Below, piece by piece: positions 1 through 64,000 of a stretch of 64,000 bases of DNA. Both the position numbers and the translations under genes were made by a program. The notes beneath the pieces were generated by a model. It did no database searches. It had not been told where the DNA came from and was given only the letters and a program-made list of their open reading frames with translations. Origin of the DNA: Pseudomonas sp. N3-W (lineage in GTDB: Bacteria > Pseudomonadota > Gammaproteobacteria > Pseudomonadales > Pseudomonadaceae); NCBI RefSeq assembly GCF_024970185.1, contig NZ_CP103965.1:1918001-1982000 (forward strand). The letters are read 5' to 3'. Positions within the stretch are counted from its first letter, which is position 1, and each line of letters opens with the position of its first letter.

Positions 1-290
1 GATTCGGGCGAGACGTTAAGGAACAGCTTGCCGGGCAGTTGCTGTTCGTTGAAACGCCGGCAGGCACTTTGTCGGCAGGCAATTTCCAGTTCGCTCAGGC
101 GCCCGGCCTGGCGAGCGACGGCGAACAGCGCGATAGGGGAGTGCAATGGGCTGTTTGAGGGGCCACGACTCAGGGCTTCGTAGCCCAGGATGCGGCGTTC
201 GGAGAGGCTGATGATCGGCTGGAACAGGCTGTGCAAACCGCTTTGAGCCAGTATTGAACTCAATGCACTCAGCTGTTCGGTCGTGGTCAT
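1..290 (-). CDS. EAL-domain protein (putative c-di-GMP phosphodiesterase), N-terminal part
   Basis: The reverse strand reads MTTTEQLSALSSILAQSG and then LFQPIISL and LGYEALSRGP, the opening of an EAL domain, whose signature Glu lies in the YEALSRGP segment. Proteins of this family hydrolyse cyclic di-GMP in the cytoplasm. The gene runs off the left edge, so the metal-binding and catalytic residues further downstream cannot be checked, nor whether a GGDEF or other domain follows. The start ATG lies just beyond the prc terminator. An inactive EAL domain used only for binding is possible. Confidence 0.75.
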   Translation of the reverse strand, partial: MTTTEQLSALSSILAQSGLHSLFQPIISLSERRILGYEALSRGPSNSPLHSPIALFAVARQAGRLSELEIACRQSACRRFNEQQLPGKLFLNVSPE

Positions 291-306
291 GGCGTTCTCT
301 GGCGAT

Positions 307-353
307 AAAAAAAGGACTGGGAGCAGACTCCCGTTAAAGAGTGCTCCCAGTCC
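307..353 (-). terminator. Rho-independent terminator of prc
   Basis: A 12-bp perfect stem (GGACTGGGAGCA at 314-325 with its complement at 342-353) is followed on the minus strand by seven T residues (307-313). It lies 70 bases past the prc stop codon. Confidence 0.85.
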
Positions 354-423
354 CTTATTTCACGACAGAATGATGACTGTTTGATGACGCTCCGGGGAGC
401 GGCACCATTAAATTGCCATCACC

Positions 424-2505
424 TTACTTCTTTGCGACCTGGTTACTCAGCTTCAGGTAATCGAGCAGGACGCGCCCGGTTTCGCTCAGGTAAGCATCGT
501 CTTCCGGTTTGATCTTGTCCGGCTCGGCCGCGATGGCGTCTTCGTCTTCTTTCTTCAGTTCTTTGAGCGGTGCTTCACCCTTGGCCTTGCGACGGATATT
601 CTCCATAACAAGCTGCTTGGCATCGATATCGGCATGTTGTGCACGACGATCGGCTTCGTTGAGGCTGACGGTTTTTTCTTCCATCAGCTTCTTGGCCAGG
701 GCCAGCTTGTCGCGGATGAACACGAACTCTGCGTCTTTGGCCGAACGGGCGTCATGCTCGGACTTGAGCTGAGCGATGTAAGGCTTGAACGGGTCGACCG
801 CCGGCTTGATGGCCGCCTTGATGGTGTCCCACGGCATGGCTTCCGGCAGGGCGCTTTCGCCGATTTCCTTGGTGTCGATGATTGACGGGAAATCAACATC
901 CGGCAGTACGCCCTGATGCTGGGTGCTCTGCCCGGAAACCCGGTAGAACTTGGCCAGGGTCAGTTTCAGCTCGCCATGGTTGAGCGGCTGAATGGTCTGC
1001 ACGGTGCCTTTGCCGAAGGTCTGGCCGCCGATGATCAGTGCGCGGTGGTAGTCCTGCATGGCGCCGGCAAAAATCTCCGAAGCCGAGGCGGACAAGCGGT
1101 TGACCAGCAACGCCATCGGACCTTTGTAGAACGCGCCCGGATTTTCATCCTCAAGCACGTCAACCCGGCCATCGGCATTACGTACGAGTACGGTCGGGCC
1201 CTTGTCGATGAACAGGCTGGTCAGCTCGGTGGCTTCTTGCAGGGAGCCGCCGCCATTGTTGCGCAGGTCGATGACCACGCCATCAACCTTGTCTTTTTGC
1301 AGCTCGGTCAGCAGTTTCTTGACGTCGCGGGTGGTGCTCTTGTAATCCGGATCGCCAGCACGGAATGCCTTGAAGTCCAGATAGAAGGCCGGAATCTCGA
1401 TAACGCCGAGCTTGTAGTCCTTGCCGTCCTGTTTCAGGTTGAGGATCGACTTTTTAACGGCCTGATCTTCAAGCTTCACCGCCTCGCGGGTGATCGACAC
1501 GGTCTTGCTGGTCTGATCGTTTGGCGCATTGCTGGCCGGAATCACTTCCAGGCGCACGACTGTGCCTTTCGGACCACGGATCAGCTTGACCACTTCGTCC
1601 AGACGCCAGCCGACCACGTCGACCATTTCTTTGCTGCCCTGGGCAACGCCGATGATCTTGTCGGCCGGTGCCACCTGTTTGGTCTTGTCGGCAGGGCCCG
1701 CGGGCACCAGACGCACGACCTTCACCTGATCGCTATCGCTCTGCAACACGGCGCCGATGCCCTCAAGGGACAGGCTCATGTTGATGTCGAAGTTCTCCGC
1801 GTTATCCGGCGACAGATAATTGGTGTGCGGGTCGTAGGACATGGCGAAGGTGTTGATGTACGCCTGGAAGATGTCTTCCGGACGAGTCTGGTCCAGGCGC
1901 GACAACTGGTTCTTATAGCGCTTGGTCAGGGTGTCCTGAATCTGTTTGGAGTCTTTGCCGGCGATCTTCATTCGCAGTACTTCGTCCTTGACGCGTTTGC
2001 GCCACAGGTCGTCAAGCTCTGCGTTGGAGGTTAGCCAAGGGGCGTCCTTGCGATCGATCAGCAAGGTTTCCTTGGTGCTGAAGTCCATCTTGTCGACGCC
2101 CTTGTTGAGCTCGGCAATGGCGAAGTCCAGACGCGATTTGACCCGGTCCAGATAGCGCTTGTAGATGGTAAACCCAGGGTTGAGGTCGCCGCTTTTGAGG
2201 AAGCCGTCGAACTGGGACTTCCACTTGTCGAATTCGGTGATATCGCTGGCCAGGAAATAACTGCGCGATGGATCCAGGAGCTTGAGGTAGCTCTCGTAGA
2301 TGATCACCGAGCGTGCGGCATCCAGTGGCGGCTTGCTGTAATGATTACGTTTGAGCAGCTCGACGACGTTCAGGCTGGCGATCACTTCGTCACGATCAGG
2401 CTGAAGGTTGTCCCAGCTATTGGCTGCAAACGTATTGCTCGACATCGGCAAAAGGCCGATACCAATGAATAGGGCTAGGGCGGTGCTGGGAAACAAATGC
2501 TTCAT
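424..2505 (-). CDS. prc: Periplasmic carboxy-terminal processing protease (tail-specific protease, S41)
   Basis: Prc/Tsp cleaves envelope proteins from their C termini in the periplasm. The protein opens with a signal peptide (MKHLFPSTALALFIG, cleaved after FAA), continues with an N-terminal helical region, has a PDZ domain near residues 230-320 (SLEGIGAVL start) and then the S41 catalytic core. The Ser-Lys dyad is visible in SASASEIF near residue 475 and GKGTVQ about 25 residues later. A charged C-terminal extension matches the Prc family, about 680-700 residues in relatives. I chose the ATG that places the signal peptide at the terminus; an in-frame ATG at 2538 would add 11 residues. It reads leftwards into its own terminator and is divergent from the quinone oxidoreductase. 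Confidence 0.93.
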   Translation of the reverse strand: MKHLFPSTALALFIGIGLLPMSSNTFAANSWDNLQPDRDEVIASLNVVELLKRNHYSKPPLDAARSVIIYESYLKLLDPSRSYFLASDITEFDKWKSQFDGFLKSGDLNPGFTIYKRYLDRVKSRLDFAIAELNKGVDKMDFSTKETLLIDRKDAPWLTSNAELDDLWRKRVKDEVLRMKIAGKDSKQIQDTLTKRYKNQLSRLDQTRPEDIFQAYINTFAMSYDPHTNYLSPDNAENFDINMSLSLEGIGAVLQSDSDQVKVVRLVPAGPADKTKQVAPADKIIGVAQGSKEMVDVVGWRLDEVVKLIRGPKGTVVRLEVIPASNAPNDQTSKTVSITREAVKLEDQAVKKSILNLKQDGKDYKLGVIEIPAFYLDFKAFRAGDPDYKSTTRDVKKLLTELQKDKVDGVVIDLRNNGGGSLQEATELTSLFIDKGPTVLVRNADGRVDVLEDENPGAFYKGPMALLVNRLSASASEIFAGAMQDYHRALIIGGQTFGKGTVQTIQPLNHGELKLTLAKFYRVSGQSTQHQGVLPDVDFPSIIDTKEIGESALPEAMPWDTIKAAIKPAVDPFKPYIAQLKSEHDARSAKDAEFVFIRDKLALAKKLMEEKTVSLNEADRRAQHADIDAKQLVMENIRRKAKGEAPLKELKKEDEDAIAAEPDKIKPEDDAYLSETGRVLLDYLKLSNQVAKK

Positions 2506-2643
2506 GCTGATTCGACGCGGGGACAATTGATCACGCATATTAGGCCGTCTTTGAAGTCGCCGGTACCACGAGGGCCGGTCGCATAATGCAAAAAGCCCGG
2601 CGCTATAGCAGCGGGCTCAGTCCAGACTCACTATGGAGGCACT

Positions 2644-3606
2644 GTGAAAGCATTGCAAGGCGTGGAAGGTCAAGTGGCATGGGTTGAAGCACCGAGTCCT
2701 GCGTGTGATGTAGGACAAGTGCGCATTCGAGTGGCGGCAGCGGGCCTTAATCGCGCCGATTTATTACAGAAGGCCGGGCTCTATCCGCCCCCTCCCGGTG
2801 CCAGCCAAGTGCTCGGTCTTGAGTGCTCCGGGGTCATCAGCGAAGTCGGTCCGGGCTCGGCCTGGCAGGTGGGCGACCGGGTCTGTGCCTTGCTGGCCGG
2901 CGGGGGCATGGCGCAAGAAGTGGTGGTCGACGGGCGGCATGTGTTGCCGGTTCCCGAAGGCGTGTCGTTGGTGGAAGCGGCAGCGTTACCGGAGGTGTAT
3001 GCGACCGTTTGGTTAAATGTATTTCATCTTGCAGCGCTCAAGCCCGGTGAGAAAGTTCTGCTGCACGCGGGTGCCAGCGGAATTGGTTCAGCCGCCATTC
3101 AGTTGTGCAAGGCGTATGGCAATCCGTGCTGGGTCACCGTCGGTTCCGCGGAGCGTCTGGCGTACTGCGAAGCCCTCGGCGCCCAGGGCGGAGTGGTGCG
3201 CACCGGCGACCTGGAAAGCCTGAACGACCTGGGGCCGTTCAACGTGATTCTCGACCCGGTGGGCGGCAACTATGCCGCGCTCAACCTGAAGCTGCTGGCG
3301 CAGGATGGCCGCTGGGTGTTGATCGGTTTGATGGGCGGGCGCGAGGCGAAGCTGGACCTGGCCCAGGTGCTGGCCAAGCGAGTGCAGTTACTGGGGTCGA
3401 CCTTGCGCAGCCGCGATGATCAGTTCAAGGCGGATTTGTTCAGTGACTTGAACCAGCATGTCTGGCCATTGTTTGCCGAAGGGCGCTTGAGTCCGCAACT
3501 GGCCAAGACGTTCCCGATCAAGGATGCCGAGGCGGCGTTTGCCGAGTTGGCGAGCAATAAGGTCGCGGGGAAACTGGTGTTGGTGATCGATGAAAGCCTG
3601 ACCTGA
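2644..3606 (+). CDS. NAD(P)H:quinone oxidoreductase, zinc-free MDR family
   Basis: A 320-residue medium-chain dehydrogenase/reductase of the PIG3-like quinone oxidoreductase type. The N-terminal GroES-like fold carries GLNRADLLQKAGLYPPPPG, and the Rossmann domain carries HAGASGIGSAAIQL, the NADPH-binding stretch. There are no structural-zinc cysteines, as expected for this subgroup. The family reduces quinones or enones with NADPH in the cytoplasm. Translation starts at GTG 2644 with GGAGG at 2635-2639. It is monocistronic, divergent from prc and followed by a REP pair. The physiological substrate cannot be read from sequence. Confidence 0.88.
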   Translation: MKALQGVEGQVAWVEAPSPACDVGQVRIRVAAAGLNRADLLQKAGLYPPPPGASQVLGLECSGVISEVGPGSAWQVGDRVCALLAGGGMAQEVVVDGRHVLPVPEGVSLVEAAALPEVYATVWLNVFHLAALKPGEKVLLHAGASGIGSAAIQLCKAYGNPCWVTVGSAERLAYCEALGAQGGVVRTGDLESLNDLGPFNVILDPVGGNYAALNLKLLAQDGRWVLIGLMGGREAKLDLAQVLAKRVQLLGSTLRSRDDQFKADLFSDLNQHVWPLFAEGRLSPQLAKTFPIKDAEAAFAELASNKVAGKLVLVIDESLT

Positions 3607-3640
3607 TCCCGCGAAAACATCTCAGGCTCAACGCAATCCT

Positions 3641-3730
3641 TGTGGGAGCGTGGCTTGCCCGCGATTCAGGCGACACGGTTTTTCAGTTGAACCGCGTCAT
3701 CGTTCATCGCGGGCAAGCCACGCTCCCACA
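3641..3730. repeat. REPIN (inverted REP pair)
   Basis: Two REP units of the TGTGGGAGCGTGGCTTGCCC type face each other across about 40 bases, between the ends of two convergent genes. This copy has the GTGGCTTGCCCGCGAT core rather than the commoner GAGCTTGCTCGCGAT. Confidence 0.9.
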
Positions 3731-3739
3731 GGTGGTCTA

Positions 3740-4393
3740 TTACTTCCAGAGATGGATTGGCCAGCCGGCTTTTTCGGCGTGCTCAAGCAACACCGGATCC
3801 GGATTGACCACGTGCGGGAAATCCACCTTCAGCAACAACGGCAAGTCGTTGCGTGAATCGGAGTAGAAACTCGCGCCCTCAAGGTTTTCCTCTTCGGCAT
3901 CCAGCCACTCGAGCAACCGGGCGATCTTGCCTTCGCGGTAGGTCAGGGTGCCGACCGTGTGACCGCTGTAGACCCCGTGGGCCACTTCCAGTTCGATCGC
4001 CAGAATCTCGTCGATGCCGAGGCGATCGGCAATCGGTCGCACCAGGTGCGTGCCCGAGGCCGAGATCACCAGAATCCGGTCGCCGGCCTTGCGGTGCGCG
4101 GCGATGGTTTTGGTCGCGTCACTGAAAATGATCGGCTCGATATAGTCTTCCACCCACGGCCCGACCAGATGCGCCACCTCTTCTGCCGTGCGACCAATCA
4201 TCGGCTCCAGGCTGAAGGTCATGAAGTCCTCCATACGCAATTTGCCGTGGCTGTAGGCGTCCATCAGTTCGTTGTTCTGCCGCATGAACGATTCGGGATC
4301 GACCCAGCCCAGTCGGCCCATCTGTTCGCTCCAGAGGGTGGCGCAGTCGCCGTGGATCAGGGTTTCGTCCAGATCAAAAATTGCCAGGGCCAT
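3740..4393 (-). CDS. HAD family phosphatase (subclass IB, SerB-like)
   Basis: A 217-residue haloacid dehalogenase-type phosphatase. Motif I is FDLDETLIHGD (nucleophile and acid Asp), motif II is VISASGTH, and the motif IV region is SDSRNDLPLL. A helical cap of about 90 residues between motifs I and II fits subclass IB (phosphoserine phosphatase-like). Relatives act on small phosphomonoesters such as histidinol phosphate or phosphoserine, and the substrate here is unknown. It starts 34 bases after the ABC transporter ATPase in the same direction, so it is probably the last gene of the importer operon. That position suggests it may dephosphorylate an imported compound (inference). Confidence 0.85.
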   Translation of the reverse strand: MALAIFDLDETLIHGDCATLWSEQMGRLGWVDPESFMRQNNELMDAYSHGKLRMEDFMTFSLEPMIGRTAEEVAHLVGPWVEDYIEPIIFSDATKTIAAHRKAGDRILVISASGTHLVRPIADRLGIDEILAIELEVAHGVYSGHTVGTLTYREGKIARLLEWLDAEEENLEGASFYSDSRNDLPLLLKVDFPHVVNPDPVLLEHAEKAGWPIHLWK

Positions 4394-4427
4394 CAGTGCA
4401 GTTCTCTCTTCAACATCAGCAAAGTCA

Positions 4428-5417
4428 TCAGGCTACCTCACACAGGGCCGTCGGATCGATGGAAAGCGCCAGACGCTGACCATCGGGATGCAGATCGGCT
4501 GCCGAGCGGTTCAGCACATCAACCACCAATTCCACGCCCCGGGCTTCGACTCGATAGCGAATCACGTTACCCAGCAAACTGTGGCTGCGTATTTGCGCAT
4601 CGAGCTCGCCATTGAGGCTCAGTTCGATGGCCTCCGGGCGAATCGCGATGCGCCCGCTGATCGGCCGTTGCAGCAACTGGGTGGCGCTGTCGGCGTCCAG
4701 CAGGTTGTAGTTGCCGATGAAGCCTGCGGCGAAGACATCGACGGGCGCGGTATAGAGGGTCTCGGCGTCGCCGCTTTGTACGATTTTTCCCTGATTCATC
4801 AGGAAAATCCTGTCAGACATGGTCAGGGCTTCTTCCTGATCGTGCGTGACGAAGATCGTGGTCAAGCCCAGTTCGCGCTGAATCTGACGGATCTGTTCGC
4901 GCAGGTGCTTGCGAATCCGTGCATCGAGTGCCGACAGGGGTTCATCCAGCAGCAACAGGCGCGGACGGGTCACCAGCGAGCGAGCCAGTGCCACACGCTG
5001 GCACTGGCCGCCGGACAGCTGGTGCGGGTATCGAGCGGCGAAATCATTGAGCTCCACCAGTTTCAACACTTCGCTGACGCGCTTGTGGCTGTCGTCGGCG
5101 TTGACCTTCTGCATGCGCAATCCGAAGGCGACGTTCTGCTCCACGGTCATGTTCGGAAACAGTGCATAGCTCTGGAACACCATGCCGATCCCGCGTTTCT
5201 GCGGACTCAAGGGCACGATATCGACGCCATCGAGCAGGATCTTGCCGCCATCCACCGGGGTCAGCCCGGCAATGCAACGCAGCAGTGTGGACTTGCCGCA
5301 ACCCGATGGGCCGAGCAGGGTGACGAATTCGCCCTTCTGGATTTCGGTGTTGATGTCGCTGAACACCGTTGTCCCTGCGTAATTTTTTTGAAGGTGTTGG
5401 ACGCTGACATAGCTCAT
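4428..5417 (-). CDS. ABC importer ATP-binding protein (PotA/PhnT-like)
   Basis: A 329-residue ATPase with Walker A GPSGCGKST near residue 38, Q-loop in VFQSYALFP, signature LSGGQ near 136, Walker B LLLLDEP near 156 and switch His in THDQEEA. The last 90 residues form a TOBE-like regulatory domain, as in the spermidine/iron/2-aminoethylphosphonate group of importers. It powers the two permeases encoded immediately upstream; its start overlaps the stop of the upstream permease by 4 bases (ATGA), indicating translational coupling. Substrate identity cannot be deduced from the ATPase. Confidence 0.9.
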   Translation of the reverse strand: MSYVSVQHLQKNYAGTTVFSDINTEIQKGEFVTLLGPSGCGKSTLLRCIAGLTPVDGGKILLDGVDIVPLSPQKRGIGMVFQSYALFPNMTVEQNVAFGLRMQKVNADDSHKRVSEVLKLVELNDFAARYPHQLSGGQCQRVALARSLVTRPRLLLLDEPLSALDARIRKHLREQIRQIQRELGLTTIFVTHDQEEALTMSDRIFLMNQGKIVQSGDAETLYTAPVDVFAAGFIGNYNLLDADSATQLLQRPISGRIAIRPEAIELSLNGELDAQIRSHSLLGNVIRYRVEARGVELVVDVLNRSAADLHPDGQRLALSIDPTALCEVA

Positions 5418-6214
5418 TCGCTTTTGTCCTTGTTCAAGATATTGGCCGCCCAGGTCAGAACCAGCACAAAGAAGAAGTAGGAAATCACCAGCGCACTGGT
5501 GAAATGGCCGCTGCTGTTACGCATGTTGTTGAGGTAGACCTGCAGGGTTTCGTAGCGGGTGCCGACGAGGATGTTGGCGAACACGAACTCGCCGAACAGG
5601 AACGAGAACGACAGCAGCAACGCCACCATCAACCCCTTGCGCAAATTTGGCAGCACCACCAGGAACGCCGCTTGCCAGGTGCTGGCACCGAGCAGTTGGG
5701 CGGCGTCCATCAGGTCGCGCAGGTTGATCGCCTGCAGGTTGTTGGTGATCGCCCGGTACATGAACGGCAGCGCCACGGTGAAGTAGCAACCGATCAGGAT
5801 CCATGGCGTGCCGACCATCGCGAACGGCCCGGAGCCATAGAGCTGCAACAGCCCCACCGACGACACCACCGGTGGCACGGCGAAGGGCAGCAGGATCAGG
5901 ATGTTCATCAGCGCGTCGAGTTTCGGGAAGTGGTAATGCACCACGAACAGCAGCGGCAGAATCAGCACCACCGACAGGATCAGCGAGCCGACGCACACCA
6001 GCAGCGACTGGCCAAATGCGTTGAGAAAGCGCGGGTCGCTCCACAGTTGTACGTACCATTTGAAGGTAAAGCCGCTGGGCAGAATGGTCGCCGACCAACT
6101 GCTGGCGATCGAATAGATCAGCGTGCCAAGCAGCGGCAACAACAAAATGGCAAACAGCAGGTACACCACGACCCGGTGATAGACACCGACGGGCCCCAAT
6201 TCAGCGCGAGACAT
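5414..6214 (-). CDS. ABC importer permease (PotC/PhnV-like)
   Basis: A 266-residue inner-membrane protein with about six hydrophobic helices. The cytoplasmic loop that docks on the ATPase is recognisable as DAAQLLGASTWQAAF (EAA-type motif). It overlaps the downstream ATPase gene by 4 bases and the upstream permease by 14 bases, so the two permeases are probably made in equal amounts and form a heterodimeric channel. The family (binding-protein-dependent permeases of the polyamine/iron/phosphonate class) moves solute from the periplasmic binding protein into the cytoplasm. Confidence 0.88.
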   Translation of the reverse strand: MSRAELGPVGVYHRVVVYLLFAILLLPLLGTLIYSIASSWSATILPSGFTFKWYVQLWSDPRFLNAFGQSLLVCVGSLILSVVLILPLLFVVHYHFPKLDALMNILILLPFAVPPVVSSVGLLQLYGSGPFAMVGTPWILIGCYFTVALPFMYRAITNNLQAINLRDLMDAAQLLGASTWQAAFLVVLPNLRKGLMVALLLSFSFLFGEFVFANILVGTRYETLQVYLNNMRNSSGHFTSALVISYFFFVLVLTWAANILNKDKSE

Positions 6215-7037
6215 GGTAGCTCCTCTTCAACAGCAACTGATGCACGATGGTCACCAGGGTCATCAACGCCACGAGCACCACGGCCAGGGCACTGGCCATG
6301 TTCGGGTCCAGGGAAATGTCGCCGGAGACCATCGCTGCAATACGGATCGGCAGCACGTTGAAGTTGCCGGTGGTCAACGCGTACACCGTGGCGTAGGCGC
6401 CGAGGGCGTTGGCCAGCAGGATCACGAACGTGCCGAGCAGCGCCGGTGTCAGTACCGGCAAGCCGATGTGTCGCCAGAACTGCCAGCCATTGGCGCCCAG
6501 CAGTGCGGCGGACTCGCGCCAGTCTTCGCGCAAGGCGTCGAAAGCCGGGTAGAGCAGCAGCACGCCGAGGGGAATCTGGAAGTAGGTGTAGAGAATGATC
6601 AGCCCGGTTTTCGAGTACAGGTTGAAATCCTGAATGATCCCGGCCTGTTTGAGCATGATGGTGAAACTGCCGTTGAAGCCCAGCAAAATAATGAACGCAA
6701 AAGCCAGCGGCACACCGGCGAAGTTGCTGGTCATGTTGGCGAAGGCATTCACGAAATTGCGCAGTTTGGAATCGACCCGGCGCAGGGAATAAGCGCCCAG
6801 TACCGCGATGATGATCCCGAATACGCTGGACCAGAAACTGATCTCCAGGCTGTACTGGATCGCTTGCAAATAGAACTTCGAGCTGAAGATCTTGCTGAAA
6901 TTGGCAATGCCCCAGCCGAACTCTTCCGATTGCAGGCTGTTGATCAGCACCCAGCATAACGGGGCGATCTGGAACACGATGAAAAAGATTGCGAAGGGCA
7001 CCAGGCACAAGGCGGCCAGCCATTTACCGCGCATCAT
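6201..7037 (-). CDS. ABC importer permease (PotB/PhnU-like)
   Basis: The partner permease, about 278 residues with six predicted helices and an EAA-type loop (ESAALLGANGWQFW). I start it at the first of two adjacent ATGs just after the stop of the upstream phosphatase gene (stop codon 7043-7045), where AAGTGAAG can serve as ribosome-binding site. An in-frame ATG at 7064 would add nine residues and overlap the phosphatase gene. It belongs to the same operon as the binding protein, phosphatase, second permease and ATPase. Confidence 0.87.
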   Translation of the reverse strand: MMRGKWLAALCLVPFAIFFIVFQIAPLCWVLINSLQSEEFGWGIANFSKIFSSKFYLQAIQYSLEISFWSSVFGIIIAVLGAYSLRRVDSKLRNFVNAFANMTSNFAGVPLAFAFIILLGFNGSFTIMLKQAGIIQDFNLYSKTGLIILYTYFQIPLGVLLLYPAFDALREDWRESAALLGANGWQFWRHIGLPVLTPALLGTFVILLANALGAYATVYALTTGNFNVLPIRIAAMVSGDISLDPNMASALAVVLVALMTLVTIVHQLLLKRSYHVSR

Positions 7038-7042
7038 TGACT

Positions 7043-7849
7043 TCACTTGAGCAGCTCCCGGCACACAGGTTTGTCGTGGGTCACACCCAGCAGTTCGCAG
7101 ACGGTGCCGCAGAGTTCAGTCTGTTTCGGTGCGGCGCCAGCGTCGAAGCTGAACGCATTGCCGAGAACAAACAGCGGCACTTCGCGCTCTTCTGCCAACA
7201 GGCCGTTGTGGGAGCGGTCGTTGTTCATGCCGTGGTCGGCAGTCACCAGCACCTGATAGCCGGCGTCGAGCCAGGCTTGCAGGTAGTCGGCCAGAATGAT
7301 GTCGGCCGAGCGGGCGCTGTTGCGGTATTGCGCGGTATCGAGGCCGTGCTTGTGCCCGGCGTCGTCGATGTTCATGGGGTGCACCAGCAGAAAGTTTGGC
7401 GTGTGACGCAGGCGCAGGTTCTCGGCGTCGGCGAACAGGTGCGAATCCGGGTAGTGGTCGTTCCAGTAGAAATGAGCGTGCTGGATCGGCAGTTGCGGGT
7501 CGTCGGTGTGACGGTCCCTTGCGGCCACGAAGGGCGAACGGTTATACAGCTCGCTGACCCAGTGATAGGCCGCCGCCGCAGTAACTAGGCCGGCGTCGCT
7601 GGCGTAGTGATAGACGCTGCGCTGGTTGGACAGGCGCGAGACGTTGTTGTGGACGATGCCGCTGTCGATCGGCGCAACGCCGGTCAGGATGCATTCGTAC
7701 AGCGGTCGGGACAGGGCCGGCAGTTCGCACTCCAGTTTGTAGAGCGCCGCGCGTCCTGCGCCAACATAAGCCTGCAGGTGCCCCATGGCGTGGCGCGCAA
7801 CCTCGTAATTGAGGCCGTCGAGCACGACAAGGATGACGTTGTGCTTCAT
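7043..7849 (-). CDS. Alkaline phosphatase superfamily hydrolase (phosphodiesterase/nucleotide pyrophosphatase-like)
   Basis: A 268-residue metallohydrolase. The N-terminal metal-binding Asp is in ILVVLDGLN; the second metal cluster is TADHGMNNDRSHNG, with HPMNIDDAGHKHG supplying further Asp and His ligands. A nucleophile candidate lies in LPALSRPLYE. There is no signal peptide, so it should act in the cytoplasm on a substrate that has been imported. It sits inside the ABC operon, between the binding protein and the permeases. Relatives include nucleotide pyrophosphatases and phosphonoacetate hydrolase, so cleavage of a phosphodiester or phosphonate is a reasonable guess but not shown. Confidence 0.82.
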   Translation of the reverse strand: MKHNVILVVLDGLNYEVARHAMGHLQAYVGAGRAALYKLECELPALSRPLYECILTGVAPIDSGIVHNNVSRLSNQRSVYHYASDAGLVTAAAAYHWVSELYNRSPFVAARDRHTDDPQLPIQHAHFYWNDHYPDSHLFADAENLRLRHTPNFLLVHPMNIDDAGHKHGLDTAQYRNSARSADIILADYLQAWLDAGYQVLVTADHGMNNDRSHNGLLAEEREVPLFVLGNAFSFDAGAAPKQTELCGTVCELLGVTHDKPVCRELLK

Positions 7850-7899
7850 AGGGGCAATGACTCCGGGAAACAGATTTCAAGTACACAACCAATCCCCCC

Positions 7900-7989
7900 T
7901 GTGGGAGCGAGCCTGCTCGCGAAGGCGGGGTATCAGTCAACACATAAGTTGAACGTGAATCCGATTTCGCGAGCAGGCTCGCTCCCACA
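7900..7989. repeat. REPIN between operon genes
   Basis: Inverted pair of GTGGGAGCGAGCCTGCTCGC units in the gap between the binding-protein gene and the phosphatase gene. In importer operons such a hairpin can protect the upstream message and lower expression of downstream genes. Confidence 0.9.
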
Positions 7990-8028
7990 GTGGATCTTCA
8001 TCAGATCACCCAGCGGGTGACCCATTCG

Positions 8029-9096
8029 TTATTGCATATTGACGATGACTTCTTCGTTCCACTTCTGTGGCAGGGCCTTGGAAGTCTTCTCCCATGCATC
8101 CGCGTCCTTGATCGGCGTGACTTTCTTGTATTGCTCGTTGGGCAGCAGCTTGGCTTTCACGTCTTCCGGCAGGGTCAGGTGTTCGGCGCGGATTGGACGA
8201 GCGTTACCACGCGCCAGATTGGTCTGGCCGGCGTCGCTGAAGATGTACTCACGGGTCAGCTTGGCCGCATTCGGGTGCTTGGCGTATTTGTTGATGATGG
8301 TGGTGTAACCGGAAATCACCGAGCCGTCAGACGGGATCAGCACGACGTAGTCATCCGGGTTGGCCATCTTGGCTTTGTAGCTAAGGCCGTTGAAGTCCCA
8401 GACCACGCCCACTTCCACTTCGCCTTTTTCCATGGTGGCGATGGTCGGGTTGGCCAGCGACAGGCGACCTTGTTTGGCGATCTCGGCAAACATCAGCAGT
8501 GCAGGCTCGATGTTCTTTTCGTCGCCGCCATTGGCCAGCGCGGCAGCCAGTACGCCGTTGGCTGCCTGAGCGGCAGTGCTCACGTCACCGATGGAGACTT
8601 TGTATTTGCCGGTCTTCAGGTCTGCCCAGCTTTTCGGTGCATCAGAACCGTGCAACAGCTTTTTGTTGACGATGAAGGCGATGGTGCCGGTGTAGGCCAG
8701 GGCCCAGTTGCCGTCCTTGTCTTTAGCCCAGTCCGGGACTTGCGCCCAGGTGGTTGGTTTGTACGGCTGGGTCACGCCTTGCTTGACGGCGATCGGGCCG
8801 AAGGCGGCGCCCACGTCACCGATGTCGGCGCTGGCGTTGTCTTTTTCAGCGGCGAACTTGGCCACTTCCTGGGCCGAGCTCATGTCGGTGTCGATGTGTT
8901 TGAGGCCATAGGTCTTGGCCAGGTCGTCCCAGGTGCCTTTCCAGTTGGCCCAGTCATCGGGCATGCCGACACTGTTGACTGCGCCTTCCGCTTTCGCAGC
9001 GGCTTCCAGGGTCTTTAAATCGGTATCAGCCGCCATGGCGGCGGTGCACATGGCAATGGTCGAGCCTAACAGTGATGCCAGGAAAAGCTGTTTCAT
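8029..9096 (-). CDS. ABC importer periplasmic substrate-binding protein
   Basis: A 355-residue extracellular solute-binding protein of the PotD/AfuA/PhnS-like fold. The signal peptide MKQLFLASLLGSTIAMC ends at AMA. Typical lobe features follow, such as the NKKLLHGSDAPKSWADL hinge segment and the C-terminal SDAGQTNLARGNARPI stretch. It is the first gene of the importer operon, with a good ribosome-binding site (AAAGGAGC). The upstream DNA carries a -24/-12 promoter-like element and a GntR operator. The ligand is unknown; the two phosphatase genes of the operon point to a phosphorylated or phosphonate compound. Confidence 0.88.
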   Translation of the reverse strand: MKQLFLASLLGSTIAMCTAAMAADTDLKTLEAAAKAEGAVNSVGMPDDWANWKGTWDDLAKTYGLKHIDTDMSSAQEVAKFAAEKDNASADIGDVGAAFGPIAVKQGVTQPYKPTTWAQVPDWAKDKDGNWALAYTGTIAFIVNKKLLHGSDAPKSWADLKTGKYKVSIGDVSTAAQAANGVLAAALANGGDEKNIEPALLMFAEIAKQGRLSLANPTIATMEKGEVEVGVVWDFNGLSYKAKMANPDDYVVLIPSDGSVISGYTTIINKYAKHPNAAKLTREYIFSDAGQTNLARGNARPIRAEHLTLPEDVKAKLLPNEQYKKVTPIKDADAWEKTSKALPQKWNEEVIVNMQ

Positions 9097-9140
9097 CCGA
9101 AGCTCCTTTGGGCGTTATCAACGCTGCGATTGCGGTTGTG

Positions 9141-9154
9141 TTGGTCTAGGTCAG
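9141..9154 (-). promoter_or_regulatory. Candidate HutC/PhnF-type GntR operator before the binding-protein gene
   Basis: On the minus strand this reads CTGACCTAGACCAA, sharing 11 of 14 positions with the site before the GntR gene (9419-9432, same orientation). The HutC-subfamily core is GT-N-TA-N-AC; here one half-site (TAGAC) is intact. It covers roughly -13 to +2 of the predicted sigma-54 promoter, a position suited to repression. Confidence 0.6.
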
Positions 9155-9168
9155 CAATACCTGAGCCA
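9153..9168 (-). promoter_or_regulatory. Candidate sigma-54 promoter of the ABC importer operon
   Basis: Minus strand TGGCTC-AGGTA-TTGCT matches the -24/-12 consensus TGGCAC-N5-TTGCW with one mismatch and the required GG-to-GC spacing. It predicts a transcript start near 9142, 46 bases before the start codon. One-mismatch matches do occur by chance, so this is moderate evidence. Confidence 0.5.
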
Positions 9169-9418
9169 ATTTAGGTGAGCTGGATGACACTTTGATGTCG
9201 GTGCCATCCGCGCCCACCGTTTTTTGGCTCGGCGATGGAGGGTGCGAGATAAGCGTAGACCATCACCAAAAGCCCTGTTTGCAAGGACTTGGCCGCTTAT
9301 TTGCAGTGTTGTTTTCAGGCCGTTCGGCGGGTTTGTCATCGATCAGTCATATGTATTGCCTAGGCTTGCAATACGTTTCAGGACGCGCCATCCGGTGTCG
9401 TTCTGCCCCGAAACAGTG

Positions 9419-9432
9419 CTGGTCTAGTCCAG
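9419..9432 (+). promoter_or_regulatory. Candidate GntR operator before its own gene
   Basis: CTGGTCTAGTCCAG is a near-perfect 14-base dyad (two mismatched positions) 14 bases upstream of the regulator start codon. It shares the GGTCTAG core with 9143-9149. The rest of the 349-base gap 9097-9445 holds no gene; an inverted repeat GATGACAC/GTGCCATC lies at 9183-9208. Confidence 0.6.
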
Positions 9433-9445
9433 ATAGGTAACGTTG

Positions 9446-10159
9446 ATGCGCGTCGAGACAACCAAGGCAGTGACAACCATCGGCCAAGTACTTCGGGAAC
9501 AGCTCGACCACGGCCTGTTGGCGGCCGGCAGTAAACTGCCGGCCGAGCGCAAACTCAGTGAGTTGTTCGGCACCACGCGAATCACTGTGCGCGAGGCGTT
9601 GTTGCAACTGGAGGCGCAGGGGCATATTTATCGCGAAGAACGCCGTGGCTGGTTCGTCTCGCCACCGCGCCTGGCCTACAACCTGATGCAGCGCAGCCAC
9701 TTTCACGCGATGGTCAGTGCGCAGGGCCGAGTGCCGTCCACCGAAGTGATCTCGGCACGCTTGCAACCGGCGTCGGCGGCGGTGTGTGCCTGGCTGCAAT
9801 TGCCGGCGTTGTCGAGTGTGATCCAGATTTGCCGGGCACGGCGCATTGACGAGCGGCTGGTACTGTATGTAGAGCACTACCTGAATCCGCAGTTTTTTCC
9901 CGGGATCCTTGAGTTCGATTTGAATCAGTCAATTACCGAGTTGTATGCACGCAACTACGACTTGCACTACGGCCGGGTGCGATTCGAAATTGTACCTACG
10001 TCATTGTCGGCGGATGCGGCGGCGGCTCTACGGGTGTCGGTGGGCAGTCCGGGGTTGCGTATTGCCCGGGTCAACTACGATCAGCATGAGCGGTTGATCG
10101 ACTGTGATCTGGAGTTCTGGCGCCATGATGCGATTCATGTCGGAGTGGATGTCGCCTGA
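9446..10159 (+). CDS. GntR family transcriptional regulator, HutC/PhnF subfamily (UTRA domain)
   Basis: About 237 residues. The N-terminal winged helix-turn-helix is clear: AGSKLPAERKLSELFGTT followed by RITVREALLQLEAQG. The C-terminal UTRA ligand-binding domain includes ICRARRIDERLVLYVEHYLNP. Members usually repress uptake or catabolic genes until a small effector binds. It is divergent from the importer operon, and both promoters carry related dyads, so it probably represses both. I chose ATG 9446; a TTG one codon earlier is possible. By analogy the effector could be the imported compound or a phosphorylated product of it. Confidence 0.88.
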   Translation: MRVETTKAVTTIGQVLREQLDHGLLAAGSKLPAERKLSELFGTTRITVREALLQLEAQGHIYREERRGWFVSPPRLAYNLMQRSHFHAMVSAQGRVPSTEVISARLQPASAAVCAWLQLPALSSVIQICRARRIDERLVLYVEHYLNPQFFPGILEFDLNQSITELYARNYDLHYGRVRFEIVPTSLSADAAAALRVSVGSPGLRIARVNYDQHERLIDCDLEFWRHDAIHVGVDVA

Positions 10160-10274
10160 GGCCAGGCAACTGAAAATATCCGCTACAAAAAAAGAACGCA
10201 TGATTCCGGTGGCAACGGCGCCCCGCTAAACTCTCTTGGCCAATCTCCCGATGCCTTTTTCTGCAGGGTCTGCC

Positions 10275-10847
10275 ATGCCGACGCCCGATGCTTCTCTCGA
10301 CGCCCCCGTCCCCAGTTTGTGGCAGCTGTTCTACAACTTTGTCTGGGTCGGCCTGTGTGGCTTTGGCGGAGTCATGCCCTGGGCCAGGCAGATGATGGTT
10401 GATCGCCGACGCTGGGTCAGCGAACAGGAGTTCAATGAACTGCTGAGCACCGGCCAGTTTTTCCCCGGCCCCAATATTGCGAACGTCGGGATCATCTACG
10501 GTCGTCGGCTGCATGGCTTGCCGGGGGCCTTCGTCACTGTCTGTGGCTTGTATCTTTTCCCTTCGCTGATCACCGTGCTCGCCGGGTTCGCCTACGCCAA
10601 GTGGTGGAGTCATGCGGTTGTACAGGAGGTCTTTGGCGCGGTGATGCCGATTGCCACCGGCTTGATGCTCGGCACGACGCTGCGACTGCTCAAGGCCATG
10701 CCCCGCACCCTGGCCAATTACAGTGCTTTTGTCCTGACTTTCGTATTGATGGCGGTGCTGGTGCTGCCGCTGTGGAGTGTATTGCTGATCTGCATCCCCG
10801 CGTCCCTGGCCTTGAGTTTCATTGGCAGCGCCAAGGCGGCCAACTGA
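10275..10847 (+). CDS. Chromate transporter, N-terminal half (short-chain CHR protein)
   Basis: A 190-residue membrane protein equal to one CHR domain. The family motif region is GFGGVMPWARQMMVDRRRW, then SEQEFNELLSTGQFFPGPN, followed by four hydrophobic stretches. Together with the next gene it should form the two-component version of ChrA, which exports chromate and perhaps related oxyanions. The start is ATG 10275 after CAGGGTCTGCC; an in-frame ATG exists at 10251. The stop is separated by one base from the next start. Confidence 0.85.
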   Translation: MPTPDASLDAPVPSLWQLFYNFVWVGLCGFGGVMPWARQMMVDRRRWVSEQEFNELLSTGQFFPGPNIANVGIIYGRRLHGLPGAFVTVCGLYLFPSLITVLAGFAYAKWWSHAVVQEVFGAVMPIATGLMLGTTLRLLKAMPRTLANYSAFVLTFVLMAVLVLPLWSVLLICIPASLALSFIGSAKAAN

Positions 10848-10848
10848 T

Positions 10849-11397
10849 ATGCAGAGCATCCTGCTGCACCTGATGATCCAGTGCGCACTGTGGTCGCTGA
10901 TGTCCATTGGCGGCAATACGGTCGCGCTGAGCGATATTCACCGCTACACCGTCACCGACATGAACTGGATCACTGACGGTCAGTTCGTCGCCTTTTTCGC
11001 CTTATCCCAGGCGCTGCCGGGGCCCAACGGCATGTTTCTGGTCTTTATCGGCCAACAGGCCGCTGGCGTGCCGGGAGCGATCGTTGCGCTGCTGGCCAAG
11101 CTGCTGCCTTGCTCGGTGCTGACGTATGTCGGGGCAGGCTGGCTGCAAAGGCACACCGAAACGCCTTGGGTGCAACGGGTCAAACGCAGCCTGGTGCCGA
11201 TTTCCATCGGGCTGATCCTCGCCGCCAGCTACATTCTGATCCGCAGCCTGGAAACCAGCGCCCCGAGTGTGCTGCTGACCCTGGCCAGTGCGGCGGTGGT
11301 GTATTTCAGCCGGATCAATGCGATCTGGCTGATTATCTTCGGCACTGCGCTGGGGCTGTTGAGTGCATGGCTGGGGGCTGGCTGGTTTCAGGCATGA
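10849..11397 (+). CDS. Chromate transporter, C-terminal half (short-chain CHR protein)
   Basis: A 182-residue second CHR domain: SIGGNTVALSDIHRY and FALSQALPGPNGMFLVFIG carry the motif, with four to five further hydrophobic segments. Short-chain CHR proteins work in pairs with opposite membrane topology, which fits the tight coupling of these two genes (TGA then ATG one base later). The gene ends five bases before the convergent channel gene. The actual substrate, chromate or another oxyanion such as sulfate, is not shown by sequence. Confidence 0.85.
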   Translation: MQSILLHLMIQCALWSLMSIGGNTVALSDIHRYTVTDMNWITDGQFVAFFALSQALPGPNGMFLVFIGQQAAGVPGAIVALLAKLLPCSVLTYVGAGWLQRHTETPWVQRVKRSLVPISIGLILAASYILIRSLETSAPSVLLTLASAAVVYFSRINAIWLIIFGTALGLLSAWLGAGWFQA

Positions 11398-11402
11398 GGT
11401 CT

Positions 11403-13571
11403 TCACTCATGGCTGCTTTCCTTTTGCGCGCCGCCGCCAGCGGTGATCACTTGCACGCTCATCCGCGGCGTCGCCAGATCCAGCCCGGCTTCATCCAGAT
11501 GGCGCTTGAGTGACAAATTGAACGCCCGCGACACTTCCCACTGCTTGATCGGCGCGGTCTTGAACCGGGCGCGAAGAATGGCGCTGCCGGACTCGAAACT
11601 TTCCACGCCCTGAATCTCCAGCGGTGACCAGATGTTGCGTCGTTGCAGCGGATCGGTGCGCATTTTCTGGCCGACTTCACGCATCAATTTGATCGCATCG
11701 TCGATCTCCATGTTGTACGGCACCGCCACCCGGAAGATCGCGTAGCCGAATTCCCGGGAGTAGTTCTTGATGCTTTTGATTTCGCTGAAGGGAATCGTGT
11801 GGACGATGCCGTCGATGTCGCGCAGGCGCACCGTGCGGATGGTCAGGCCTTCGACGGTGCCCAGGTGGCCGCCGACGTCCACGTAGTCGTCGATGGCCAG
11901 GGAGTCTTCGATGATGATGAACAGACCGGTGATCAAATCCGCGACCAGCGACTGCGCACCAAAACCGATGGCCAGGCCGATCACGCCGGCACCGGCCAGC
12001 AGTGGCGTGACGTTCATGCCCATGTTGGCCAGGGCGACGATCAGCGCAATGATGAAGATCGCCACGAACAGCACGTTGCGGATCAGCGGCATCATCGTTT
12101 GCGCGCGGGCGTTGGCCAGGCCTTTGCGTGAGCGGGTGAGGGCGTGGTGCACGGCGGTGTCGCTGAGAATCCAGATCAGCCAGGCGAAGATCAGTGTCCC
12201 GCCGAGACTGAACAGCTTGACGCTGACTTCATGGCCTTCGCCTTCGGTGAAGGCAATCAGCGACATGCCCCACACCCGCAGGCCGAGTTCGATGAATGTC
12301 AGCCAGACCAGCAGATGCGCGAGGGTGTAGAAGAAGCTTTTCAGGCGCTCGGAATACAGCGCATGGCGTTTCACGCCCCGTTGCGGTTTGAGCGAATGGC
12401 GGCGTACCAGCCCGTTGATGACCATGCACAACACCAGCAGCACGGTGCAGATCAGCGACTGACGCAGCGCTGTGCTGGTGTCGCCCGCCGAGAAAAAAGT
12501 CGCAAACAGCGAGATGCCCACCAGCACCAGCGCCGGCAAATACCAGAAGGTCCCGAGAATATCGATGGTGTCGCTCAGGGCGCGCCGGGTCAGGCGTCGG
12601 GACAGCGGCTGGTTGCGGATCAAGTGTGCGATGGGGCGTCGGAACCGCAGGATAAACAGACCGGTGGACAGCGCCGCCAGCACATTGGCGAGCGTTGCGG
12701 CAGTGTGGGCCAGGTGGCTGCCGAGGCTGTCGACCAGTCTTGGATCGCTGATCGCCTCGCCGAAGGCCGCGAAGCTGCCGATCAGCCACAGCGGACGAAA
12801 GGCCTGATGGCGCAGGATATACAGGGCGCGGTGACGGTGCGGGCCGTCGAGTACGGAAAACGCGATCACACAGATTGCCGAGAAACAGGTGCCGACGACC
12901 AGCGCATAAGCCAGCACCATGGCCAGACTCTTGCCCAATGACGAGGGCAGGGCGTAACTCATATAGACGGTAATCACCAACGCGATCAGCCACGGCCCGA
13001 GCTTGCGCAAGGCGAAGCGCAGCATGTCCAGCGCCTTGGGGTGTTGCGGCAGTTCCTCGGTCAGCCCGAAACGCATGCGTACCCGATGGCCGAGCCAGAT
13101 CAGCGCGGCAGCCAGCAGGCTCCAGACCATCAGAATCATCGCGAAGCCGAAGATGATCGGCAGCCATTCGTTGCTCGGCACGATCAATGCCGCGAGTTCA
13201 TCCTTGGCCAGGTCAAACTCTTCGGACCAGCGGGTGATCGGGCTGTCGGCTCCGGAAAACTGCTTTTCGAAACTGGCCAGCGTGCCGCCGATCAAGCCGA
13301 GTACACCTTCTTCGGGCGTCGCCTGGGCTTTTTTGGTGACGTCACGCAGCTTTTTCAGGTCCGCCAGCAGTTTGGTTCGCTGTTGATCGTTTTCCAGGGA
13401 CTTGATTACTTCGTCCAGCGATTGTCCCAGCGGTTCTTGCGCCTCGGGTTGGGTTTTGGTCTGACTGGTAAGCAGCCCCGGCAAGCTGACTGCCTGCGCA
13501 GGTGCCATCGGCAGCAACGTCATGAGGCAGACAAGGAGTAAACAGGGCAGGGCGAAAAGACGAGCGAACAC
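11403..13571 (-). CDS. Large MscS-family mechanosensitive channel (YbiO-like)
   Basis: A 722-residue inner-membrane protein. It has a signal peptide (to PAQA), a periplasmic helical domain with coiled-coil character, about ten membrane segments, and the MscS core near residues 540-610: GAGVIGLAIGFGAQSLVADL is the pore helix and DYVDVGGHLGTVEGLTIRTV the beta domain. Such channels open under osmotic downshock. The size and long N-terminal extension resemble E. coli YbiO/YbdG rather than MscS itself. Translation starts at GTG 13571. It is convergent with the chromate transporter pair. Confidence 0.88.
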   Translation of the reverse strand: MFARLFALPCLLLVCLMTLLPMAPAQAVSLPGLLTSQTKTQPEAQEPLGQSLDEVIKSLENDQQRTKLLADLKKLRDVTKKAQATPEEGVLGLIGGTLASFEKQFSGADSPITRWSEEFDLAKDELAALIVPSNEWLPIIFGFAMILMVWSLLAAALIWLGHRVRMRFGLTEELPQHPKALDMLRFALRKLGPWLIALVITVYMSYALPSSLGKSLAMVLAYALVVGTCFSAICVIAFSVLDGPHRHRALYILRHQAFRPLWLIGSFAAFGEAISDPRLVDSLGSHLAHTAATLANVLAALSTGLFILRFRRPIAHLIRNQPLSRRLTRRALSDTIDILGTFWYLPALVLVGISLFATFFSAGDTSTALRQSLICTVLLVLCMVINGLVRRHSLKPQRGVKRHALYSERLKSFFYTLAHLLVWLTFIELGLRVWGMSLIAFTEGEGHEVSVKLFSLGGTLIFAWLIWILSDTAVHHALTRSRKGLANARAQTMMPLIRNVLFVAIFIIALIVALANMGMNVTPLLAGAGVIGLAIGFGAQSLVADLITGLFIIIEDSLAIDDYVDVGGHLGTVEGLTIRTVRLRDIDGIVHTIPFSEIKSIKNYSREFGYAIFRVAVPYNMEIDDAIKLMREVGQKMRTDPLQRRNIWSPLEIQGVESFESGSAILRARFKTAPIKQWEVSRAFNLSLKRHLDEAGLDLATPRMSVQVITAGGGAQKESSHE

Positions 13572-13648
13572 TAGGCGGTCAACCTCGGGATGAGCGGATC
13601 GACCGAGTGTACGAGCCCGTCAAAATCAATGCGAGCCGCGACGCGGAT

Positions 13649-13825
13649 TTATTCGTTGAGTTTGGCGAGGATCTTGTAAACGACAGTGGCGAGGATCAGC
13701 AGCATGCCGACCCACATGGCGAAGACGCCGGCGTTCTTGTCACGGAAATTGAAGCCGACGGCGAGCAGGATCATCCCGCATAGAATCGGAATCAGCATGG
13801 CGTGGAACGAAGACATCGAAATCAT
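13649..13825 (-). CDS. Small membrane protein, 58 residues, unknown function
   Basis: The reverse strand encodes a 58-residue protein beginning MISMSSFHAMLIPILCG and ending YKILAKLNE, with two hydrophobic helices separated by the short loop NFRDKNAG. AAGG lies about nine bases before the ATG. It is too short for many gene finders. I know of no function. It lies alone between apeB and the MscS channel gene on the same strand. The alternation of two helices and basic or polar turns makes a real small inner-membrane protein likely. Confidence 0.7.
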   Translation of the reverse strand: MISMSSFHAMLIPILCGMILLAVGFNFRDKNAGVFAMWVGMLLILATVVYKILAKLNE

Positions 13826-13932
13826 GGTGACAGCCTTGTCGTAGGGGGTATTTGAAGTCTAGGTGGCTTTTGGCGAGCGGGGGTGATGTGGATCAGAAAT
13901 CAGCCGCCTGCATCCATCAGCGGCTGAACCGG

Positions 13933-13960
13933 CGCCTTCGCGAGCCGGCTCGCGAAGGCG
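13933..13960. repeat. Perfect 28-bp palindrome (REP-related)
   Basis: CGCCTTCGCGAGCC followed by its exact reverse complement, just past the 3' end of apeB. A second hairpin, CAGCCGC/GCGGCTG, lies at 13901-13926. The core TTCGCGAGC resembles the REP tail. No T-run follows. Confidence 0.8.
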
Positions 13961-13981
13961 TTGCGACGAAACTTCAGAGGG

Positions 13982-15271
13982 CTACGGCAACTCGCGGCAG
14001 GCGTAGAACGCGCTCAGCACTTTGACCAGGTGTGCCAGGTCATGGCTGCCGCACAGCTCGCGGATCGAGTGCATGGCGAACGTCGGCAGGCCGATGTCCA
14101 CGGTGCGCACGCCCAGGTGGCTGGCGGTGATCGGGCCGATTGTCGAGCCGCAACCCATGTCGCTGCGGACCACGAAGCTTTGCACCGGCACTTCTTCGGC
14201 CATGCACAGATGGCGGAAAAAGCCTGCGGTTTCGCTGTTGGTGGCGTAGCGCTGGTTACTGTTGACCTTGATCACCGGGCCGGCGTTGAGTTTAGGGCCG
14301 TGGTTGGCGTCATGCTTCTCGGCGTAGTTGGGGTGTACGCCGTGGGCGTTATCCGCCGAGACCAGCAGGGATTTCTGAATGGTGCGTACGAACTCGTCAC
14401 CTTCAGGCAACAGGCGACGCAGGGTTTGTTCCAGCATCGGGCCATCGGCACCGCACGCCGAGCAGGAGCCGACTTCTTCGTGGTCGTTGCACACCAGCAC
14501 GCAGGTTTCATCGGTTTCGGCGTTCAGCAGCGCTTGCAGTCCGGCGTAGCACGACAGCAGGTTGTCCAGGCGTGCGCCGGCAATGAAGTCGCCATGCAGA
14601 CCGATGACTGCTGCGCTTTGGGTGTCGTAGAAGCTCAACTCGTAGTCGAGTACCACGTCAGCGTTCAAGCCATGCTCGCGGGCGAGTTGATCGGTCAGTA
14701 CGGCGCGGAAATCCACTCGCTCGTCACCGGCGAACTGCGCAAGGATCGGCGGCAATTCAGTCTGGGCATTGATCGCCCAGCCCTGATTGGCTTCACGGTT
14801 CAGGTGAATGGCCAGGTTGGGGATGATCGCAATCGGCGCCTTGAAGTCGATCAGCTGGCTTTCGACCTTGCCGTCGCGGCGGAATGTCACGCGGCCGGCC
14901 AAGGACAAATCGCGGTCGAACCACGGCGCGAGCAATGCGCCGCCATACACTTCGACCCCCAGTTGCCAGAAGCCCTGGCGTTGCAGTTCCGGCTGCGGCT
15001 TGACGCGCAGGCACGGGCTGTCGGTGTGGGCGCCGACCAGGCGAATACCGCCGTGCAGCGGCGAGTGGCGGCCCATCTTGAAGGCGACGATGGAGGAATC
15101 GTTACGGGTGACGTAGTAACGACCGTTGGCCTCGGTGGTCCAGGGATCGCGCTCGTCAAGCCGCACAAAGCCCGCCGCTTCCAGGCGCTGAACAAGGCTG
15201 GCGGTGGCATGAAACGGGGTAGGGGAGGCCTTGAGGAAGTCGATCAGGCCTTGGTTCAACTCTTCGCGCAT
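13982..15271 (-). CDS. apeB: M18 family aminopeptidase
   Basis: A 429-residue cytoplasmic metallo-aminopeptidase (aspartyl aminopeptidase family). Metal ligands are visible in [13 protein letters not shown], in the HEEVGS segment near residue 265 and in the C-terminal [28 protein letters not shown] and [11 protein letters not shown] are family signatures. It probably removes N-terminal acidic or neutral residues in peptide turnover, as a large oligomer. Length is normal for the family. It is transcribed alone, with two hairpins downstream. Naming follows the P. aeruginosa orthologue as I recall it. Confidence 0.92.
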
Positions 15272-15341
15272 AAGAAGCTCCAGACAGCAGTGGCGGGAGT
15301 TTAACGTATTGATCGCAGGCTTTGGGCATGACGTGAGTCGG

Positions 15342-16439
15342 TCACGTCAGCACCCGATTTTTCAAATACTTCATGATCACCCGTTCATCTTCGGTCTTTT
15401 GCGGCTTGGGCAATTGCTCTGGCCAGTGATGATGAGTGTTCAGCAGTTTTTTCTGACGGGTTTTGTCCCAGCGCAGAATCTCTCGTGAAGCACATTCCCA
15501 CCATTCGTGCCGGCAGACATCGTAGTACGGATCGGCGGGGGCGGCGCTGCCATAGAGCAAGTCGCGGCCGACCTTTCTCAGGGGGCCGCGCTGATTGCGC
15601 AGCTTCCATTTGATTTTCAGTCGATGCCAGGCTGACGGGAAAGGTTTGCTGCGTGGCACGTCGCGGCACAGCTCGACCAGCTCCTGGCTGAACGCTTCAC
15701 CGTGCTGCGAGAAAAAGTACGCCTGCATCGCGTGGAAAAAGCGTTTTTCGGCGAAGTAGTGATAGACGTATTTTTTTGCCTCGGTCACGGGTTTGCCGCG
15801 CATCGCGAACGACAGGGCGATCTGTTCGATGGTGTGGATATCGAAACCGCCACGGGTCCATTCGTCGATCAGTTTGATGGACTCGTCGAATAGCGGGCTG
15901 TCCTGGTCGGTCACCCCGCACAGGCCGCTGTTGTAGAGTTTGAAACCGTTTTGCCGGTCTATGCCGTGTGCGCTCAGGCAGCGGCCAAGTCGCACGTAAT
16001 CCTGACGATCATAGACGTCCTGCCAGTTGTACTCGAAGCGGTCCATCAGGTAGTGACCGGGCTGGATTCGCTGGAATATCTGGCTCGGGTCGCAGATGAA
16101 CAGGGTGTCGGTGTCGACGAACAGGGTCTTTTGCGCGTACTTCAGGCCCTCGGCAATGGCGCAGGCCTTGCGGCGGTGGTGATAGCCGTTGCGGCCTTGC
16201 CACAGCGTCAGGGTTTCCTCGCTCAGGAATACCGTTTCAACCGGCCAGCCGGCATAGTCCTCGGGGCGATCAGTGAGGATTCTGATGCTCGGCATCGTGC
16301 CGGCCTTGCCATGAGACAGTGCGGTCAAAATGCTGAATTTGGCTTCGCGACGATAAACGTCCTGATTGCCATAGATCAGATAAAGCAGTTGCTGCCGGGT
16401 TTTCTCGACAGGTGTTACCAGGGACTCGGAACAGCTCAT
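15342..16439 (-). CDS. Putative glycosyltransferase (GT-A fold, GT8-like)
   Basis: About 365 residues. [16 protein letters not shown] holds a DxD motif (DTD) of the type used to bind a nucleotide sugar and metal; LYNSGLCGV downstream is typical of GT8-like enzymes. No signal peptide or membrane helix is visible, so it is probably cytoplasmic. I start it at the ATG preceded by AAAAGGA; the longer reading begins with GTG at 16469. The C-terminal 100 residues are basic and rich in Trp and His. Acceptor unknown. The neighbours apeB and rluA give no hint. Confidence 0.72.
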
Positions 16440-16487
16440 CCGGACTACATCCTTTTCGTTAAAACGCACCTTGCACTCGGGCAGGGT

Positions 16488-17123
16488 TTAAAACGGTGCA
16501 GGGCACTCGAAGCGCAGGCGTTCACCGGTTTGTGGGTGAGTGAAGCTCAGCATGCTGGCATGCAGGCACAGGCGTGGCCAGGCGGCGAGGGCCTGTTCGT
16601 GGGCATAGAGCCCATCGCCCAGCAGGGGGTGGCCAATGGACAGCATGTGTACGCGTAATTGATGGGATCTGCCAGTGATGGGGGTCAGTTCCACGCGGCA
16701 CCAGTCGCCGCAACGCTCCAGTACGCGCCAGAAGGTCAGGGCGTGTTTGCCGAATTCATGGTCCACCACATGGCGTGGCTTGGTCGGCGGGTCGTAGCGC
16801 AAGGGCAGGTCGATGCTGCCGCTGTCCAGTTCCGGTTGGCCCCAGGCCAGGGCGGTATAGGCTTTTTCGGTTTCGCGATCATGAAACTGCCGAGACAGTT
16901 CGCGGTGCGTGTCCGGGTCACGGGCCAGCAAAATGATGCCGGAGGTTTCCCAATCGAGCCGGTGGACGATTCGGGCTTCGGGGTAGCCGTTTTCTTGCAG
17001 GCGGGTGATCAGGCAGTCCTTGTTGTCATCGGCCCGGCCAGGGACTGAGAGCAACAGGGTCGGTTTATCCACCACCAAAACGGCGGCGTCCTGATGAATG
17101 ATGCGGATGTTGGACAACGGCAT
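16488..17123 (-). CDS. rluA: Pseudouridine synthase RluA
   Basis: A 211-residue RluA-family enzyme that isomerises a uridine in 23S rRNA and, in RluA itself, position 32 of some tRNAs. The catalytic Asp lies in IVHRLDWETSGI; further family motifs are PITGRSHQLRVHM and HPLLGDGLYA. It lacks an S4 domain, which fits the short RluA type rather than RluC or RluD. It follows minE in the same direction after a long hairpin. Confidence 0.9.
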   Translation of the reverse strand: MPLSNIRIIHQDAAVLVVDKPTLLLSVPGRADDNKDCLITRLQENGYPEARIVHRLDWETSGIILLARDPDTHRELSRQFHDRETEKAYTALAWGQPELDSGSIDLPLRYDPPTKPRHVVDHEFGKHALTFWRVLERCGDWCRVELTPITGRSHQLRVHMLSIGHPLLGDGLYAHEQALAAWPRLCLHASMLSFTHPQTGERLRFECPAPF

Positions 17124-17149
17124 TAAAACAGCCTCGTAACAAACGCCAA

Positions 17150-17195
17150 CGGCGGGTCAGGTCCCTTTCTTCAACAGAAGGGACCTGAGCCGCCG
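17150..17195 (-). terminator. Long hairpin after minE
   Basis: An 18-bp stem with one mismatch (17150-17167 with 17178-17195) around a 10-base loop, between minE and rluA. It lacks a proper T-run, so it may be an attenuator, a processing site or an mRNA 3' protector rather than a strict terminator. Confidence 0.5.
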
Positions 17196-17214
17196 TGGCT
17201 CCAGCCGGATCGAC

Positions 17215-17469
17215 TCAGCGATCTGGCAGGGTGATATTGAGTTCCAGAATCGAGCAGCTGCCCTGGTTTTCCAGAGCGACGTGCACATCATCGGACCCGA
17301 TATTGACGTACTTGCGGATCACCTCGACCAGTTCCTTCTGCAAGGCTGGCAGGTAGTCCGGCGTACTGCGCTGGCCGCGTTCATGCGCCACGATGATCTG
17401 TAGACGCTCTTTCGCTACCGACGCGGTGCTGACCTTTTTGCTGGCACGAAAGAAGTCAAAAAGATTCAT
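17215..17469 (-). CDS. minE: Cell division topological specificity factor MinE
   Basis: An 84-residue protein. [12 protein letters not shown] is the membrane-targeting N terminus, and the anti-MinCD segment ([17 protein letters not shown]) follows, then the dimerisation domain. MinE stimulates the MinD ATPase and drives pole-to-pole oscillation, keeping the division septum at mid-cell. The start codon overlaps the minD stop by one base (TAATG), so the two are coupled. Confidence 0.96.
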
Positions 17470-18281
17470 TATCTACCTCCAAACAGGCGCTCGAAGAAGC
17501 CCTTCTTCGTAACATCGAGGAAACGATGCTCCACGGTTTTGCCCAGCAGACGATCAACGGCATCGCTGTACGCCTGACCGGCGTCGCTCTGGTCGTCGAG
17601 AATAACGGGCACACCCGAGTTGGAAGCTTTCAGTACTGCCTGGGATTCCGGAATCACGCCCAGCAGGGTCACGGCCAGAATCTCTTTGACGTCTTCGACG
17701 CCCAGCATTTCGCCGTCGCTCACGCGTTGCGGGTTGTAGCGGGTCAGCAGCAAGTGTTCCTTGATCGGGTCCTCGCCCTTTTCAGCGCGGCGGGACTTGC
17801 TGGCCAGCAGGCCCAGCATGCGGTCCGAGTCACGTACCGAAGACACTTCCGGGTTGGTCACGACGATCGCTTCATCAGCGAAGTACATGGCCAGGTGAGC
17901 GCCTTTCTCGATACCCGCCGGGGAGTCGCAGACCACGAACTCAAATTGTTCCTTGAGCTCCATCAGGACTTTTTCCACGCCTTCCTGGGTCAACGCGTCT
18001 TTGTCGCGAGTCTGGCTGGCGGCCAGCACGTAGAGGTTTTCCAGGCGCTTGTCTTTGATCAGGGCTTGCTGCAGGTTGGCTTCGCCGTTGACCACGTTGA
18101 CGAAGTCGTACACCACGCGGCGCTCGCAACCCATGATCAGGTCGAGGTTACGCAAGCCGACGTCGAAGTCGACGATCACTGTTTTGTGGCCGCGCAGAGC
18201 GAGGCCGGTACCGATAGCGGCGCTGGTGGTGGTCTTACCCACACCACCCTTGCCGGATGTAACCACGAGAATCTTGGCCAA
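17469..18281 (-). CDS. minD: Septum-site determining ATPase MinD
   Basis: A 270-residue deviant Walker ATPase. The Walker A motif KGGVGKTT lies at residues 10-17, and the C-terminal amphipathic membrane helix is [14 protein letters not shown]-bound MinD dimers sit on the membrane and recruit MinC and MinE. The start codon is TTG (18279-18281) preceded by AGGGGTG, which is unusual but gives the normal N terminus [14 protein letters not shown] 201-base gap separates it from minC and may hold a separate promoter. Confidence 0.96.
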
Positions 18282-18482
18282 GGTGTTTCACCCCTAAGGA
18301 AAAAGGACTTTTAGCCCCTGAAAAACATCTCTTGAAAAACTACTGCAGTCGGACAGCCTTGGCTGGAATCCGGTCCTGGGCGGGGTTTACGTTGGGTAAA
18401 CACTGCTTTTGGCCTTTTTCCCACTTCGTTTGAGCCGTTTTCGCTACGTTTTAGAGATGCTTGGAAAATGCGGCAGTATCCG

Positions 18483-19220
18483 TTAAAGCCGAATGATGTT
18501 CAACACGTCGCCCGACAGGCTGACCTGCACCCCGGCACCCCATAACGGGTCGCGACGCAGGTCTTCGGAAACCTTGTAATGCCCGGCGATGGAGATTAGT
18601 TCAGCGCTCATTTGCTGACAGAAAATTCTGGCCTTGGTGTCGCCTTTTACGCCGGCCAGCACGCGACCGCGCATAGGGCCGTATACATGGATATTGCCAT
18701 CGGCGAGAAGTTCCGCGCCCGGACTTACCGACGAAATGACCACCAGATCGCCACCCTGGGCATAAATCTGCTGCCCGCCGCGTACTGGCGAAGTGATGAC
18801 CTTGGTCGGTTTGATGGTCGGTTCCGGTGGTTTTTCCGGCTTTTTCGCAACGACGCCTTCGGTCGGGTCCAACGGACGCTCGCGAGCGCCCGATGGCGGC
18901 AGCACCGGCAAATCCACGGCGATGGCAGCAGCGATGTCTTCGATGCGGCTGGCGCGGATCGCCAGGGTACGCAGGCCGTGCTGGCGGCATACGCGCATCA
19001 GCCCCGGCAAGTCGACCGCGCCTTCGCTGGCCGGGAGTTTGTCCAGGGCCAGGACCAGCGGCGCATTGCTGAAGAAGTTCGGCGCCTGGGCCACCTTGGC
19101 GGCCAGCTGCCGATCAAGGTTTTCGAGGTCGTTACGGGCCAGTTCCAGCACCGTAATGGCGAGCATGCTGCCCTTCAACTGGAACACGGGCTCTTGGTCT
19201 AGCGATTCGGTTTGGCTCAT
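18483..19220 (-). CDS. minC: Septum-site determining inhibitor MinC
   Basis: About 245 residues. The N-terminal FtsZ-inhibiting domain ([15 protein letters not shown]) is joined by a Pro-rich linker ([15 protein letters not shown]) to a C-terminal beta-helix domain ([16 protein letters not shown]) that binds MinD and mediates dimerisation. MinC blocks FtsZ ring formation away from mid-cell. I start it at the ATG giving MSQTESLDQ; upstream in-frame ATGs would add up to eight residues. It is divergent from lpxL. Confidence 0.95.
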
Positions 19221-19338
19221 GGTCGGCATACAACGGCTTGTCACTAAAAGTGCCGAGACTTATAACGAGAACGCCCGCGAGCCGCAAGCCGGGTCGAACG
19301 ATGTAGAATGCGCGGCCATTGTCTTGACGGAAGCTTTA

Positions 19339-20271
19339 ATGGATCGCCCGCGTTTTCGAGCAGCATTTCTTTCTCCGCGTTTCTGGCCGCTGTGGTGCGG
19401 GCTGGGGCTGTTGTGGCTGATTGTGCAGTTGCCGTATCCGGCGTTGCTGTTTGTCGGCCGCGCTCTGGGTGCGTTGATGTATCGGGTGGCCGGCGACCGA
19501 CGGCGCATTGCCAAGCGCAATCTGGAGCTGTGCTTCCCGGAAAAAACCGCCGTGGAGCGCAAGCGTCTGCTCAAGGAAAATTTCGCCTCCACCGGCATCG
19601 CCTTCTTTGAAATGGCCATGAGCTGGTGGTGGTCGCGTCAGCGGCTGGCGAAGCTGGCGCACGTCGAAGGCCTGGAACACTTGAAAAAAGCCCAGCGCGA
19701 CGGCAAGGGCGTGATTCTCATGGCCCTGCATTTCACCACGCTGGAAATCGGTGCGGCGTTGCTCGGTCAGCAGCACACCATCGATGGCATGTACCGCGAG
19801 CATAAAAATCCGCTGTTCGACTTCATCCAGCGTCGTGGCCGCGAGCGGCACAACCTCGATTCACTGGCGGTGGAACGTGACGATGTGCGTGGCATGCTCA
19901 AACTGCTGCGCGCAGGCCGTGCGATCTGGTACGCACCGGATCAGGACTATGGCGCCAAGCAAAGTATCTTCGTGCCGCTGTTCGGCATTCAGGCCGCGAC
20001 CGTGACCGCCACCAGCAAGTTTGCACGGCTGGGCAAGGCGCTGGTGGTGCCGTTTACTCAAGAGCGTCTGGCCGACAACAGCGGTTATCGGCTGGTGATT
20101 CACCCGCCGCTCGACGGTTTTCCCGGCGAGACCGAAGAGGCGGACTGCATCCGCATCAACCAATGGGTTGAAGGCGCCTTGCGTGATTGCCCGCAGCAAT
20201 ACCTCTGGGCTCATCGCCGCTTCAAGAGCCGCCCGCCGGGCGAGCCGAAACTGTACGCCAAGCGCGGCTGA
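19339..20271 (+). CDS. lpxL: Lipid A biosynthesis lauroyl acyltransferase (HtrB/LpxL family)
   Basis: A 310-residue inner-membrane acyltransferase adding a secondary laurate to Kdo2-lipid IVA or a related precursor. One N-terminal membrane helix (LWCGLGLLWLIVQLPYPALL) is followed by the catalytic HX4E motif in ALHFTTLEIGAALL and the conserved YAPDQDYG. The open frame extends far upstream, but ATG 19339 with GACGGAAG before it gives the family's normal length. Pseudomonads carry two HtrB paralogues; which secondary acyl site this one uses cannot be decided here. Confidence 0.9.
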   Translation: MDRPRFRAAFLSPRFWPLWCGLGLLWLIVQLPYPALLFVGRALGALMYRVAGDRRRIAKRNLELCFPEKTAVERKRLLKENFASTGIAFFEMAMSWWWSRQRLAKLAHVEGLEHLKKAQRDGKGVILMALHFTTLEIGAALLGQQHTIDGMYREHKNPLFDFIQRRGRERHNLDSLAVERDDVRGMLKLLRAGRAIWYAPDQDYGAKQSIFVPLFGIQAATVTATSKFARLGKALVVPFTQERLADNSGYRLVIHPPLDGFPGETEEADCIRINQWVEGALRDCPQQYLWAHRRFKSRPPGEPKLYAKRG

Positions 20272-20308
20272 CCCCGCGTTTTTTCCTTAAGCACCATGGA
20301 GTGTTGCG

Positions 20309-21469
20309 ATGAGCCCAGCTGAACCGGTTACAGGATTGATTCTTTCCGGCGGCGGGGCTCGGGCGGCCTATCAGGTGGGTGTGCTGGCGGCAATTGCCGA
20401 ATTGCTGCCGCCGGGGGCGGACAACCCTTTTCCGGTAATCGTCGGCACCTCGGCCGGGGCGATCAACGCCGTCAGCCTGGCCAGTGGGGCGATGGATTTT
20501 CGTGGCGCCATCGAGCGTCTGACAGCCTTCTGGCAGGGCTTTCGCAGTCATTTGGTATTGCGCAGCGACTGGCCCGGCGTCATCCATCAGGCCAGCCGTT
20601 TTGTCAGCCACAGTTTGCTCGGCCTCGGCGCGCATGTGCCCGTAGCGCTATTGAACAGTTCGCCGTTGCGCGGACTGCTCAGCGACAAGCTGCAAATGAA
20701 CGGCATCGCCGAGGCCATCGCGCAGAAGCAACTGCACGCGGTGGCGGTGACGGCGTTCGGTTATGAGTCCGGTCAGGCGGTGACCTTCTATCAGGGGGGC
20801 CGCACCATTGATGCCTGGCTGCGCCACCGGCGGATCGGCATCCCGACCCAATTGTCCGTCGAACATCTGTTGGCCAGTTCCGCCATTCCCTTGCTGTTCG
20901 CGCCGGTGAAAATCGGCGAAGAATATTTTGGCGACGGGGCGGTGCGGCAGTCGGCCCCGATCAGCCCGGCCCTGCACCTGGGCGCGAGCCGGGTGCTGGT
21001 GGTGGGCGTCAGCGGCAACCCGCGCGGCGTGGATCCGCAGCAGCCGCTACAGCGCACCTACACCGGTCAGCAGCCGACGCTGGCGCAGATCGGCGGGCAC
21101 ATGCTCAACAGCACCTTCATTGACAGCCTGGAAAGCGACATCGAGTTGTTGCAGCGTCTGAACCAGTTCAGCCACCTGATGCCCGCTGGCACGCCAGTCC
21201 GTGAACTGGGCGTGGCGCCGGTGGACGTGCTGGTGATTTCGCCGAGCCAGCCGATTGATGAAATCGCTGCGCGCCATCGTCAGGAATTGCCGGCAGCATT
21301 GCGCCTGTTTTTACGCGGACCGGGTGCGACCAAGACCAGTGGGGCGGGGGTGTTGAGTTATCTGTTGTTCGAGTCTGGGTATTGCAGCGAGTTGATTGAT
21401 CTGGGGCGCCGGGATGCATTGGCGAAGAAGGAAGAGTTGTGCCGGTTTCTGGGAATTAACGGGGCTTGA
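20309..21469 (+). CDS. Patatin-like phospholipase
   Basis: A 386-residue serine hydrolase with a Ser-Asp dyad. The oxyanion loop is SGGGARAAYQVGV near residue 15, the nucleophile elbow is GTSAG near residue 50 and the Asp is in FGDGAVRQSAP near 210. It probably hydrolyses acyl chains of phospholipids or acylglycerols. No signal peptide is visible. It follows lpxL by 37 bases, so both may act in lipid metabolism from one transcript. A REP pair follows the stop. Confidence 0.86.
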   Translation: MSPAEPVTGLILSGGGARAAYQVGVLAAIAELLPPGADNPFPVIVGTSAGAINAVSLASGAMDFRGAIERLTAFWQGFRSHLVLRSDWPGVIHQASRFVSHSLLGLGAHVPVALLNSSPLRGLLSDKLQMNGIAEAIAQKQLHAVAVTAFGYESGQAVTFYQGGRTIDAWLRHRRIGIPTQLSVEHLLASSAIPLLFAPVKIGEEYFGDGAVRQSAPISPALHLGASRVLVVGVSGNPRGVDPQQPLQRTYTGQQPTLAQIGGHMLNSTFIDSLESDIELLQRLNQFSHLMPAGTPVRELGVAPVDVLVISPSQPIDEIAARHRQELPAALRLFLRGPGATKTSGAGVLSYLLFESGYCSELIDLGRRDALAKKEELCRFLGINGA

Positions 21470-21485
21470 GATTGGCGGTGCGGCT

Positions 21486-21567
21486 ATCGCCAGCAAGCTC
21501 GCTCCCACATTTGATCGCATTCTCATGGGAGAACACCATCACCTGTGGGAGCGAGCTTGCTCGCGAT
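21486..21567. repeat. REP pair (tail-first arrangement)
   Basis: Two REP units in the opposite arrangement to the other REPINs (ATCGCCAGCAAGCTCGC first, GCGAGCTTGCTCGCGAT last), between the convergent patatin and porin genes. Confidence 0.88.
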
Positions 21568-21577
21568 GCTTTTACGA

Positions 21578-22369
21578 TCAGAAGTGGAACTTGACCAGGA
21601 AGCTCGTCACGTTCTGATTGGTCGTGAACGCACGGGTGTCATCAATCCCGTACTTGTCTTTCCAGTAGTCGTATTCCACACCCACATACAACTGCTTCGC
21701 ACCGAAATTCAGTGCCTTGCCCAAGTCGTATTTGACCTGCGGGTTGAAGTGCAGGTTGGCGTGGTAGTCGCCACGGGCGTTGGTGTCGTTGTCGACCACC
21801 CAGTCCATGTAGCCATCGATCAGCACGCTCGAATCGCCGACCGGGATGGTGTAGGACCAGACCGGGGTGATTTGCCAGACATTGTTGCCCGGACGGTCGC
21901 CATCGGGGTGACGCTGGTAGAAGTTCAACTGGAAGTAGTCAAAGCCAGGGATCGCCAGGTCGAAGCCAGGACCGATCAGGTAGGACTCGACATCGCCTTC
22001 ACCAAACTCGTACGTCATCGCCAGCAGCACGTCTTTGATCGGGCCGAATTCGATCTTCTGGTCCAGCACCTTGCCCAGCGAAATACGCGGGCTGAACTCA
22101 CCGTAGGTGGAGTTCGGGCCGGAATGGGCGTCGTCCTTGCCGTTGTAGAAGATCTTGTCGACGAACAGGAAGTTATCCCCGTATTTCCAGGCGTCGGCGT
22201 GCTCGAAGGTGATGGTCTGCTGGATGGCCGGGTTGACCTTGAAGTCCTTGCCGTAAAGGTAGGTCAGGCTGTTGTTCTGCCACAGCAGCAGGTCGCCATC
22301 GCCGGCCATCGCCTGGCCGCCGGCCAGCAAGGATCCCGCGAGCATCAGGCTGGTGCACGTACGTTTCAT
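21578..22369 (-). CDS. Outer-membrane Tsx/OmpK-like channel protein
   Basis: A 263-residue outer-membrane protein. MKRTCTSLMLAGSLLAGG is a signal peptide ending at AMA, and the mature part alternates short beta-strands and ends with Phe (VKFHF), as porins do. It resembles the nucleoside channel Tsx/OmpK family. The ORF extends upstream, but ATG 22369 with GGGAGC before it starts exactly at the signal peptide. Its place at the end of the uric acid cluster suggests it lets purines cross the outer membrane (inference). A candidate sigma-54 promoter lies 107 bases upstream of the start codon. Confidence 0.85.
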   Translation of the reverse strand: MKRTCTSLMLAGSLLAGGQAMAGDGDLLLWQNNSLTYLYGKDFKVNPAIQQTITFEHADAWKYGDNFLFVDKIFYNGKDDAHSGPNSTYGEFSPRISLGKVLDQKIEFGPIKDVLLAMTYEFGEGDVESYLIGPGFDLAIPGFDYFQLNFYQRHPDGDRPGNNVWQITPVWSYTIPVGDSSVLIDGYMDWVVDNDTNARGDYHANLHFNPQVKYDLGKALNFGAKQLYVGVEYDYWKDKYGIDDTRAFTTNQNVTSFLVKFHF

Positions 22370-22838
22370 TCGGTTGCTCCCAAAAAGTAGGTGGTTCCAC
22401 GTTATTTTTTTAAGGTCGGCGCTCTGGTGTGGCGCCTGTTGGTGCGGCTGTAAAAACTCATCCAATCGGTCAGCTTTAGTGCTGTTAGCAAGAGCTGAGC
22501 CAGGGCTTTCGAAAAGCAAAAAAACTCCCGTTCGGCAGCTCGAAAGCTGTCGATTGAGAGGTTTTTGTGAATGCCTTGGTACTGGCCAGCGCCGGGATAA
22601 GTTGGCTTTCTGGTCAGGAATTAAATCCGGGCTTTTTTTTAGACCGAATTCGGGCGGCCGCGGAGAATACTGACTCCTTGGCCAGGTCTCAAGTGCCCTG
22701 CAACAGCGCACCGACGACAGGTTTGGGGCAGGGACGGCGGCAGCCGGCCTGTCGTTGCCAAACGACAGACTTGAGTGGGTAAAAACCATCTGTTGCTTCC
22801 TCTTGTTTTTATTGTTGAGGCGCAGGCAGTTGCTGACC
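22370..22838. other. Gene-free stretch upstream of the porin
   Basis: No gene is supported in these 469 bases. They hold the porin leader, the -24/-12 element at 22487-22502 and a small hairpin CAGCT-CGAA-AGCTG at 22536-22549. The hairpin lies about 60-73 bases upstream of the predicted start and could be an activator site. Confidence 0.6.
22487..22502 (-). promoter_or_regulatory. Candidate sigma-54 promoter of the Tsx-like porin
   Basis: Minus strand TGGCTC-AGCTC-TTGCT, one mismatch from consensus with correct GG/GC spacing, and identical in all conserved positions to the element before the ABC importer. The predicted start is near 22476. Confidence 0.5.
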
Positions 22839-22928
22839 TGTGGGAGCGGGCTTGCTCGCGAAAGCGTCGGATCAGTCAACGGTGATGTTGAATGTAATGA
22901 CCTCTTCGCGAGCAAGCCCGCTCCCACA
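22839..22928. repeat. REPIN
   Basis: Inverted pair of TGTGGGAGCGGGCTTGCTCG units directly downstream of the purine permease stop. Confidence 0.9.
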
Positions 22929-22947
22929 GGGCTTGGTGTTGTCCGGG

Positions 22948-24306
22948 CTAGTGGGTATGAGCCTGGCAGTCGTTCATCGCGGCGCGCTCGCGGCCGCCAA
23001 GGATGTTGAACAGCAGGTTCAACGACAGGGCACTCAAGGTCGCCATGGCGATGCCGCTGTGGGTGATCGGGCTCATCCACAATGGCAGGTGGGCGAAGAA
23101 CTCCGGTTTCACCACCGGGATCAGGCCCATGCCGATGCTCACCGCTACCAGCAGCTGGTTACGGCGATCACCGATGTCGGCCTCCTGAAGAATCTTGATC
23201 CCGGTGGCGGCGACCATGCCGAACATCGCAATCGCCGCACCGCCCAGAACGGCCGGTGGAATCGAGGCGACCAGGAACGCCGCTTTCGGCAGCAGGCTCA
23301 GCACCACCAGCAAACCACCGGCGACGATGGTCACCGAGCGGCAACGCACGCCGGTCATCTGCACCAGGCCGATGTTCTGGGCAAACGAGGAGTGGGTGAA
23401 GGTGTTGAAGAAGCCGGCGAAAAATGACGCGCCGGCATCACACAGCAGCCCGCGACGCAGCATGCGTGGGCAGACTTCCTGACCGGTGATCTTGCCCAGC
23501 GCGAGGAACATGCCGGTGGACTCGACGAAGATGATCACCACCACCAGGCACATGGAAAGAATTGGTGCGAGTTCAAATTTCGGCATGCCGAAGTGCAGCG
23601 GGGTGACGATTTGCAGCCACGGCGCCTGCGCCATTCCGCTGAGGTCGACCATGCCGATCAGGCCGCACAGTGCGTAACCCAGGCACATGCCGATCAGCAC
23701 GGAAATGTTGACCCAGAAACCGCGCATGAAGCGGTGGATCAATAGAATGGTGGCCAGCACCAGCGCGGCGATGGCGAGGTAAATCGGTGAACCGAATTGT
23801 GCCGCGCCAGCACCGCCGCCGGCCCAGTTCACGGCCACGGGGAACAGCGACAGACCGATCGAGGTGATGACCGTGCCGGTCACCAGCGGTGGGAAGAAAC
23901 GCACGACCCTGGACATGAACGGCGCGATGATCATGCCGAAGAACCCGGCGGCGATGGTTGCGCCGAAGATCCCCTGCAAACCGACACCCGGCATGCCGGC
24001 CATGGCGACCATGCTGCCGACCGCCGCGAAACTGGCGCCCATCATCACCGGCATGCGGATGCCCATCGGGCCGATGCCGAGCGATTGCACAATGGTGGCG
24101 ATCCCGGCCACCAGCAGGTCGGCGTTGATCAGGAAGGCGATTTCTTCACGACTCAGGCCAGCGGCCTGTCCGATGATCAGCGGCACCGCGATGGCCCCAC
24201 CGTACATCAGCAGAACGTGTTGCAGGCCGACCAGGATCAGTTGCAACAGGGGCAAACGCTGAATGGCGGGTGCGTCGGGGATGCGCGCTTCGGATAGCTC
24301 GGACAT
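22948..24306 (-). CDS. Purine permease, NCS2 family (urate/xanthine type)
   Basis: A 452-residue permease with about 14 membrane helices. LQHVLLMYGGAIAVPLIIG is the typical NCS2 first helix with its His, and the signature region includes FVESTGMFLALGKITGQEV and, later, FNTFTHSSFAQNIGLVQMTGV. The urate/xanthine branch imports the purine with protons. Its place next to puuD and the other uricolytic genes makes uric acid the best guess. It is read in the same direction as puuD with a REP-containing gap of 165 bases, so it may be in the same transcript. Confidence 0.88.
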   Translation of the reverse strand: MSELSEARIPDAPAIQRLPLLQLILVGLQHVLLMYGGAIAVPLIIGQAAGLSREEIAFLINADLLVAGIATIVQSLGIGPMGIRMPVMMGASFAAVGSMVAMAGMPGVGLQGIFGATIAAGFFGMIIAPFMSRVVRFFPPLVTGTVITSIGLSLFPVAVNWAGGGAGAAQFGSPIYLAIAALVLATILLIHRFMRGFWVNISVLIGMCLGYALCGLIGMVDLSGMAQAPWLQIVTPLHFGMPKFELAPILSMCLVVVIIFVESTGMFLALGKITGQEVCPRMLRRGLLCDAGASFFAGFFNTFTHSSFAQNIGLVQMTGVRCRSVTIVAGGLLVVLSLLPKAAFLVASIPPAVLGGAAIAMFGMVAATGIKILQEADIGDRRNQLLVAVSIGMGLIPVVKPEFFAHLPLWMSPITHSGIAMATLSALSLNLLFNILGGRERAAMNDCQAHTH

Positions 24307-24396
24307 GCAACACCTCGGATCTTTTTTATTCTTGTGATTTACAACTGCGGTGCTGCTGGCAGTTGTATTCGAATCAGGTGGGCCGCGTTGCGGCCA

Positions 24397-24460
24397 ATCG
24401 CGGGCAAGCCCGCTCCCACAGGGATCGATGGAGTCCTTGTGGGAGCGAGCCTGCTCGCGA
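24397..24460. repeat. REP pair
   Basis: One REP unit (ATCGCGGGCAAGCCCGC) and one inverted unit of the GAGCCTGCTCGC type, 17 bases apart, between puuD and the permease. Confidence 0.88.
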
Positions 24461-24471
24461 AGCTTTTTTAC

Positions 24472-25770
24472 TTAATTGACCTGCGCCCCCTGGTTGATCC
24501 AGGCGCCAATCAGGTCACGTTCCTGCTGGGTCATCTGGGTGATGTTGCCCAGCGGCATGATCTGGCTGGCGACGGCTTGTGCCTGGATACGCGGGGCCAG
24601 TTGCTGGATTTGTTGCGGGGTATCGAACATCACGCCGGCCGGTGCCGCACTGAACAGCGGGCTGGTCGGTTTGGCCGAATGGCAGACGGCGCAGCGTTCC
24701 TGGATCACGCTGTGAACCTTGTCGAATACAGGGCCCTGATTCGAGGCCTGAGCCGGTGCAGCGGCCGGTGCGGCAGGCGCGGCTTCAGCCGGTTTGGCAC
24801 CACCGCCCAGAGCCGTTTCCGGCAATGGTTGATACTCGATTTTTGCCGGTGCCTTGGCCACGTCAGGGGTGGTCATCGGTGCGGGACCGGTGACGTACGC
24901 CAGGCTGATCATGCCAACCGCCGCCACCGGCAGTGTCCAGGCAAATTTGTGGCTGTTGTGGCGGGTGTTGAAGTAGTGACGCACCAACACCGCCAACACC
25001 GCGATCCCGGCCAGGATCAACCAGTTGTACTGGCTGCCGTAGGTGCTCGGGAAGTGGTTGCTGATCATGATGAACAGCACCGGCAAGGTGAAGTAGTTGT
25101 TGTGACGCGAACGCAGCAAGCCTTTGGCCGGCAGCGCCGGATCGGGTGTGCGGTTCTCGGCAATCGCCGCCACCAGCGCGCGCTGGGCCGGCATGATGAT
25201 GCGGAACACGTTGCCGACCATGATGGTGCCGATGATCGCGCCGACGTGCAGGTACGCACCACGACCGCTGAACACTTTACTGAAGCCGTAGGCGGCCGCA
25301 ATGATCAGCACGAACAGGATGCCACCAAGCAGGGCGGGGCGTTTGCCCAGCGCCGAATCGCAGAGGAAGGAGTAGACGAACCAGCCGATGAACAGCGAGC
25401 CGATACCGATGGCCACGCCTTCTGGGCCGCTCAGGGTGCTGCCCGGAGCCAGCAGGTAGAGCGTCGGGTTGGAGTAGAACACCACGCACAGCAGCGCGAT
25501 CCCCGACATCCAGGTGAAATAGGCTTCCCATTTGAACCAGTGCAGGTTGTCCGGCATGGTCGGTGGGGCCAGTTTGTATTTTTCCAGGTGGTAGATACCG
25601 CCGCCGTGGATCGCCCACAGATCGCCCGCCAGACCACTTTTCGGGTTGACCCGATTGAGGTTGTTTTCCAGCCAGACGAAATAGAACGACGCGCCGATCC
25701 AGGCCACGCCAGTAATCATGTGAACCCAGCGCACGCTCAGGTTCAGCCATTCCAACAGATGTGCTTCCAC
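24472..25770 (-). CDS. puuD: Urate hydroxylase PuuD (membrane-bound, cytochrome c domain)
   Basis: A 432-residue integral membrane protein. The first 300 residues hold about eight helices of the urate oxidase N-terminal family (WVHMITGVAWIGASFYFVWLE). An Ala/Pro-rich linker follows, then a cytochrome c domain with the haem motif CAVCH near residue 362 and an axial Met in SQIMPLGN. PuuD oxidises urate to 5-hydroxyisourate with electrons passing to the respiratory chain instead of directly to oxygen. Translation starts at GTG 25770. It replaces the soluble uricase PucL. Confidence 0.92.
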   Translation of the reverse strand: MEAHLLEWLNLSVRWVHMITGVAWIGASFYFVWLENNLNRVNPKSGLAGDLWAIHGGGIYHLEKYKLAPPTMPDNLHWFKWEAYFTWMSGIALLCVVFYSNPTLYLLAPGSTLSGPEGVAIGIGSLFIGWFVYSFLCDSALGKRPALLGGILFVLIIAAAYGFSKVFSGRGAYLHVGAIIGTIMVGNVFRIIMPAQRALVAAIAENRTPDPALPAKGLLRSRHNNYFTLPVLFIMISNHFPSTYGSQYNWLILAGIAVLAVLVRHYFNTRHNSHKFAWTLPVAAVGMISLAYVTGPAPMTTPDVAKAPAKIEYQPLPETALGGGAKPAEAAPAAPAAAPAQASNQGPVFDKVHSVIQERCAVCHSAKPTSPLFSAAPAGVMFDTPQQIQQLAPRIQAQAVASQIMPLGNITQMTQQERDLIGAWINQGAQVN

Positions 25771-25820
25771 AGTCTTTACCTCTCGCCTGTCACTCTGTCG
25801 TCGAGTGATCAGACCTTCTC

Positions 25821-26324
25821 TTATTGGTGGGGGGCGAGGATCAGACGCTCATCCTCTTTGAAAAAATGCTCATCGCAGTTATTGCCTGTGCCACTGCGAT
25901 CAACCACCAGGAAGTCATCCCGCTTTTCGATCGTCAGCACCGGGTGGTGCCAGACGCCGCGATGGTAATTGATGCCCTGCCTGCCGTTGGTGACGAAGGC
26001 GCGGACCAAGCCTGATACAGGTTCATCGCCAAGTGGCGCGACCACGATCAGAAAAGGGTTGCCGAGCAGCGGAATGAAAGCCTGGCTGCCCAGCGGGTGA
26101 CGCTCCAGCATGCAGACGGTCAGCGGCATGTCCTGCGCATCGGCGCGGAAGATGCTGATGATTGCGTTGTCTTCTGGCGTGGCGGTCTGCACCGTCGCCA
26201 GTTTATGAAAGCGCATGGTCGAACCGTTGTTGATCATGAAGTGATCGCTGCCATCGGTTTCGATCACGTCACCGAAAGGGGCGAAGGCTTCTTTGGTCAG
26301 CGGTTCAATCGTTAGTGTGCGCAT
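25821..26324 (-). CDS. allA: Ureidoglycolate lyase
   Basis: A 167-residue cupin-fold enzyme that splits ureidoglycolate into glyoxylate and urea, the last step of the pathway encoded here. Family features seen are LTKEAFAPFGDVIE at the N terminus, GRQGINYHRGVWHHPVL with metal-site His residues, and FLVVDRSG near the C terminus. Length is normal. It lies 50 bases upstream of puuD and downstream of allantoicase in the same direction. Confidence 0.93.
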   Translation of the reverse strand: MRTLTIEPLTKEAFAPFGDVIETDGSDHFMINNGSTMRFHKLATVQTATPEDNAIISIFRADAQDMPLTVCMLERHPLGSQAFIPLLGNPFLIVVAPLGDEPVSGLVRAFVTNGRQGINYHRGVWHHPVLTIEKRDDFLVVDRSGTGNNCDEHFFKEDERLILAPHQ

Positions 26325-26359
26325 GCGGGTCTTCTTACCTTGAATTCTGTGTTGTTTAT

Positions 26360-26465
26360 TGTGGCGAGGGAGCTTGCTCCCGTTGGACTGCGCAGCAGTC
26401 CCCTTTCTTCCTGGAGAAAAGCGGGGCCGCTTCGCAGCCCAGCGGGAGCAAGCTCCCTCGCCACA
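26360..26465. repeat. REPIN, second sequence class
   Basis: Inverted pair built on GTGGCGAGGGAGCTTGCTCC, clearly different from the GTGGGAGCG class, between alc and allA. The loop contains a further imperfect inverted repeat. Confidence 0.88.
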
Positions 26466-26475
26466 GGTTCACCGC

Positions 26476-27471
26476 TTACTTGGCGACCTTGCCCAATACG
26501 CGCAGGCGGCTTACGCCACCATCCGGGAACACGTTCAGGCGGATGTGGGTGATCGGGCCCAGCGCCTTGATCTGCTCGGCGAAGGTGTGTTCGGCATGCA
26601 TTTCCAGTTTCTGTGCCGGCAGCAGTTCGCGCCAGAACAGCGATTGGGTTTCGATCTGGCTGTCGGTGCCGCCCTTGACGAACGCGCCCTGGATCGAGCA
26701 GGTGTCCGGGTAGTTGCCCTTGAAGTGCAGGGTGTCGACGATGACTTTCTCGATCTCGCCGGCATGACCCAGCGCCACGATCACCCAGTCGTTGCCCGGC
26801 GTGCGACGCCGCGCGGTTTCCCAGCCGTCGCCCATGTTGATGCCACGGCCCGGGTTGAGGATGTTGCTCATGCGACCGAAGTGTTCGTCGGAGCAGGCGA
26901 GGGCGCGGCCACCGTTGAGGGCTGCGGCCAGGTCAACCTGCTCGTTGTCGCCAACCGCCGACCAGTCACGGAACGGAATACCGTAGACACGCAGACGGGC
27001 CACGCCGCCATCCGGGTAGATGTTGAAGCGCAGGTGGCTGAACGCCTGGTCGTTATTGATTTCGTGGTAGTGATGGCTATTGCCTTGCAGCTCGACGGCA
27101 GACAGCACTTCAACCCACTGGGTGTTTTCGGTCGGTTCGCCTTCGGCCAGGAAGCAGGCCTCCAGGGACGCCGATGGCGGGAAGTTGCCGGTGAAGAATG
27201 AAGTGTCGATGTCCACGCCTTTGATCGAACCCGGCACGCCCAGGCGGATCACCGCGCTGTCGTAGCCTTCAAAGCGCTTGCGGCGCGACTCCCAGCCGTC
27301 CATCCACTTGCCGTTGTCATCGAACACGCCCTCCTTCCATACGGCCGGGGTCGGTTGGAACAGACGATTGGCGTCTGCGAACCAGTCATCGGTGACCGAG
27401 ATGATTTTGGTGCCCAGGCGGGCGTCGGCCAGGTTGACGAACTTCTCGAAAGGTACGGCGTAAGCTTTCAT
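26476..27471 (-). CDS. alc: Allantoicase
   Basis: A 331-residue enzyme made of two similar jelly-roll domains, visible as the repeated segments [19 protein letters not shown] (near residue 145) and [19 protein letters not shown] (near the C terminus). It hydrolyses allantoate to ureidoglycolate and urea in the cytoplasm. It lies between uraD and allA; the 88-base gap to uraD has no obvious terminator. Confidence 0.95.
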
Positions 27472-27559
27472 TCTTCTTGTCTGCCTTTAATAAGTTGGCT
27501 TGGGATGCTTGCAGGGCCCTGGGCGATGTATGCGTTCAGTGTCGCTCGGGCCAAGCGCG

Positions 27560-28075
27560 CTATAGGGTCAGTAAACGAAACAACGCAATCTTGTTGATCT
27601 GCGCCAGCGCGCATTTGAACTCGGTGTTTTCCGGGTTGTGAATGCGCGTTTCGAACGCCGCGAGGATCTGACGCCGGTTGCTGCCTTTTACCGCCATGAT
27701 GAAGGGAAACTTGAACTTGGCCTTGTAGGCGTCGTTCAGCTCGGTGAAGCGCTGGAACTCTTCGGCCGTGCATTGGTGAATACCGGCGCCAGCTTGTTCA
27801 TGGGTGCTGGCTTCGGTCAGTTCGCCCTGGACGGCAGCTTTGCCGGCCAGGTCGGGGTGAGCGTTGATCAGAGCCAGCTGACTGGCGTGATCGGCACTCA
27901 ACAGGATGTCGCTCATGCGTTGGTGCAGGGTTTCGATCTCGTCGATCGCCGCGTCCTGCCCCAGGTCGAAGGCCTTCTCGGCCACCCATGGCGAATGTTC
28001 GTAGATGTCGGCAAAGGCTTTGACGAACGCGTCGCGGCTCAGGGTCGATGGCTTCAGGGTTTGAAAGGTGCTCAT
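27560..28075 (-). CDS. uraD: OHCU decarboxylase
   Basis: A 171-residue helical protein that converts 2-oxo-4-hydroxy-4-carboxy-5-ureidoimidazoline to S-allantoin. The catalytic His is in LINAHPDLAGKAAV, with THEQAGAG following, and KFKFPFIMAVKG forms the substrate pocket. I start at the ATG giving MSTFQTLKPSTLS; it overlaps the puuE stop by 4 bases (ATGA), so the two are translationally coupled. Confidence 0.95.
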   Translation of the reverse strand: MSTFQTLKPSTLSRDAFVKAFADIYEHSPWVAEKAFDLGQDAAIDEIETLHQRMSDILLSADHASQLALINAHPDLAGKAAVQGELTEASTHEQAGAGIHQCTAEEFQRFTELNDAYKAKFKFPFIMAVKGSNRRQILAAFETRIHNPENTEFKCALAQINKIALFRLLTL

Positions 28076-28998
28076 TTTGCAGCCCCTTGGTACGGATGGG
28101 TTTCGTGCCAGTGGCGTGCGATGTCGACACGACGGCTGAACCACACCTGTTCATGACTTTTAGCGTATTCGATAAAGCGCTTGAGCGAAGCGAGTCGCGC
28201 CGGACGGCCGATCAGGCGACAGTGCAGTCCGATGGACAGCATCTTCGGTGCGTCGGCGCCTTCGGCGTACAGCACGTCAAACGCGTCTTTCAGGTATTCG
28301 AAAAAGTCGTCGCCCTTGTTGAAACCCTGAACCTGAGTGAAGCGCATGTCGTTGGTGTCCAGGGTGTACGGGATCACCAGGTGCGGCTTGCCGGTCGGGT
28401 TGTTCGGTTCCCAGTAGGGCAGGTCGTCGTCATAGGTGTCGCAGTCGTAGAGGAAACCGCCTTCCTCCATCACCAGGCGACGGGTGTTGGGGCCGGTGCG
28501 GCCGGTGTACCAGCCCAGTGGGCGTTCACCGGTGAGGTCGGTGAGGATGCGGATCGCTTCGAGCATGTGCTCACGTTCCTGCGCTTCGTCCATGTACTGG
28601 TAGTCGATCCAGCGATAGCCGTGGCTGCAGATCTCGTGGCCGGCCTCGACCATGGCGCGGATCACATCGGGGTGGCGCTGGGCGGCCATGGCCACGGCGA
28701 AGACGGTCAGCGGGATATCGAATGCCTTGAACAGTTTCAGGATCCGCCAGACGCCGGCACGGCTGCCATACTCGTACAGCGATTCCATGCTCATGTTGCG
28801 CGCGCCTTGCAGCGGTTGCGCCGAGACCATTTCCGAGAGGAAGGCTTCAGACTCTTTATCGCCGTGCAGGATATTGCGCTCGCCACCTTCCTCGTAATTG
28901 AGCACGAAGGACAGGGCGATACGGGCATTGCCCGGCCAGTGTGGGTGTGGAGGGTTACTGCCGTAACCGACCAGGTCGCGTGGGTAGTCAGCGCTCAC
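28072..28998 (-). CDS. puuE: Allantoinase PuuE (cofactor-independent type)
   Basis: A 308-residue enzyme of the polysaccharide-deacetylase fold that hydrolyses allantoin to allantoate. Features are ALSFVLNYEEGGERNIL, SHGYRWIDYQYMDEA and the GWYTGRTGPNTRRL segment. The start is GTG 28998, set by AAGGA eight bases upstream and by the conserved N terminus SADYPRDLVGYGSN; the longer frame upstream is not needed. It is the first gene of the uraD-alc-allA-puuD transcription unit and carries a TTGTATACAA operator upstream. Confidence 0.94.
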   Translation of the reverse strand: MSADYPRDLVGYGSNPPHPHWPGNARIALSFVLNYEEGGERNILHGDKESEAFLSEMVSAQPLQGARNMSMESLYEYGSRAGVWRILKLFKAFDIPLTVFAVAMAAQRHPDVIRAMVEAGHEICSHGYRWIDYQYMDEAQEREHMLEAIRILTDLTGERPLGWYTGRTGPNTRRLVMEEGGFLYDCDTYDDDLPYWEPNNPTGKPHLVIPYTLDTNDMRFTQVQGFNKGDDFFEYLKDAFDVLYAEGADAPKMLSIGLHCRLIGRPARLASLKRFIEYAKSHEQVWFSRRVDIARHWHETHPYQGAAK

Positions 28999-29083
28999 TG
29001 CAGTGTTCCTTCTTGTTCGTAGTTGCCTGTTAGTGCGGCGGCCTGGCGATGGATGACAGGCTGGCGTCACAGCGATGGGCTGA

Positions 29084-29093
29084 TTGTATACAA
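29084..29093. promoter_or_regulatory. Operator palindrome TTGTATACAA before puuE
   Basis: A perfect 10-base palindrome overlapping a possible -10 (TACAAT) on the minus strand, 86 bases before the puuE start codon. The same word is found before the NCS2 permease, and a near copy before uraH. This form is typical of FadR/VanR-type GntR repressors; no such regulator is encoded in the window. Confidence 0.65.
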
Positions 29094-29158
29094 CTTTATA
29101 TTCACTTTGTAAGCCTGATTTTTTGCATTTTTCACCGACTGTCATCAAAGGATGCTAC

Positions 29159-29174
29159 TGCAAGAAACCTGCCT
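29159..29174 (-). promoter_or_regulatory. Weak sigma-54-like element before puuE
   Basis: Minus strand AGGCAG-GTTTC-TTGCA has correct spacing but two mismatches at the -24 element. The predicted start lies 150 bases before puuE, with the operator inside the leader. A chance match is quite possible. Confidence 0.25.
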
Positions 29175-29278
29175 GAGTGGTCAGCTAATGGATGGAAGGT
29201 CCGCTGTTCGCAAGGTTTGATGGCAGATTGGCGGCAAAGACCCGGATGGCGGGGATCGCTGCAAAAATGTCGTTTTTA

Positions 29279-29288
29279 TTGTGTACAA
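29279..29288. promoter_or_regulatory. Operator TTGTGTACAA before uraH
   Basis: One mismatch from the TTGTATACAA word, in the AT-rich promoter region of uraH; TACAAT inside it can serve as -10. Apart from the sites listed separately, the 421 bases 28999-29419 hold no gene. Confidence 0.6.
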
Positions 29289-29419
29289 TTTTTTTGAAAA
29301 GTGTCTTAATCAGTCGCTCGCCGCAGCTTTTCGTGCTCCGAAACGGTGCGGTCTCCTTTTCACCTGACTTCGGGAGGCGCGAGGTCTGACTGCTCCACGC
29401 AGGCAGGCGCGCAGAATCA

Positions 29420-29773
29420 ATGGGACGTTTGACAACACACGTTTTGGACGCTGCACATGGTTGCCCTGGCAGCTCGATCAAGGTCGAGTTGTACCGCGTT
29501 GAAGGCTCGCAGCTGGAATTGGTCGCCAGCGCGATAACCAACAGCGACGGTCGCGTCGATGCACCGCTGCTGCAAGGCGATGACTACCGTACCGGGGTTT
29601 ATCAGGTCCAGTTTCATGCGGGCGATTACTACCGCGCCCGTGGCGTCCAGTTGCCGGAACCGGCGTTTCTGGATGTGGTGGTGCTGCGGTTCGGCATCTC
29701 TGCCGAGCAGGATCACTACCACGTACCGTTGCTGATTTCGCCGTACAGCTATTCCACGTACCGGGGCAGCTGA
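29420..29773 (+). CDS. uraH: 5-hydroxyisourate hydrolase (transthyretin-like)
   Basis: A 117-residue protein hydrolysing 5-hydroxyisourate, the product of PuuD, to OHCU, the substrate of UraD. Catalytic residues are in RLTTHVLDAAHG (N terminus) and the diagnostic C-terminal YRGS; HYHVPLLISPYSYSTYRGS ends the protein. It is transcribed divergently from puuE, probably under the same repressor, and is followed by a strong terminator. Confidence 0.96.
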   Translation: MGRLTTHVLDAAHGCPGSSIKVELYRVEGSQLELVASAITNSDGRVDAPLLQGDDYRTGVYQVQFHAGDYYRARGVQLPEPAFLDVVVLRFGISAEQDHYHVPLLISPYSYSTYRGS

Positions 29774-29830
29774 CCCCAAGCAGCTGCCTCCTCCGAGAAG
29801 CGACTGCGCATATAGCTTCTTTGGTCTTTC

Positions 29831-29857
29831 GCCCGCTCACACTGCGGGCTTTTTTTT
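29831..29857 (+). terminator. Terminator of uraH
   Basis: Stem GCCCGC / GCGGGC with a 7-base loop followed by eight T residues, 58 bases after the stop codon. Confidence 0.9.
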
Positions 29858-29890
29858 GTCTTCAGGAAAGTGGTGTTGCTAAGGACGCCT

Positions 29891-29962
29891 TCGCGAGCAG
29901 GCTCGCTCCCACACTGATCTGTGTCGTTCACAAATCCCCTGTGGGAGCGAGCTTGCTCGCGA
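29891..29962. repeat. REP pair
   Basis: TTCGCGAGCAGGCTCGCTCC and, 27 bases later, the inverted GTGGGAGCGAGCTTGCTCGC unit, between the convergent uraH and LysE-family genes. Confidence 0.9.
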
Positions 29963-29973
29963 TGCTTTTGCTC

Positions 29974-30600
29974 TTAGCGGCTCAACAACGACGCGGCGCC
30001 CGCGCCACCGAACAACGCGGCACTAATCCGGTTAAACCAACTCTGCCCCTTGCCGCTGCGCAGATACCGCGCCGCGCCATGCGCCCCAAGGCCATAAGCC
30101 AATTTGCACAGCAGGTCCAGCACTGTCCAGGTGGCAATCATCACCAGCAACTGCGGCAGGAACGGCTGGTTTGCATTTAAAAACTGCGGCAGGAACGCGG
30201 CAAAGAACAGAATGTCTTTCGGGTTGCTGGCGCCCAGCACAAACGCGCGCCCGAACAGTGCGCGAAAGCGTGGCACTGGCGCGGCCTGGGGCACTTGTGC
30301 ACCCACCGATGGCTGCCGCGATTGCTGCCAGCTCTGCCAGGCAAGGTAGAACAGGTACAGCGCGCCAACGATTTTCAATGCACTGAACAACTGCTCCGAC
30401 GCCAACAGCAGAGCGCCAAGTCCCAGCGCCGAGGCACTGAGCAAACAGATCGAGGCAATCACCCCGCCGAGAAATGCCGGGTAGGAACGGCGCAAGCCGT
30501 AATTCAAACTGTTGCTGATCATCAGCAAAGACAAGGGCCCCGGGATCAGGATCACCACCAGCGCGGCGCCGCTGAACAGCAGCCAGGTTTCCAGACTCAT
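29974..30600 (-). CDS. LysE/RhtB family amino acid exporter
   Basis: A 208-residue inner-membrane protein with about six helices. The N terminus SLETWLLFSGAALVVILIPGP ends in the IPGP motif of the LysE/RhtB family, and GASNPKDILFFAAFLPQF is the second conserved region. It should export an amino acid or derivative. ATG 30600 is fixed by a perfect AGGAGG six bases upstream, ten codons inside the longer frame. Its substrate and regulation cannot be inferred. Confidence 0.87.
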   Translation of the reverse strand: MSLETWLLFSGAALVVILIPGPLSLLMISNSLNYGLRRSYPAFLGGVIASICLLSASALGLGALLLASEQLFSALKIVGALYLFYLAWQSWQQSRQPSVGAQVPQAAPVPRFRALFGRAFVLGASNPKDILFFAAFLPQFLNANQPFLPQLLVMIATWTVLDLLCKLAYGLGAHGAARYLRSGKGQSWFNRISAALFGGAGAASLLSR

Positions 30601-30618
30601 CACTTTCCTCCTAATGTG

Positions 30619-30646
30619 CAAAAGCCCCACCCGATGGGGTGAGGCT
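30619..30646 (-). terminator. Terminator of the NCS2 permease
   Basis: On the minus strand a stem AGCC-CACCC with one bulged mismatch is followed by TTTT, 19 bases after the permease stop codon. Confidence 0.75.
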
Positions 30647-30664
30647 GTTTGAAGCTATGACCGC

Positions 30665-32014
30665 TTACAGGAAAATGAACTTGGCGATAAAGATCGCGCA
30701 AAGCACCCACAAGCTGACGGAAATTTCCTTGTACCTGCCGGTGCCGGCCTTCAGCACCACAAACGTGATAAAACCCAGCGCGATGCCGTCGGCGACCGAG
30801 AAGGTCAGCGGCATCATGATTGCGGTAACGATCGCCGGAATGCTGTCGGTCGCTTCGTCCCAGTTGATGTGCGCCATACCGCCCATCATCAGCATCGCGA
30901 CATAAATCAGCGCACCGGCGGTGGCGTAAGCAGGGATCATGCCGGCCAGCGGTGCGAAAAACATCGCTGCAATAAATAGCACACCTACGGTCACGGCGGT
31001 AAGACCAGTCCGACCACCTGCGGCGACACCCGCGGCACTTTCCACATAGCTGGTGACCGGCGGCACACCTACCATTGCTCCGAATACGCTGGAGGCGCTG
31101 TCGGCTTTCATGGCGCGGGACAGGTTTTCAATCCGGCCATCGGCATTCACCAGGTTGGCGCGCTGGGCAACGCCCATCAACGTGCCGGCGGTGTCGAACA
31201 TGTGCACAAAGAGGAAGGCCAGCACCACACTGATCATGCTGACGTTGAACACGCCGGCAATGTTCATGGCCATCCAGGTCGGGGCCAGACTCGGCGGGGC
31301 GGACATGATGCCCGCGTAGTGCACCAGGCCCAGACCCCAACCGGCGAGGGTGACGGTGATGATGCTGATGAGGATCGCGCCGAAGACCTTGTGGTAGCTG
31401 AGTACCGCGATCATCAGGAAGCAGATGGCGGCCAGCAGCGGGCCGGGTTCACGCAGCGAGCCGAGCTTGATCAGGGTTGCCGGGCTGGCGACGATGATCC
31501 CGGCGGTTTTCAAGCCGATGATCCCCAGGAACAGCCCCACACCCGCGCCCATGGCGAAGCGCAGGCTCACCGGGATGCTGTTGAGCAGCCATTCGCGAAT
31601 CCGCGAGAACGTCAGGATCATGAACAACACACCGGAGACGAACACCGCGCCCAGGGCGGTTTCCCAGTTGTAGCCCATGGTGCCGACCACGGTATAGGTG
31701 AAGAACGCGTTCAGGCCCATGCCCGGCGCCAGACCGACCGGCCAGTTGGCGTACAGGCCCATCAACAGGCAACCCAGTGCCGCGGCGATACAGGTGGCCA
31801 CGAACGCCGCGCCGTGATCGATGCCGGCATCGGCCATGATGTTGGGGTTGACGAAGATGATGTAGGCCATGGTGATGAAGGTTGTCAGACCGGCAATCAG
31901 CTCGGTCTTCACCGTGGTGCCATGCAAGGTGAGTTTGAAGATGCGCTCCAGCCAGCCATTTTGTAACGGCGGCGAGAGTTCCAGCGACGGGGCTTCGGAT
32001 TTGCGGCTTTCCAC
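30665..32014 (-). CDS. Purine permease, AzgA-like (adenine/guanine/hypoxanthine type)
   Basis: A 449-residue permease with 12-14 membrane helices of the AzgA/GhxP/PbuG branch of nucleobase:cation symporters. Conserved regions are GLTTFITMAYIIFVNP near the N terminus, GLAPGMGLNAFFTYTVV, FLFVHMFDTAGTLMGVAQRA and PPVTSYVESAAGVAAGGRTG. It probably takes up adenine, guanine or hypoxanthine with protons. Translation starts at GTG 32014 with GAGGAG before it. The promoter contains the operator word shared with puuE and uraH, so it belongs to a purine-use regulon. Confidence 0.9.
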   Translation of the reverse strand: MESRKSEAPSLELSPPLQNGWLERIFKLTLHGTTVKTELIAGLTTFITMAYIIFVNPNIMADAGIDHGAAFVATCIAAALGCLLMGLYANWPVGLAPGMGLNAFFTYTVVGTMGYNWETALGAVFVSGVLFMILTFSRIREWLLNSIPVSLRFAMGAGVGLFLGIIGLKTAGIIVASPATLIKLGSLREPGPLLAAICFLMIAVLSYHKVFGAILISIITVTLAGWGLGLVHYAGIMSAPPSLAPTWMAMNIAGVFNVSMISVVLAFLFVHMFDTAGTLMGVAQRANLVNADGRIENLSRAMKADSASSVFGAMVGVPPVTSYVESAAGVAAGGRTGLTAVTVGVLFIAAMFFAPLAGMIPAYATAGALIYVAMLMMGGMAHINWDEATDSIPAIVTAIMMPLTFSVADGIALGFITFVVLKAGTGRYKEISVSLWVLCAIFIAKFIFL

Positions 32015-32134
32015 AGCGAATACTCCTCAAGAGTTTTATTGTTATTTCCAGGGCCGGACCCATGAGGGTGGCAGCGGCCCTTTGAGGCTCTGGCGAATTT
32101 GTTGACCGTATGGTCAGGAACTCGCACGCAGTGG

Positions 32135-32162
32135 ATTATGCTTTTGTATACAAATAAAGCAA
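32135..32162 (-). promoter_or_regulatory. Promoter of the NCS2 permease with operator TTGTATACAA in the spacer
   Basis: Minus strand TTGCTT (32157-32162), 16-base spacer, CATAAT (32135-32140). The perfect palindrome TTGTATACAA occupies 32144-32153, exactly between the -35 and -10 boxes, where a bound repressor would exclude RNA polymerase. Confidence 0.65.
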
Positions 32163-32248
32163 ATAATGTTTTTTGTTTTGTAGGCTAAAAGATTGGTGAT
32201 TGGGGTATATCGGCTGGCTGGGGGATTTTTAGAAGAGGGTAGAAACAG

Positions 32249-32278
32249 AGAAACCGGCTTGAGGGCCGGTTTCTTTTT
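32249..32278 (+). terminator. Orphan terminator
   Basis: A 10-bp perfect stem (AGAAACCGGC / GCCGGTTTCT), 6-base loop and five T residues on the plus strand. No plus-strand gene precedes it; the 416-base gap 32015-32430 contains only the permease promoter, this terminator and a REP pair. Confidence 0.8.
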
Positions 32279-32309
32279 GTCTGGAATTTGTGGTGGCTGT
32301 ACTGACGCT

Positions 32310-32403
32310 ATCGCGAGCAAGCTCGCTCCCACAGGGGGGCCATGTTCAAATCTAGAGGTCCAATTCTCCACAAGACCAATGTGGGAGCGAGCTTGCTCGC
32401 GAT
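32310..32403. repeat. REP pair
   Basis: ATCGCGAGCAAGCTCGCTCC and its inverted partner GTGGGAGCGAGCTTGCTCGC separated by about 40 bases, just after the glutaredoxin gene. Confidence 0.9.
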
Positions 32404-32430
32404 GAGGTCATCAGTTACACCACAAAACCA

Positions 32431-32802
32431 TCAGGCTGCCGCAAACCGCTTATCCAGATAATCAATGATCACCTTGGACTCATACATCCAGGTGGTCTGG
32501 CCATTCTCTTCAATGCGCAGGCATGGCACTTTGATCTTTCCGCCTTGCTCCAGCAGCGTCTGGCGATCCTGTTCGTTGTTTTTCGCATCACGCAATGCCA
32601 CCGGCACATTCAGGCGGCGCAGGTTGCGGCGGGTTTTCACGCAGAACGGGCAGGCGTGGAACTGATACAGGGTCAGGTCCTTGGCGGCGGCATCGACCTG
32701 GGCCTGAGCGGCGGCAGGGCGCTGCTTCTTGCCCGGACGGGTGAGGAAGTCGATGAAGATGATCAGCTGGCCGAGACCAACACGAAGCGCTTTGACGAAC
32801 AC
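32431..32802 (-). CDS. Glutaredoxin-like protein with N-terminal hydrophobic segment
   Basis: A 123-residue thioredoxin-fold protein. The active site is FHACPFCVKTRR (CPFC), with KVPCLRI providing the cis-Pro loop and YESKVIIDYLDKRF the C-terminal helix. The first 25 residues (ALRVGLGQLIIFIDFL) look like a membrane anchor, so it may act at the inner membrane as a glutathione-dependent reductase. GTG 32802 is preferred because GAGG precedes it by eight bases; the longer reading would begin with TTG. Confidence 0.83.
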   Translation of the reverse strand: MFVKALRVGLGQLIIFIDFLTRPGKKQRPAAAQAQVDAAAKDLTLYQFHACPFCVKTRRNLRRLNVPVALRDAKNNEQDRQTLLEQGGKIKVPCLRIEENGQTTWMYESKVIIDYLDKRFAAA

Positions 32803-32860
32803 GATGTAAGCCTCAAAGGACAGCAAAGGGACGCGCAGCTTACCTGATTTTTCACGGGCG

Positions 32861-32888
32861 AAAAAAAACCGGCGATGAGCGCCGGTTT
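32861..32888 (-). terminator. Terminator of folE
   Basis: Stem AAACCGGC / GCCGGTTT with a 7-base loop and, on the minus strand, a run of eight T residues, 15 bases after the folE stop codon. Confidence 0.9.
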
Positions 32889-32902
32889 CTTCGTGCCGCC
32901 AA

Positions 32903-33448
32903 TTACTTGATCAGGCTGAGAAACTCGCTGCGCGTTGCCGCGTTCTCGCGGAATTCACCGAGCATCACCGACGTGATCATCGAGGAATTCTGTTTCTCCA
33001 CACCGCGCATCATCATGCACATGTGCTTGGCCTCGATCACCACTGCAACGCCCAGGGCGCCGGTGACCTGCTGGACCGCATCGGCGATCTGGCGGCTGAG
33101 GTTTTCCTGGATCTGCAGGCGGCGGGCGTACATATCGACGATTCGCGCGACTTTCGACAGCCCCAATACCTTGCCGCTCGGAATGTAGGCGACGTGGGCC
33201 TTGCCGATGAACGGCAGCAGGTGATGCTCGCACAACGAGTAGAGCTCGATGTCCTTGACCAGCACCATTTCGCTGTTGTCGGAGCTGAACAAGGCACCGT
33301 TGGTGACTTCTTCGAGTGTCTGTTCATAGCCGCGGCAGAGGTACTGCATGGCTTTGGCGGCACGCTTTGGCGTGTCGAGCAGGCCCTCGCGGGACACGTC
33401 CTCGCCCAGTTGGCCGAGAATCGCGGTGTAATTCTGTTCCAGGGACAT
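32903..33448 (-). CDS. folE: GTP cyclohydrolase I
   Basis: A 181-residue enzyme catalysing the first step of tetrahydrofolate synthesis, GTP to 7,8-dihydroneopterin triphosphate. Zinc ligands are in [13 protein letters not shown] (Cys and His) and in the second Cys of [15 protein letters not shown]; the latter segment also has the substrate-binding residues. I start at MSLEQNYTA with the ATG at 33448. Pseudomonads often carry two FolE paralogues, and this corresponds to the one next to smr in P. aeruginosa. Confidence 0.95.
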
Positions 33449-33525
33449 GAAACTACCTGTGGGGATTTTCGCAAAGGACAAGGGTACGGTGGCGGACACG
33501 GCGCTGCAAGTTTGGTGTAACAGCT

Positions 33526-34083
33526 TTACTCGTCGCGACCTTCCATCATGGTGCGTTTGAGCATCACGTAGACCGCTCCGGCGCCACCATGCCGGGGCTG
33601 GCACGAGGTGAAGCCCAGTACCTGAGAGTGCTGTCGCAGCCAGGTATTGACGTGGCTCTTGATCATCGGCCGCTTGCCGTCCAGCCGCACGGCCTTGCCG
33701 TGGGTGACGCGCACGCAACGAATTTCGAATTTGGTCGCCTCGGCCAGGAATGCCCAAAGGGTTTCCCGGGCTTTTTCCACGTTCATGCCATGCAGGTCGA
33801 GGCTGCCTTCGAACGGAATCTGGCCGATCTTGAGCTTGCGTATCTGGCTTTCCTGCACGCCGTCGCGAGCCCACATCAACTCGTCTTCCGGTCCGACGTC
33901 GATCACGAACTGATCGGACAGACCATCGACAGTAGTGGCATCGGTGCGCACGGTGGCGGCCTGGCGGAGCTTGGCGATTTGCGCGCGGTCGGCCTTGGGT
34001 TTGCCGGTTTCGGCGCGATCGTGCTTGATCGGCTTGACGCCTTGGATCGCACTTTTGAACAGGGAAAAATCGTCGTCTTGCAT
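33526..34083 (-). CDS. Smr-domain protein (putative endonuclease)
   Basis: A 185-residue protein with a basic, less conserved N-terminal half and a C-terminal Smr domain (MutS2 C-terminal type): [29 protein letters not shown] and [13 protein letters not shown] are the three conserved blocks. Stand-alone Smr proteins nick DNA or cleave RNA (recently linked to ribosome rescue in the SmrB type). Start ATG 34083 has GGAGG before it. It is upstream of folE in the same direction, 77 bases apart. Confidence 0.88.
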
Positions 34084-34142
34084 GTCAGCCTCCGCGAAGG
34101 TCGGCCAGTTTACCCAAGTCGAGGCGCTATCCATAACAATTG

Positions 34143-34163
34143 GGCCCGGCAAAGTGCCGGGCC
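34143..34163 (-). terminator. Hairpin after the small membrane protein gene
   Basis: Stem GGCCCGGC / GCCGGGCC with a 5-base loop just past the 34170 stop codon. Only a loose T-containing tail (CAATTGTTAT) follows on the minus strand. Confidence 0.55.
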
Positions 34164-34169
34164 ATTGAT

Positions 34170-34490
34170 TCAGTCGTGTTTTTTCATCAGGTGTGGCGAC
34201 ATGTTCAGCTCTCGCGACTGACGCGAACGACGTCGGCAGCGACGCCACAGCCAGACCCCGATATACAACACCAGCAGGCCGATCGCCAGAATGATTGCCG
34301 AGCCCAGCGGGCTGGCATTCAATTCGCCGAGCGCGGGCGGGCGCCCCAGCAGGCTGGCTGCACCGGCCATCGCCAGCAACACACCGCACATTGCCAGCAA
34401 GGCCGCAAAGGCGGCACCGAAGCGAAAACGCCAGTTGCTTCGGCCTTTGGGCCGCAAGCGGCGTGCGTCAAAACCATCGGATAACTTCAT
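34170..34490 (-). CDS. Membrane protein of unknown function, 106 residues
   Basis: Two hydrophobic helices (AALLAMCGVLLAMAGAASLL and AIILAIGLLVLYIGVWLW) flanked by very basic stretches (RRLRPKGRSNWRFR; RRCRRRSRQSREL). By the positive-inside rule both termini should face the cytoplasm. I start at ATG 34490, preceded by GGAAGG. I do not recognise a family. It stands between the isochorismatase-like and smr genes on the same strand. Confidence 0.75.
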   Translation of the reverse strand: MKLSDGFDARRLRPKGRSNWRFRFGAAFAALLAMCGVLLAMAGAASLLGRPPALGELNASPLGSAIILAIGLLVLYIGVWLWRRCRRRSRQSRELNMSPHLMKKHD

Positions 34491-34621
34491 TCCGACCTTC
34501 CTCAATGGGTATCGGCCCTTCGACCGGGAGTTGACCGGGATGTTCCTGAGGCTAAGACAATTGCAGCAAACGAGAGGCTTTTGCGGATGAGCGGCGGCAT
34601 GAACCGCTCATCGAGAGCCGA

Positions 34622-35212
34622 TCAGATCAGATCGTGGGTCAGGGCGAGGGTGGCGAAGTTGTCCGCCATGATTGCCATTTCGGTCTGCTGAACATGCTCG
34701 GCGCTCAGGACGCCGCCCTTGTAAGGCAGGTCGCGGGTGGCGCAGGCATCTTCCACGAGGGTGCAACGAAAGCCCAGGTTTTTTGCGGCGCGCACCGTGG
34801 TGCTGACGCTGGAATGGCTCATGAAGCCGCAGACGATCAGGTCGAGCGAGCCGAGGTCCTGCAGACGGTCGTACAGCTCGGTGCCATGGAACGCGCTCGG
34901 CAGCAGTTTGCCGATGATGGTCTCGTCGGCGTGCGGCTCCAGCCCCGGGATGAACTCACCGCGCTCGCCCTGCGGATCGAACAGGCCACCCACGGTGCCC
35001 AGGTGGCGCACATGCACGATTGGCCGGCCGGCTGCGCGGGCAGCGGCTACCAGTTGCTTGATGTTCGCGACGGCAGCATCCATGCCGCTCAGGGCCAGCG
35101 GACCACTGAGGTATTCTTTCTGGGCATCGATGATGACAAGGGTCGCATGGCTCAGATTGGCCGCTGCGTAACCGCGACCGCTGAGTTGAAACATCGTTTT
35201 TGGAACGGACAT
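34622..35212 (-). CDS. Isochorismatase-like hydrolase (cysteine hydrolase family)
   Basis: A 196-residue alpha/beta protein. The catalytic Asp is in LVIIDAQKEYL and the Lys in IIGKLLPSAFHGT. The usual nucleophile region reads CGFMSHSSVSTTVRAA: where amidase members have Cys (for example in MCVSTT), this one has Ser. It might therefore be an isochorismatase-type or other hydrolase that does not use Cys. AGGAG precedes the ATG. In P. aeruginosa a similar gene sits between smr and prmB, as here. Confidence 0.85.
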   Translation of the reverse strand: MSVPKTMFQLSGRGYAAANLSHATLVIIDAQKEYLSGPLALSGMDAAVANIKQLVAAARAAGRPIVHVRHLGTVGGLFDPQGERGEFIPGLEPHADETIIGKLLPSAFHGTELYDRLQDLGSLDLIVCGFMSHSSVSTTVRAAKNLGFRCTLVEDACATRDLPYKGGVLSAEHVQQTEMAIMADNFATLALTHDLI

Positions 35213-35450
35213 TCTGGGGCTCCTTTGAGTGGGGCTTTTGCGACATTGTCCTCTGGCTGAGCGGTTCTGTGAATCGCTACCATCGCAGGCACCGTCGTTG
35301 CTGGCTTACAGCCTTGTCAAGATACTCATTCTGTTCAATAGGCAGATGAAAAAACGGATAACTCCTACATCTGATCCGTTGTTTTCCCGCGTCGTCGAGA
35401 TGCGATTAGGCTGTTAGAATCGCCAGTCGTTTTTTCAGGAGTTTGCCCCC

Positions 35451-36359
35451 GTGATCACTTCCCGACTTCGTACCCTGCGCGACCACATCCGTTGGGCCGT
35501 CAGCCGCTTCCATGGGGAGGATCTTTTTTTCGGCCATGGCACCGACAACGCCTGGGACGAAGCCCGGCAATTGGTGTTGGGTGCGCTGCACCTGCCGTGG
35601 GAAATTGCTGACAGCTATCTGGACTGCAATCTGGAAGACGATGAGCTGGTCAACCTGCAGCGCATGCTCAAGCGTCGCATCGAAGAGCGCATTCCGACCG
35701 CTTACCTGCTGGGCGAGGCGTGGTTCTGTGGCATGTCGTTCATTGTCGATGAGCGCGTGCTGATCCCGCGCTCACCGATTGGCGAGCTGATCGAAAAACG
35801 TTTCGAACCCTGGCTGGGCGCCGAGCCTGGGCGAATTCTTGACCTGTGCACCGGTTCCGGCTGCATCGGCATCGCCTGTGCTTTTGAGTTCCAGAACGCC
35901 GAAGTGGTGCTGGCCGACCTGTCGTTCGAAGCGCTGGAAGTGGCCAACCAGAATATCGAGCGTCATGGCGTCGATGAGCGCGTCTATACCGTCCAGGGTG
36001 ACGGCTTCGACGGTTTGCCGGGTCAGCGTTTCGACCTGATCGTGTCGAACCCGCCTTACGTGGATGCAGAAGATTTCGCCGACATGCCGGACGAATACCA
36101 GCACGAGCCGGAACTGGGCCTGGCCTGCGGCGACGACGGTTTGAACCTGGTACGCCGGATGCTCGCCGAAGCGGCGAATCACCTGACCGAGAAGGGCTTG
36201 TTGATTGTCGAAGTGGGCAACAGCCAGGTGCACGTCGAAGCGCTGTACCCGGAAGTCGATTTCGCCTGGCTCGATTTCGAGCGTGGCGGGCATGGAGTGT
36301 TCATGCTGACCGCCGAACAGTGCCGCGATCATCAGGCGCTGTTCGCGTCCCGCGTCTGA
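35451..36359 (+). CDS. prmB: Ribosomal protein L3 glutamine N5-methyltransferase
   Basis: A 302-residue SAM-dependent methyltransferase of the HemK family. The SAM site is [14 protein letters not shown] near residue 130, and the catalytic NPPY motif lies in [17 protein letters not shown], the PrmB-type continuation that separates it from PrmC. It methylates Gln150 of ribosomal protein L3 during 50S assembly. The start is GTG 35451 with CAGGAG upstream. It is divergent from the isochorismatase-like gene. Confidence 0.93.
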
Positions 36360-36372
36360 CAGGGCAGGTTCC

Positions 36373-36463
36373 TGTGGTGAGGGGATCAATCCCCTCACCA
36401 CAAAGAGTTGCCGCCTCATTGAGGCACGACATAAAACCTGTGGGAGCGTGGCTTGCCCGCGAT
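36373..36463. repeat. Short hairpin plus single REP unit
   Basis: A perfect 14-bp hairpin with 2-base loop (TGTGGTGAGGGGAT arm, 36373-36402), related to the second REP class, then one lone REP unit TGTGGGAGCGTGGCTTGCCC at 36439-36463. Both lie between convergent prmB and the next gene and may serve as terminators. Confidence 0.8.
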
Positions 36464-36486
36464 GGCCGCGCCGCGGTTTCAAACCG

Positions 36487-37278
36487 TCAACGGTGTGTGG
36501 CAATCCAGATCAACAACCCCGCCTGAAACACCGCAAACGCCACCAGGCACGTAATCGTAAAGCGCAGCCCCGCGTCTTCGCGCTTGTACTTGCTGACCTT
36601 CTCTTCGTGCTTCTTGAGTTTGACTTCCTGCTCGGCCAGGTTCTGCTCCGCCTGCTGCAGCATCTGCGCGGCTTCGAGAATCTCGACGATTTGCAGTTTT
36701 TCGCTGTTCCAGTCGGTCAGCAGATCGCCCACCTGAACCTCTTTGACACTGCCCTTCAAATGCTGGGCGTCGGCATACACCACGTCAAACCCGTGTACCC
36801 GCAAGAAGTGATCGCGGCGCAGTCGCGTGTCTTCGTTCAGTGCGTCCTTGTTATTCAGGTCGCTGCCGTCGACGGTGTAAGCGGGCCAGCGTTTTTTCGC
36901 CCAGGTGATGCCCTGGGCGGCCATGAAGCGGCCAATGCCACGGTTCATCGGTTCTATCTGCAAGCCGCTGTCCGGGCCGAAACGCACGCGCTTTTCGCCA
37001 TGGTCGACCCACACGTCGAGGATGTTCTGCTCCTTGCGCACGCGCTGGCCCGGCAGTTTGATGCTCATGCGCATCAGGCTGTGGGCCTTGTCGTTGCGTT
37101 CGGCGTAACCAAATTCGACAAAGCGCAATGGCCGGCCACCGGTATTGCGGTCGGTCTGCAATGGCGCCAGGCGAAGCATCTTGTGGTGCTCGGCGTGGAC
37201 GTCCGCCCATGGCAGCTCGACCGCTGGCGGTGTGTCTTTTTCAGCGGTGGTGTCGGGTGAAGTCTGGGTATCAGTCAT
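36487..37278 (-). CDS. Unknown protein with coiled coil and C-terminal membrane anchor
   Basis: A 263-residue protein I cannot name. The first 180 residues are soluble (PWADVHAEHHKMLRLAPLQ near the start). Residues about 195-235 form a charged heptad-like coiled coil (QQAEQNLAEQEVKLKKHEEK), and the last 25 are one hydrophobic helix (CLVAFAVFQAGLLIWIA) ending in THR. The topology suggests a tail-anchored inner-membrane protein facing the cytoplasm. It appears to be a single gene, with a REP unit downstream. Confidence 0.8.
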   Translation of the reverse strand: MTDTQTSPDTTAEKDTPPAVELPWADVHAEHHKMLRLAPLQTDRNTGGRPLRFVEFGYAERNDKAHSLMRMSIKLPGQRVRKEQNILDVWVDHGEKRVRFGPDSGLQIEPMNRGIGRFMAAQGITWAKKRWPAYTVDGSDLNNKDALNEDTRLRRDHFLRVHGFDVVYADAQHLKGSVKEVQVGDLLTDWNSEKLQIVEILEAAQMLQQAEQNLAEQEVKLKKHEEKVSKYKREDAGLRFTITCLVAFAVFQAGLLIWIATHR

Positions 37279-37327
37279 AACGGCGAGATCCTGTCCAAGC
37301 GCTTATCGCCAGTCCTGCGCTGGCAAC

Positions 37328-37351
37328 AAACGGCTTATCGGCCGTTTTTTT
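37328..37351. terminator. Hairpin terminator after the alpha/beta hydrolase
   Basis: Stem AAACGGC / GCCGTTT with a 6-base loop. The plus strand has the stronger T-run (seven T residues); on the minus strand TTTGTTG follows. It lies downstream of the minus-strand hydrolase gene. Confidence 0.6.
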
Positions 37352-37373
37352 CAAGACTGGAGGGCAACAGCGC

Positions 37374-38339
37374 TTAACGGGTGTGAAGTCCGTCAATAAA
37401 TCCGATTATTTTCTCTCCCAGCTCCGCCGCCAGCGGCAGCTTTGGATCTTTATAAGAGGCCAACTGCTGCTTCAGATCCATGGGCACGATGCGCATGACA
37501 TGATTCATACCCTCGACTACGGCCAGTTCAGCGTCGGGTTTCGCCGCTTTGAGTGTTTGTGCGTCACCGACGCTGACCTGAATGTCGTGGCTGCCCTGAA
37601 CAATCAGCGCCGGTATGTTCAACCGGGAAAAAGCGGCCGCTGGGTCCTGACGGAACAGTGAGATCAGATACGGCTGCACGCTTGGACGGAAAATGACTTC
37701 CAGCGGTTGTGGCACGTTGTCATCAACCTGGCCGGCCTTGAGGCTGTCCAGCAATTGGTTGCTGCGCAGCATCAGTTGCGGCGGCAGTTGATTGCTCAGT
37801 TGCTGGCGCAGTACCTGATCGATAGGCCGGCCGCTACCGGACACCGAGATCAGTGCATCAGCACCACTTTTCGGCGCAGCCAGCGTCGCAATCAGCGCGC
37901 CTTCACTGTGGCCCAGCAGAATCAGCTTGCCCATTCGCGGGTCGGCCTTGAGCTTTTGACTCCAGGCCACGGCGTCGGCGACATAGGCGTCCACCGACAG
38001 ATTGCGCTCGTCCGGCGTCGCCGCAAGGCTGGCGGCCACGCCGCGTTTGTCGTAGCGCACACTGGCAATGTTGTGGTTGGCCAGCAACAAGGCCAGCCGT
38101 TTGAGGCTGTCAGTGCGCCCGCCATCGGTGTTGTTGCCGTCACGGTCTGTAGGACCGGAGCCTGAAATGATCAGGACAACCGGCACCGGTTTGTCGGATT
38201 TTGGCAGCAACAACGAGCCGAAAAGCTCGCCGCTGCCGGTGTCCAAAGTGATCGGTTGTTGCAGGACTGTCGCCTGGACTACGTTAGACAACAGGCCGGT
38301 CATCAGGGTAAGGCTCAAGACAAGAACTCGCAGCATCAT
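37374..38339 (-). CDS. Secreted alpha/beta hydrolase
   Basis: About 321 residues. A signal peptide (MMLRVLVLSLTLMTGLLSN, cleaved near VQA) precedes an alpha/beta hydrolase fold. The nucleophile elbow is LLGHSEGA, the oxyanion region LIISGSGPTDRDG, and late Asp and His residues are in VQGSHDIQV and GMNHVMRIV. It should be a periplasmic esterase or acylhydrolase of the YqiA/BAAT-like type; substrate unknown. I start at the ATG that begins the signal peptide; the frame continues 14 codons upstream. It is divergent from aroC. Confidence 0.85.
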   Translation of the reverse strand: MMLRVLVLSLTLMTGLLSNVVQATVLQQPITLDTGSGELFGSLLLPKSDKPVPVVLIISGSGPTDRDGNNTDGGRTDSLKRLALLLANHNIASVRYDKRGVAASLAATPDERNLSVDAYVADAVAWSQKLKADPRMGKLILLGHSEGALIATLAAPKSGADALISVSGSGRPIDQVLRQQLSNQLPPQLMLRSNQLLDSLKAGQVDDNVPQPLEVIFRPSVQPYLISLFRQDPAAAFSRLNIPALIVQGSHDIQVSVGDAQTLKAAKPDAELAVVEGMNHVMRIVPMDLKQQLASYKDPKLPLAAELGEKIIGFIDGLHTR

Positions 38340-38469
38340 CACGCCATCATTCGCAAAGGTGCCGATTGGACTCGCAGGCACCCATAAGGTTCGAGGATGA
38401 ACTAGTTGAGTTGCCTGCGTATACTGGCGCGCATTACGTATTCAGGTTCGATTACACGGAGCGTCCCGC

Positions 38470-39561
38470 ATGTCCGGCAATACCTACGGCAAGCTGTTCA
38501 CTGTCACCACCGCAGGCGAAAGCCATGGTCCGGCGTTGGTCGCCATTGTCGACGGCTGCCCACCGGGCCTGGAGATTTCCCTTGAGGATCTGCAGCGCGA
38601 CCTCGACCGGCGCAAGCCCGGCACCAGCCGCCACACCACCCAGCGCCAGGAAGCCGACGAAGTCGAAATCCTTTCCGGCGTGTTCGAGGGCCGCACCACC
38701 GGTTGCGCCATCGGCCTGCTGATCCGCAACACCGACCAGAAGTCCAAAGACTACTCGGCGATCAAGGACTTGTTCCGCCCGGCCCATGCCGACTACACCT
38801 ATCACCACAAATACGGCGAGCGCGATTACCGCGGCGGCGGTCGCAGCTCGGCCCGTGAAACCGCCATGCGTGTCGCGGCGGGGGCGATTGCGAAGAAATA
38901 CCTGGCCAGCCAGGGCATCGTCATTCGCGGTTACATGAGCCAGCTCGGGCCGATTGAAATCCCGTTCAAGACCTGGGATTCGGTCGAAGAGAATGCGTTC
39001 TTCAGCCCCGACCCGGACAAAGTGCCAGAGCTGGAAGCCTATATGGACCAGCTGCGCCGCGACCAGGATTCGGTCGGCGCCAAGATCACGGTCGTCGCCG
39101 AAGGCGTGATGCCGGGCCTCGGCGAGCCGATCTTCGACCGCCTGGACGCCGAACTGGCCCATGCACTGATGAGCATCAACGCAGTCAAGGGCGTGGAAAT
39201 CGGTGCCGGTTTCGCCAGCGTGGCCCAGCGCGGCACTGAACATCGCGATGAAATGACCCCCGAAGGTTTTCTCAGCAACAACGCGGGCGGCATTCTCGGC
39301 GGCATCTCCTCCGGTCAGCCGATCGTTGCGCACCTGGCCTTGAAGCCGACGTCGAGCATCACCACGCCGGGCCGTTCGATTGATGTGCATGGCAACCCGG
39401 TAGACGTGATCACCAAGGGCCGTCATGACCCGTGCGTCGGCATCCGTGCCACGCCGATTGCCGAAGCGATGATGGCCATCGTGCTGATGGACCACCTGCT
39501 GCGTCATCGCGGGCAGAACGCCGAGGTGCGGGTGAGCACCCCGGTGCTGGGTCAGCTTTGA
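38470..39561 (+). CDS. aroC: Chorismate synthase
   Basis: A 363-residue FMN-dependent enzyme converting 5-enolpyruvylshikimate-3-phosphate to chorismate, the last common step of aromatic amino acid synthesis. Signatures are [18 protein letters not shown] near residue 17, [20 protein letters not shown] near 120 and the C-terminal [17 protein letters not shown] region. Length and motifs are full. It is followed 36 bases later by the MFS gene. Confidence 0.97.
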
Positions 39562-39596
39562 TGGCTGACTTAAACGCCGCTGCGGTCTGAAAGACT

Positions 39597-40742
39597 TTGG
39601 CGGCGCTCCCGTACTGGCGGCTTTCCAGTTTCTATCTGTTCTATTTCGCCTTGCTCGGGTCGACAGCGCCGTTTCTGGCGCTGTACTTCGATCACTTGGG
39701 TTTTTCCAGCGCGCGCATTGGCGAACTGGTGGCTATTCCGATGCTGATGCGCTGCGTGGCGCCGAACATCTGGGGCTGGCTCGGTGACTACACCGGCCGG
39801 CGCCTGGCCATCGTGCGCTTTGGCGCGATCTGCACACTGCTGTCGTTCTCGCTGATTTTCGTCAGCAAGACCTACGCCTGGCTGGCGATGGTCATGGCCC
39901 TGCACGCGTTCTTCTGGCACGCGGTATTGCCGCAGTTCGAAGTCATCACCCTTGCGCATTTGAAGGGGCAGACCTCGCGCTACAGCCAGATTCGCCTGTG
40001 GGGCTCCATCGGTTTCATCATCACCGTGGTCGCGCTGGGGCGGGTCTTCGAATGGCTGAGCCTGGACGTGTACCCGGTGGCGCTGGTGCTGATCATGGCC
40101 GGGATCATCGTCAGCAGCCTGTGGGTGCCCAACGCGCAGCCGGTGCAGAGCGAGCGGGTGGCGGGAGAGGGTTTTCTCAGGCAATTGCGCAGCCCTGGCG
40201 TGCTGGCGTTCTATGGATGCGTGGCGCTGATGCAGATGAGCCACGGACCGTATTACACCTTTCTGACGTTGCACCTTGAACGACTCGGTTACAGCCGTGG
40301 CGTGATCGGCATGCTCTGGGCGGTGGGCGTGGTGGCCGAAGTGCTGATGTTCCTGGCCATGAGCAAGATCCTCGCGCGTTTTTCCGTGCGCCGCGTGTTG
40401 CTGGCGAGTTTCCTGCTGGCCGCCCTGCGCTGGCTTCTGCTGGGCTCCTTTGCCGAATACCTGTGGGTGCTGCTGTTCGCGCAGGTGCTGCACGCGGCGA
40501 CCTTCGGCAGCTTTCACGCCTCTGCCATCCAGTTCGTGCAACGTAGCTTCGGTGCGCGCCAGCAAGGCCAGGGTCAGGCGCTTTATGCGGCACTGGCCGG
40601 CACCGGCGGCGCCTTGGGCGCGTTATATTCCGGTTACAGCTGGAATGCCCTCGGCCCCACATTGACCTTTAGTATTGCCAGCGTCGCAGCCTTCGCCGCT
40701 GCCGTTATCATTGCCACCCGCATGCAAGAGGACAGGCCATGA
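39597..40742 (+). CDS. MFS transporter
   Basis: A 381-residue permease with 12 predicted helices. Between helices 2 and 3, GWLGDYTGRRLAIVRFG is the major-facilitator signature loop. The sequence resembles the group of 3-phenylpropionate/sugar-type transporters (HcaT-like). The start appears to be TTG 39597, which gives the usual N terminus MAALPYWRLSSFY. Its last four bases overlap the mtnB start (ATGA), so it may be coupled to methionine salvage; P. aeruginosa has the same order, as I recall. Substrate unknown. Confidence 0.85.
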   Translation: MAALPYWRLSSFYLFYFALLGSTAPFLALYFDHLGFSSARIGELVAIPMLMRCVAPNIWGWLGDYTGRRLAIVRFGAICTLLSFSLIFVSKTYAWLAMVMALHAFFWHAVLPQFEVITLAHLKGQTSRYSQIRLWGSIGFIITVVALGRVFEWLSLDVYPVALVLIMAGIIVSSLWVPNAQPVQSERVAGEGFLRQLRSPGVLAFYGCVALMQMSHGPYYTFLTLHLERLGYSRGVIGMLWAVGVVAEVLMFLAMSKILARFSVRRVLLASFLLAALRWLLLGSFAEYLWVLLFAQVLHAATFGSFHASAIQFVQRSFGARQQGQGQALYAALAGTGGALGALYSGYSWNALGPTLTFSIASVAAFAAAVIIATRMQEDRP

Positions 40743-41359
40743 GCCTTACCCGTGAACACCTCGCCCAGGAAATCATCGATGCCGGGCGTTTCCTGTATGG
40801 CCGCGGCTGGTCGCCGGCCACCAGCAGCAACTATTCGGCACGTCTGTCGCCGAGCGAAGCGCTGCTGACGGTCTCCGGCAAGCACAAGGGCCAGCTGGGC
40901 CCGGACGATGTGCTGGCCACCGACCTGTCGGGCAATAGCCTGGAACCGGGCAAAAAGCCGTCCGCCGAAACCCTGCTGCACACCCAGCTGTACAGCTGGC
41001 GCCCGGAGATCGGCGCGGTGCTGCACACGCACTCGGTGAATGCTACGGTGCTGTCTCGCCTGACGCCGCAAGATTTCATCGAATTCGAAGACTACGAGCT
41101 GCAAAAAGCCTTCAGCGGCATTTCGACCCATGAGTCCCGCGTGCGCGTGCCGATTTTCGACAACGATCAGGACATTGCGCGCCTCGCCGCCAAGGTGCAG
41201 CCTTGGCTGGACGCTAATCCCGATTGCGTCGGTTATCTGATTCGCGGCCACGGCCTCTATACCTGGGGCGCGCGCATGAGTGATGCCCTGCGGCAAATCG
41301 AGGCGTTTGAATTTTTGTTCGAATGCGAGTTGAAGACTCGCAGCGTGTTGAACCGTTAA
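40739..41359 (+). CDS. mtnB: Methylthioribulose-1-phosphate dehydratase
   Basis: A 206-residue class II aldolase-fold enzyme of the methionine salvage pathway, converting 5-methylthioribulose-1-phosphate to 2,3-diketo-5-methylthiopentyl-1-phosphate. Zinc ligands are in GAVLHTHSVNATV and IRGHGLYTWG; SSNYSARL is the phosphate-binding segment. It overlaps the MFS gene by four bases and precedes mtnD and mtnC. Confidence 0.94.
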   Translation: MSLTREHLAQEIIDAGRFLYGRGWSPATSSNYSARLSPSEALLTVSGKHKGQLGPDDVLATDLSGNSLEPGKKPSAETLLHTQLYSWRPEIGAVLHTHSVNATVLSRLTPQDFIEFEDYELQKAFSGISTHESRVRVPIFDNDQDIARLAAKVQPWLDANPDCVGYLIRGHGLYTWGARMSDALRQIEAFEFLFECELKTRSVLNR

Positions 41360-41458
41360 CGGCTTACTTCCACAGAAGTCGCCTCTCGCCTGATACAGCG
41401 TCACGCCCGACCGGTAGCCAAAAGCCGGACGGCGGGGCCGATACCGAGGAATTGCCCC

Positions 41459-42004
41459 ATGAGCAGCCTGTCCGTTTATCACGTTTCCAGCCCTGACATC
41501 CCCAACAAGGTGTTGACCCACTTTGAAGACATCGCCTCGACCCTGGCCGAGCAGGGCGTGCGTTTCGACCGCTGGCAAGCTGCGGCGAAGATCCAGCCCG
41601 GCGCGAGCCAGGAAGAAGTGATTGCCGCCTACCAGGTGCAAATCGACCAACTGATGACCGAACGTGGCTACATCACGGTCGATGTCATCAGCCTGAACAG
41701 CGATCACCCGCAAAAAGCTGAATTGCGCGCCAAGTTCCTCGATGAACACCGCCATGGCGAAGACGAAGTACGATTTTTCGTCGCTGGCCGTGGGCTGTTT
41801 ACCCTGCACATCGACGATTACGTCTACGCCGTGCTCTGCGAGAAAAACGACCTGATCTCGGTCCCGGCCGGCACCGCGCACTGGTTTGACATGGGCGAGC
41901 ATCCGCACTTCGTGGCGATCCGCCTGTTCAACAACCCCGAAGGCTGGGTCGCCAAGTTCACCGGCGAAGACATCGCCAGTCGCTTCCCGCGCCTGGAGGA
42001 CTGA
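41459..42004 (+). CDS. mtnD: Acireductone dioxygenase
   Basis: A 181-residue cupin. Metal ligands are the His and Glu residues of [16 protein letters not shown] and the later His of [11 protein letters not shown]. With iron it gives the ketoacid precursor of methionine; with nickel it makes an off-pathway product. The 99-base leader between mtnB and mtnD contains a GC-rich hairpin. Confidence 0.95.
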
Positions 42005-42008
42005 GCCG

Positions 42009-42692
42009 ATGCCGATTAAAGCGATTCTCACCGACATCGAAGGCACCACCAGCGCGGTGAGTTTTGTGTTCGACGTGTTGTTTCCCTATGCCGCCAGACA
42101 CCTGCCGGATTTCGTCCGCCAGCACGCCGGGCGCACCGATGTCGCCGAACAACTGGACGCTGTACGCCGGGACAGTGATGAGCCAGGTGCCGATGTCGAG
42201 CGGGTGATCGAAATCCTCTTGGGCTGGATCGCCGAAGACCGCAAGGCCACGCCGCTCAAGGCATTGCAAGGCATGGTCTGGGAGCAGGGCTATCAGGCAG
42301 GGCAGTTGAAAGGGCACGTTTACCCGGACGCCGTTGAAGCGCTCAAGCGCTGGCATCAGGCGGGTTATCAACTGTTTGTTTATTCGTCCGGGTCGATCCA
42401 GGCGCAGAAACTGATCTTCGGCTGCTCGGAGGCGGGGGACTTGTCGCAGTTGTTCAGCGGTTATTTCGACACGACTTCGGGGCCCAAGCGGGAAGCGCAG
42501 TCTTATGAGCGCATTACTCAAGGCATCGGCGTTGAGGCTGGGCAGATTCTGTTTCTGTCGGACATCGTTGAAGAGCTTGAGGCGGCGCGTGCTGCAGGGA
42601 TGGCCACTTGCGGGCTGGCTCGCGAAGGCGGGGAGTTGGCAGGGCATGTGACGGTGGACAGTTTTGCGGGGATTGATCCTGCGGCGTTTTAA
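42009..42692 (+). CDS. mtnC: Enolase-phosphatase E1
   Basis: A 227-residue HAD-family enzyme that enolises and dephosphorylates 2,3-diketo-5-methylthiopentyl-1-phosphate, giving the acireductone used by MtnD. Motif I is [10 protein letters not shown], motif [10 protein letters not shown] and motif [14 protein letters not shown]. It starts four bases after the mtnD stop, so the order mtnB-mtnD-mtnC follows the pathway genes closely. No mtnA or mtnN is present in the window. Confidence 0.95.
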
Positions 42693-42719
42693 CCCAAACC
42701 AGATTTAAACACATACCCC

Positions 42720-42809
42720 TGTGGGAGCGAGCTTGCTCGCGATGGCGTCGGATCACTCAACAGTGATGTTGAATATGACCCCGCTATCGCGAGCAAGCTC
42801 GCTCCCACA
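42720..42809. repeat. REPIN
   Basis: Inverted pair of TGTGGGAGCGAGCTTGCTCG units between the convergent mtnC and DUF3509 genes. Confidence 0.9.
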
Positions 42810-42843
42810 GTTGTTTTGTGGTGTATCTGAAATACAGAACACC

Positions 42844-43122
42844 TTACGCCGAATGATAAGTCGGCAACGCAAATCGCTGCTGGCTTTGCAGCATCGAAAT
42901 CTGTGGCAGTTCGCTGGCTTGTTCAGCCAGGTCGCGGCGGATGGCGCTGATTACCCACGACAGCTGATCACCCGCATGCAATTGCTGATAAGAAATCGAG
43001 CGCTTGAAGACTTTACCTTCGTTGCTGCGCAGGGTCAGCAAGATGCCACCGTCAGGACGAGCCTGGGTGGTCACGTCGAAGTTGGAGAACAGGGAAGTAA
43101 ATTTTTCTTGGATCAGGCTCAT
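42844..43122 (-). CDS. DUF3509 family protein
   Basis: A 92-residue protein starting MSLIQEKFTSLFSNFDV, with a central GGILLTLRSNEGKVFKRSIS stretch and a short helical tail. The pattern fits the Pseudomonas-specific DUF3509 family, whose function is unknown. ATG 43122 has GGAGC 10-14 bases upstream and is 36 bases downstream of the start predicted from a -24/-12 element; the longer frame is not needed. It is divergent from the acyl-CoA synthetase gene. Confidence 0.85.
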   Translation of the reverse strand: MSLIQEKFTSLFSNFDVTTQARPDGGILLTLRSNEGKVFKRSISYQQLHAGDQLSWVISAIRRDLAEQASELPQISMLQSQQRFALPTYHSA

Positions 43123-43168
43123 GTCTATCAGCTCCGTTAGTACTTGTTGGCAAGCATGCGGAGGTAGT

Positions 43169-43184
43169 TGCAGCGATTGTGCCA
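43169..43184 (-). promoter_or_regulatory. Candidate sigma-54 promoter of the DUF3509 gene
   Basis: Minus strand TGGCAC-AATCG-CTGCA has a perfect -24 element, one mismatch at -12 and correct spacing. The predicted start at about 43158 leaves a 36-base leader, ideal for the DUF3509 gene. Confidence 0.5.
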
Positions 43185-43247
43185 GCACTGAAATTATAAA
43201 AAACCCTTATAAATCAGTAAGTTGAATTTATGTCTGTTTTTTGGTTT

Positions 43248-43285
43248 CGTGCAATCTGCATGAATGGCCATCGTGCATCCTGCAT
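43248..43285. repeat. Tandem 14-base direct repeats, candidate activator sites
   Basis: CGTGCAATCTGCAT (43248-43261) and CGTGCATCCTGCAT (43272-43285) match at 12 of 14 positions with a 24-base period. They lie about 90-127 bases upstream of the predicted DUF3509 start, where enhancer-binding activators usually bind. Confidence 0.5.
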
Positions 43286-43504
43286 TTTGCGAGATTGGCA
43301 GCGATTCGATGGAACCAATGCATGGGCCGGCGTTCGCGCTTGCGGATGTGTCGGCAGCGGATACAAAACATTGCAAAAACCGCGTGTACAGCGTTGCAAG
43401 CGCTGACGTATTTTCGGCTCACGCAGCGCTTTGGCGCTGCTCGCACCCCATGTTCGCCCGACAATAAAAAACCGATCCGCCAGACCGGGTCGACGGGAGC
43501 AACC

Positions 43505-45343
43505 ATGAGCCGCACGCCGAGCGACACGATCACCTGGGGCATGATGCTCCGCAAACTGCCGACCATCGCCAAAGCCATACCCCGTGTGGTCAAGGGCATG
43601 AAGGCCGCCAACGTCAAGGACCCGACCCAACCGTGTGGCCTTGGCTGGACGTTCGAGCAGGCGACCTTGCGCAATCCTGATGGTCTGGCGTTGTTGCAGG
43701 ACGAGGTGGCGCTGACCTACACACAGGCCAACCAGTGGGCCAACCGTATCGCTCATCACTTGACTGCCCAGGGCATTCGCAAGGGCGATGTGGTGGCAGT
43801 GTTCATCGAGAACCGCCCCGAACTGCTGGTGACCATACTGGCTGTGGCCAAGGCCGGTGCCGTCAGTGCGCTGCTCAATACCGCACAAACCCGCGACACT
43901 CTGGCCCACAGCCTGAATCTGGTGGCACCCGCGGCGATCGTTGTCGGCGAAGAACTACTGGCGGTGTATTCGGCGGTTCGCGAGCGAGTCTCCATCGACG
44001 CCTCGCGCACCTGGTTTATCGCCGATCAGCACACCTTCAGCCAGCCGGGCATTTCGCCCGAAGGCTTTATCAACCTGATGACGGCCAGCCTCGACAGCCC
44101 CGTCGAGAACCCGGCCAGCAGCCAGCAGGTGTTTTTCGACGACACCTGCTTTTACATCTACACCTCGGGCACCACCGGGTTGCCCAAGGCCGGGGTGTTC
44201 AAGCACGGGCGCTGGATGCGCAGCTCCGCCAGTTTCGGCCTGATCGCCCTGAATATGCGCCCCGATGACGTAGTCTATTGCACCTTGCCGCTGTACCACG
44301 CCACCGGGCTCTGTGTGTGCTGGGGCTCGGCCATTCGCGGCGCTTCGGCGTTCGCCATTCGGCGCAAGTTCAGCGCCAGTCAATTCTGGCGCGACGTGCG
44401 CAAGTACCGCGCCACCACCCTCGGGTACGTTGGCGAATTGTGCCGCTATCTGGTCGACCAACCGGCCAGTTCCGATGACCGCATGCACAGCGTGACAAAA
44501 ATGATTGGCAACGGTCTGCGGCCCGGCGCCTGGGGTGAGTTCAAAACGCGCTTTGGGGTGGTGCATATCTGCGAGTTGTACGCCGCCAGTGACGGCAACA
44601 TCGGCTTCAGCAACATCCTCAACTTCGATAACACCATCGGTTTTTCCCTGATGAAGTGGGAGTTGGTGGCCTACGACCATGACACCGGCACGCCGACGCG
44701 CAACGCCCAAGGCTGGATGACTAAAGTCGGCAAGCGCGTGCAAGGGTTGTTGCTGGCCAAAATCGACGACAAGGCACCGCTGGACGGCTACACCGATTCG
44801 CAGAAAACCGCAAAAGTCGTGCTGCACGACGTGTTTGAAAAGGGCGACCGTTACTTCAATACCGGCGATCTGCTGCGCAATATCGGCTTCGGCCATGCCC
44901 AGTTCGTTGACCGGCTGGGGGATACGTATCGCTGGAAAGGCGAAAATGTTTCCACCACCGAGGTCGAGAACATCCTGCTGCAACACCCGCATATCGCCGA
45001 GGCCGTGGCTTATGGCGTGGAGATTTGCAACACCAACGGCCGTGCCGGCATGGCTGCGATCACTCCGGCCGAATCGTTGGCGACCCTGGATTTCAGTGAA
45101 CTGTTGGCCTTTGCCCGTCAGCAGATGCCGGCGTACGCAGTACCGTTGTTCCTGCGGGTGAAGGTGAAGATGGAAACCACCGGGACTTTCAAATACCAGA
45201 AAACCCGACTCAAGGACGAAGCCTTCGACCCTGGTAAGACGGGGGATGATCCGGTCTACGCCTGGCTGCCAGGCACCCAGACGTACGTGCGGGTCTGCGA
45301 GCAGGTGTTGGCGGATATTCATGCGGGTAAGTACCGCTATTGA
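43505..45343 (+). CDS. Long-chain acyl-CoA synthetase (FadD6/VLACS-like)
   Basis: A 612-residue adenylate-forming enzyme. The AMP-binding P-loop is YIYTSGTTGLPKAG near residue 220; ELYAASDGNIGFSN, RYFNTGDLL and DRLGDTYRWKGENVSTTEVE are the later core motifs of the fatty-acid-transport-protein/VLACS branch. It activates long-chain fatty acids to CoA esters, possibly coupled to uptake. The frame is open from 43241, but ATG 43505 with GACGGGAGC upstream fits the family N terminus. Confidence 0.88.
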   Translation: MSRTPSDTITWGMMLRKLPTIAKAIPRVVKGMKAANVKDPTQPCGLGWTFEQATLRNPDGLALLQDEVALTYTQANQWANRIAHHLTAQGIRKGDVVAVFIENRPELLVTILAVAKAGAVSALLNTAQTRDTLAHSLNLVAPAAIVVGEELLAVYSAVRERVSIDASRTWFIADQHTFSQPGISPEGFINLMTASLDSPVENPASSQQVFFDDTCFYIYTSGTTGLPKAGVFKHGRWMRSSASFGLIALNMRPDDVVYCTLPLYHATGLCVCWGSAIRGASAFAIRRKFSASQFWRDVRKYRATTLGYVGELCRYLVDQPASSDDRMHSVTKMIGNGLRPGAWGEFKTRFGVVHICELYAASDGNIGFSNILNFDNTIGFSLMKWELVAYDHDTGTPTRNAQGWMTKVGKRVQGLLLAKIDDKAPLDGYTDSQKTAKVVLHDVFEKGDRYFNTGDLLRNIGFGHAQFVDRLGDTYRWKGENVSTTEVENILLQHPHIAEAVAYGVEICNTNGRAGMAAITPAESLATLDFSELLAFARQQMPAYAVPLFLRVKVKMETTGTFKYQKTRLKDEAFDPGKTGDDPVYAWLPGTQTYVRVCEQVLADIHAGKYRY

Positions 45344-45438
45344 ATCTGGCTATGGCGGCCCATGAGAAAAAAGGAGTGACAGGCGCCGGAGCCGTCGGGA
45401 AACTGTCGGCTTTCCGATTGACCGAGTATGGAGTTCCC

Positions 45439-45957
45439 ATGTCAGACCAAAGCCGCCAGATGACCCCCGAAGAAGCTGCTGAATTTGCCGAACAGGTGTT
45501 CAACAAAGCGCGCGAGGGCGATGCGGCCATGATGGCGGCGCTGTTGGCCAAAGGCTTGCCGCCAAATCTGCGCAACCACAAGGGCGACACCTTGCTGATG
45601 CTGGCCGCCTACCATGGCCATATCGACACGGTAAAAGTGTTGCTGGAACACAAAGCCGACCCGGAAATCCGCAACGACAACGGCCAGAGCCCGATTGCCG
45701 GCGCCGCGTTCAAGGGCGACCTGGCGGTGGTCAAGGCGCTCGTCGAGGGTGGCGCCGAAGTTGAAGGCTCGTCTTTCGATGGCCGTACCGCGCTGATGAT
45801 GGCGGCGATGTTCAACCGCGTTGAAATCATCGACTACCTGATCAGCAAAGGCGCCGACCCGAAAGCCAAGGACGCCAACGGCGTGTCCGCGCTGGACGCG
45901 GCCAAGACCATGGGCGCGGTGGACACCACGGCGCAGTTGCAGAAACTCATCGGCTGA
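45439..45957 (+). CDS. Ankyrin-repeat protein
   Basis: A 172-residue protein made of about four ankyrin repeats: KGDTLLMLAAYHGHIDTVK, then NGQSPIAGAAFKGDLAVVK, DGRTALMMAAMFNRVEIID and NGVSALDAAKTMG. No signal peptide, so probably cytoplasmic; ankyrin repeats bind other proteins. In some pseudomonads an ankyrin protein (AnkB) supports periplasmic catalase, but this one lacks the export signal. ATG 45439 follows TATGGAG. It lies 95 bases after the acyl-CoA synthetase gene. Confidence 0.88.
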   Translation: MSDQSRQMTPEEAAEFAEQVFNKAREGDAAMMAALLAKGLPPNLRNHKGDTLLMLAAYHGHIDTVKVLLEHKADPEIRNDNGQSPIAGAAFKGDLAVVKALVEGGAEVEGSSFDGRTALMMAAMFNRVEIIDYLISKGADPKAKDANGVSALDAAKTMGAVDTTAQLQKLIG

Positions 45958-45972
45958 TCCGATGCCATTCCC

Positions 45973-46103
45973 TGTGGCGAGGGGGCTTGCCCCCGTTGGT
46001 TCGCCCAGCGGCCCCAATCAGCGATCGCGGTCTTTCAGGTAAACAGCGTTTGCCGGGTTTACGACTGCTTCACAGCCGAACGGGGGCAAGCCCCCTCGCC
46101 ACA
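45973..46103. repeat. REPIN, second sequence class
   Basis: Inverted pair built on TGTGGCGAGGGGGCTTGCCC and its complement, with a loop of about 80 bases; same class as 26360-26465. Confidence 0.88.
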
Positions 46104-46154
46104 GATGCGCTATCCTACGCGGCCTCAAATTTCCCTCGCTACAGGACCCGCCCC

Positions 46155-46685
46155 ATGAAAGCCGCACTCGTCGAACTCATCAGCAAAATCAGCTCCGGGT
46201 GCATGGGCGAAGACGAAATCCTGAAAGTCGCCGACGAGGCCGCTCAGGCTTACGCCGACCCCGAGGCTTTTCTGACGGCCAACCCGGACATCCTCTACGA
46301 CGAGACTTTCCCGATCCCGTTGGGCGAGTGGGTAGTGGTGGGCAGTCTGCCGGAGACCGTGTTGTTCCAGGCCGACACCTATATGGACCTGTTCGCGCAG
46401 ATCGTCGCCTCCTTCGGCCCGGGCGTTGATTTCAATATCAAGCCCAAGCAACTGGCCAAGACCGAAGCCCTGACCGCGCTCAATCGCATCCAGGTGCAGA
46501 TGGGCAGCATGAACAAGGAAAACGGCGGCTACGTGCTGATGAACTTCAGCCAGTTGCTCGACGATGAGCTGCAAGTGGTACTGGTCTACGGCAACGACGT
46601 ACCGCGCGTGCTGGAGCTGTGCGCCGAGGTCGGCATCGCGGCGGTGCCGTCCCTGGAAGCGCTGAAAGTGGCGATCCACGTTTAA
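46155..46685 (+). CDS. Conserved hypothetical protein, 176 residues
   Basis: I do not recognise the family. The protein is acidic and soluble, starts MKAALVELISKISSGCMG, and has an N-terminal helical part (EDEILKVADEAAQAYAD) and a C-terminal half with alternating strands (LDDELQVVLVYGNDVPRV). No signal peptide or membrane helix. ATG 46155 with AGGA upstream is used; the open frame continues into the REPIN and is ignored there. It is followed 71 bases later by the small PLDc_N-type gene. Confidence 0.8.
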   Translation: MKAALVELISKISSGCMGEDEILKVADEAAQAYADPEAFLTANPDILYDETFPIPLGEWVVVGSLPETVLFQADTYMDLFAQIVASFGPGVDFNIKPKQLAKTEALTALNRIQVQMGSMNKENGGYVLMNFSQLLDDELQVVLVYGNDVPRVLELCAEVGIAAVPSLEALKVAIHV

Positions 46686-46756
46686 CGCAATAATACGGAA
46701 CCCTTGTCAGGGCCGACTATCCTAAGAGTGCATGCCACTATCTTGGGAGCGACACC

Positions 46757-46948
46757 ATGGGTTCCACGTTCAACGGCCTGATTGGCCTGATCATCCTTGC
46801 CCTGGACATCTGGGCAATCATCAACGTGCTGAAAAGTGGCGCCGAAACCGGGATGAAAATCCTCTGGGTGCTGTTGATCATCCTCCTGCCAGTGCTGGGC
46901 CTGATCATCTGGGCGATTGCCGGGCCACGGGGCAATGTGCGGATCTGA
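46757..46948 (+). CDS. Small membrane protein with PLDc_N-type domain
   Basis: A 63-residue protein with two hydrophobic helices (LIGLIILALDIWAIINVL and WVLLIILLPVLGLIIWAIAG) and the turn KSGAETGMKI. This is the pattern of the phospholipase D/cardiolipin synthase N-terminal domain found alone, for which no function is known. GGGAGC lies seven bases before the ATG. A REPIN follows. Confidence 0.82.
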   Translation: MGSTFNGLIGLIILALDIWAIINVLKSGAETGMKILWVLLIILLPVLGLIIWAIAGPRGNVRI

Positions 46949-46973
46949 TCCCTCACAAACAGCACAAAACCCC

Positions 46974-47062
46974 TGTGGGAGCGAGCCTGCTCGCGAAGGC
47001 GCCGGCACATTCGACACCAATGTGGCTGACAGACCGCTTTCGCGATCGGGCTCGCTCCCACA
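46974..47062. repeat. REPIN
   Basis: Inverted pair, GTGGGAGCGAGCCTGCTCGC and a slightly diverged partner containing TCGCGATCGGGCTCGC, upstream of speE. Confidence 0.88.
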
Positions 47063-47211
47063 AGGTGGATTGTGGCGGGCCGGCAACTGACGTTCGACCT
47101 GTCATGCTCCGCAACGTAGAATGCGCGCCATCCCGGCCAATCGAGCCGAGCGATTGACTATCATGGGCGGGTAACCGTCCGTTGCCAGCCGCATTCACCG
47201 GAGCACTTCCC

Positions 47212-48087
47212 ATGAGCACCACCAAGACCAGCGAATACCTGGAAACCCTCTACGAAGGCTACGGCCAGCGTTTTCGCATGGAAAAACTGCTGCACGAAGT
47301 GCGCACCGAACACCAGCACCTGGTGATTTTCGAAAACCCGCGCATGGGTCGGGTGATGGCGCTGGACGGTGTGATCCAGACCACCGAAGCCGACGAATTC
47401 ATCTACCACGAAATGCTCACTCACGTGCCGATCCTCGCCCATGGCAGTGCCAAGCGCGTGTTGATCATCGGCGGCGGTGACGGTGGCATGTTGCGTGAAG
47501 TGGCCAAGCACGGCAGCGTCGAGCACATCACCATGGTCGAGATCGACGGCACCGTGGTCGACATGTGCAAAGAATTCCTGCCAAACCACTCCAAGGGTGC
47601 ATATGACGATCCACGCCTGAACCTGGTGATCGATGACGGCATGCGTTTCGTCGCCACCACCACCGAAAAATTCGACGTGATCATCTCCGATTCCACCGAT
47701 CCGATCGGTCCGGGCGAAGTGCTGTTCTCCGAGAACTTCTACCAGGCCTGCCACCGCTGCCTGAACGAGGGCGGCATCCTGGTGACCCAGAACGGCACGC
47801 CATTCATGCAACTGGGCGAAGTGCAGACCACCGCTGGCCGCCTGCGCAGCCTGTTCCCGGACTGGCATTTCTATCAGGCTGCCGTGCCGACCTACATCGG
47901 CGGCGCGATGACCTTCGCCTGGGGTGCAACCAACACCGCCTATCGCAAACTGTCGCGTGAAACCCTGCAACAGCGTTTTGCCGGCAGCGGCATCGTCACC
48001 CGTTACTACAACCCGGAAATCCACATCGGCGCGTTCGCCATGCCGCAATACGTGCTGAACGCAATCAACAAGCCGAGTAACGACTAA
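47212..48087 (+). CDS. speE: Spermidine synthase
   Basis: A 291-residue aminopropyltransferase that makes spermidine from putrescine and decarboxylated SAM. Its by-product methylthioadenosine feeds the methionine salvage genes 5 kb upstream. Key motifs are [15 protein letters not shown] near residue 85 and [18 protein letters not shown] with the catalytic Asp near 160. I start at ATG 47212 ([13 protein letters not shown]), ten codons inside the longest frame. P. aeruginosa speE is also near mtnC, as I recall. Confidence 0.95.
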
Positions 48088-48113
48088 CAATCCCTGATTC
48101 AAACTCAATACCC

Positions 48114-48141
48114 TGTGGGAGCGAGCAAGCTCGCTCCCACA
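48114..48141. repeat. Collapsed REP hairpin
   Basis: A perfect 13-bp stem (TGTGGGAGCGAGC and its complement) with a 2-base loop just after speE: a REP pair reduced to its outer arms, probably acting as the 3' end of the speE message. Confidence 0.85.
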
Positions 48142-48253
48142 GGTGTTTTTCCATGTCTGAATGTCTGTACGCCGCAATCCGTTTGAACGATCAGTCAGGG
48201 CAAAAGTCCAGATAGATGTAAGCCCATTTGCGGGTTTGATCGAGGAGGCACTG

Positions 48254-48487
48254 ATGCAAAAGTGGAAAATCACTTTCCTGGATGATCATGGCGAAACCGT
48301 CAATGAAATCTTTGAGTGCGACGAGTGCCCGGATCACGAGCACGCCGCCAAACTCATCAAGGCCCGGTTTCTTCCTGTCGCTGCCGAACTGGATCTGAAT
48401 GATCTGGAAGGGCGAACGGATGATGCGAGCGTCAAAGACCTGAAAACCCAATACAGCATCCAGATCCTCGGCATTACTCCCATCTGA
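48254..48487 (+). CDS. Hypothetical protein, 77 residues
   Basis: A small acidic protein, MQKWKITFLDDHGETVNEI at the start, with ECDECPDHEHAAKLIKA in the middle and a strand-like end (YSIQILGITPI). The Cys-x2-Cys and His residues could bind a metal, but this is speculation. GAGGAGG lies five bases before the ATG, a very strong ribosome-binding site that supports a real gene. No family recognised. Confidence 0.78.
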   Translation: MQKWKITFLDDHGETVNEIFECDECPDHEHAAKLIKARFLPVAAELDLNDLEGRTDDASVKDLKTQYSIQILGITPI

Positions 48488-48699
48488 TCCATCATCTGTC
48501 ACATTTATAACCAGGCCTTGGCAGCAGCGCTTTATTGGCGCTACTCTGCAAACGAGATCAGCGAATGACTCGCTAAGGTCTGGTCTTGTCAGCTACATGC
48601 TTGCTTCCCACCGGCAACGTTGTTGCCGCGTCGCTCTCACCATTCGGTTGCGGGCGCTGGGATCGGAAAGTCTATCCATCAATTTGAGGGGGACGTTTC

Positions 48700-49047
48700 A
48701 TGAGCACAGCCTATCAAGAAGACATCAGCACCAGCGTGCTGCGCCGCATGAAAGAGGGCGGTTTCGATTTTTCCCGATTCCATCCCATCGAGTTCTACGC
48801 CATTTTCCCGGACGAGGAGCGGGCCCGCAGGGCGGCAGGTCATTACCGTTACCGTGGTGAATCATTGAATGCGCAAATCAGTGTGCGCGACGACGGCGCA
48901 TGGGCGCTCGAACTGAGCAAGGTCATGTACGCGACCTACGATGACATTGGCGATTTCGAGCAGGGTTTCGAGGCGGTGGTCGAGCCTCTGGGCGGCATCA
49001 TTGAAGGATGGGGCGTCAAGCAGGAGGTACGCGGGTTACTCGCCTAA
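48700..49047 (+). CDS. RraB-like regulator of RNase E
   Basis: A 115-residue protein of the RraB family (ribonuclease E inhibitor, PF06877). HPIEFYAIFPDEERARRAAG, then ISVRDDGAWALELSK and the C-terminal DFEQGFEAVVEPLGGIIEGW follow the family layout. RraB binds RNase E and changes which transcripts the degradosome cuts. TGAGGGGGA precedes the ATG. It is monocistronic, ended by a good terminator. Confidence 0.83.
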   Translation: MSTAYQEDISTSVLRRMKEGGFDFSRFHPIEFYAIFPDEERARRAAGHYRYRGESLNAQISVRDDGAWALELSKVMYATYDDIGDFEQGFEAVVEPLGGIIEGWGVKQEVRGLLA

Positions 49048-49066
49048 CGCTTCTGTAACACTCGGC

Positions 49067-49095
49067 AACGGCTGACCCATGGGTTGGCCGTTTTT
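49067..49095 (+). terminator. Terminator of rraB
   Basis: Stem AACGGCTGACCC with GGGTTGGCCGTT (two G-T pairs) and five T residues, 20 bases after the stop codon. Confidence 0.85.
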
Positions 49096-49144
49096 GTTGG
49101 TGGGTTTTAGAAAGGTCTTTTGATTCATAACGTTTCAAAAACCC

Positions 49145-49168
49145 AAAAAAAACCGCCTGAGCAGGCGG
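49145..49168 (-). terminator. Orphan minus-strand terminator
   Basis: Stem CCGCCT-GAGC-AGGCGG followed on the minus strand by eight T residues. No minus-strand gene ends here, so it may finish a small RNA that starts in the divergent region near 49340. Confidence 0.75.
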
Positions 49169-49313
49169 CCAAAGGGAAGTTCGAGAGGTTTTTCAGCAGA
49201 TGCGCCGATTATCCGCATCGCCGCCCGGGCAGTGAAATCAACTCTGACTATGCTGGTGATAGGCGCCACCATGCGTCGCAATGAAGCGGGGGCGATCAGG
49301 CTGGGGCATTTGC

Positions 49314-49330
49314 TGCACAGGATTGGTGCG
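49314..49330. promoter_or_regulatory. NtrC-type binding site
   Basis: TGCACAGGATTGGTGCG fits the classical dyad TGCAC-N7-GTGC seen before glnA. It is centred about 86 bases upstream of the predicted start of the ATP-grasp operon. Confidence 0.7.
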
Positions 49331-49350
49331 AAGGAACGCGGGCAATTATC

Positions 49351-49363
49351 CAACTGATTGATA
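49351..49363 (-). promoter_or_regulatory. IHF consensus site
   Basis: Minus strand TATCAATCAGTTG matches WATCAA-N4-TTR exactly. It lies between the NtrC-type dyad and the -24 element, where IHF bends DNA to bring the activator to sigma-54 polymerase. Confidence 0.65.
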
Positions 49364-49381
49364 TAAAAGCGTTTATGCCGA

Positions 49382-49396
49382 TGGCACGGGCCTTGC
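49382..49396 (+). promoter_or_regulatory. Sigma-54 promoter of the ATP-grasp/alpha-E/transglutaminase operon
   Basis: TGGCAC-GGGCC-TTGC is a perfect match to the -24 and -12 cores with correct spacing. The transcript should start near 49408, 23 bases before the start codon, and includes the AAGGAG ribosome-binding site. Confidence 0.8.
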
Positions 49397-49430
49397 GAAG
49401 CCTAGATGTCCGGGTGACAAGGAGTACGGC

Positions 49431-50840
49431 ATGATCCGCACCTATTTTGATGAGATGTACGATGCCGGTGGCCATGTCCGCCCGCATTATCGGGAGTTTG
49501 CCCGTTGGCTGGCCGAAACGCCTGACGAGCTTTTGGCACAACGGCGACGCGAGGCCGATCTGCTGTTCCATCGTGCCGGGATTACCTTCACACTTTATGG
49601 TGATGAGCAGGGGACAGAGCGCCTGATTCCTTTCGACACCATTCCCCGCAGCATCCCCGCCAGCGAATGGCGGATCGTCGAACGTGGCTGCATCCAGCGG
49701 GTCAAGGCGTTGAACATGTTCCTCGCCGACCTTTATCACGAGCAGCGCATCATCAAGGCCGGCATCATTCCGGCCGAGCAGGTGCTGGCCAACGAGCAAT
49801 ACCAGTTGGCGATGCAAGGGCTGGATCTGCACCGCGATATCTATTCGCACATTTCCGGCGTCGATCTGGTGCGCGATGGCGACGGCACGTACTACGTGCT
49901 TGAAGACAACCTGCGTACCCCCAGCGGCGTGAGCTACATGCTCGAAGACCGCAAGATGATGATGCGCCTGTTCCCCGAGTTGTTCGCCGCGCAGCGCATA
50001 GCCCCTATCGACCATTACCCGAACCTGTTACTCGACACCCTGAAAAGCTCCAGCCCGATCGACAACCCGAGCGTGGTAGTACTGACGCCGGGTCGCTTCA
50101 ACAGCGCGTTTTTCGAGCATGCGTTTCTGGCGCGTGAAATGGGCGTGGAACTGGTGGAAGGCGCGGACTTGTTCGTGCGCGACGACAAGGTGTTCATGCG
50201 CACCACAGACGGGCCGAAAGCCGTTGATGTGATCTACCGTCGCCTGGACGATGCGTTCCTTGATCCGCTGGCCTTCAACCCGGACTCGATGCTGGGCGTG
50301 CCCGGGCTGTTGTCGTCCTATCGCTCCGGCAACGTGGTGCTGGCCAATGCCATTGGCACCGGCGTTGCGGACGACAAGTCGGTGTACCCGTTCGTGACGG
50401 ACATGATCCGTTTTTACCTGGATGAAGAACCGATCCTGAAGAATGTGCCGACGTGGCAGTGTCGTAATCCCTCTGAACTGTCCCACGTGCTGGCCCACCT
50501 TCCAGAGCTGGTGGTCAAGGAAACCCAGGGCTCAGGCGGTTACGGAATGCTGGTGGGGCCGGCGGCGACGGCAGCGGAAATCGAGTCGTTCCGCGCACGA
50601 ATCAAAGCCAAGCCCCACGCGTATATCGCGCAACCGACGCTGTCGCTGTCGACCTGTCCGACCTTTGTCGAGAACGGTATTGCGCCACGCCACATCGACC
50701 TGCGTCCGTTTGTATTGTCTGGCCGCGAAACCCGGGTTGTGCCCGGCGGTTTAACCCGTGTAGCCCTGCGCGAAGGCTCTCTGGTGGTGAACTCATCCCA
50801 GGGCGGCGGAACCAAGGACACCTGGGTGGTCGAGGATTGA
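49431..50840 (+). CDS. Circularly permuted ATP-grasp protein
   Basis: A 469-residue member of the circularly permuted ATP-grasp type 2 family, predicted carboxylate-amine ligases. Segments typical of the family are YYVLEDNLRTPSGVSYMLE near residue 155, VVKETQGSGGYGMLVGP near 365 and PRHIDLRPFVLSG near 425. The substrate is unknown; family analyses propose peptide-like or amino acid ligation. First gene of a three-gene operon with the alpha-E and transglutaminase genes, under a predicted NtrC/sigma-54 promoter. Confidence 0.9.
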   Translation: MIRTYFDEMYDAGGHVRPHYREFARWLAETPDELLAQRRREADLLFHRAGITFTLYGDEQGTERLIPFDTIPRSIPASEWRIVERGCIQRVKALNMFLADLYHEQRIIKAGIIPAEQVLANEQYQLAMQGLDLHRDIYSHISGVDLVRDGDGTYYVLEDNLRTPSGVSYMLEDRKMMMRLFPELFAAQRIAPIDHYPNLLLDTLKSSSPIDNPSVVVLTPGRFNSAFFEHAFLAREMGVELVEGADLFVRDDKVFMRTTDGPKAVDVIYRRLDDAFLDPLAFNPDSMLGVPGLLSSYRSGNVVLANAIGTGVADDKSVYPFVTDMIRFYLDEEPILKNVPTWQCRNPSELSHVLAHLPELVVKETQGSGGYGMLVGPAATAAEIESFRARIKAKPHAYIAQPTLSLSTCPTFVENGIAPRHIDLRPFVLSGRETRVVPGGLTRVALREGSLVVNSSQGGGTKDTWVVED

Positions 50841-50852
50841 AGGAAGCTTGCC

Positions 50853-51803
50853 ATGCTAAGTAGAACTGCCTCGGATTTGTATTGGATGTCGCGTTACCTG
50901 GAGCGGGCGGAAAACCTCGCACGGATGCTCGACGTCAGTTATTCGCTGTCGCTGATGCCGCAAGACGGTCGTGGTGACGGTCTGCACGAACTGGCCATGC
51001 CGTTGCTGATTACCGGCACGCTGGATGATTATCTGGAGCGCCACGGCGAGTTGCATGCCGAACGGCTGCTGCATTTTTTTGCCCTGGATGCGGCCAACCC
51101 GGCGAGCATCTACAGCTGCCTGGGTTCGGCGCGGGCCAGTGCCCATGCAGTTCGTGGGCGAATCACCGCCGACATGTGGGAAAACATCAACGCCACCTGG
51201 CTGGAAATTCGCGGCATTGCCGAACAGGGCCTGAGTCGCTACGGCATGAGCCGTTTCTGCGAGTGGATCAAGGAGCGTTCGCACCTGTTTCGCGGCGCGT
51301 CCTACGGCACCATCATGCGTAACGATGCGTTCCGCTTCATTCGTCTGGGCACCTTTATCGAAAGGGCGGACAACACCTTGCGCCTGCTCGATGCCCGCTA
51401 CGAAATGGCCGGCGATCAGGCCGAAGCGGTCAGCGACGGCACGGCGCACGCGTATTACCAGTGGAGTGCACTGCTGCGCGCCTTGTCTTCGTTCGAGGCC
51501 TACACCGAGATTTACCGCGATGCGCCCGGTGCCCGGCATGTCGCCGAATTGCTGTTGTTGCGCGCCGACGTCCCGCGTTCCCTGCGGGCCTGTACCGAAG
51601 AAATCGACCAGATCCTCGCCAGCCTGCCGGGGGCCAATGGCCGTCCGGCGCAGCGTCTGGCGGCGGAAATGGACGCACGCCTGCGCTACACCGGCATCAA
51701 CGAAATTCTCGACGAAGGCCTGCACGCCTGGCTGACCGAGTTCATCCCGCTGGTGCGCCAGCTGGGCAACGCCATTCACAGTTCCTACCTGGAGGCTGCA
51801 TGA
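50853..51803 (+). CDS. Alpha-E domain protein
   Basis: A 316-residue all-helical protein of the alpha-E family, which is almost always encoded beside this type of ATP-grasp. It begins MLSRTASDLYWMSRYLERAE, and a second conserved segment is FIRLGTFIERADNTLRLLDARY. The biochemical role is unknown; it may be the partner or substrate-recognition subunit of the ligase. It starts 12 bases after the ATP-grasp stop and overlaps the transglutaminase start by four bases. Confidence 0.9.
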   Translation: MLSRTASDLYWMSRYLERAENLARMLDVSYSLSLMPQDGRGDGLHELAMPLLITGTLDDYLERHGELHAERLLHFFALDAANPASIYSCLGSARASAHAVRGRITADMWENINATWLEIRGIAEQGLSRYGMSRFCEWIKERSHLFRGASYGTIMRNDAFRFIRLGTFIERADNTLRLLDARYEMAGDQAEAVSDGTAHAYYQWSALLRALSSFEAYTEIYRDAPGARHVAELLLLRADVPRSLRACTEEIDQILASLPGANGRPAQRLAAEMDARLRYTGINEILDEGLHAWLTEFIPLVRQLGNAIHSSYLEAA

Positions 51804-52609
51804 GACTTTCCATTAGCCACGAAACCACCTATCACTACGAAGATCAGGTGCGGGCGAGCATCCAGTATCTGCGGCTGACCCCCCACGACAGCGAGCGCCA
51901 GCATGTGCTCAGTTGGCAGCTCGACCTGCCGCGCCCGGTGCGTGCACAACTCGATCCGTTCGGCAACATCCTGCATGTGCTGACCATGGACGAACCCCAT
52001 GAAGCGATCATCATCGGCGCCCGTGGCCAGGTCGATATCGACGAGTTGTCCGAGGCCGAACATGAAAGCCAGTCGGCGTTGCCGTTCCTGCGCTTTACGC
52101 GTCTGACCGAACCGGACGAAGCCTTGCGCGCGTTCGCGGAAAAGGAATGCAAAAAGCGCCGGGATCGCACGGCGCTGATTGATTTGATGCACGGCTTGAA
52201 CTCGCACATGACCTACACGCCGGGCTCCACCGAAGTGGACACCAGCGCCGCCCAGGCTTTTGCCGGACGTTCCGGTGTATGCCAGGACCACGCCCATGCG
52301 TTTCTCGCCTGCGCTCGCAGCCTGGGGATTCCGGCGCGGTATGTGTCGGGGTATTTGTATAGCGAGAACAGCGAGCATCTGGCCAGTCATGCCTGGGCGG
52401 AAGCCTGGCTGGATGACGCCTGGTACAGCTTCGATGTCACCAACGAACTGGCCCGACCCGAGCGCCACCTGAAGCTGGCAGTGGGCCTGGATTATCTGGA
52501 CGCCTGCCCGGTACGCGGCATGCGCCGGGGCGGTGGCAGTGAGCAGATGCATGCAAAGGTGTTCGTGTCGCCGATGCCTGCTCCGGTGATCTCGGTGCAA
52601 CAGCAGTAA
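51800..52609 (+). CDS. Transglutaminase-like cysteine protease-fold protein
   Basis: A 269-residue protein with an N-terminal beta domain (RLSISHETTYHYEDQVRAS) and a transglutaminase-like core. The catalytic triad is visible: Cys in GRSGVCQDHAHAF, His in ASHAWAEAW and Asp in SFDVTN. Bacterial members are thought to be peptidases or amide hydrolases. Here it could cut or recycle the product of the ATP-grasp ligase (inference). No Anbu proteasome-like gene, often found with this set, lies next to it. Confidence 0.9.
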   Translation: MRLSISHETTYHYEDQVRASIQYLRLTPHDSERQHVLSWQLDLPRPVRAQLDPFGNILHVLTMDEPHEAIIIGARGQVDIDELSEAEHESQSALPFLRFTRLTEPDEALRAFAEKECKKRRDRTALIDLMHGLNSHMTYTPGSTEVDTSAAQAFAGRSGVCQDHAHAFLACARSLGIPARYVSGYLYSENSEHLASHAWAEAWLDDAWYSFDVTNELARPERHLKLAVGLDYLDACPVRGMRRGGGSEQMHAKVFVSPMPAPVISVQQQ

Positions 52610-52621
52610 TCCGGGACACCG

Positions 52622-52715
52622 CTTCGTGAGCAGGCTCGCTCCCACATTGGGTCTTCATTGAACACAGGGTGTGTGTTCGACACCGAACCAATGTGGAAGC
52701 GGGCTTGCTCGCGAA
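52622..52715. repeat. REP pair and decayed copy
   Basis: TGAGCAGGCTCGCTCCCACA and an inverted GGAAGCGGGCTTGCTCGCG unit after the transglutaminase gene. A further fragment, ATCGCGAGCAGGGGCA, is at about 52758-52773. Confidence 0.82.
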
Positions 52716-52778
52716 AGCGGTATGTCAGTAAAAGCTGTACTGACTGAAAAGACGCCATCGCGAGCAGGGGCATTGTGG

Positions 52779-53600
52779 TCAGGGCTTAACTTTGCGCCCT
52801 GCCATATGCTTCAAATACCCCACCAGCATCTCCAGATCCCCATCCGGCAAGACCACCGCTGAAAACCCCGGCATCTTGGCCTGCGGCCACTGGCGCAAAC
52901 TCTGCGGGTCGCGAATGTAGCGCCTGAGGAAATCGGCCCCAAAGTACTCGGTCGGGTTATACGGGATATTCAAATCCGGCCCGAACTGCGCATCGCCCGC
53001 ACCATTGAGTCGATGGCACGCCAGGCAGTTTTTCTGAAATAACGCGAAGCCTTTGTTGATCGGATCGTCCCCCCTCAGGGCCGGGTCCGGCAGCAGCGCA
53101 GGAAAGCGTTCCGCCACCGGCGCCAGACGCTTGATGCTGGCAACTTCGAACGGCCATTGTTCAGGGCTGATATGGCCGGCCTGCGGATCGGTCCACACCA
53201 GGTAGAACGGCCCGGCACTGGGCTTGCCCTGCGACAGTGGCGGCCATGGGTTGGCCGGGTCCTCAATCGCCAGCCAGGCGCGAGCGCCCTTGGCATCAAG
53301 CAACGGCGCGGCCGACAACTCCGCCGCAAAACCGTCCAGTGCCACGGCCTGCAGGTGATCATCAGGCTTGATGCCCGTCAGCAACGCCGCCAATGGCACG
53401 GCGCGATAGCTCATGTCCCGTTTGTAGGAAACGTCGTCAGTGATGGTGATGGTCTGTACCAGAGGATGCTTGAGCAGCTCCTCGGTCTGCCAGGTGCGGC
53501 TGTTCGCGCCCAGCTCCAGGTTGAGCTGTGCGGCATGGAGGGGCATGCCGAACAGCAGGGCCCCAAGCACAATGAGCGTTTTCAAATGATCGCCGTCCAT
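52779..53600 (-). CDS. Periplasmic c-type cytochrome protein
   Basis: A 273-residue exported protein. A signal peptide (to LHA) is followed by a region of about 140 residues that resembles an oxidoreductase molybdopterin-type fold without cofactor Cys (YRAVPLAALLTGI), then a cytochrome c domain with haem motif CLACH near residue 192 and an axial Met in QAKMPGFSAVVL. It probably transfers electrons in the periplasm; partners are unknown. It is read leftwards, convergent with the transglutaminase operon. Confidence 0.83.
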   Translation of the reverse strand: MDGDHLKTLIVLGALLFGMPLHAAQLNLELGANSRTWQTEELLKHPLVQTITITDDVSYKRDMSYRAVPLAALLTGIKPDDHLQAVALDGFAAELSAAPLLDAKGARAWLAIEDPANPWPPLSQGKPSAGPFYLVWTDPQAGHISPEQWPFEVASIKRLAPVAERFPALLPDPALRGDDPINKGFALFQKNCLACHRLNGAGDAQFGPDLNIPYNPTEYFGADFLRRYIRDPQSLRQWPQAKMPGFSAVVLPDGDLEMLVGYLKHMAGRKVKP

Positions 53601-53695
53601 GTCGTGGAAGTACCAAAGGTTGGCACACCCACGTCAGGCCGGGTAGCAAGCCCGTCCTGTTTTTTTAAAGACGATGTAAATTCGTGGCGCTTGAA

Positions 53696-53791
53696 TCAGC
53701 CGATCACCTTGGTCAGGTTCGGCAAAATCAACAACAGCGTGGTGGCGAAAAGAATGAGACCTGCTTGACGTACTTTCGAATGTTTGAACAT
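53696..53791 (-). CDS. Very small membrane peptide, 31 residues
   Basis: The reverse strand encodes MFKHSKVRQAGLILFATT and then LLLILPNLTKVIG: a basic N terminus and one hydrophobic helix. AAAAGGCGG lies about six bases before the ATG. I know of no function. It may be co-transcribed with the cytochrome gene 95 bases downstream. The good ribosome-binding site and single-helix design argue for a real small protein. Confidence 0.55.
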   Translation of the reverse strand: MFKHSKVRQAGLILFATTLLLILPNLTKVIG

Positions 53792-54179
53792 GGCTGACCG
53801 CCTTTTTTGTTATTTCCTGATGCCTGCCTGCATTTCTCCATGACGGCAAGCGCATAACTTCCTGTAGTCCGAGTGCCCCGGCAAAACCCGACGACAACTT
53901 CGTACAGCTTCACATTAGGGCCCGCGGCGGGCTTGGCTTAGATCCATTTCGTATGTATATGTCATTAATCGTGATTAAAAAGGCATGAGGCTTATTGCCA
54001 GCTGCTTTGACGCCCGTTTGCTAGACAGCTTGCTGACCTGAAACGGTTAATCTGAGCGTTGACGACCGTCCGTCTGAGCGTGACCGTCAACGTCTGTGAG
54101 CACTGTGGTCATTGAATCCGTCGCCGCTCGGCTTAAGGTATGACTCTGCAATCACGCATCGCACAGGTTCGAGGACGTC
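53792..54179. other. Gene-free region upstream of the thiolase
   Basis: No gene is supported in these 388 bases. There is an inverted repeat CGTTGACG (54057-54064) / CGTCAACG (54085-54092) with further nested repeats, 87-122 bases before the thiolase start, possibly an operator. Confidence 0.6.
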
Positions 54180-55385
54180 ATGACCCAAGCTTTGATTTTC
54201 GACGCGCTACGCACGCCCCGCGGCAAAGGCAAGGCCGATGGCGCGCTGCACAGCGTCAAACCGGTGAATCTGGTGGCCGGCCTGCTCAGGGCGTTGCAGC
54301 AGCGTACGTCGCTGGACACCAGCCAGGTCGATGACGTGGTGCTCGGTTGCGTCACGCCGATTGGCGATCAGGGCTCGGACATTGCCAAGTCCGCCACTCA
54401 GGTCGCGGACTGGGATGTCAGTGTGGCGGGCGTGCAAATCAACCGCTTTTGCGCCTCGGGACTGGAAGCGGTGAACCTGGGTGCGATGAAAATCCGTTCC
54501 GGCTTCGAAGACCTGGTAGTAGTTGGCGGTGTCGAGTCCATGTCCCGCGTGCCAATGGGCAGCGACGGTGGCGCCTGGGCGCTGGACCCGGAAACCAATC
54601 TGCACAGCCATTTCACCCCGCAGGGCGTGGGCGCCGATCTGATTGCCACGATTGAAGGCTTTAGCCGTCAGGACGTCGATGCCTACGCGCTGCACTCGCA
54701 GCAGAAGGCCGCACGGGCGCGAGCCGACGGTTCGTTCAACAAGTCGTTGGTGCCGGTGCAGGACCAGAACGGCATCATCCTGCTCGATCACGATGAATTC
54801 ATCCGCGCCGAATCCACCCTGGAAGGCCTGGGCAAGCTCAAACCCAGCTTCGAGATGATGGGGCAGATGGGTTTTGACGCCACGGCGTTGCGGGTCTACA
54901 GCCATGTGGAACGGATCAACCACGTTCATACACCCGGCAACAGTTCCGGGATTGTCGATGGTGCGGCGCTGATGCTGATCGGTTCCGAAGCCTGTGGCCG
55001 GGCGCTGGGTTTGCAGCCACGGGCACGGATCGTCGCCACGGCGGTCACCAGCACCGACCCGACCATCATGCTCACCGGTCCGGCGCCGGCCACGCGCAAG
55101 GCATTGGCCAAGGCCGGGTTGCGGGTTGAAGACATCGACCTGTTCGAGGTCAACGAAGCGTTTGCCTCGGTGGTGCTGAAATTCATCAAGGACATGGCCA
55201 TCGACCCGGACAAGGTCAACGTCAACGGCGGCTCCATCGCCATGGGCCACCCGCTGGGCGCCACAGGGTGCGCGATCCTCGGCACGCTGCTCGATGAACT
55301 GGAAACCCGGCGCTTGCGCTATGGCCTGGCAACATTGTGTGTCGGCGGCGGCATGGGCATTGCCACCATCATCGAACGCCTCTGA
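54180..55385 (+). CDS. Acetyl-CoA C-acyltransferase (thiolase)
   Basis: A 401-residue thiolase. The acylated Cys is in [15 protein letters not shown] near residue 92, the His in [14 protein letters not shown] near 355 and the proton-transfer Cys in TLCVGGGMG near 385. It cleaves 3-ketoacyl-CoA to acetyl-CoA and a shortened acyl-CoA. It is followed 24 bases later by the multifunctional hydratase/dehydrogenase, forming a FadAB-like pair separate from the main fadBA operon. Start ATG 54180 follows GAGGACGTC. Confidence 0.92.
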
Positions 55386-55409
55386 GCCCCGACTTCAAGG
55401 AAATGTGAC

Positions 55410-57554
55410 ATGACCGAAGCCATTCGTTACGAAAAAGGGCAGGACCGGATCGTCGTCCTGACCATCGACATGCCGGGCCAGAGCGCCAACACCATGAATG
55501 CGGTGTATCGCGAGGCCATGGCCACGTGTGTGGCCCGTTTGCAGGCCGACAAGGAGTCGATTGCTGGCGTGATCATTACCTCGGCCAAGAAAACCTTCTT
55601 TGCCGGTGGCGATCTCAACGAGCTGATCAAGGTAGGCAAGCCCGAAGCCAAAGCCTTCTACGACATGGTACTGACGCTCAAAGGGCAACTGCGCGCCCTG
55701 GAAACCCTGGGCAAACCAGTGGTCGCGGCGATCAATGGCGCGGCGTTGGGCGGCGGTTGGGAAATCTGCCTGGCCTGTCATCACCGTGTGGCGCTGGACG
55801 ATTCGTCGGTGCAGCTCGGCTTGCCGGAAGTGACCCTCGGCCTGCTGCCGGGCGGCGGCGGGGTGGTGCGCATGGTGCGCATGCTCGGGTTGGAAAAAGC
55901 CCTGCCGTATTTGCTCGAAGGCAAGAAAGTGCGGCCGCAACAGGCGTTGCAGGCTGGCTTGATCGATGAGCTGGCGGCGGATCGTGATGAGCTGCTGACC
56001 AAGGCGCGGGCGTGGATTATCGCCAACCCGAACGCGGTGCAGCGCTGGGATGTGAAGGGCTATCAGATCCCGGGCGGCACGCCGTCGAATCCGAAAGTCG
56101 CGCAGATGCTGGCTATTGCACCGTCGATCCTGCGCAGCAAAACCCAGGGCTGCATGCCCGCACCGGAGAAAATTCTTTGCGCGGCGGTTGAAGGCGCCCA
56201 GGTGGATTTCGACACTGCACACCTGATTGAAACCCGCTACTTCACCGAGCTGACCACCGGCCAGATCTCGAAAAACCTGATCGGTACGTTCTGGTTTCAA
56301 CTCAACGAAATCAACGCCGGCGGCTCGCGGCCTCAGGGTTTTGCACCCTATGTCACACGCAAAGTCGGCGTGCTGGGCGCGGGCATGATGGGCGCCGGCA
56401 TTGCGTTTGTCAGCGCCAGCGCCGGCATCGATGTGGTGCTCAAGGACGTTAATCTGGCCGCCGCCGAGAAGGGCAAGGCGCACTCGGCATCGCTGCTGGA
56501 CAAGAAAGTCGCTCGTGGTCAGCTGAACGCGCAGCAACGCGACGCGGTGTTGGCGCGTATCCACACCAGCGAAAGCGATGCCGACCTGGCCGGTTGCGAC
56601 CTGATCATCGAAGCGGTGTTTGAAGACCGTGAGCTGAAAGCCAAAGTGTCAGCGGCTGCGCAGGCGGTCGTCGGCGCGGATGCGGTAATCGCCTCCAACA
56701 CCTCGACCTTGCCGATCAGCGGCCTGGCCAATGCGGTGCCGGATCAGAGCAAATTCATCGGTCTGCATTTTTTCAGCCCCGTTGAAAAAATGCCCTTGGT
56801 GGAAATCATCAAAGGCGCCTGCACCAGCGACGAAACGTTGGCTCGTGGTTTCGATTTCGTCCTGCAAATCAAGAAAACCCCGATTGTGGTCAACGACAGT
56901 CGCGGCTTCTTCACCTCGCGGGTATTCGGCACCTTCACCAATGAAGGCATTGCCATGCTCGGCGAAGGCGTTAGCGCGCCGATGATCGAGACTGAAGCGC
57001 GCAAGGCCGGGATGCCGGTCGGGCCGCTGGCGATTTCCGACGAAGTGTCCCTCAGCCTCATGAGCCATATCCGCCAGCAAGCGGCCAAAGACCTGCAAGC
57101 CGAAGGGAAATCGCTGATTGAACACCCGGCCTTTGCCGTGATCGACCTGTTGCTCAACGAGTACAAGCGTCCGGGCAAAGCCGCGGGCGGCGGCTTCTAT
57201 GAGTATCCGGCGGGTGGTCAGAAGCACCTGTGGCCCGAATTGAAAACCCGCTTCGAGAAAGCTGACGGGCAGATTTCGCCCAAGGACGTGCGCGACCGCT
57301 TGCTGTTTGTACAAGCCATCGAAACCGTGCGTTGCGTGGAGGAGGGCGTGCTGACTTCGACGGCGGACGCCAACGTCGGCTCGATTTTCGGCATCGGCTT
57401 CGCCGCCTGGACCGGTGGCGCGCTGCAATTCATCAATCAGTACGGCGTGAAAGACTTCGTCGCCCGGGCCCAATACCTGGTCGAGCAATATGGCGAGCGC
57501 TTTACGCCACCGGCTTTGCTGCTGGACAAAGCCGCCAAAGGGGAGGCGTTCTAA
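55410..57554 (+). CDS. Multifunctional enoyl-CoA hydratase / 3-hydroxyacyl-CoA dehydrogenase (FadB/FadJ-like)
   Basis: A 714-residue fusion. The N-terminal crotonase domain has FAGGDLNELIKV and GAALGGGWEICLACH with the catalytic Glu in GLPEVTLGLLPGGGG. The Rossmann domain begins KVGVLGAGMMGAGIAF near residue 320 and continues with GLHFFSPVEKMPLVEII; two C-terminal helical domains follow. It performs the two middle steps of beta-oxidation together with the adjacent thiolase. Which fatty acids are used is unknown. Confidence 0.92.
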   Translation: MTEAIRYEKGQDRIVVLTIDMPGQSANTMNAVYREAMATCVARLQADKESIAGVIITSAKKTFFAGGDLNELIKVGKPEAKAFYDMVLTLKGQLRALETLGKPVVAAINGAALGGGWEICLACHHRVALDDSSVQLGLPEVTLGLLPGGGGVVRMVRMLGLEKALPYLLEGKKVRPQQALQAGLIDELAADRDELLTKARAWIIANPNAVQRWDVKGYQIPGGTPSNPKVAQMLAIAPSILRSKTQGCMPAPEKILCAAVEGAQVDFDTAHLIETRYFTELTTGQISKNLIGTFWFQLNEINAGGSRPQGFAPYVTRKVGVLGAGMMGAGIAFVSASAGIDVVLKDVNLAAAEKGKAHSASLLDKKVARGQLNAQQRDAVLARIHTSESDADLAGCDLIIEAVFEDRELKAKVSAAAQAVVGADAVIASNTSTLPISGLANAVPDQSKFIGLHFFSPVEKMPLVEIIKGACTSDETLARGFDFVLQIKKTPIVVNDSRGFFTSRVFGTFTNEGIAMLGEGVSAPMIETEARKAGMPVGPLAISDEVSLSLMSHIRQQAAKDLQAEGKSLIEHPAFAVIDLLLNEYKRPGKAAGGGFYEYPAGGQKHLWPELKTRFEKADGQISPKDVRDRLLFVQAIETVRCVEEGVLTSTADANVGSIFGIGFAAWTGGALQFINQYGVKDFVARAQYLVEQYGERFTPPALLLDKAAKGEAF

Positions 57555-57648
57555 GCGCGAGATGATGCCTTTCGGGCTTGCCTTGTCACAGTGTTTCAAG
57601 GCAGGCTCTGGGGTGTTCATTATTCCCATCACGTGTCAGGTATTTTTT

Positions 57649-58371
57649 ATGTCGTTACGCATCTGCATTCTGGAAACCGACATCCTGCGTCCGGAACTGG
57701 TCGATCAATATCAGGGGTACGGACAGATGTTCCAGCGCCTGTTCTCGCAGCAGCCCATCGCCGCCGAGTTCAGCGTCTACAACGTGATGCAGGGCGACTA
57801 CCCCAGTGACGAGCTGAACTTCGACGCCTACCTGATCACCGGCAGCAAAGCCGACTCCTTCGGCACCGACCCTTGGATTGAAACCCTGCGGGCCTATCTG
57901 CTGAACCGTTACGAGCGCGGTGACAAACTGTTGGGCGTGTGCTTCGGCCATCAACTGCTGGCACTGCTGCTGGGCGGCAAGAGCGAGCGGGCGACGCAGG
58001 GTTGGGGCGTGGGCACTCACAACTACAAGTTGGCCGCCAAGGCACCATGGATGAGCCCGGTGCGCGAGGAGCTGACGTTGTTGATCAGCCACCAGGACCA
58101 GGTCACGGCGCTGCCGGAAAATGCCACGGTCATTGCCTCGAGTGATTTCTGCCCGTTCGCTGCGTATCACATCAACGATCAGGTACTGTGCTTCCAGGGG
58201 CACCCGGAATTCATTCACGACTATTCCCGGGCGTTGCTGGAGATTCGCCAGCAGGCGTTGGGTGAGCAGGTGTATCAGAAGGGCGTTGCGAGCCTGGAGC
58301 ATCAGCACCATGGCGCTACGGTGGCCGAGTGGATGATGCGGTTTGTGGCGCACAAGCCTGAGGCGGCTTGA
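57649..58371 (+). CDS. Type 1 glutamine amidotransferase-like protein
   Basis: A 240-residue class I GATase domain standing alone. The nucleophile Cys is in LLGVCFGHQLLALLL near residue 90; the His and Glu are in FQGHPEFIHDYSR near 188. The N terminus (SLRICILETDILRPELV) and lack of a synthase domain fit the GMP-synthase-like group of unknown substrate (YfeJ-like). ATG 57649 gives the family N terminus although the frame continues upstream. It lies 94 bases after the beta-oxidation gene. Confidence 0.87.
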   Translation: MSLRICILETDILRPELVDQYQGYGQMFQRLFSQQPIAAEFSVYNVMQGDYPSDELNFDAYLITGSKADSFGTDPWIETLRAYLLNRYERGDKLLGVCFGHQLLALLLGGKSERATQGWGVGTHNYKLAAKAPWMSPVREELTLLISHQDQVTALPENATVIASSDFCPFAAYHINDQVLCFQGHPEFIHDYSRALLEIRQQALGEQVYQKGVASLEHQHHGATVAEWMMRFVAHKPEAA

Positions 58372-58380
58372 ACTAAAGGC

Positions 58381-58473
58381 ATCGCGAGCAAGCTCGCTTC
58401 CACATTGGATCGTCGGCGTTCACGCAATAGGTGACACGCTGGAGATCATTGTGGGAGCGAGCTTGCTCGCGAT
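58381..58473. repeat. REP pair
   Basis: ATCGCGAGCAAGCTCGCTTC and inverted GTGGGAGCGAGCTTGCTCGC about 45 bases apart, between the convergent GATase and corA genes. Confidence 0.9.
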
Positions 58474-58496
58474 TTTTTCAGGCGCCTCGGTCTTGA

Positions 58497-59468
58497 CTAC
58501 AGCCATCCCGACCTTTTGAAACTCGCCCACAAACTCACACAACCCACACTGATAAAACCCAACACCGCAAAATACCCGTAGTGCCAACTCAGCTCCGGCA
58601 TGTTCTGAAAGTTCATCCCGTAGATGCCGGCCACCGCCGTCGGGAATGCCAGAATCGCCGCCCACGCTGCAAACTTGCGCTGCACCACGCTCTGGCGTGA
58701 CGCCTCCAGCAACACCCCCACCTCGATCGTCTGGCTCGCGATATCCGCCAGGGTGGTCAGGTCTTCCATCTGCCGTGTGACATGAATCTGCACATCGCGA
58801 AAGTACGGGCGCATGTTCTTGTCGATGAACGGGAAGCTCAGCTTCTGCAGTTCTTCACCGATTTCCACCATCGGCCCGGCATAACGGCGCAAGCGCAAAA
58901 CGTCCCGGCGCAGACCGTGGAGTTTCTGGATATCGCGCTCATTCAACGCACTGCACAGCACGTTGCGCTCCAGGTCATCGATCTCGGCATGAATCGCCTC
59001 GCCCACGGGCTGGTAGTTTTCGATCACAAAGTCGAGGAGGGCATAGAGTACGAAATCTTCCCCGTGCTCCAGCAACAGCGGACGCGCCTCACAGCGCTGG
59101 CGGACATGGGCGTAGGACGCCGAATGGCCGTTGCGCGCGGTAATGATGTAGCCCTTGCCGGCAAAAATGTGAGTCTCGATGAACTCCAGCTTGCCCTCAT
59201 GGCGGATCGGCGAATAGGTGACGATAAACAGCGCATCGCCGAAGGTTTCAAGTTTGGGGCGACTGTGTTTTTCCAGGGCGTCTTCGATGGCCAGTTCGTG
59301 CAGGTTGAACTGGCGTTGCAGGTTGCTCAGCTCCTGGGCGTTCGGCTCTTCGAGGCCGATCCAGACAAAGTGACCCGGCTTGGCCGCCCAGGCGGCGCCT
59401 TCGTCGAGGGTGATATTGGTGACTTTCTTACCGGCGCTGTAAACCGCAGCAGCAACAACTCTACCCAT
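58497..59468 (-). CDS. corA: Magnesium/cobalt transporter CorA
   Basis: A 323-residue homopentameric channel subunit. The large N-terminal cytoplasmic domain is followed by a long helix and two C-terminal membrane helices; the first ends in the signature YGMNFQNMPE (GMN motif) near residue 285. It imports Mg2+ and can carry Co2+. The C terminus KRSGWL is basic, as expected. The gene stands alone, starting at ATG 59468. Confidence 0.92.
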   Translation of the reverse strand: MGRVVAAAVYSAGKKVTNITLDEGAAWAAKPGHFVWIGLEEPNAQELSNLQRQFNLHELAIEDALEKHSRPKLETFGDALFIVTYSPIRHEGKLEFIETHIFAGKGYIITARNGHSASYAHVRQRCEARPLLLEHGEDFVLYALLDFVIENYQPVGEAIHAEIDDLERNVLCSALNERDIQKLHGLRRDVLRLRRYAGPMVEIGEELQKLSFPFIDKNMRPYFRDVQIHVTRQMEDLTTLADIASQTIEVGVLLEASRQSVVQRKFAAWAAILAFPTAVAGIYGMNFQNMPELSWHYGYFAVLGFISVGCVSLWASFKRSGWL

Positions 59469-59590
59469 GATGTTGGTTCACTTCTTATGAGTGTTTTAGA
59501 TGAAAAGATGGCAGTGCCAGGCAGTGCTCAGCTTAGCCTTGTCTGCTGCTTGAGAGTCAGCAAACTGTGCAGAGTTCGCCGGCAAAAGAA

Positions 59591-59614
59591 AACCCGCACT
59601 GGGCGGGTTTTTTT
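59591..59614. terminator. Bidirectional terminator
   Basis: Stem AACCCGC / GCGGGTT with a 5-base loop and seven T residues on the plus strand. On the minus strand TTTTCTTTT follows, so it also ends the acyltransferase gene that stops at 59614. Confidence 0.8.
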
Positions 59615-60336
59615 CAGGCGGCTTGCAGTTGCCGATCCATCGTGGCGATGCATTCGCGCATCTGTTCACGGCATTGGGCGATCAGCATCGGCATGTCGTC
59701 CATGGTCAGTCCGGCTGTAGGAATGGCCGGCAACGAGCGAATCAGGATCTTCCCGCTGCGCCAGCGATTCAAGCGCATGTGCTTGACGTAACTGCTGACA
59801 CACACCGGGACAATCGGTACACCGGCGGCAATCGCCATCTGGAACGCGCCTTTCTTGAAGGGCAGCAACTCCTCGCCCATGTTGCGCGTGCCTTCGGGGA
59901 AGACCCAGATCGACGTGTCCTTGTGTTGCAGGGTATGAGTAGTCGTCAGCATCGACTTGCGCGCCTTGAGCGCGTTGCCCCGGTCGATCAGCACATTGCC
60001 AGCCAGCCAAAACAGCTGTCCGAACAGTGGCACCCATTTCAGGCTCTTTTTACCGATGCAAACAGTGCGATAGGGCACCACATTGCCGAACACAAAGAGA
60101 TCGTAGTTGGACTGATGGTTGGCGACGATCACACAGCTCTCGGGTTTATCCCTCAACCCCCGAACGTCGGCTTTCACGCGCAAACGCAAGATACACATCG
60201 CCGGCCACGCATACAGCCGCGCGCACAAACGACTGTTGTCCGGGTTGAACGGGCGGCACAGCCCGAGAATGACCCCCAGCACTCCAGCCAGAACAAAGTG
60301 CAGGCCCATCAATAACATACGAAACACAAACAGCAT
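59614..60336 (-). CDS. 1-acyl-sn-glycerol-3-phosphate acyltransferase (PlsC family)
   Basis: A 240-residue inner-membrane enzyme that makes phosphatidic acid from lysophosphatidic acid. One or two N-terminal hydrophobic helices precede the catalytic HX4D motif in IVANHQSNYDLFV; FPEGTRNMGEELLPFKKGAF is the substrate-binding motif. Pseudomonads carry several PlsC paralogues (some called Lpt or HdtS), so I give no symbol. It reads leftwards into a terminator next to corA's start. Confidence 0.9.
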   Translation of the reverse strand: MLFVFRMLLMGLHFVLAGVLGVILGLCRPFNPDNSRLCARLYAWPAMCILRLRVKADVRGLRDKPESCVIVANHQSNYDLFVFGNVVPYRTVCIGKKSLKWVPLFGQLFWLAGNVLIDRGNALKARKSMLTTTHTLQHKDTSIWVFPEGTRNMGEELLPFKKGAFQMAIAAGVPIVPVCVSSYVKHMRLNRWRSGKILIRSLPAIPTAGLTMDDMPMLIAQCREQMRECIATMDRQLQAA

Positions 60337-60502
60337 TTACAGGCCCCACCGGGACAAAAGGTGGCGCAGTGTACGGATGTGCACTGTTTTCGGCAATTGC
60401 CGCTATAGAGCGGGGAGATAGGCGATGTTTAAGCGCATGTTTCAGGTCTGCGGGTCAGACCCGGCCTAGAGCGGTTACAGACTTTTAAACACGGTGCGTA
60501 AG

Positions 60503-60531
60503 AAAAAGCCCGACACGACGGTCGGGCTTTT
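60503..60531 (-). terminator. Terminator of the enoyl-CoA hydratase gene
   Basis: Stem AAAAGCCCGAC / GTCGGGCTTTT with 6-base loop and TTTTT on the minus strand, 21 bases after the stop codon. Confidence 0.88.
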
Positions 60532-60551
60532 CGTTGTAGCTGTTTTCGGGC

Positions 60552-61241
60552 TCAGCCCATGTGTTCCTGATCCTGGATGATCGCGTTGTCCAGCGTCTCC
60601 AGCAGCGCCTTGCGCACTTTCAGCTTGGTGTTCTTGTGGGCGGTCATGTTGATCTTCTTCAACTGACGCGCCGCCGCCAACGCAGCACCTTGCAACTCTT
60701 CAGCCGACACCACCAGATCCAGGAAGCCGGCAGCCACGGCGCTTTGCGGGTTGAACATCTCGCCATTGATCACCGAGCGATGTAGCGCTGAATTGCTCAG
60801 GCGATCACGCGCCAGCTCGATACCGGCGTGGTGCATGGTCATGCCGATCTGCACTTCGTTCAAACCGATACTGAACGGGCCATCGACACCGATGCGGTAA
60901 TCCGCCGACAACAACAGAAACGCACCCTTGGCCACCGCGTGCCCAGGGCACGCGACGATCACCGGGAACGGGTGCGACAACAGACGACGGGCCAGGGTCG
61001 AACCCGCCGTCACCAGCGCTACCGCTTCTTTAGGACCGGCCGTCATCACCTTCAAATCGTAACCGCCCGACAAAATGCCCGGCTGACCGGTAATGATCAC
61101 CACCGCACGATCAGTCACCGCCTGATCCAGCGCCGCATTGAACGCAGCAATCACGTCCGGGGAAATGGCGTTCACCTTGCCATTGCTCAACGTCAGGGTC
61201 GCGATACCGTCTTCGAGGTGGTAGGAAATCAACTCACTCAT
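60552..61241 (-). CDS. Enoyl-CoA hydratase/isomerase family protein
   Basis: A 229-residue crotonase. IITGQPGILSGGYDLKVM is the first oxyanion-hole segment and ACPGHAVAKGAFLLLSADYRIG the second; EVQIGMTMHHAGIEL holds the position where catalytic Glu usually lies. The second hydratase Glu of classical enoyl-CoA hydratases is not evident, so the exact reaction is open. ATG 61241 has AAGGA upstream and begins MSELISYHLEDG. Monocistronic. Confidence 0.85.
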   Translation of the reverse strand: MSELISYHLEDGIATLTLSNGKVNAISPDVIAAFNAALDQAVTDRAVVIITGQPGILSGGYDLKVMTAGPKEAVALVTAGSTLARRLLSHPFPVIVACPGHAVAKGAFLLLSADYRIGVDGPFSIGLNEVQIGMTMHHAGIELARDRLSNSALHRSVINGEMFNPQSAVAAGFLDLVVSAEELQGAALAAARQLKKINMTAHKNTKLKVRKALLETLDNAIIQDQEHMG

Positions 61242-61550
61242 GACGCTATTCCTTGTATGAAAGTTGAAGCAGACGTTACCCACCGCCGCAGGCCAGGTAA
61301 AGCGCCGTGACTGACCCGCCAGTCACCCTTTTCCCGTCCGCCGAGCGTAGTCCGCCGTACCGGCCATGCATTCCCTTCTATATAGAAGAGGGCGCGAAGC
61401 CAGAGATTGGCGGGTTTGCCATGGTCTGCCGCCACTCGAAAGACCGAATCGCGTTAACCGCATGAAAATTCTCAAAAAAATGTTTGCCATAAGAAAAGCT
61501 TTCGACTACATTAGCGCGCCTCGACAGACAGAACATGTTTGAAGAGATAC
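61242..61550. other. Gene-free region upstream of tRNA-Ser
   Basis: No gene is supported in these 309 bases. They contain the leader of the enoyl-CoA hydratase gene, a small hairpin near 61376-61394 (CTTCTATATAGAAG) and, upstream of the tRNA, AT-rich DNA that should hold the tRNA promoter. Confidence 0.6.
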
Positions 61551-61640
61551 GGTGAAGTGTCCGAGTGGCTTAAGGAGCACGCCTGGAAAGTGTGTATACA
61601 GGAAACTGTATCGAGAGTTCGAATCTCTCCTTCACCGCCA
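61551..61640 (+). tRNA. tRNA-Ser (anticodon GGA)
   Basis: A 90-base class II tRNA: acceptor arm GGTGAAG / CTTCACC, D arm, anticodon loop CTGGAAA with anticodon GGA, a long variable arm (TATACAGGAAACTGTATC region), T arm with GTTCGAATC, and an encoded CCA end. It reads UCC and UCU serine codons. It marks the border between core chromosome and the putative island to the right. Confidence 0.96.
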
Positions 61641-61648
61641 CATTTAGA

Positions 61649-61688
61649 AAACCCTGTGAATTCAGTTACTTAGAGTTCACGGGGTTTT
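61649..61688 (+). terminator. Terminator after tRNA-Ser
   Basis: Stem AAACCCTGTGAA / TTCACGGGGTTT (one G-T pair) and five T residues, 8 bases after the tRNA. Confidence 0.8.
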
Positions 61689-61776
61689 TCGTTTGTACTA
61701 CTCAATTGTACTACTCCCGTCTCTCACCTTCCCAAATCCTTCCTGTGCCAGCCGTAACCTCTTTAGGCTTGCGCGA

Positions 61777-62271
61777 ATGGCACGTCCTAGTTTGCTCCAG
61801 CCACGCAGACGCGTCGCCCTGCTGAGCTGGCTCCGTGAGCATTTGAACCCGCACAACCCGCAACACCGTGACTGGTTGGACAACCTCGACACAATGCAGA
61901 CAAAGGCTCTAACGGCATTGAAGGCAGTTGCGCAGGGGAAGGAATCGAGTGATTTCAAAATCACCACCCGTGCTTACACCCAGCTTGAAGTGCTGCTCCT
62001 GGGACTGGAGCAACAAGCTCAATACCGCCCTGAACTGATCGAGGTGCATGACGCTGTTTACGCCGCCCTCAGCCGTCTAATCAGTGAGAATTTCTCGTCG
62101 GAGTGGAAGCCTTACTGGAGTCTCATTCGCATGGTCGAGGCCCTGAACAGCCAGCCATCGTTGCGTGCCCATTTGTCAGCGCCAGAGCTGCTACAGGCCC
62201 TGTTCGATGTGTTGCACGGGAGAGAAGTGGATGCCATTCGCCCGGTGCTCGAAGCCTTCGCGGAGCTGTAG
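61777..62271 (+). CDS. Unknown helical protein in the tRNA-Ser island
   Basis: About 164 residues, mostly helical and soluble, starting MARPSLLQPRRRVALLSWLR. I recognise no family. The first part is basic (RRRVALLSWLREHL), the middle has an Asp/Lys-rich helix, and the end reads HGREVDAIRPVLEAFAEL. No clear ribosome-binding site precedes the ATG; the frame is open from 61693. It lies just inside the island, upstream of the Abi-alpha gene, and 200 bases of apparently non-coding DNA separate the two. Confidence 0.5.
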   Translation: MARPSLLQPRRRVALLSWLREHLNPHNPQHRDWLDNLDTMQTKALTALKAVAQGKESSDFKITTRAYTQLEVLLLGLEQQAQYRPELIEVHDAVYAALSRLISENFSSEWKPYWSLIRMVEALNSQPSLRAHLSAPELLQALFDVLHGREVDAIRPVLEAFAEL

Positions 62272-62471
62272 AGCGTATCCCGCCGTACAAGCCAATCGTG
62301 TTCAAGGTGCAGCATCCGGTGAGGGTAATCGCTACCCTCCGATCTCCTGCCAGCTTTGCGGCTAAGTTGGATGCTCACTTGTTGCCGCCTGAAGTGATCC
62401 CTGTGCTGCATTTCACAAGACCTACTGTCTGAGACTCGCAGGAGATGGCATTCTGCCTTGTAGGGGTATTC

Positions 62472-63332
62472 ATGGATCGGGAGCAGGCAATGGGCGAAGA
62501 AGCTGGCGGCGAGAACAAGGTTAAGGGAACGATCGAGGCGGTAACGGGATTCGTCAAAGCTGTTCCAATTTATCAGGACGCGCTTCAGCCTGCGGCTAAG
62601 CAACTTGGTAAGACGCTGGAGGTAGTGGGGCGAGCTGTAAACGTCGCGCTCTCGCCCATCACTGGCTTGGTCTGGGGTGGTGAACAGATTCAGGAGTTCC
62701 TGACGGCCAAGCTTGCAGGGCGGTTGAAGGATATTCCTCTAGAGGACATCGTTACACCTAAGCCAAACGTAGCTGGCCCTGCAATCGAGGCACTCCGGTT
62801 CACCGGTCACGAGGAGTCACTGCGTGATATGTATGCCAACCTTCTTGCCGCCGCGATGGATAAAAGCACCGCAACCGGTGCTCATCCCGCCTTTGTGGAA
62901 ATCATCAAGCAATTGACCTCCGACGAAGCAAAGCTGATTGCTTACCTCATGGAGCCTCTACCATTTCCCCTTGTGACCGTCAGGATAGAAGACCATGACT
63001 ATCAGAAAGGCGGATTCGATTTTTCCATGAATGTTTCATTGCTTGGAGAGAAGGCAGGTCTGGAGGTGTGTCCTTTGGTGCCATCCTATCTTGATAACCT
63101 ATCTAGGCTGGGGCTTATCTTCATCCAGAATGACTTCTCTTACATTGATGGAAACCTCTACACCGAGCTCGAGAACTCCGAGAAAGTACGTCTGATACAG
63201 CAGCCCGAACTACTAGAGCCGGGCCAAGGCTTCAAGCTGCGCCGCAGAGCCGTGCAAATAACAAACCTTGGTAAACAGTTCGGCAAAGTTTGTGTAAATA
63301 GACATCAGGAAACCCCTGAAAACCCCGCTTAA
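62472..63332 (+). CDS. Abi-alpha family protein (DUF4393), putative abortive-infection factor
   Basis: About 286 residues. The sequence follows the DUF4393/Abi-alpha layout: PIYQDALQPAAKQLGKTLEV, then LSPITGLVWGGEQIQEFL, PKPNVAGPAIEALRFTGHEE and SLRDMYANLLAAAMDKST with HPAFVEIIKQLTSDEAKLI. Members are linked to abortive phage infection, with no known mechanism. ATG 62472 (AGGGG five bases upstream) is chosen; ATG 62490 also has a good site. It lies near a tRNA and a recombinase gene, as expected for a defence cargo gene. Confidence 0.75.
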   Translation: MDREQAMGEEAGGENKVKGTIEAVTGFVKAVPIYQDALQPAAKQLGKTLEVVGRAVNVALSPITGLVWGGEQIQEFLTAKLAGRLKDIPLEDIVTPKPNVAGPAIEALRFTGHEESLRDMYANLLAAAMDKSTATGAHPAFVEIIKQLTSDEAKLIAYLMEPLPFPLVTVRIEDHDYQKGGFDFSMNVSLLGEKAGLEVCPLVPSYLDNLSRLGLIFIQNDFSYIDGNLYTELENSEKVRLIQQPELLEPGQGFKLRRRAVQITNLGKQFGKVCVNRHQETPENPA

Positions 63333-63346
63333 ACCCATCTAAAAGG

Positions 63347-63406
63347 ATGCTGGCAAAGCAGGTTAAAAAACGTCAGTTCTGAGGAGGACAGCCTCTAAGC
63401 CAGCAT
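63347..63406. repeat. Inverted repeat with nested hairpin
   Basis: ATGCTGGC (63347-63354) pairs with GCCAGCAT (63399-63406), enclosing a smaller GAGG/CCTC hairpin. No T-run. The rest of 63333-63596 shows no gene. Confidence 0.5.
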
Positions 63407-63596
63407 TTCCGGGGCGTTCCGTAATCCACGGACAAGCTCGATACGGTGAGAACACTTTAATCCGAGGTTTCTACGCCAAAACGGTAGTTTTGAGCTGGAA
63501 TCGCTAATTTGTGCGGAACTGCTCTATCTGGCCTGGTGCTGGTGCCAACTACCATTGATCCTCTGCACTAGAGGCCTACTATCAGTAAGGATTGTC

Positions 63597-63818
63597 ATGC
63601 CCATATTTACGAAAGAAGAAAGCCTGCTTGTTTGGATTCACGAGAAACGAGCAGTCGAGGAGCGCCATCTACCAGTGTTTGGATCTTTGCTCTTCGCCGG
63701 ATGGATTGCCGGCCAAGGAGGGAACGTTGCCGCTGACAATGCCTTAGCAGCGCTCGGAGGATTGGACTTGCATGCCAAGGCTCTGACCGATGCAATCAAC
63801 CAAGTGCGAAGTGCTTGA
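63597..63818 (+). CDS. Unknown small protein in the island, 73 residues
   Basis: Starts MPIFTKEESLLVWIHEKRAV; the middle has a Gly-rich turn (FAGWIAGQGGNVAADNALAA) and the end is a helix (LTDAINQVRSA). TAAGGA lies before the ATG. No family recognised. It precedes the repeat cluster and recombinase and may be recombinase-associated or cargo. Confidence 0.6.
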   Translation: MPIFTKEESLLVWIHEKRAVEERHLPVFGSLLFAGWIAGQGGNVAADNALAALGGLDLHAKALTDAINQVRSA

Positions 63819-63819
63819 T

Positions 63820-63938
63820 GTATTCAAATGAGTGCACCCTAGTGACCGCTTGTCGGTGAATACGGATTATGTATTCATTAGGGTGTCTTTGCGTAATGAA
63901 TACATTCATACTCCTAGCCTCTAGAGGCAAATGAATAC
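63820..63938. repeat. Five TGAATAC repeats, putative recombination site of the serine recombinase
   Basis: GTATTCA at 63820-63826 and 63871-63877, TGAATAC at 63857-63863, 63897-63903 and 63932-63938. The pair 63857/63871 forms an inverted repeat with a 7-base spacer, and TGAATACATTCA at 63897-63908 is a second dyad. The cluster ends 10 bases before the recombinase start codon, as res sites often do. Confidence 0.55.
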
Positions 63939-63948
63939 GGTGTGGATT

Positions 63949-64000
63949 ATGGCAAGCATTGGGTACGTCAGAGTTTCATCGGTCGATCAGAACACCGGAC
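63949..64000 (+). CDS. Serine recombinase (resolvase/invertase family), N-terminal fragment cut by the window edge
   Basis: The last 52 bases encode MASIGYVRVSSVDQNTG, matching the N terminus of resolvase/DNA-invertase proteins (IGYVRVS with the catalytic Ser, then DQN). The catalytic Ser is present. The rest lies outside the window, so small resolvase and large integrase types cannot be told apart. Confidence 0.85.
   Translation, partial: MASIGYVRVSSVDQNTG

What the first reader, a model, noticed from the sequence alone, without database searches (positions are those of the whole stretch)
49314..49396. NtrC site, IHF site and sigma-54 promoter in front of the ATP-grasp/alpha-E/transglutaminase operon
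Three independent consensus elements stand in the textbook order and spacing: TGCAC-N7-GTGC centred near -86, a perfect WATCAA-N4-TTR site between, and TGGCAC-N5-TTGC at -24/-12. The leader is 23 bases. This predicts that an enzyme set of unknown product is switched on by nitrogen limitation.
Basis: partly seen in the sequence, partly recalled or inferred. Interest (0 to 1): 0.72.

Follow-up and report, generated by a model that had tools for sequence, protein, structure and literature searches.

The report
Nitrogen-starvation promoter of Anbu-less operon
A Pseudomonas DNA switch that very probably turns on a three-gene enzyme set when nitrogen runs short is strongly conserved among related Pseudomonas species, even where the proteasome-like fourth gene after which such operons are named is missing.

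Summary
Each alone is near chance level; the combination occurs once in the genome, and conservation is decisive. In 80 of 80 named Pseudomonas orthologues the sigma-54 site stands 49-52 nt before the ATG and the best NtrC-like site lies exactly 68 nt upstream of it, while the DNA between the NtrC and IHF sites is not conserved. Of 110 in-genus loci examined, 75 carry this promoter; they form one group on an ATP-grasp tree. The 'enzyme set of unknown product' is the core of the known Anbu operon (ATP-grasp, alpha-E, transglutaminase). Nitrogen-limitation induction is reported for it in P. putida, and NtrC/sigma-54 dependence for a similar cluster in Burkholderia, so the regulation is of a known kind. 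The new point is that this genome has no Anbu: Anbu was found in 17 of 149 genus genomes and in 6 of the 75 loci with this promoter, so promoter and trio persist without it. Against the reading: one P. putida study saw induction persist in an rpoN mutant. A conserved divergent sRNA candidate next door is a separate element.

The parts
49314..49329 (+). NtrC-type enhancer site TGCACAGGATTGGTGC, dyad centre about -86
   Evidence: Exact match. At offset 68 from sigma-54 in 80 of 80 named orthologues and in 74 of 75 in-genus loci with this promoter, score 8 of 10 or better.
49351..49363 (-). IHF-type site TATCAATCAGTTG
   Evidence: Exact WATCAA-N4-TTR. 9 of 9 consensus positions in 39 and 8 of 9 in 41 of 80 named orthologues at the same offset.
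49382..49396 (+). sigma-54 promoter -24/-12, TGGCACGGGCCTTGC
   Evidence: 11 of 11 consensus positions. 79 of 80 named orthologues score 11, one 10.
49408..49430 (+). predicted transcription start (49408) and 23-nt leader with AGGAG at 49420-49424
   Evidence: Position inferred from the -12 element; sequence read; not measured.
49431..50840 (+). circularly permuted ATP-grasp enzyme, 469 aa
   Evidence: PF14403 and PF04174; solved relative 3n6x.
50853..51803 (+). alpha-E protein, 316 aa
   Evidence: PF04168; no solved relative by sequence.
51800..52609 (+). transglutaminase-like enzyme, 269 aa, start overlapping the alpha-E stop (ATGA)
   Evidence: PF08379 and PF01841 (on a longer frame); Cys, His and Asp aligned with 3isr.

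Best explanation
This is a genuine NtrC-activated, IHF-assisted sigma-54 promoter for an ATP-grasp / alpha-E / transglutaminase operon, the core of the Anbu operon without Anbu. Under nitrogen limitation NtrB phosphorylates NtrC; NtrC~P binds near -86; IHF bends the DNA between; the activator contacts RNA polymerase-sigma-54 at -24/-12 and drives transcription from about 49408 through three tightly packed genes (12-bp gap, then a 4-bp ATGA overlap). Shown here: the elements, their joint uniqueness in the genome, their conserved sequence and spacing, and the absence of a detectable Anbu. Inferred: NtrC and IHF binding, the transcript start and the nitrogen response in this organism. Least certain is what the trio makes. 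The likeliest role, following published proposals, is ATP-driven amide-bond formation by the ATP-grasp protein (with alpha-E) whose product or substrate the transglutaminase-like enzyme processes, serving nitrogen economy in starvation, with Anbu an optional later step.
For: Unique combination in the genome, 1 match against 0 in the control. Conservation: sigma-54 1.00, NtrC 0.85, IHF 0.81, spacer 0.39. The single best NtrC-like site is at offset 68 in 80 of 80 named and 73 of 75 in-genus loci, while the ATG distance varies 49-52 nt. On the tree the promoter needs one change. One ntrC over the family cut-off and one rpoN in the genome. CGCACTATATTGGTGC upstream of ntrB resembles the operon site. 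Related operons: induced in nitrogen-limited P. putida; a Burkholderia cluster of DUF404/407, DUF403 and transglutaminase genes is NtrC- and sigma-54-dependent.
Against: PMC7801951 lists PP_2686-2688 induced 14- to 20-fold in an rpoN mutant, as in wild type (11- to 15-fold). Known targets are poor controls: neither glnA nor glnK has an NtrC 16-mer of 8 of 10 or better by my score. Only one NtrC dyad is recognisable. The sigma-54 pattern alone is not enriched in the genome. No expression data exist for this strain.
Confidence: 0.85

Rival explanations
1. The sigma-54 promoter is real, but the -86 dyad is read by another enhancer-binding protein, so the inducing signal is not nitrogen limitation through NtrC.
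For: The ntrC family model matches many regulators in this genome, though only one over its cut-off. Loci of other clades mostly have sigma-54-like sites without the NtrC site.
Against: The dyad is the NtrC consensus (recalled), resembles a site before ntrB, and related clusters respond to nitrogen or NtrC.
Confidence: 0.09
2. The operon is induced by nitrogen limitation mainly through a sigma-54-independent route, and the sigma-54 promoter is secondary.
For: P. putida PP_2686-2688 are as strongly induced in an rpoN mutant as in wild type.
Against: urtA behaves the same way in that table (12.7 wild type, 11.12 rpoN), so the result may concern the whole data set. I could not decide to which clade the P. 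putida copy belongs. Every position of GG and GC is invariant in 155 of 155 regions.
Confidence: 0.04
3. The elements are a chance coincidence of short consensus matches.
For: Each pattern alone is about as frequent as in shuffled or reversed controls.
Against: Joint uniqueness and selective conservation with fixed spacing over 155 upstream regions.
Confidence: 0.02

Closest known systems
Anbu operon of Pseudomonas putida (PP_2685-PP_2688) and of other proteobacteria
   Same: ATP-grasp, alpha-E and transglutaminase genes together; nitrogen-limitation induction reported for PP_2685-2688 (PMC7801951 and PMC5666114, both citing others; PMC3325844).
   Different: No Anbu in this operon or, by search, in this genome. 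The P. putida copy's promoter could not be compared.
Burkholderia cenocepacia I35_5080-5083
   Same: DUF404/407 (ATP-grasp), DUF403 (alpha-E) and transglutaminase genes lowered in an ntrC mutant and named common NtrC/sigma-54 targets (PMC5491218).
   Different: It includes a large transglutaminase-domain protein that this operon lacks; that gene resembles this genome's second cluster (L235), which has no sigma-54 site of 10 of 11 or better.
Textbook NtrC/sigma-54 promoters (glnA type, recalled)
   Same: Upstream NtrC dyad and a -24/-12 element.
   Different: One recognisable dyad at about -86 with an IHF-type site between, instead of paired distant sites (recalled).

Membership tests
sigma-54 promoter | -24 GG and -12 GC with correct spacing, near consensus | tested here: met
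   11 of 11 in the window; GG and GC invariant in 155 of 155 regions.
sigma-54 promoter | transcription start 12 nt after the -12 C and dependence on RpoN | not testable with these tools
   No expression data for this strain; a P. putida rpoN data set disagrees for the related operon.
NtrC-activated promoter | NtrC dyad upstream at conserved distance | tested here: met
   GCAC-N7-GTGC; best site at offset 68 in 80 of 80 named orthologues.
NtrC-activated promoter | loss of nitrogen induction in an ntrC mutant | not testable with these tools
   Only published for a related Burkholderia cluster.
IHF-assisted promoter | IHF consensus between enhancer and promoter, conserved | tested here: met
   Perfect in the window; 8 or 9 of 9 in 80 of 80 named orthologues. 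Binding not shown.
Anbu operon | ATP-grasp, alpha-E and transglutaminase genes in this order | tested here: met
   the trio is present in 80 of 80 named loci.
Anbu operon | Anbu gene | tested here: not met
   No match in G000 with a genus Anbu query. The only PF00227 match is a 187-aa frame elsewhere, read as HslV by its size; Anbu itself scores over that cut-off. So this is the core of such an operon, not a complete one.

The most novel reading that the evidence does not exclude
The ATP-grasp/alpha-E/transglutaminase trio is a self-sufficient nitrogen-starvation module and Anbu a dispensable accessory: promoter and trio were inherited together while Anbu came and went. Function should then be sought in the trio's product under nitrogen limitation, not in Anbu's proteolysis; paralogous copies with other sigma-54-like promoters would serve other signals.
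Probability: 0.5. Interest if true: 0.58.

Novelty: new member of a known kind. Interest (0 to 1): 0.42.

Why it matters
Anbu is discussed as a possible ancestor of the proteasome, and what its operon does is not settled (PMC5666114, PMC6376114, passages). That the nitrogen-starvation promoter and the other three genes persist where Anbu is missing tells experimenters which genes to test and when: delete the trio in an Anbu-less laboratory Pseudomonas and look for a product under nitrogen limitation. It also offers an easily tested promoter with a fixed 68-nt enhancer spacing.

Full report
What is there. The window lies in a one-contig genome of 6.67 Mb. Its nearest relatives by the ATP-grasp protein are named Pseudomonas, several labelled P. 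fluorescens. The intergenic region 49048-49430 lies between rraB (48700-49047, PF06877) and three genes: ATP-grasp (49431-50840), alpha-E (50853-51803) and transglutaminase-like (51800-52609), followed by a cytochrome c gene on the other strand (52779-53600).

More than chance? Singly, no. The exact NtrC pattern has 1 match in the window against 1.36 expected, the IHF pattern 2 against 0.88, the exact sigma-54 pattern 2 against 0.36, one of them inside the ATP-grasp gene. Genome-wide the sigma-54 pattern has 16 matches against 21 for its reversed control. Jointly, yes: the combined pattern, written after seeing the site, occurs once in the genome and 0 times in the control.

Conservation, named genomes. 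Mean identity to the window is 1.00 for the sigma-54 site, 0.94 for the stretch between IHF and sigma-54, 0.88 for the leader, 0.85 for NtrC, 0.81 for IHF and 0.39 for the NtrC-IHF spacer. In 80 of 80 the single best NtrC-like 16-mer at offsets 20-179 is the one at offset 68, scoring 9 (59 loci) or 10 (21 loci) of 10; away from it 0.008% of 12,240 positions score 8 or more. A first, stricter regular expression found the sigma-54 site in 79 of 80; the other, L071, has TGGCGC.

Conservation, genus genomes. 126 of 149 have the ATP-grasp protein. I examined 110 loci: 30 delivered by that search, the window's own among them, and 80 fetched by choice; not every listed match. 75 of 110 have a sigma-54 site 48-54 nt before the ATG. 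Of these 75, 74 score 8 or more at offset 68 and 73 have their single best NtrC-like site there; the exception is L170. Of the 35 others, L181 was lost only because its match lacked the first 70 residues; it shows the same 68-nt pair. Over the 80 plus 75 regions (species may recur between the sets) the ATG distance is 49-52 nt and GG and GC are invariant.

Phylogeny and Anbu. On a FastTree of 109 of the 110 loci plus two outgroup rows (38 of 100 inner branches under 80% support) the promoter needs one change and Anbu at least six. Clade 1 (75 rows, with the window) has the promoter in all and Anbu in 6; all 6 of those have the same promoter with the NtrC site. Clade 2 (19) has Anbu in 10. Clade 3 (14) has neither Anbu nor a transglutaminase hit. 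L141 stands alone. The loci of clades 2 and 3 show sigma-54-like sites of a relaxed pattern at other distances, 19 of 19 at -68 to -358 and 14 of 14 at -188 to -210; no chance expectation was computed for these. NtrC-like 16-mers of 8 of 10 occur in 5 of 19 and 10 of 14 of them, but not at a fixed place before the sigma-54-like site; in clade 3 the ten lie at -20, downstream of it, and in L171 one lies 73 nt before its site. Anbu matches in 17 of 149 genus genomes and not in this one. The query is an Anbu: it matches 5lox, which PMC5666114 gives as P. aeruginosa Anbu. So promoter and trio persist while Anbu was lost, or gained, repeatedly. Loss is the simpler reading; this tree does not prove it.

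Regulators. One ntrC match exceeds its family cut-off and one rpoN. Upstream of ntrB lies CGCACTATATTGGTGC, close to the operon site, and before glnA TGGCATGCAATTTGC. But neither glnA nor glnK has an NtrC 16-mer of 8 of 10 or better, so this is only a partial positive control.

Literature. PMC5666114 (passages) describes Anbu with these partners, says expression is unchanged in several conditions, and cites up-regulation in nitrogen-limited P. putida. PMC7801951 (discussion and passages) lists PP_2686-2688 induced 11- to 15-fold in wild type, 17- to 37-fold in relA/spoT and 14- to 20-fold in rpoN, and PP_2685 at 1.12, 4.81 and 1.45. PMC3325844 (passages) lists PP2685-2687 with positive changes in both its columns. 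PMC5491218 (passages) gives I35_5080-5083 changes of -8.2, -9.4, -9.4 and -6.0 in its ntrC table and names the cluster a common NtrC and sigma-54 target. PMC6376114 (passages) reports phosphate release from ATP by the Y. bercovieri operon's ATP-grasp protein, no Anbu peptidase activity, and an unconfirmed role. The rpoN result is the main contrary evidence; urtA in the same table is equally rpoN-independent (12.7 against 11.12), so it may concern the whole data set. I could not resolve it.

Neighbouring element. A 170-base stretch 49143-49312 matches in 79 of 149 genus genomes. Its core, 49230-49262, and a minus-strand terminator (49170-49151 plus T-run) recur in G002, which has no ATP-grasp match, and in G061, whose copy lies elsewhere: there rraB is followed by this stretch and then directly by the cytochrome c gene, with none of the trio between. 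With a promoter-like TTCACT-17-GATAAT (1 found, 0.4 in shuffles) this looks like a divergent sRNA of about 58-152 nt in the 85 sequences that my pattern could cut out, with CUUCCCUUU before the terminator. It is not part of the NtrC promoter.

Function. The ATP-grasp protein has a solved relative, 3n6x. The transglutaminase keeps Cys, His and Asp in alignment with 3isr. Alpha-E has no solved relative by sequence and its helical model gave no informative match. Amide-bond formation plus processing by the transglutaminase-like enzyme is inference from these families and from the proposals in the Anbu papers.

Verdict. The prediction is sound and strongly conserved; nitrogen control of this gene set is a known kind. 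The added point is that promoter and trio persist without Anbu.

Noticed in passing
window 49143-49262, minus strand: Candidate divergent sRNA: conserved block 49230-49262, promoter-like TTCACT-17-GATAAT (49236-49208) and intrinsic terminator (49170-49151 plus T-run); no Rfam family.
   Followed up: partly
L239 (G002) and L240 (G061): Empty sites: rraB, the conserved block, then the cytochrome c gene, with none of the three operon genes between.
   Followed up: yes
L125-L131, L133, L135-L140 (clade 3) and 19 clade-2 loci: Paralogous ATP-grasp/alpha-E loci with sigma-54-like sites at other distances and without the fixed NtrC site; clade 3 shows no transglutaminase hit.
   Followed up: partly
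L235 (G000:C1:638000-657000): A second cluster in the same genome: 1091-aa frame, fused ATP-grasp/alpha-E frame (835 aa) and a 296-aa frame; no sigma-54 site of 10 of 11 or better in 19 kb.
   Followed up: partly
L241 (G317, another family of the class): ATP-grasp, alpha-E and Anbu genes with TGGCACGTCGCTTGC and TGCACCGAAAGTGTGC 88 nt before it: nitrogen-type control may reach beyond the genus.
   Followed up: partly
window 52610-52775: REP-like inverted repeats (label recalled) between the transglutaminase gene and the cytochrome c gene.
   Followed up: no
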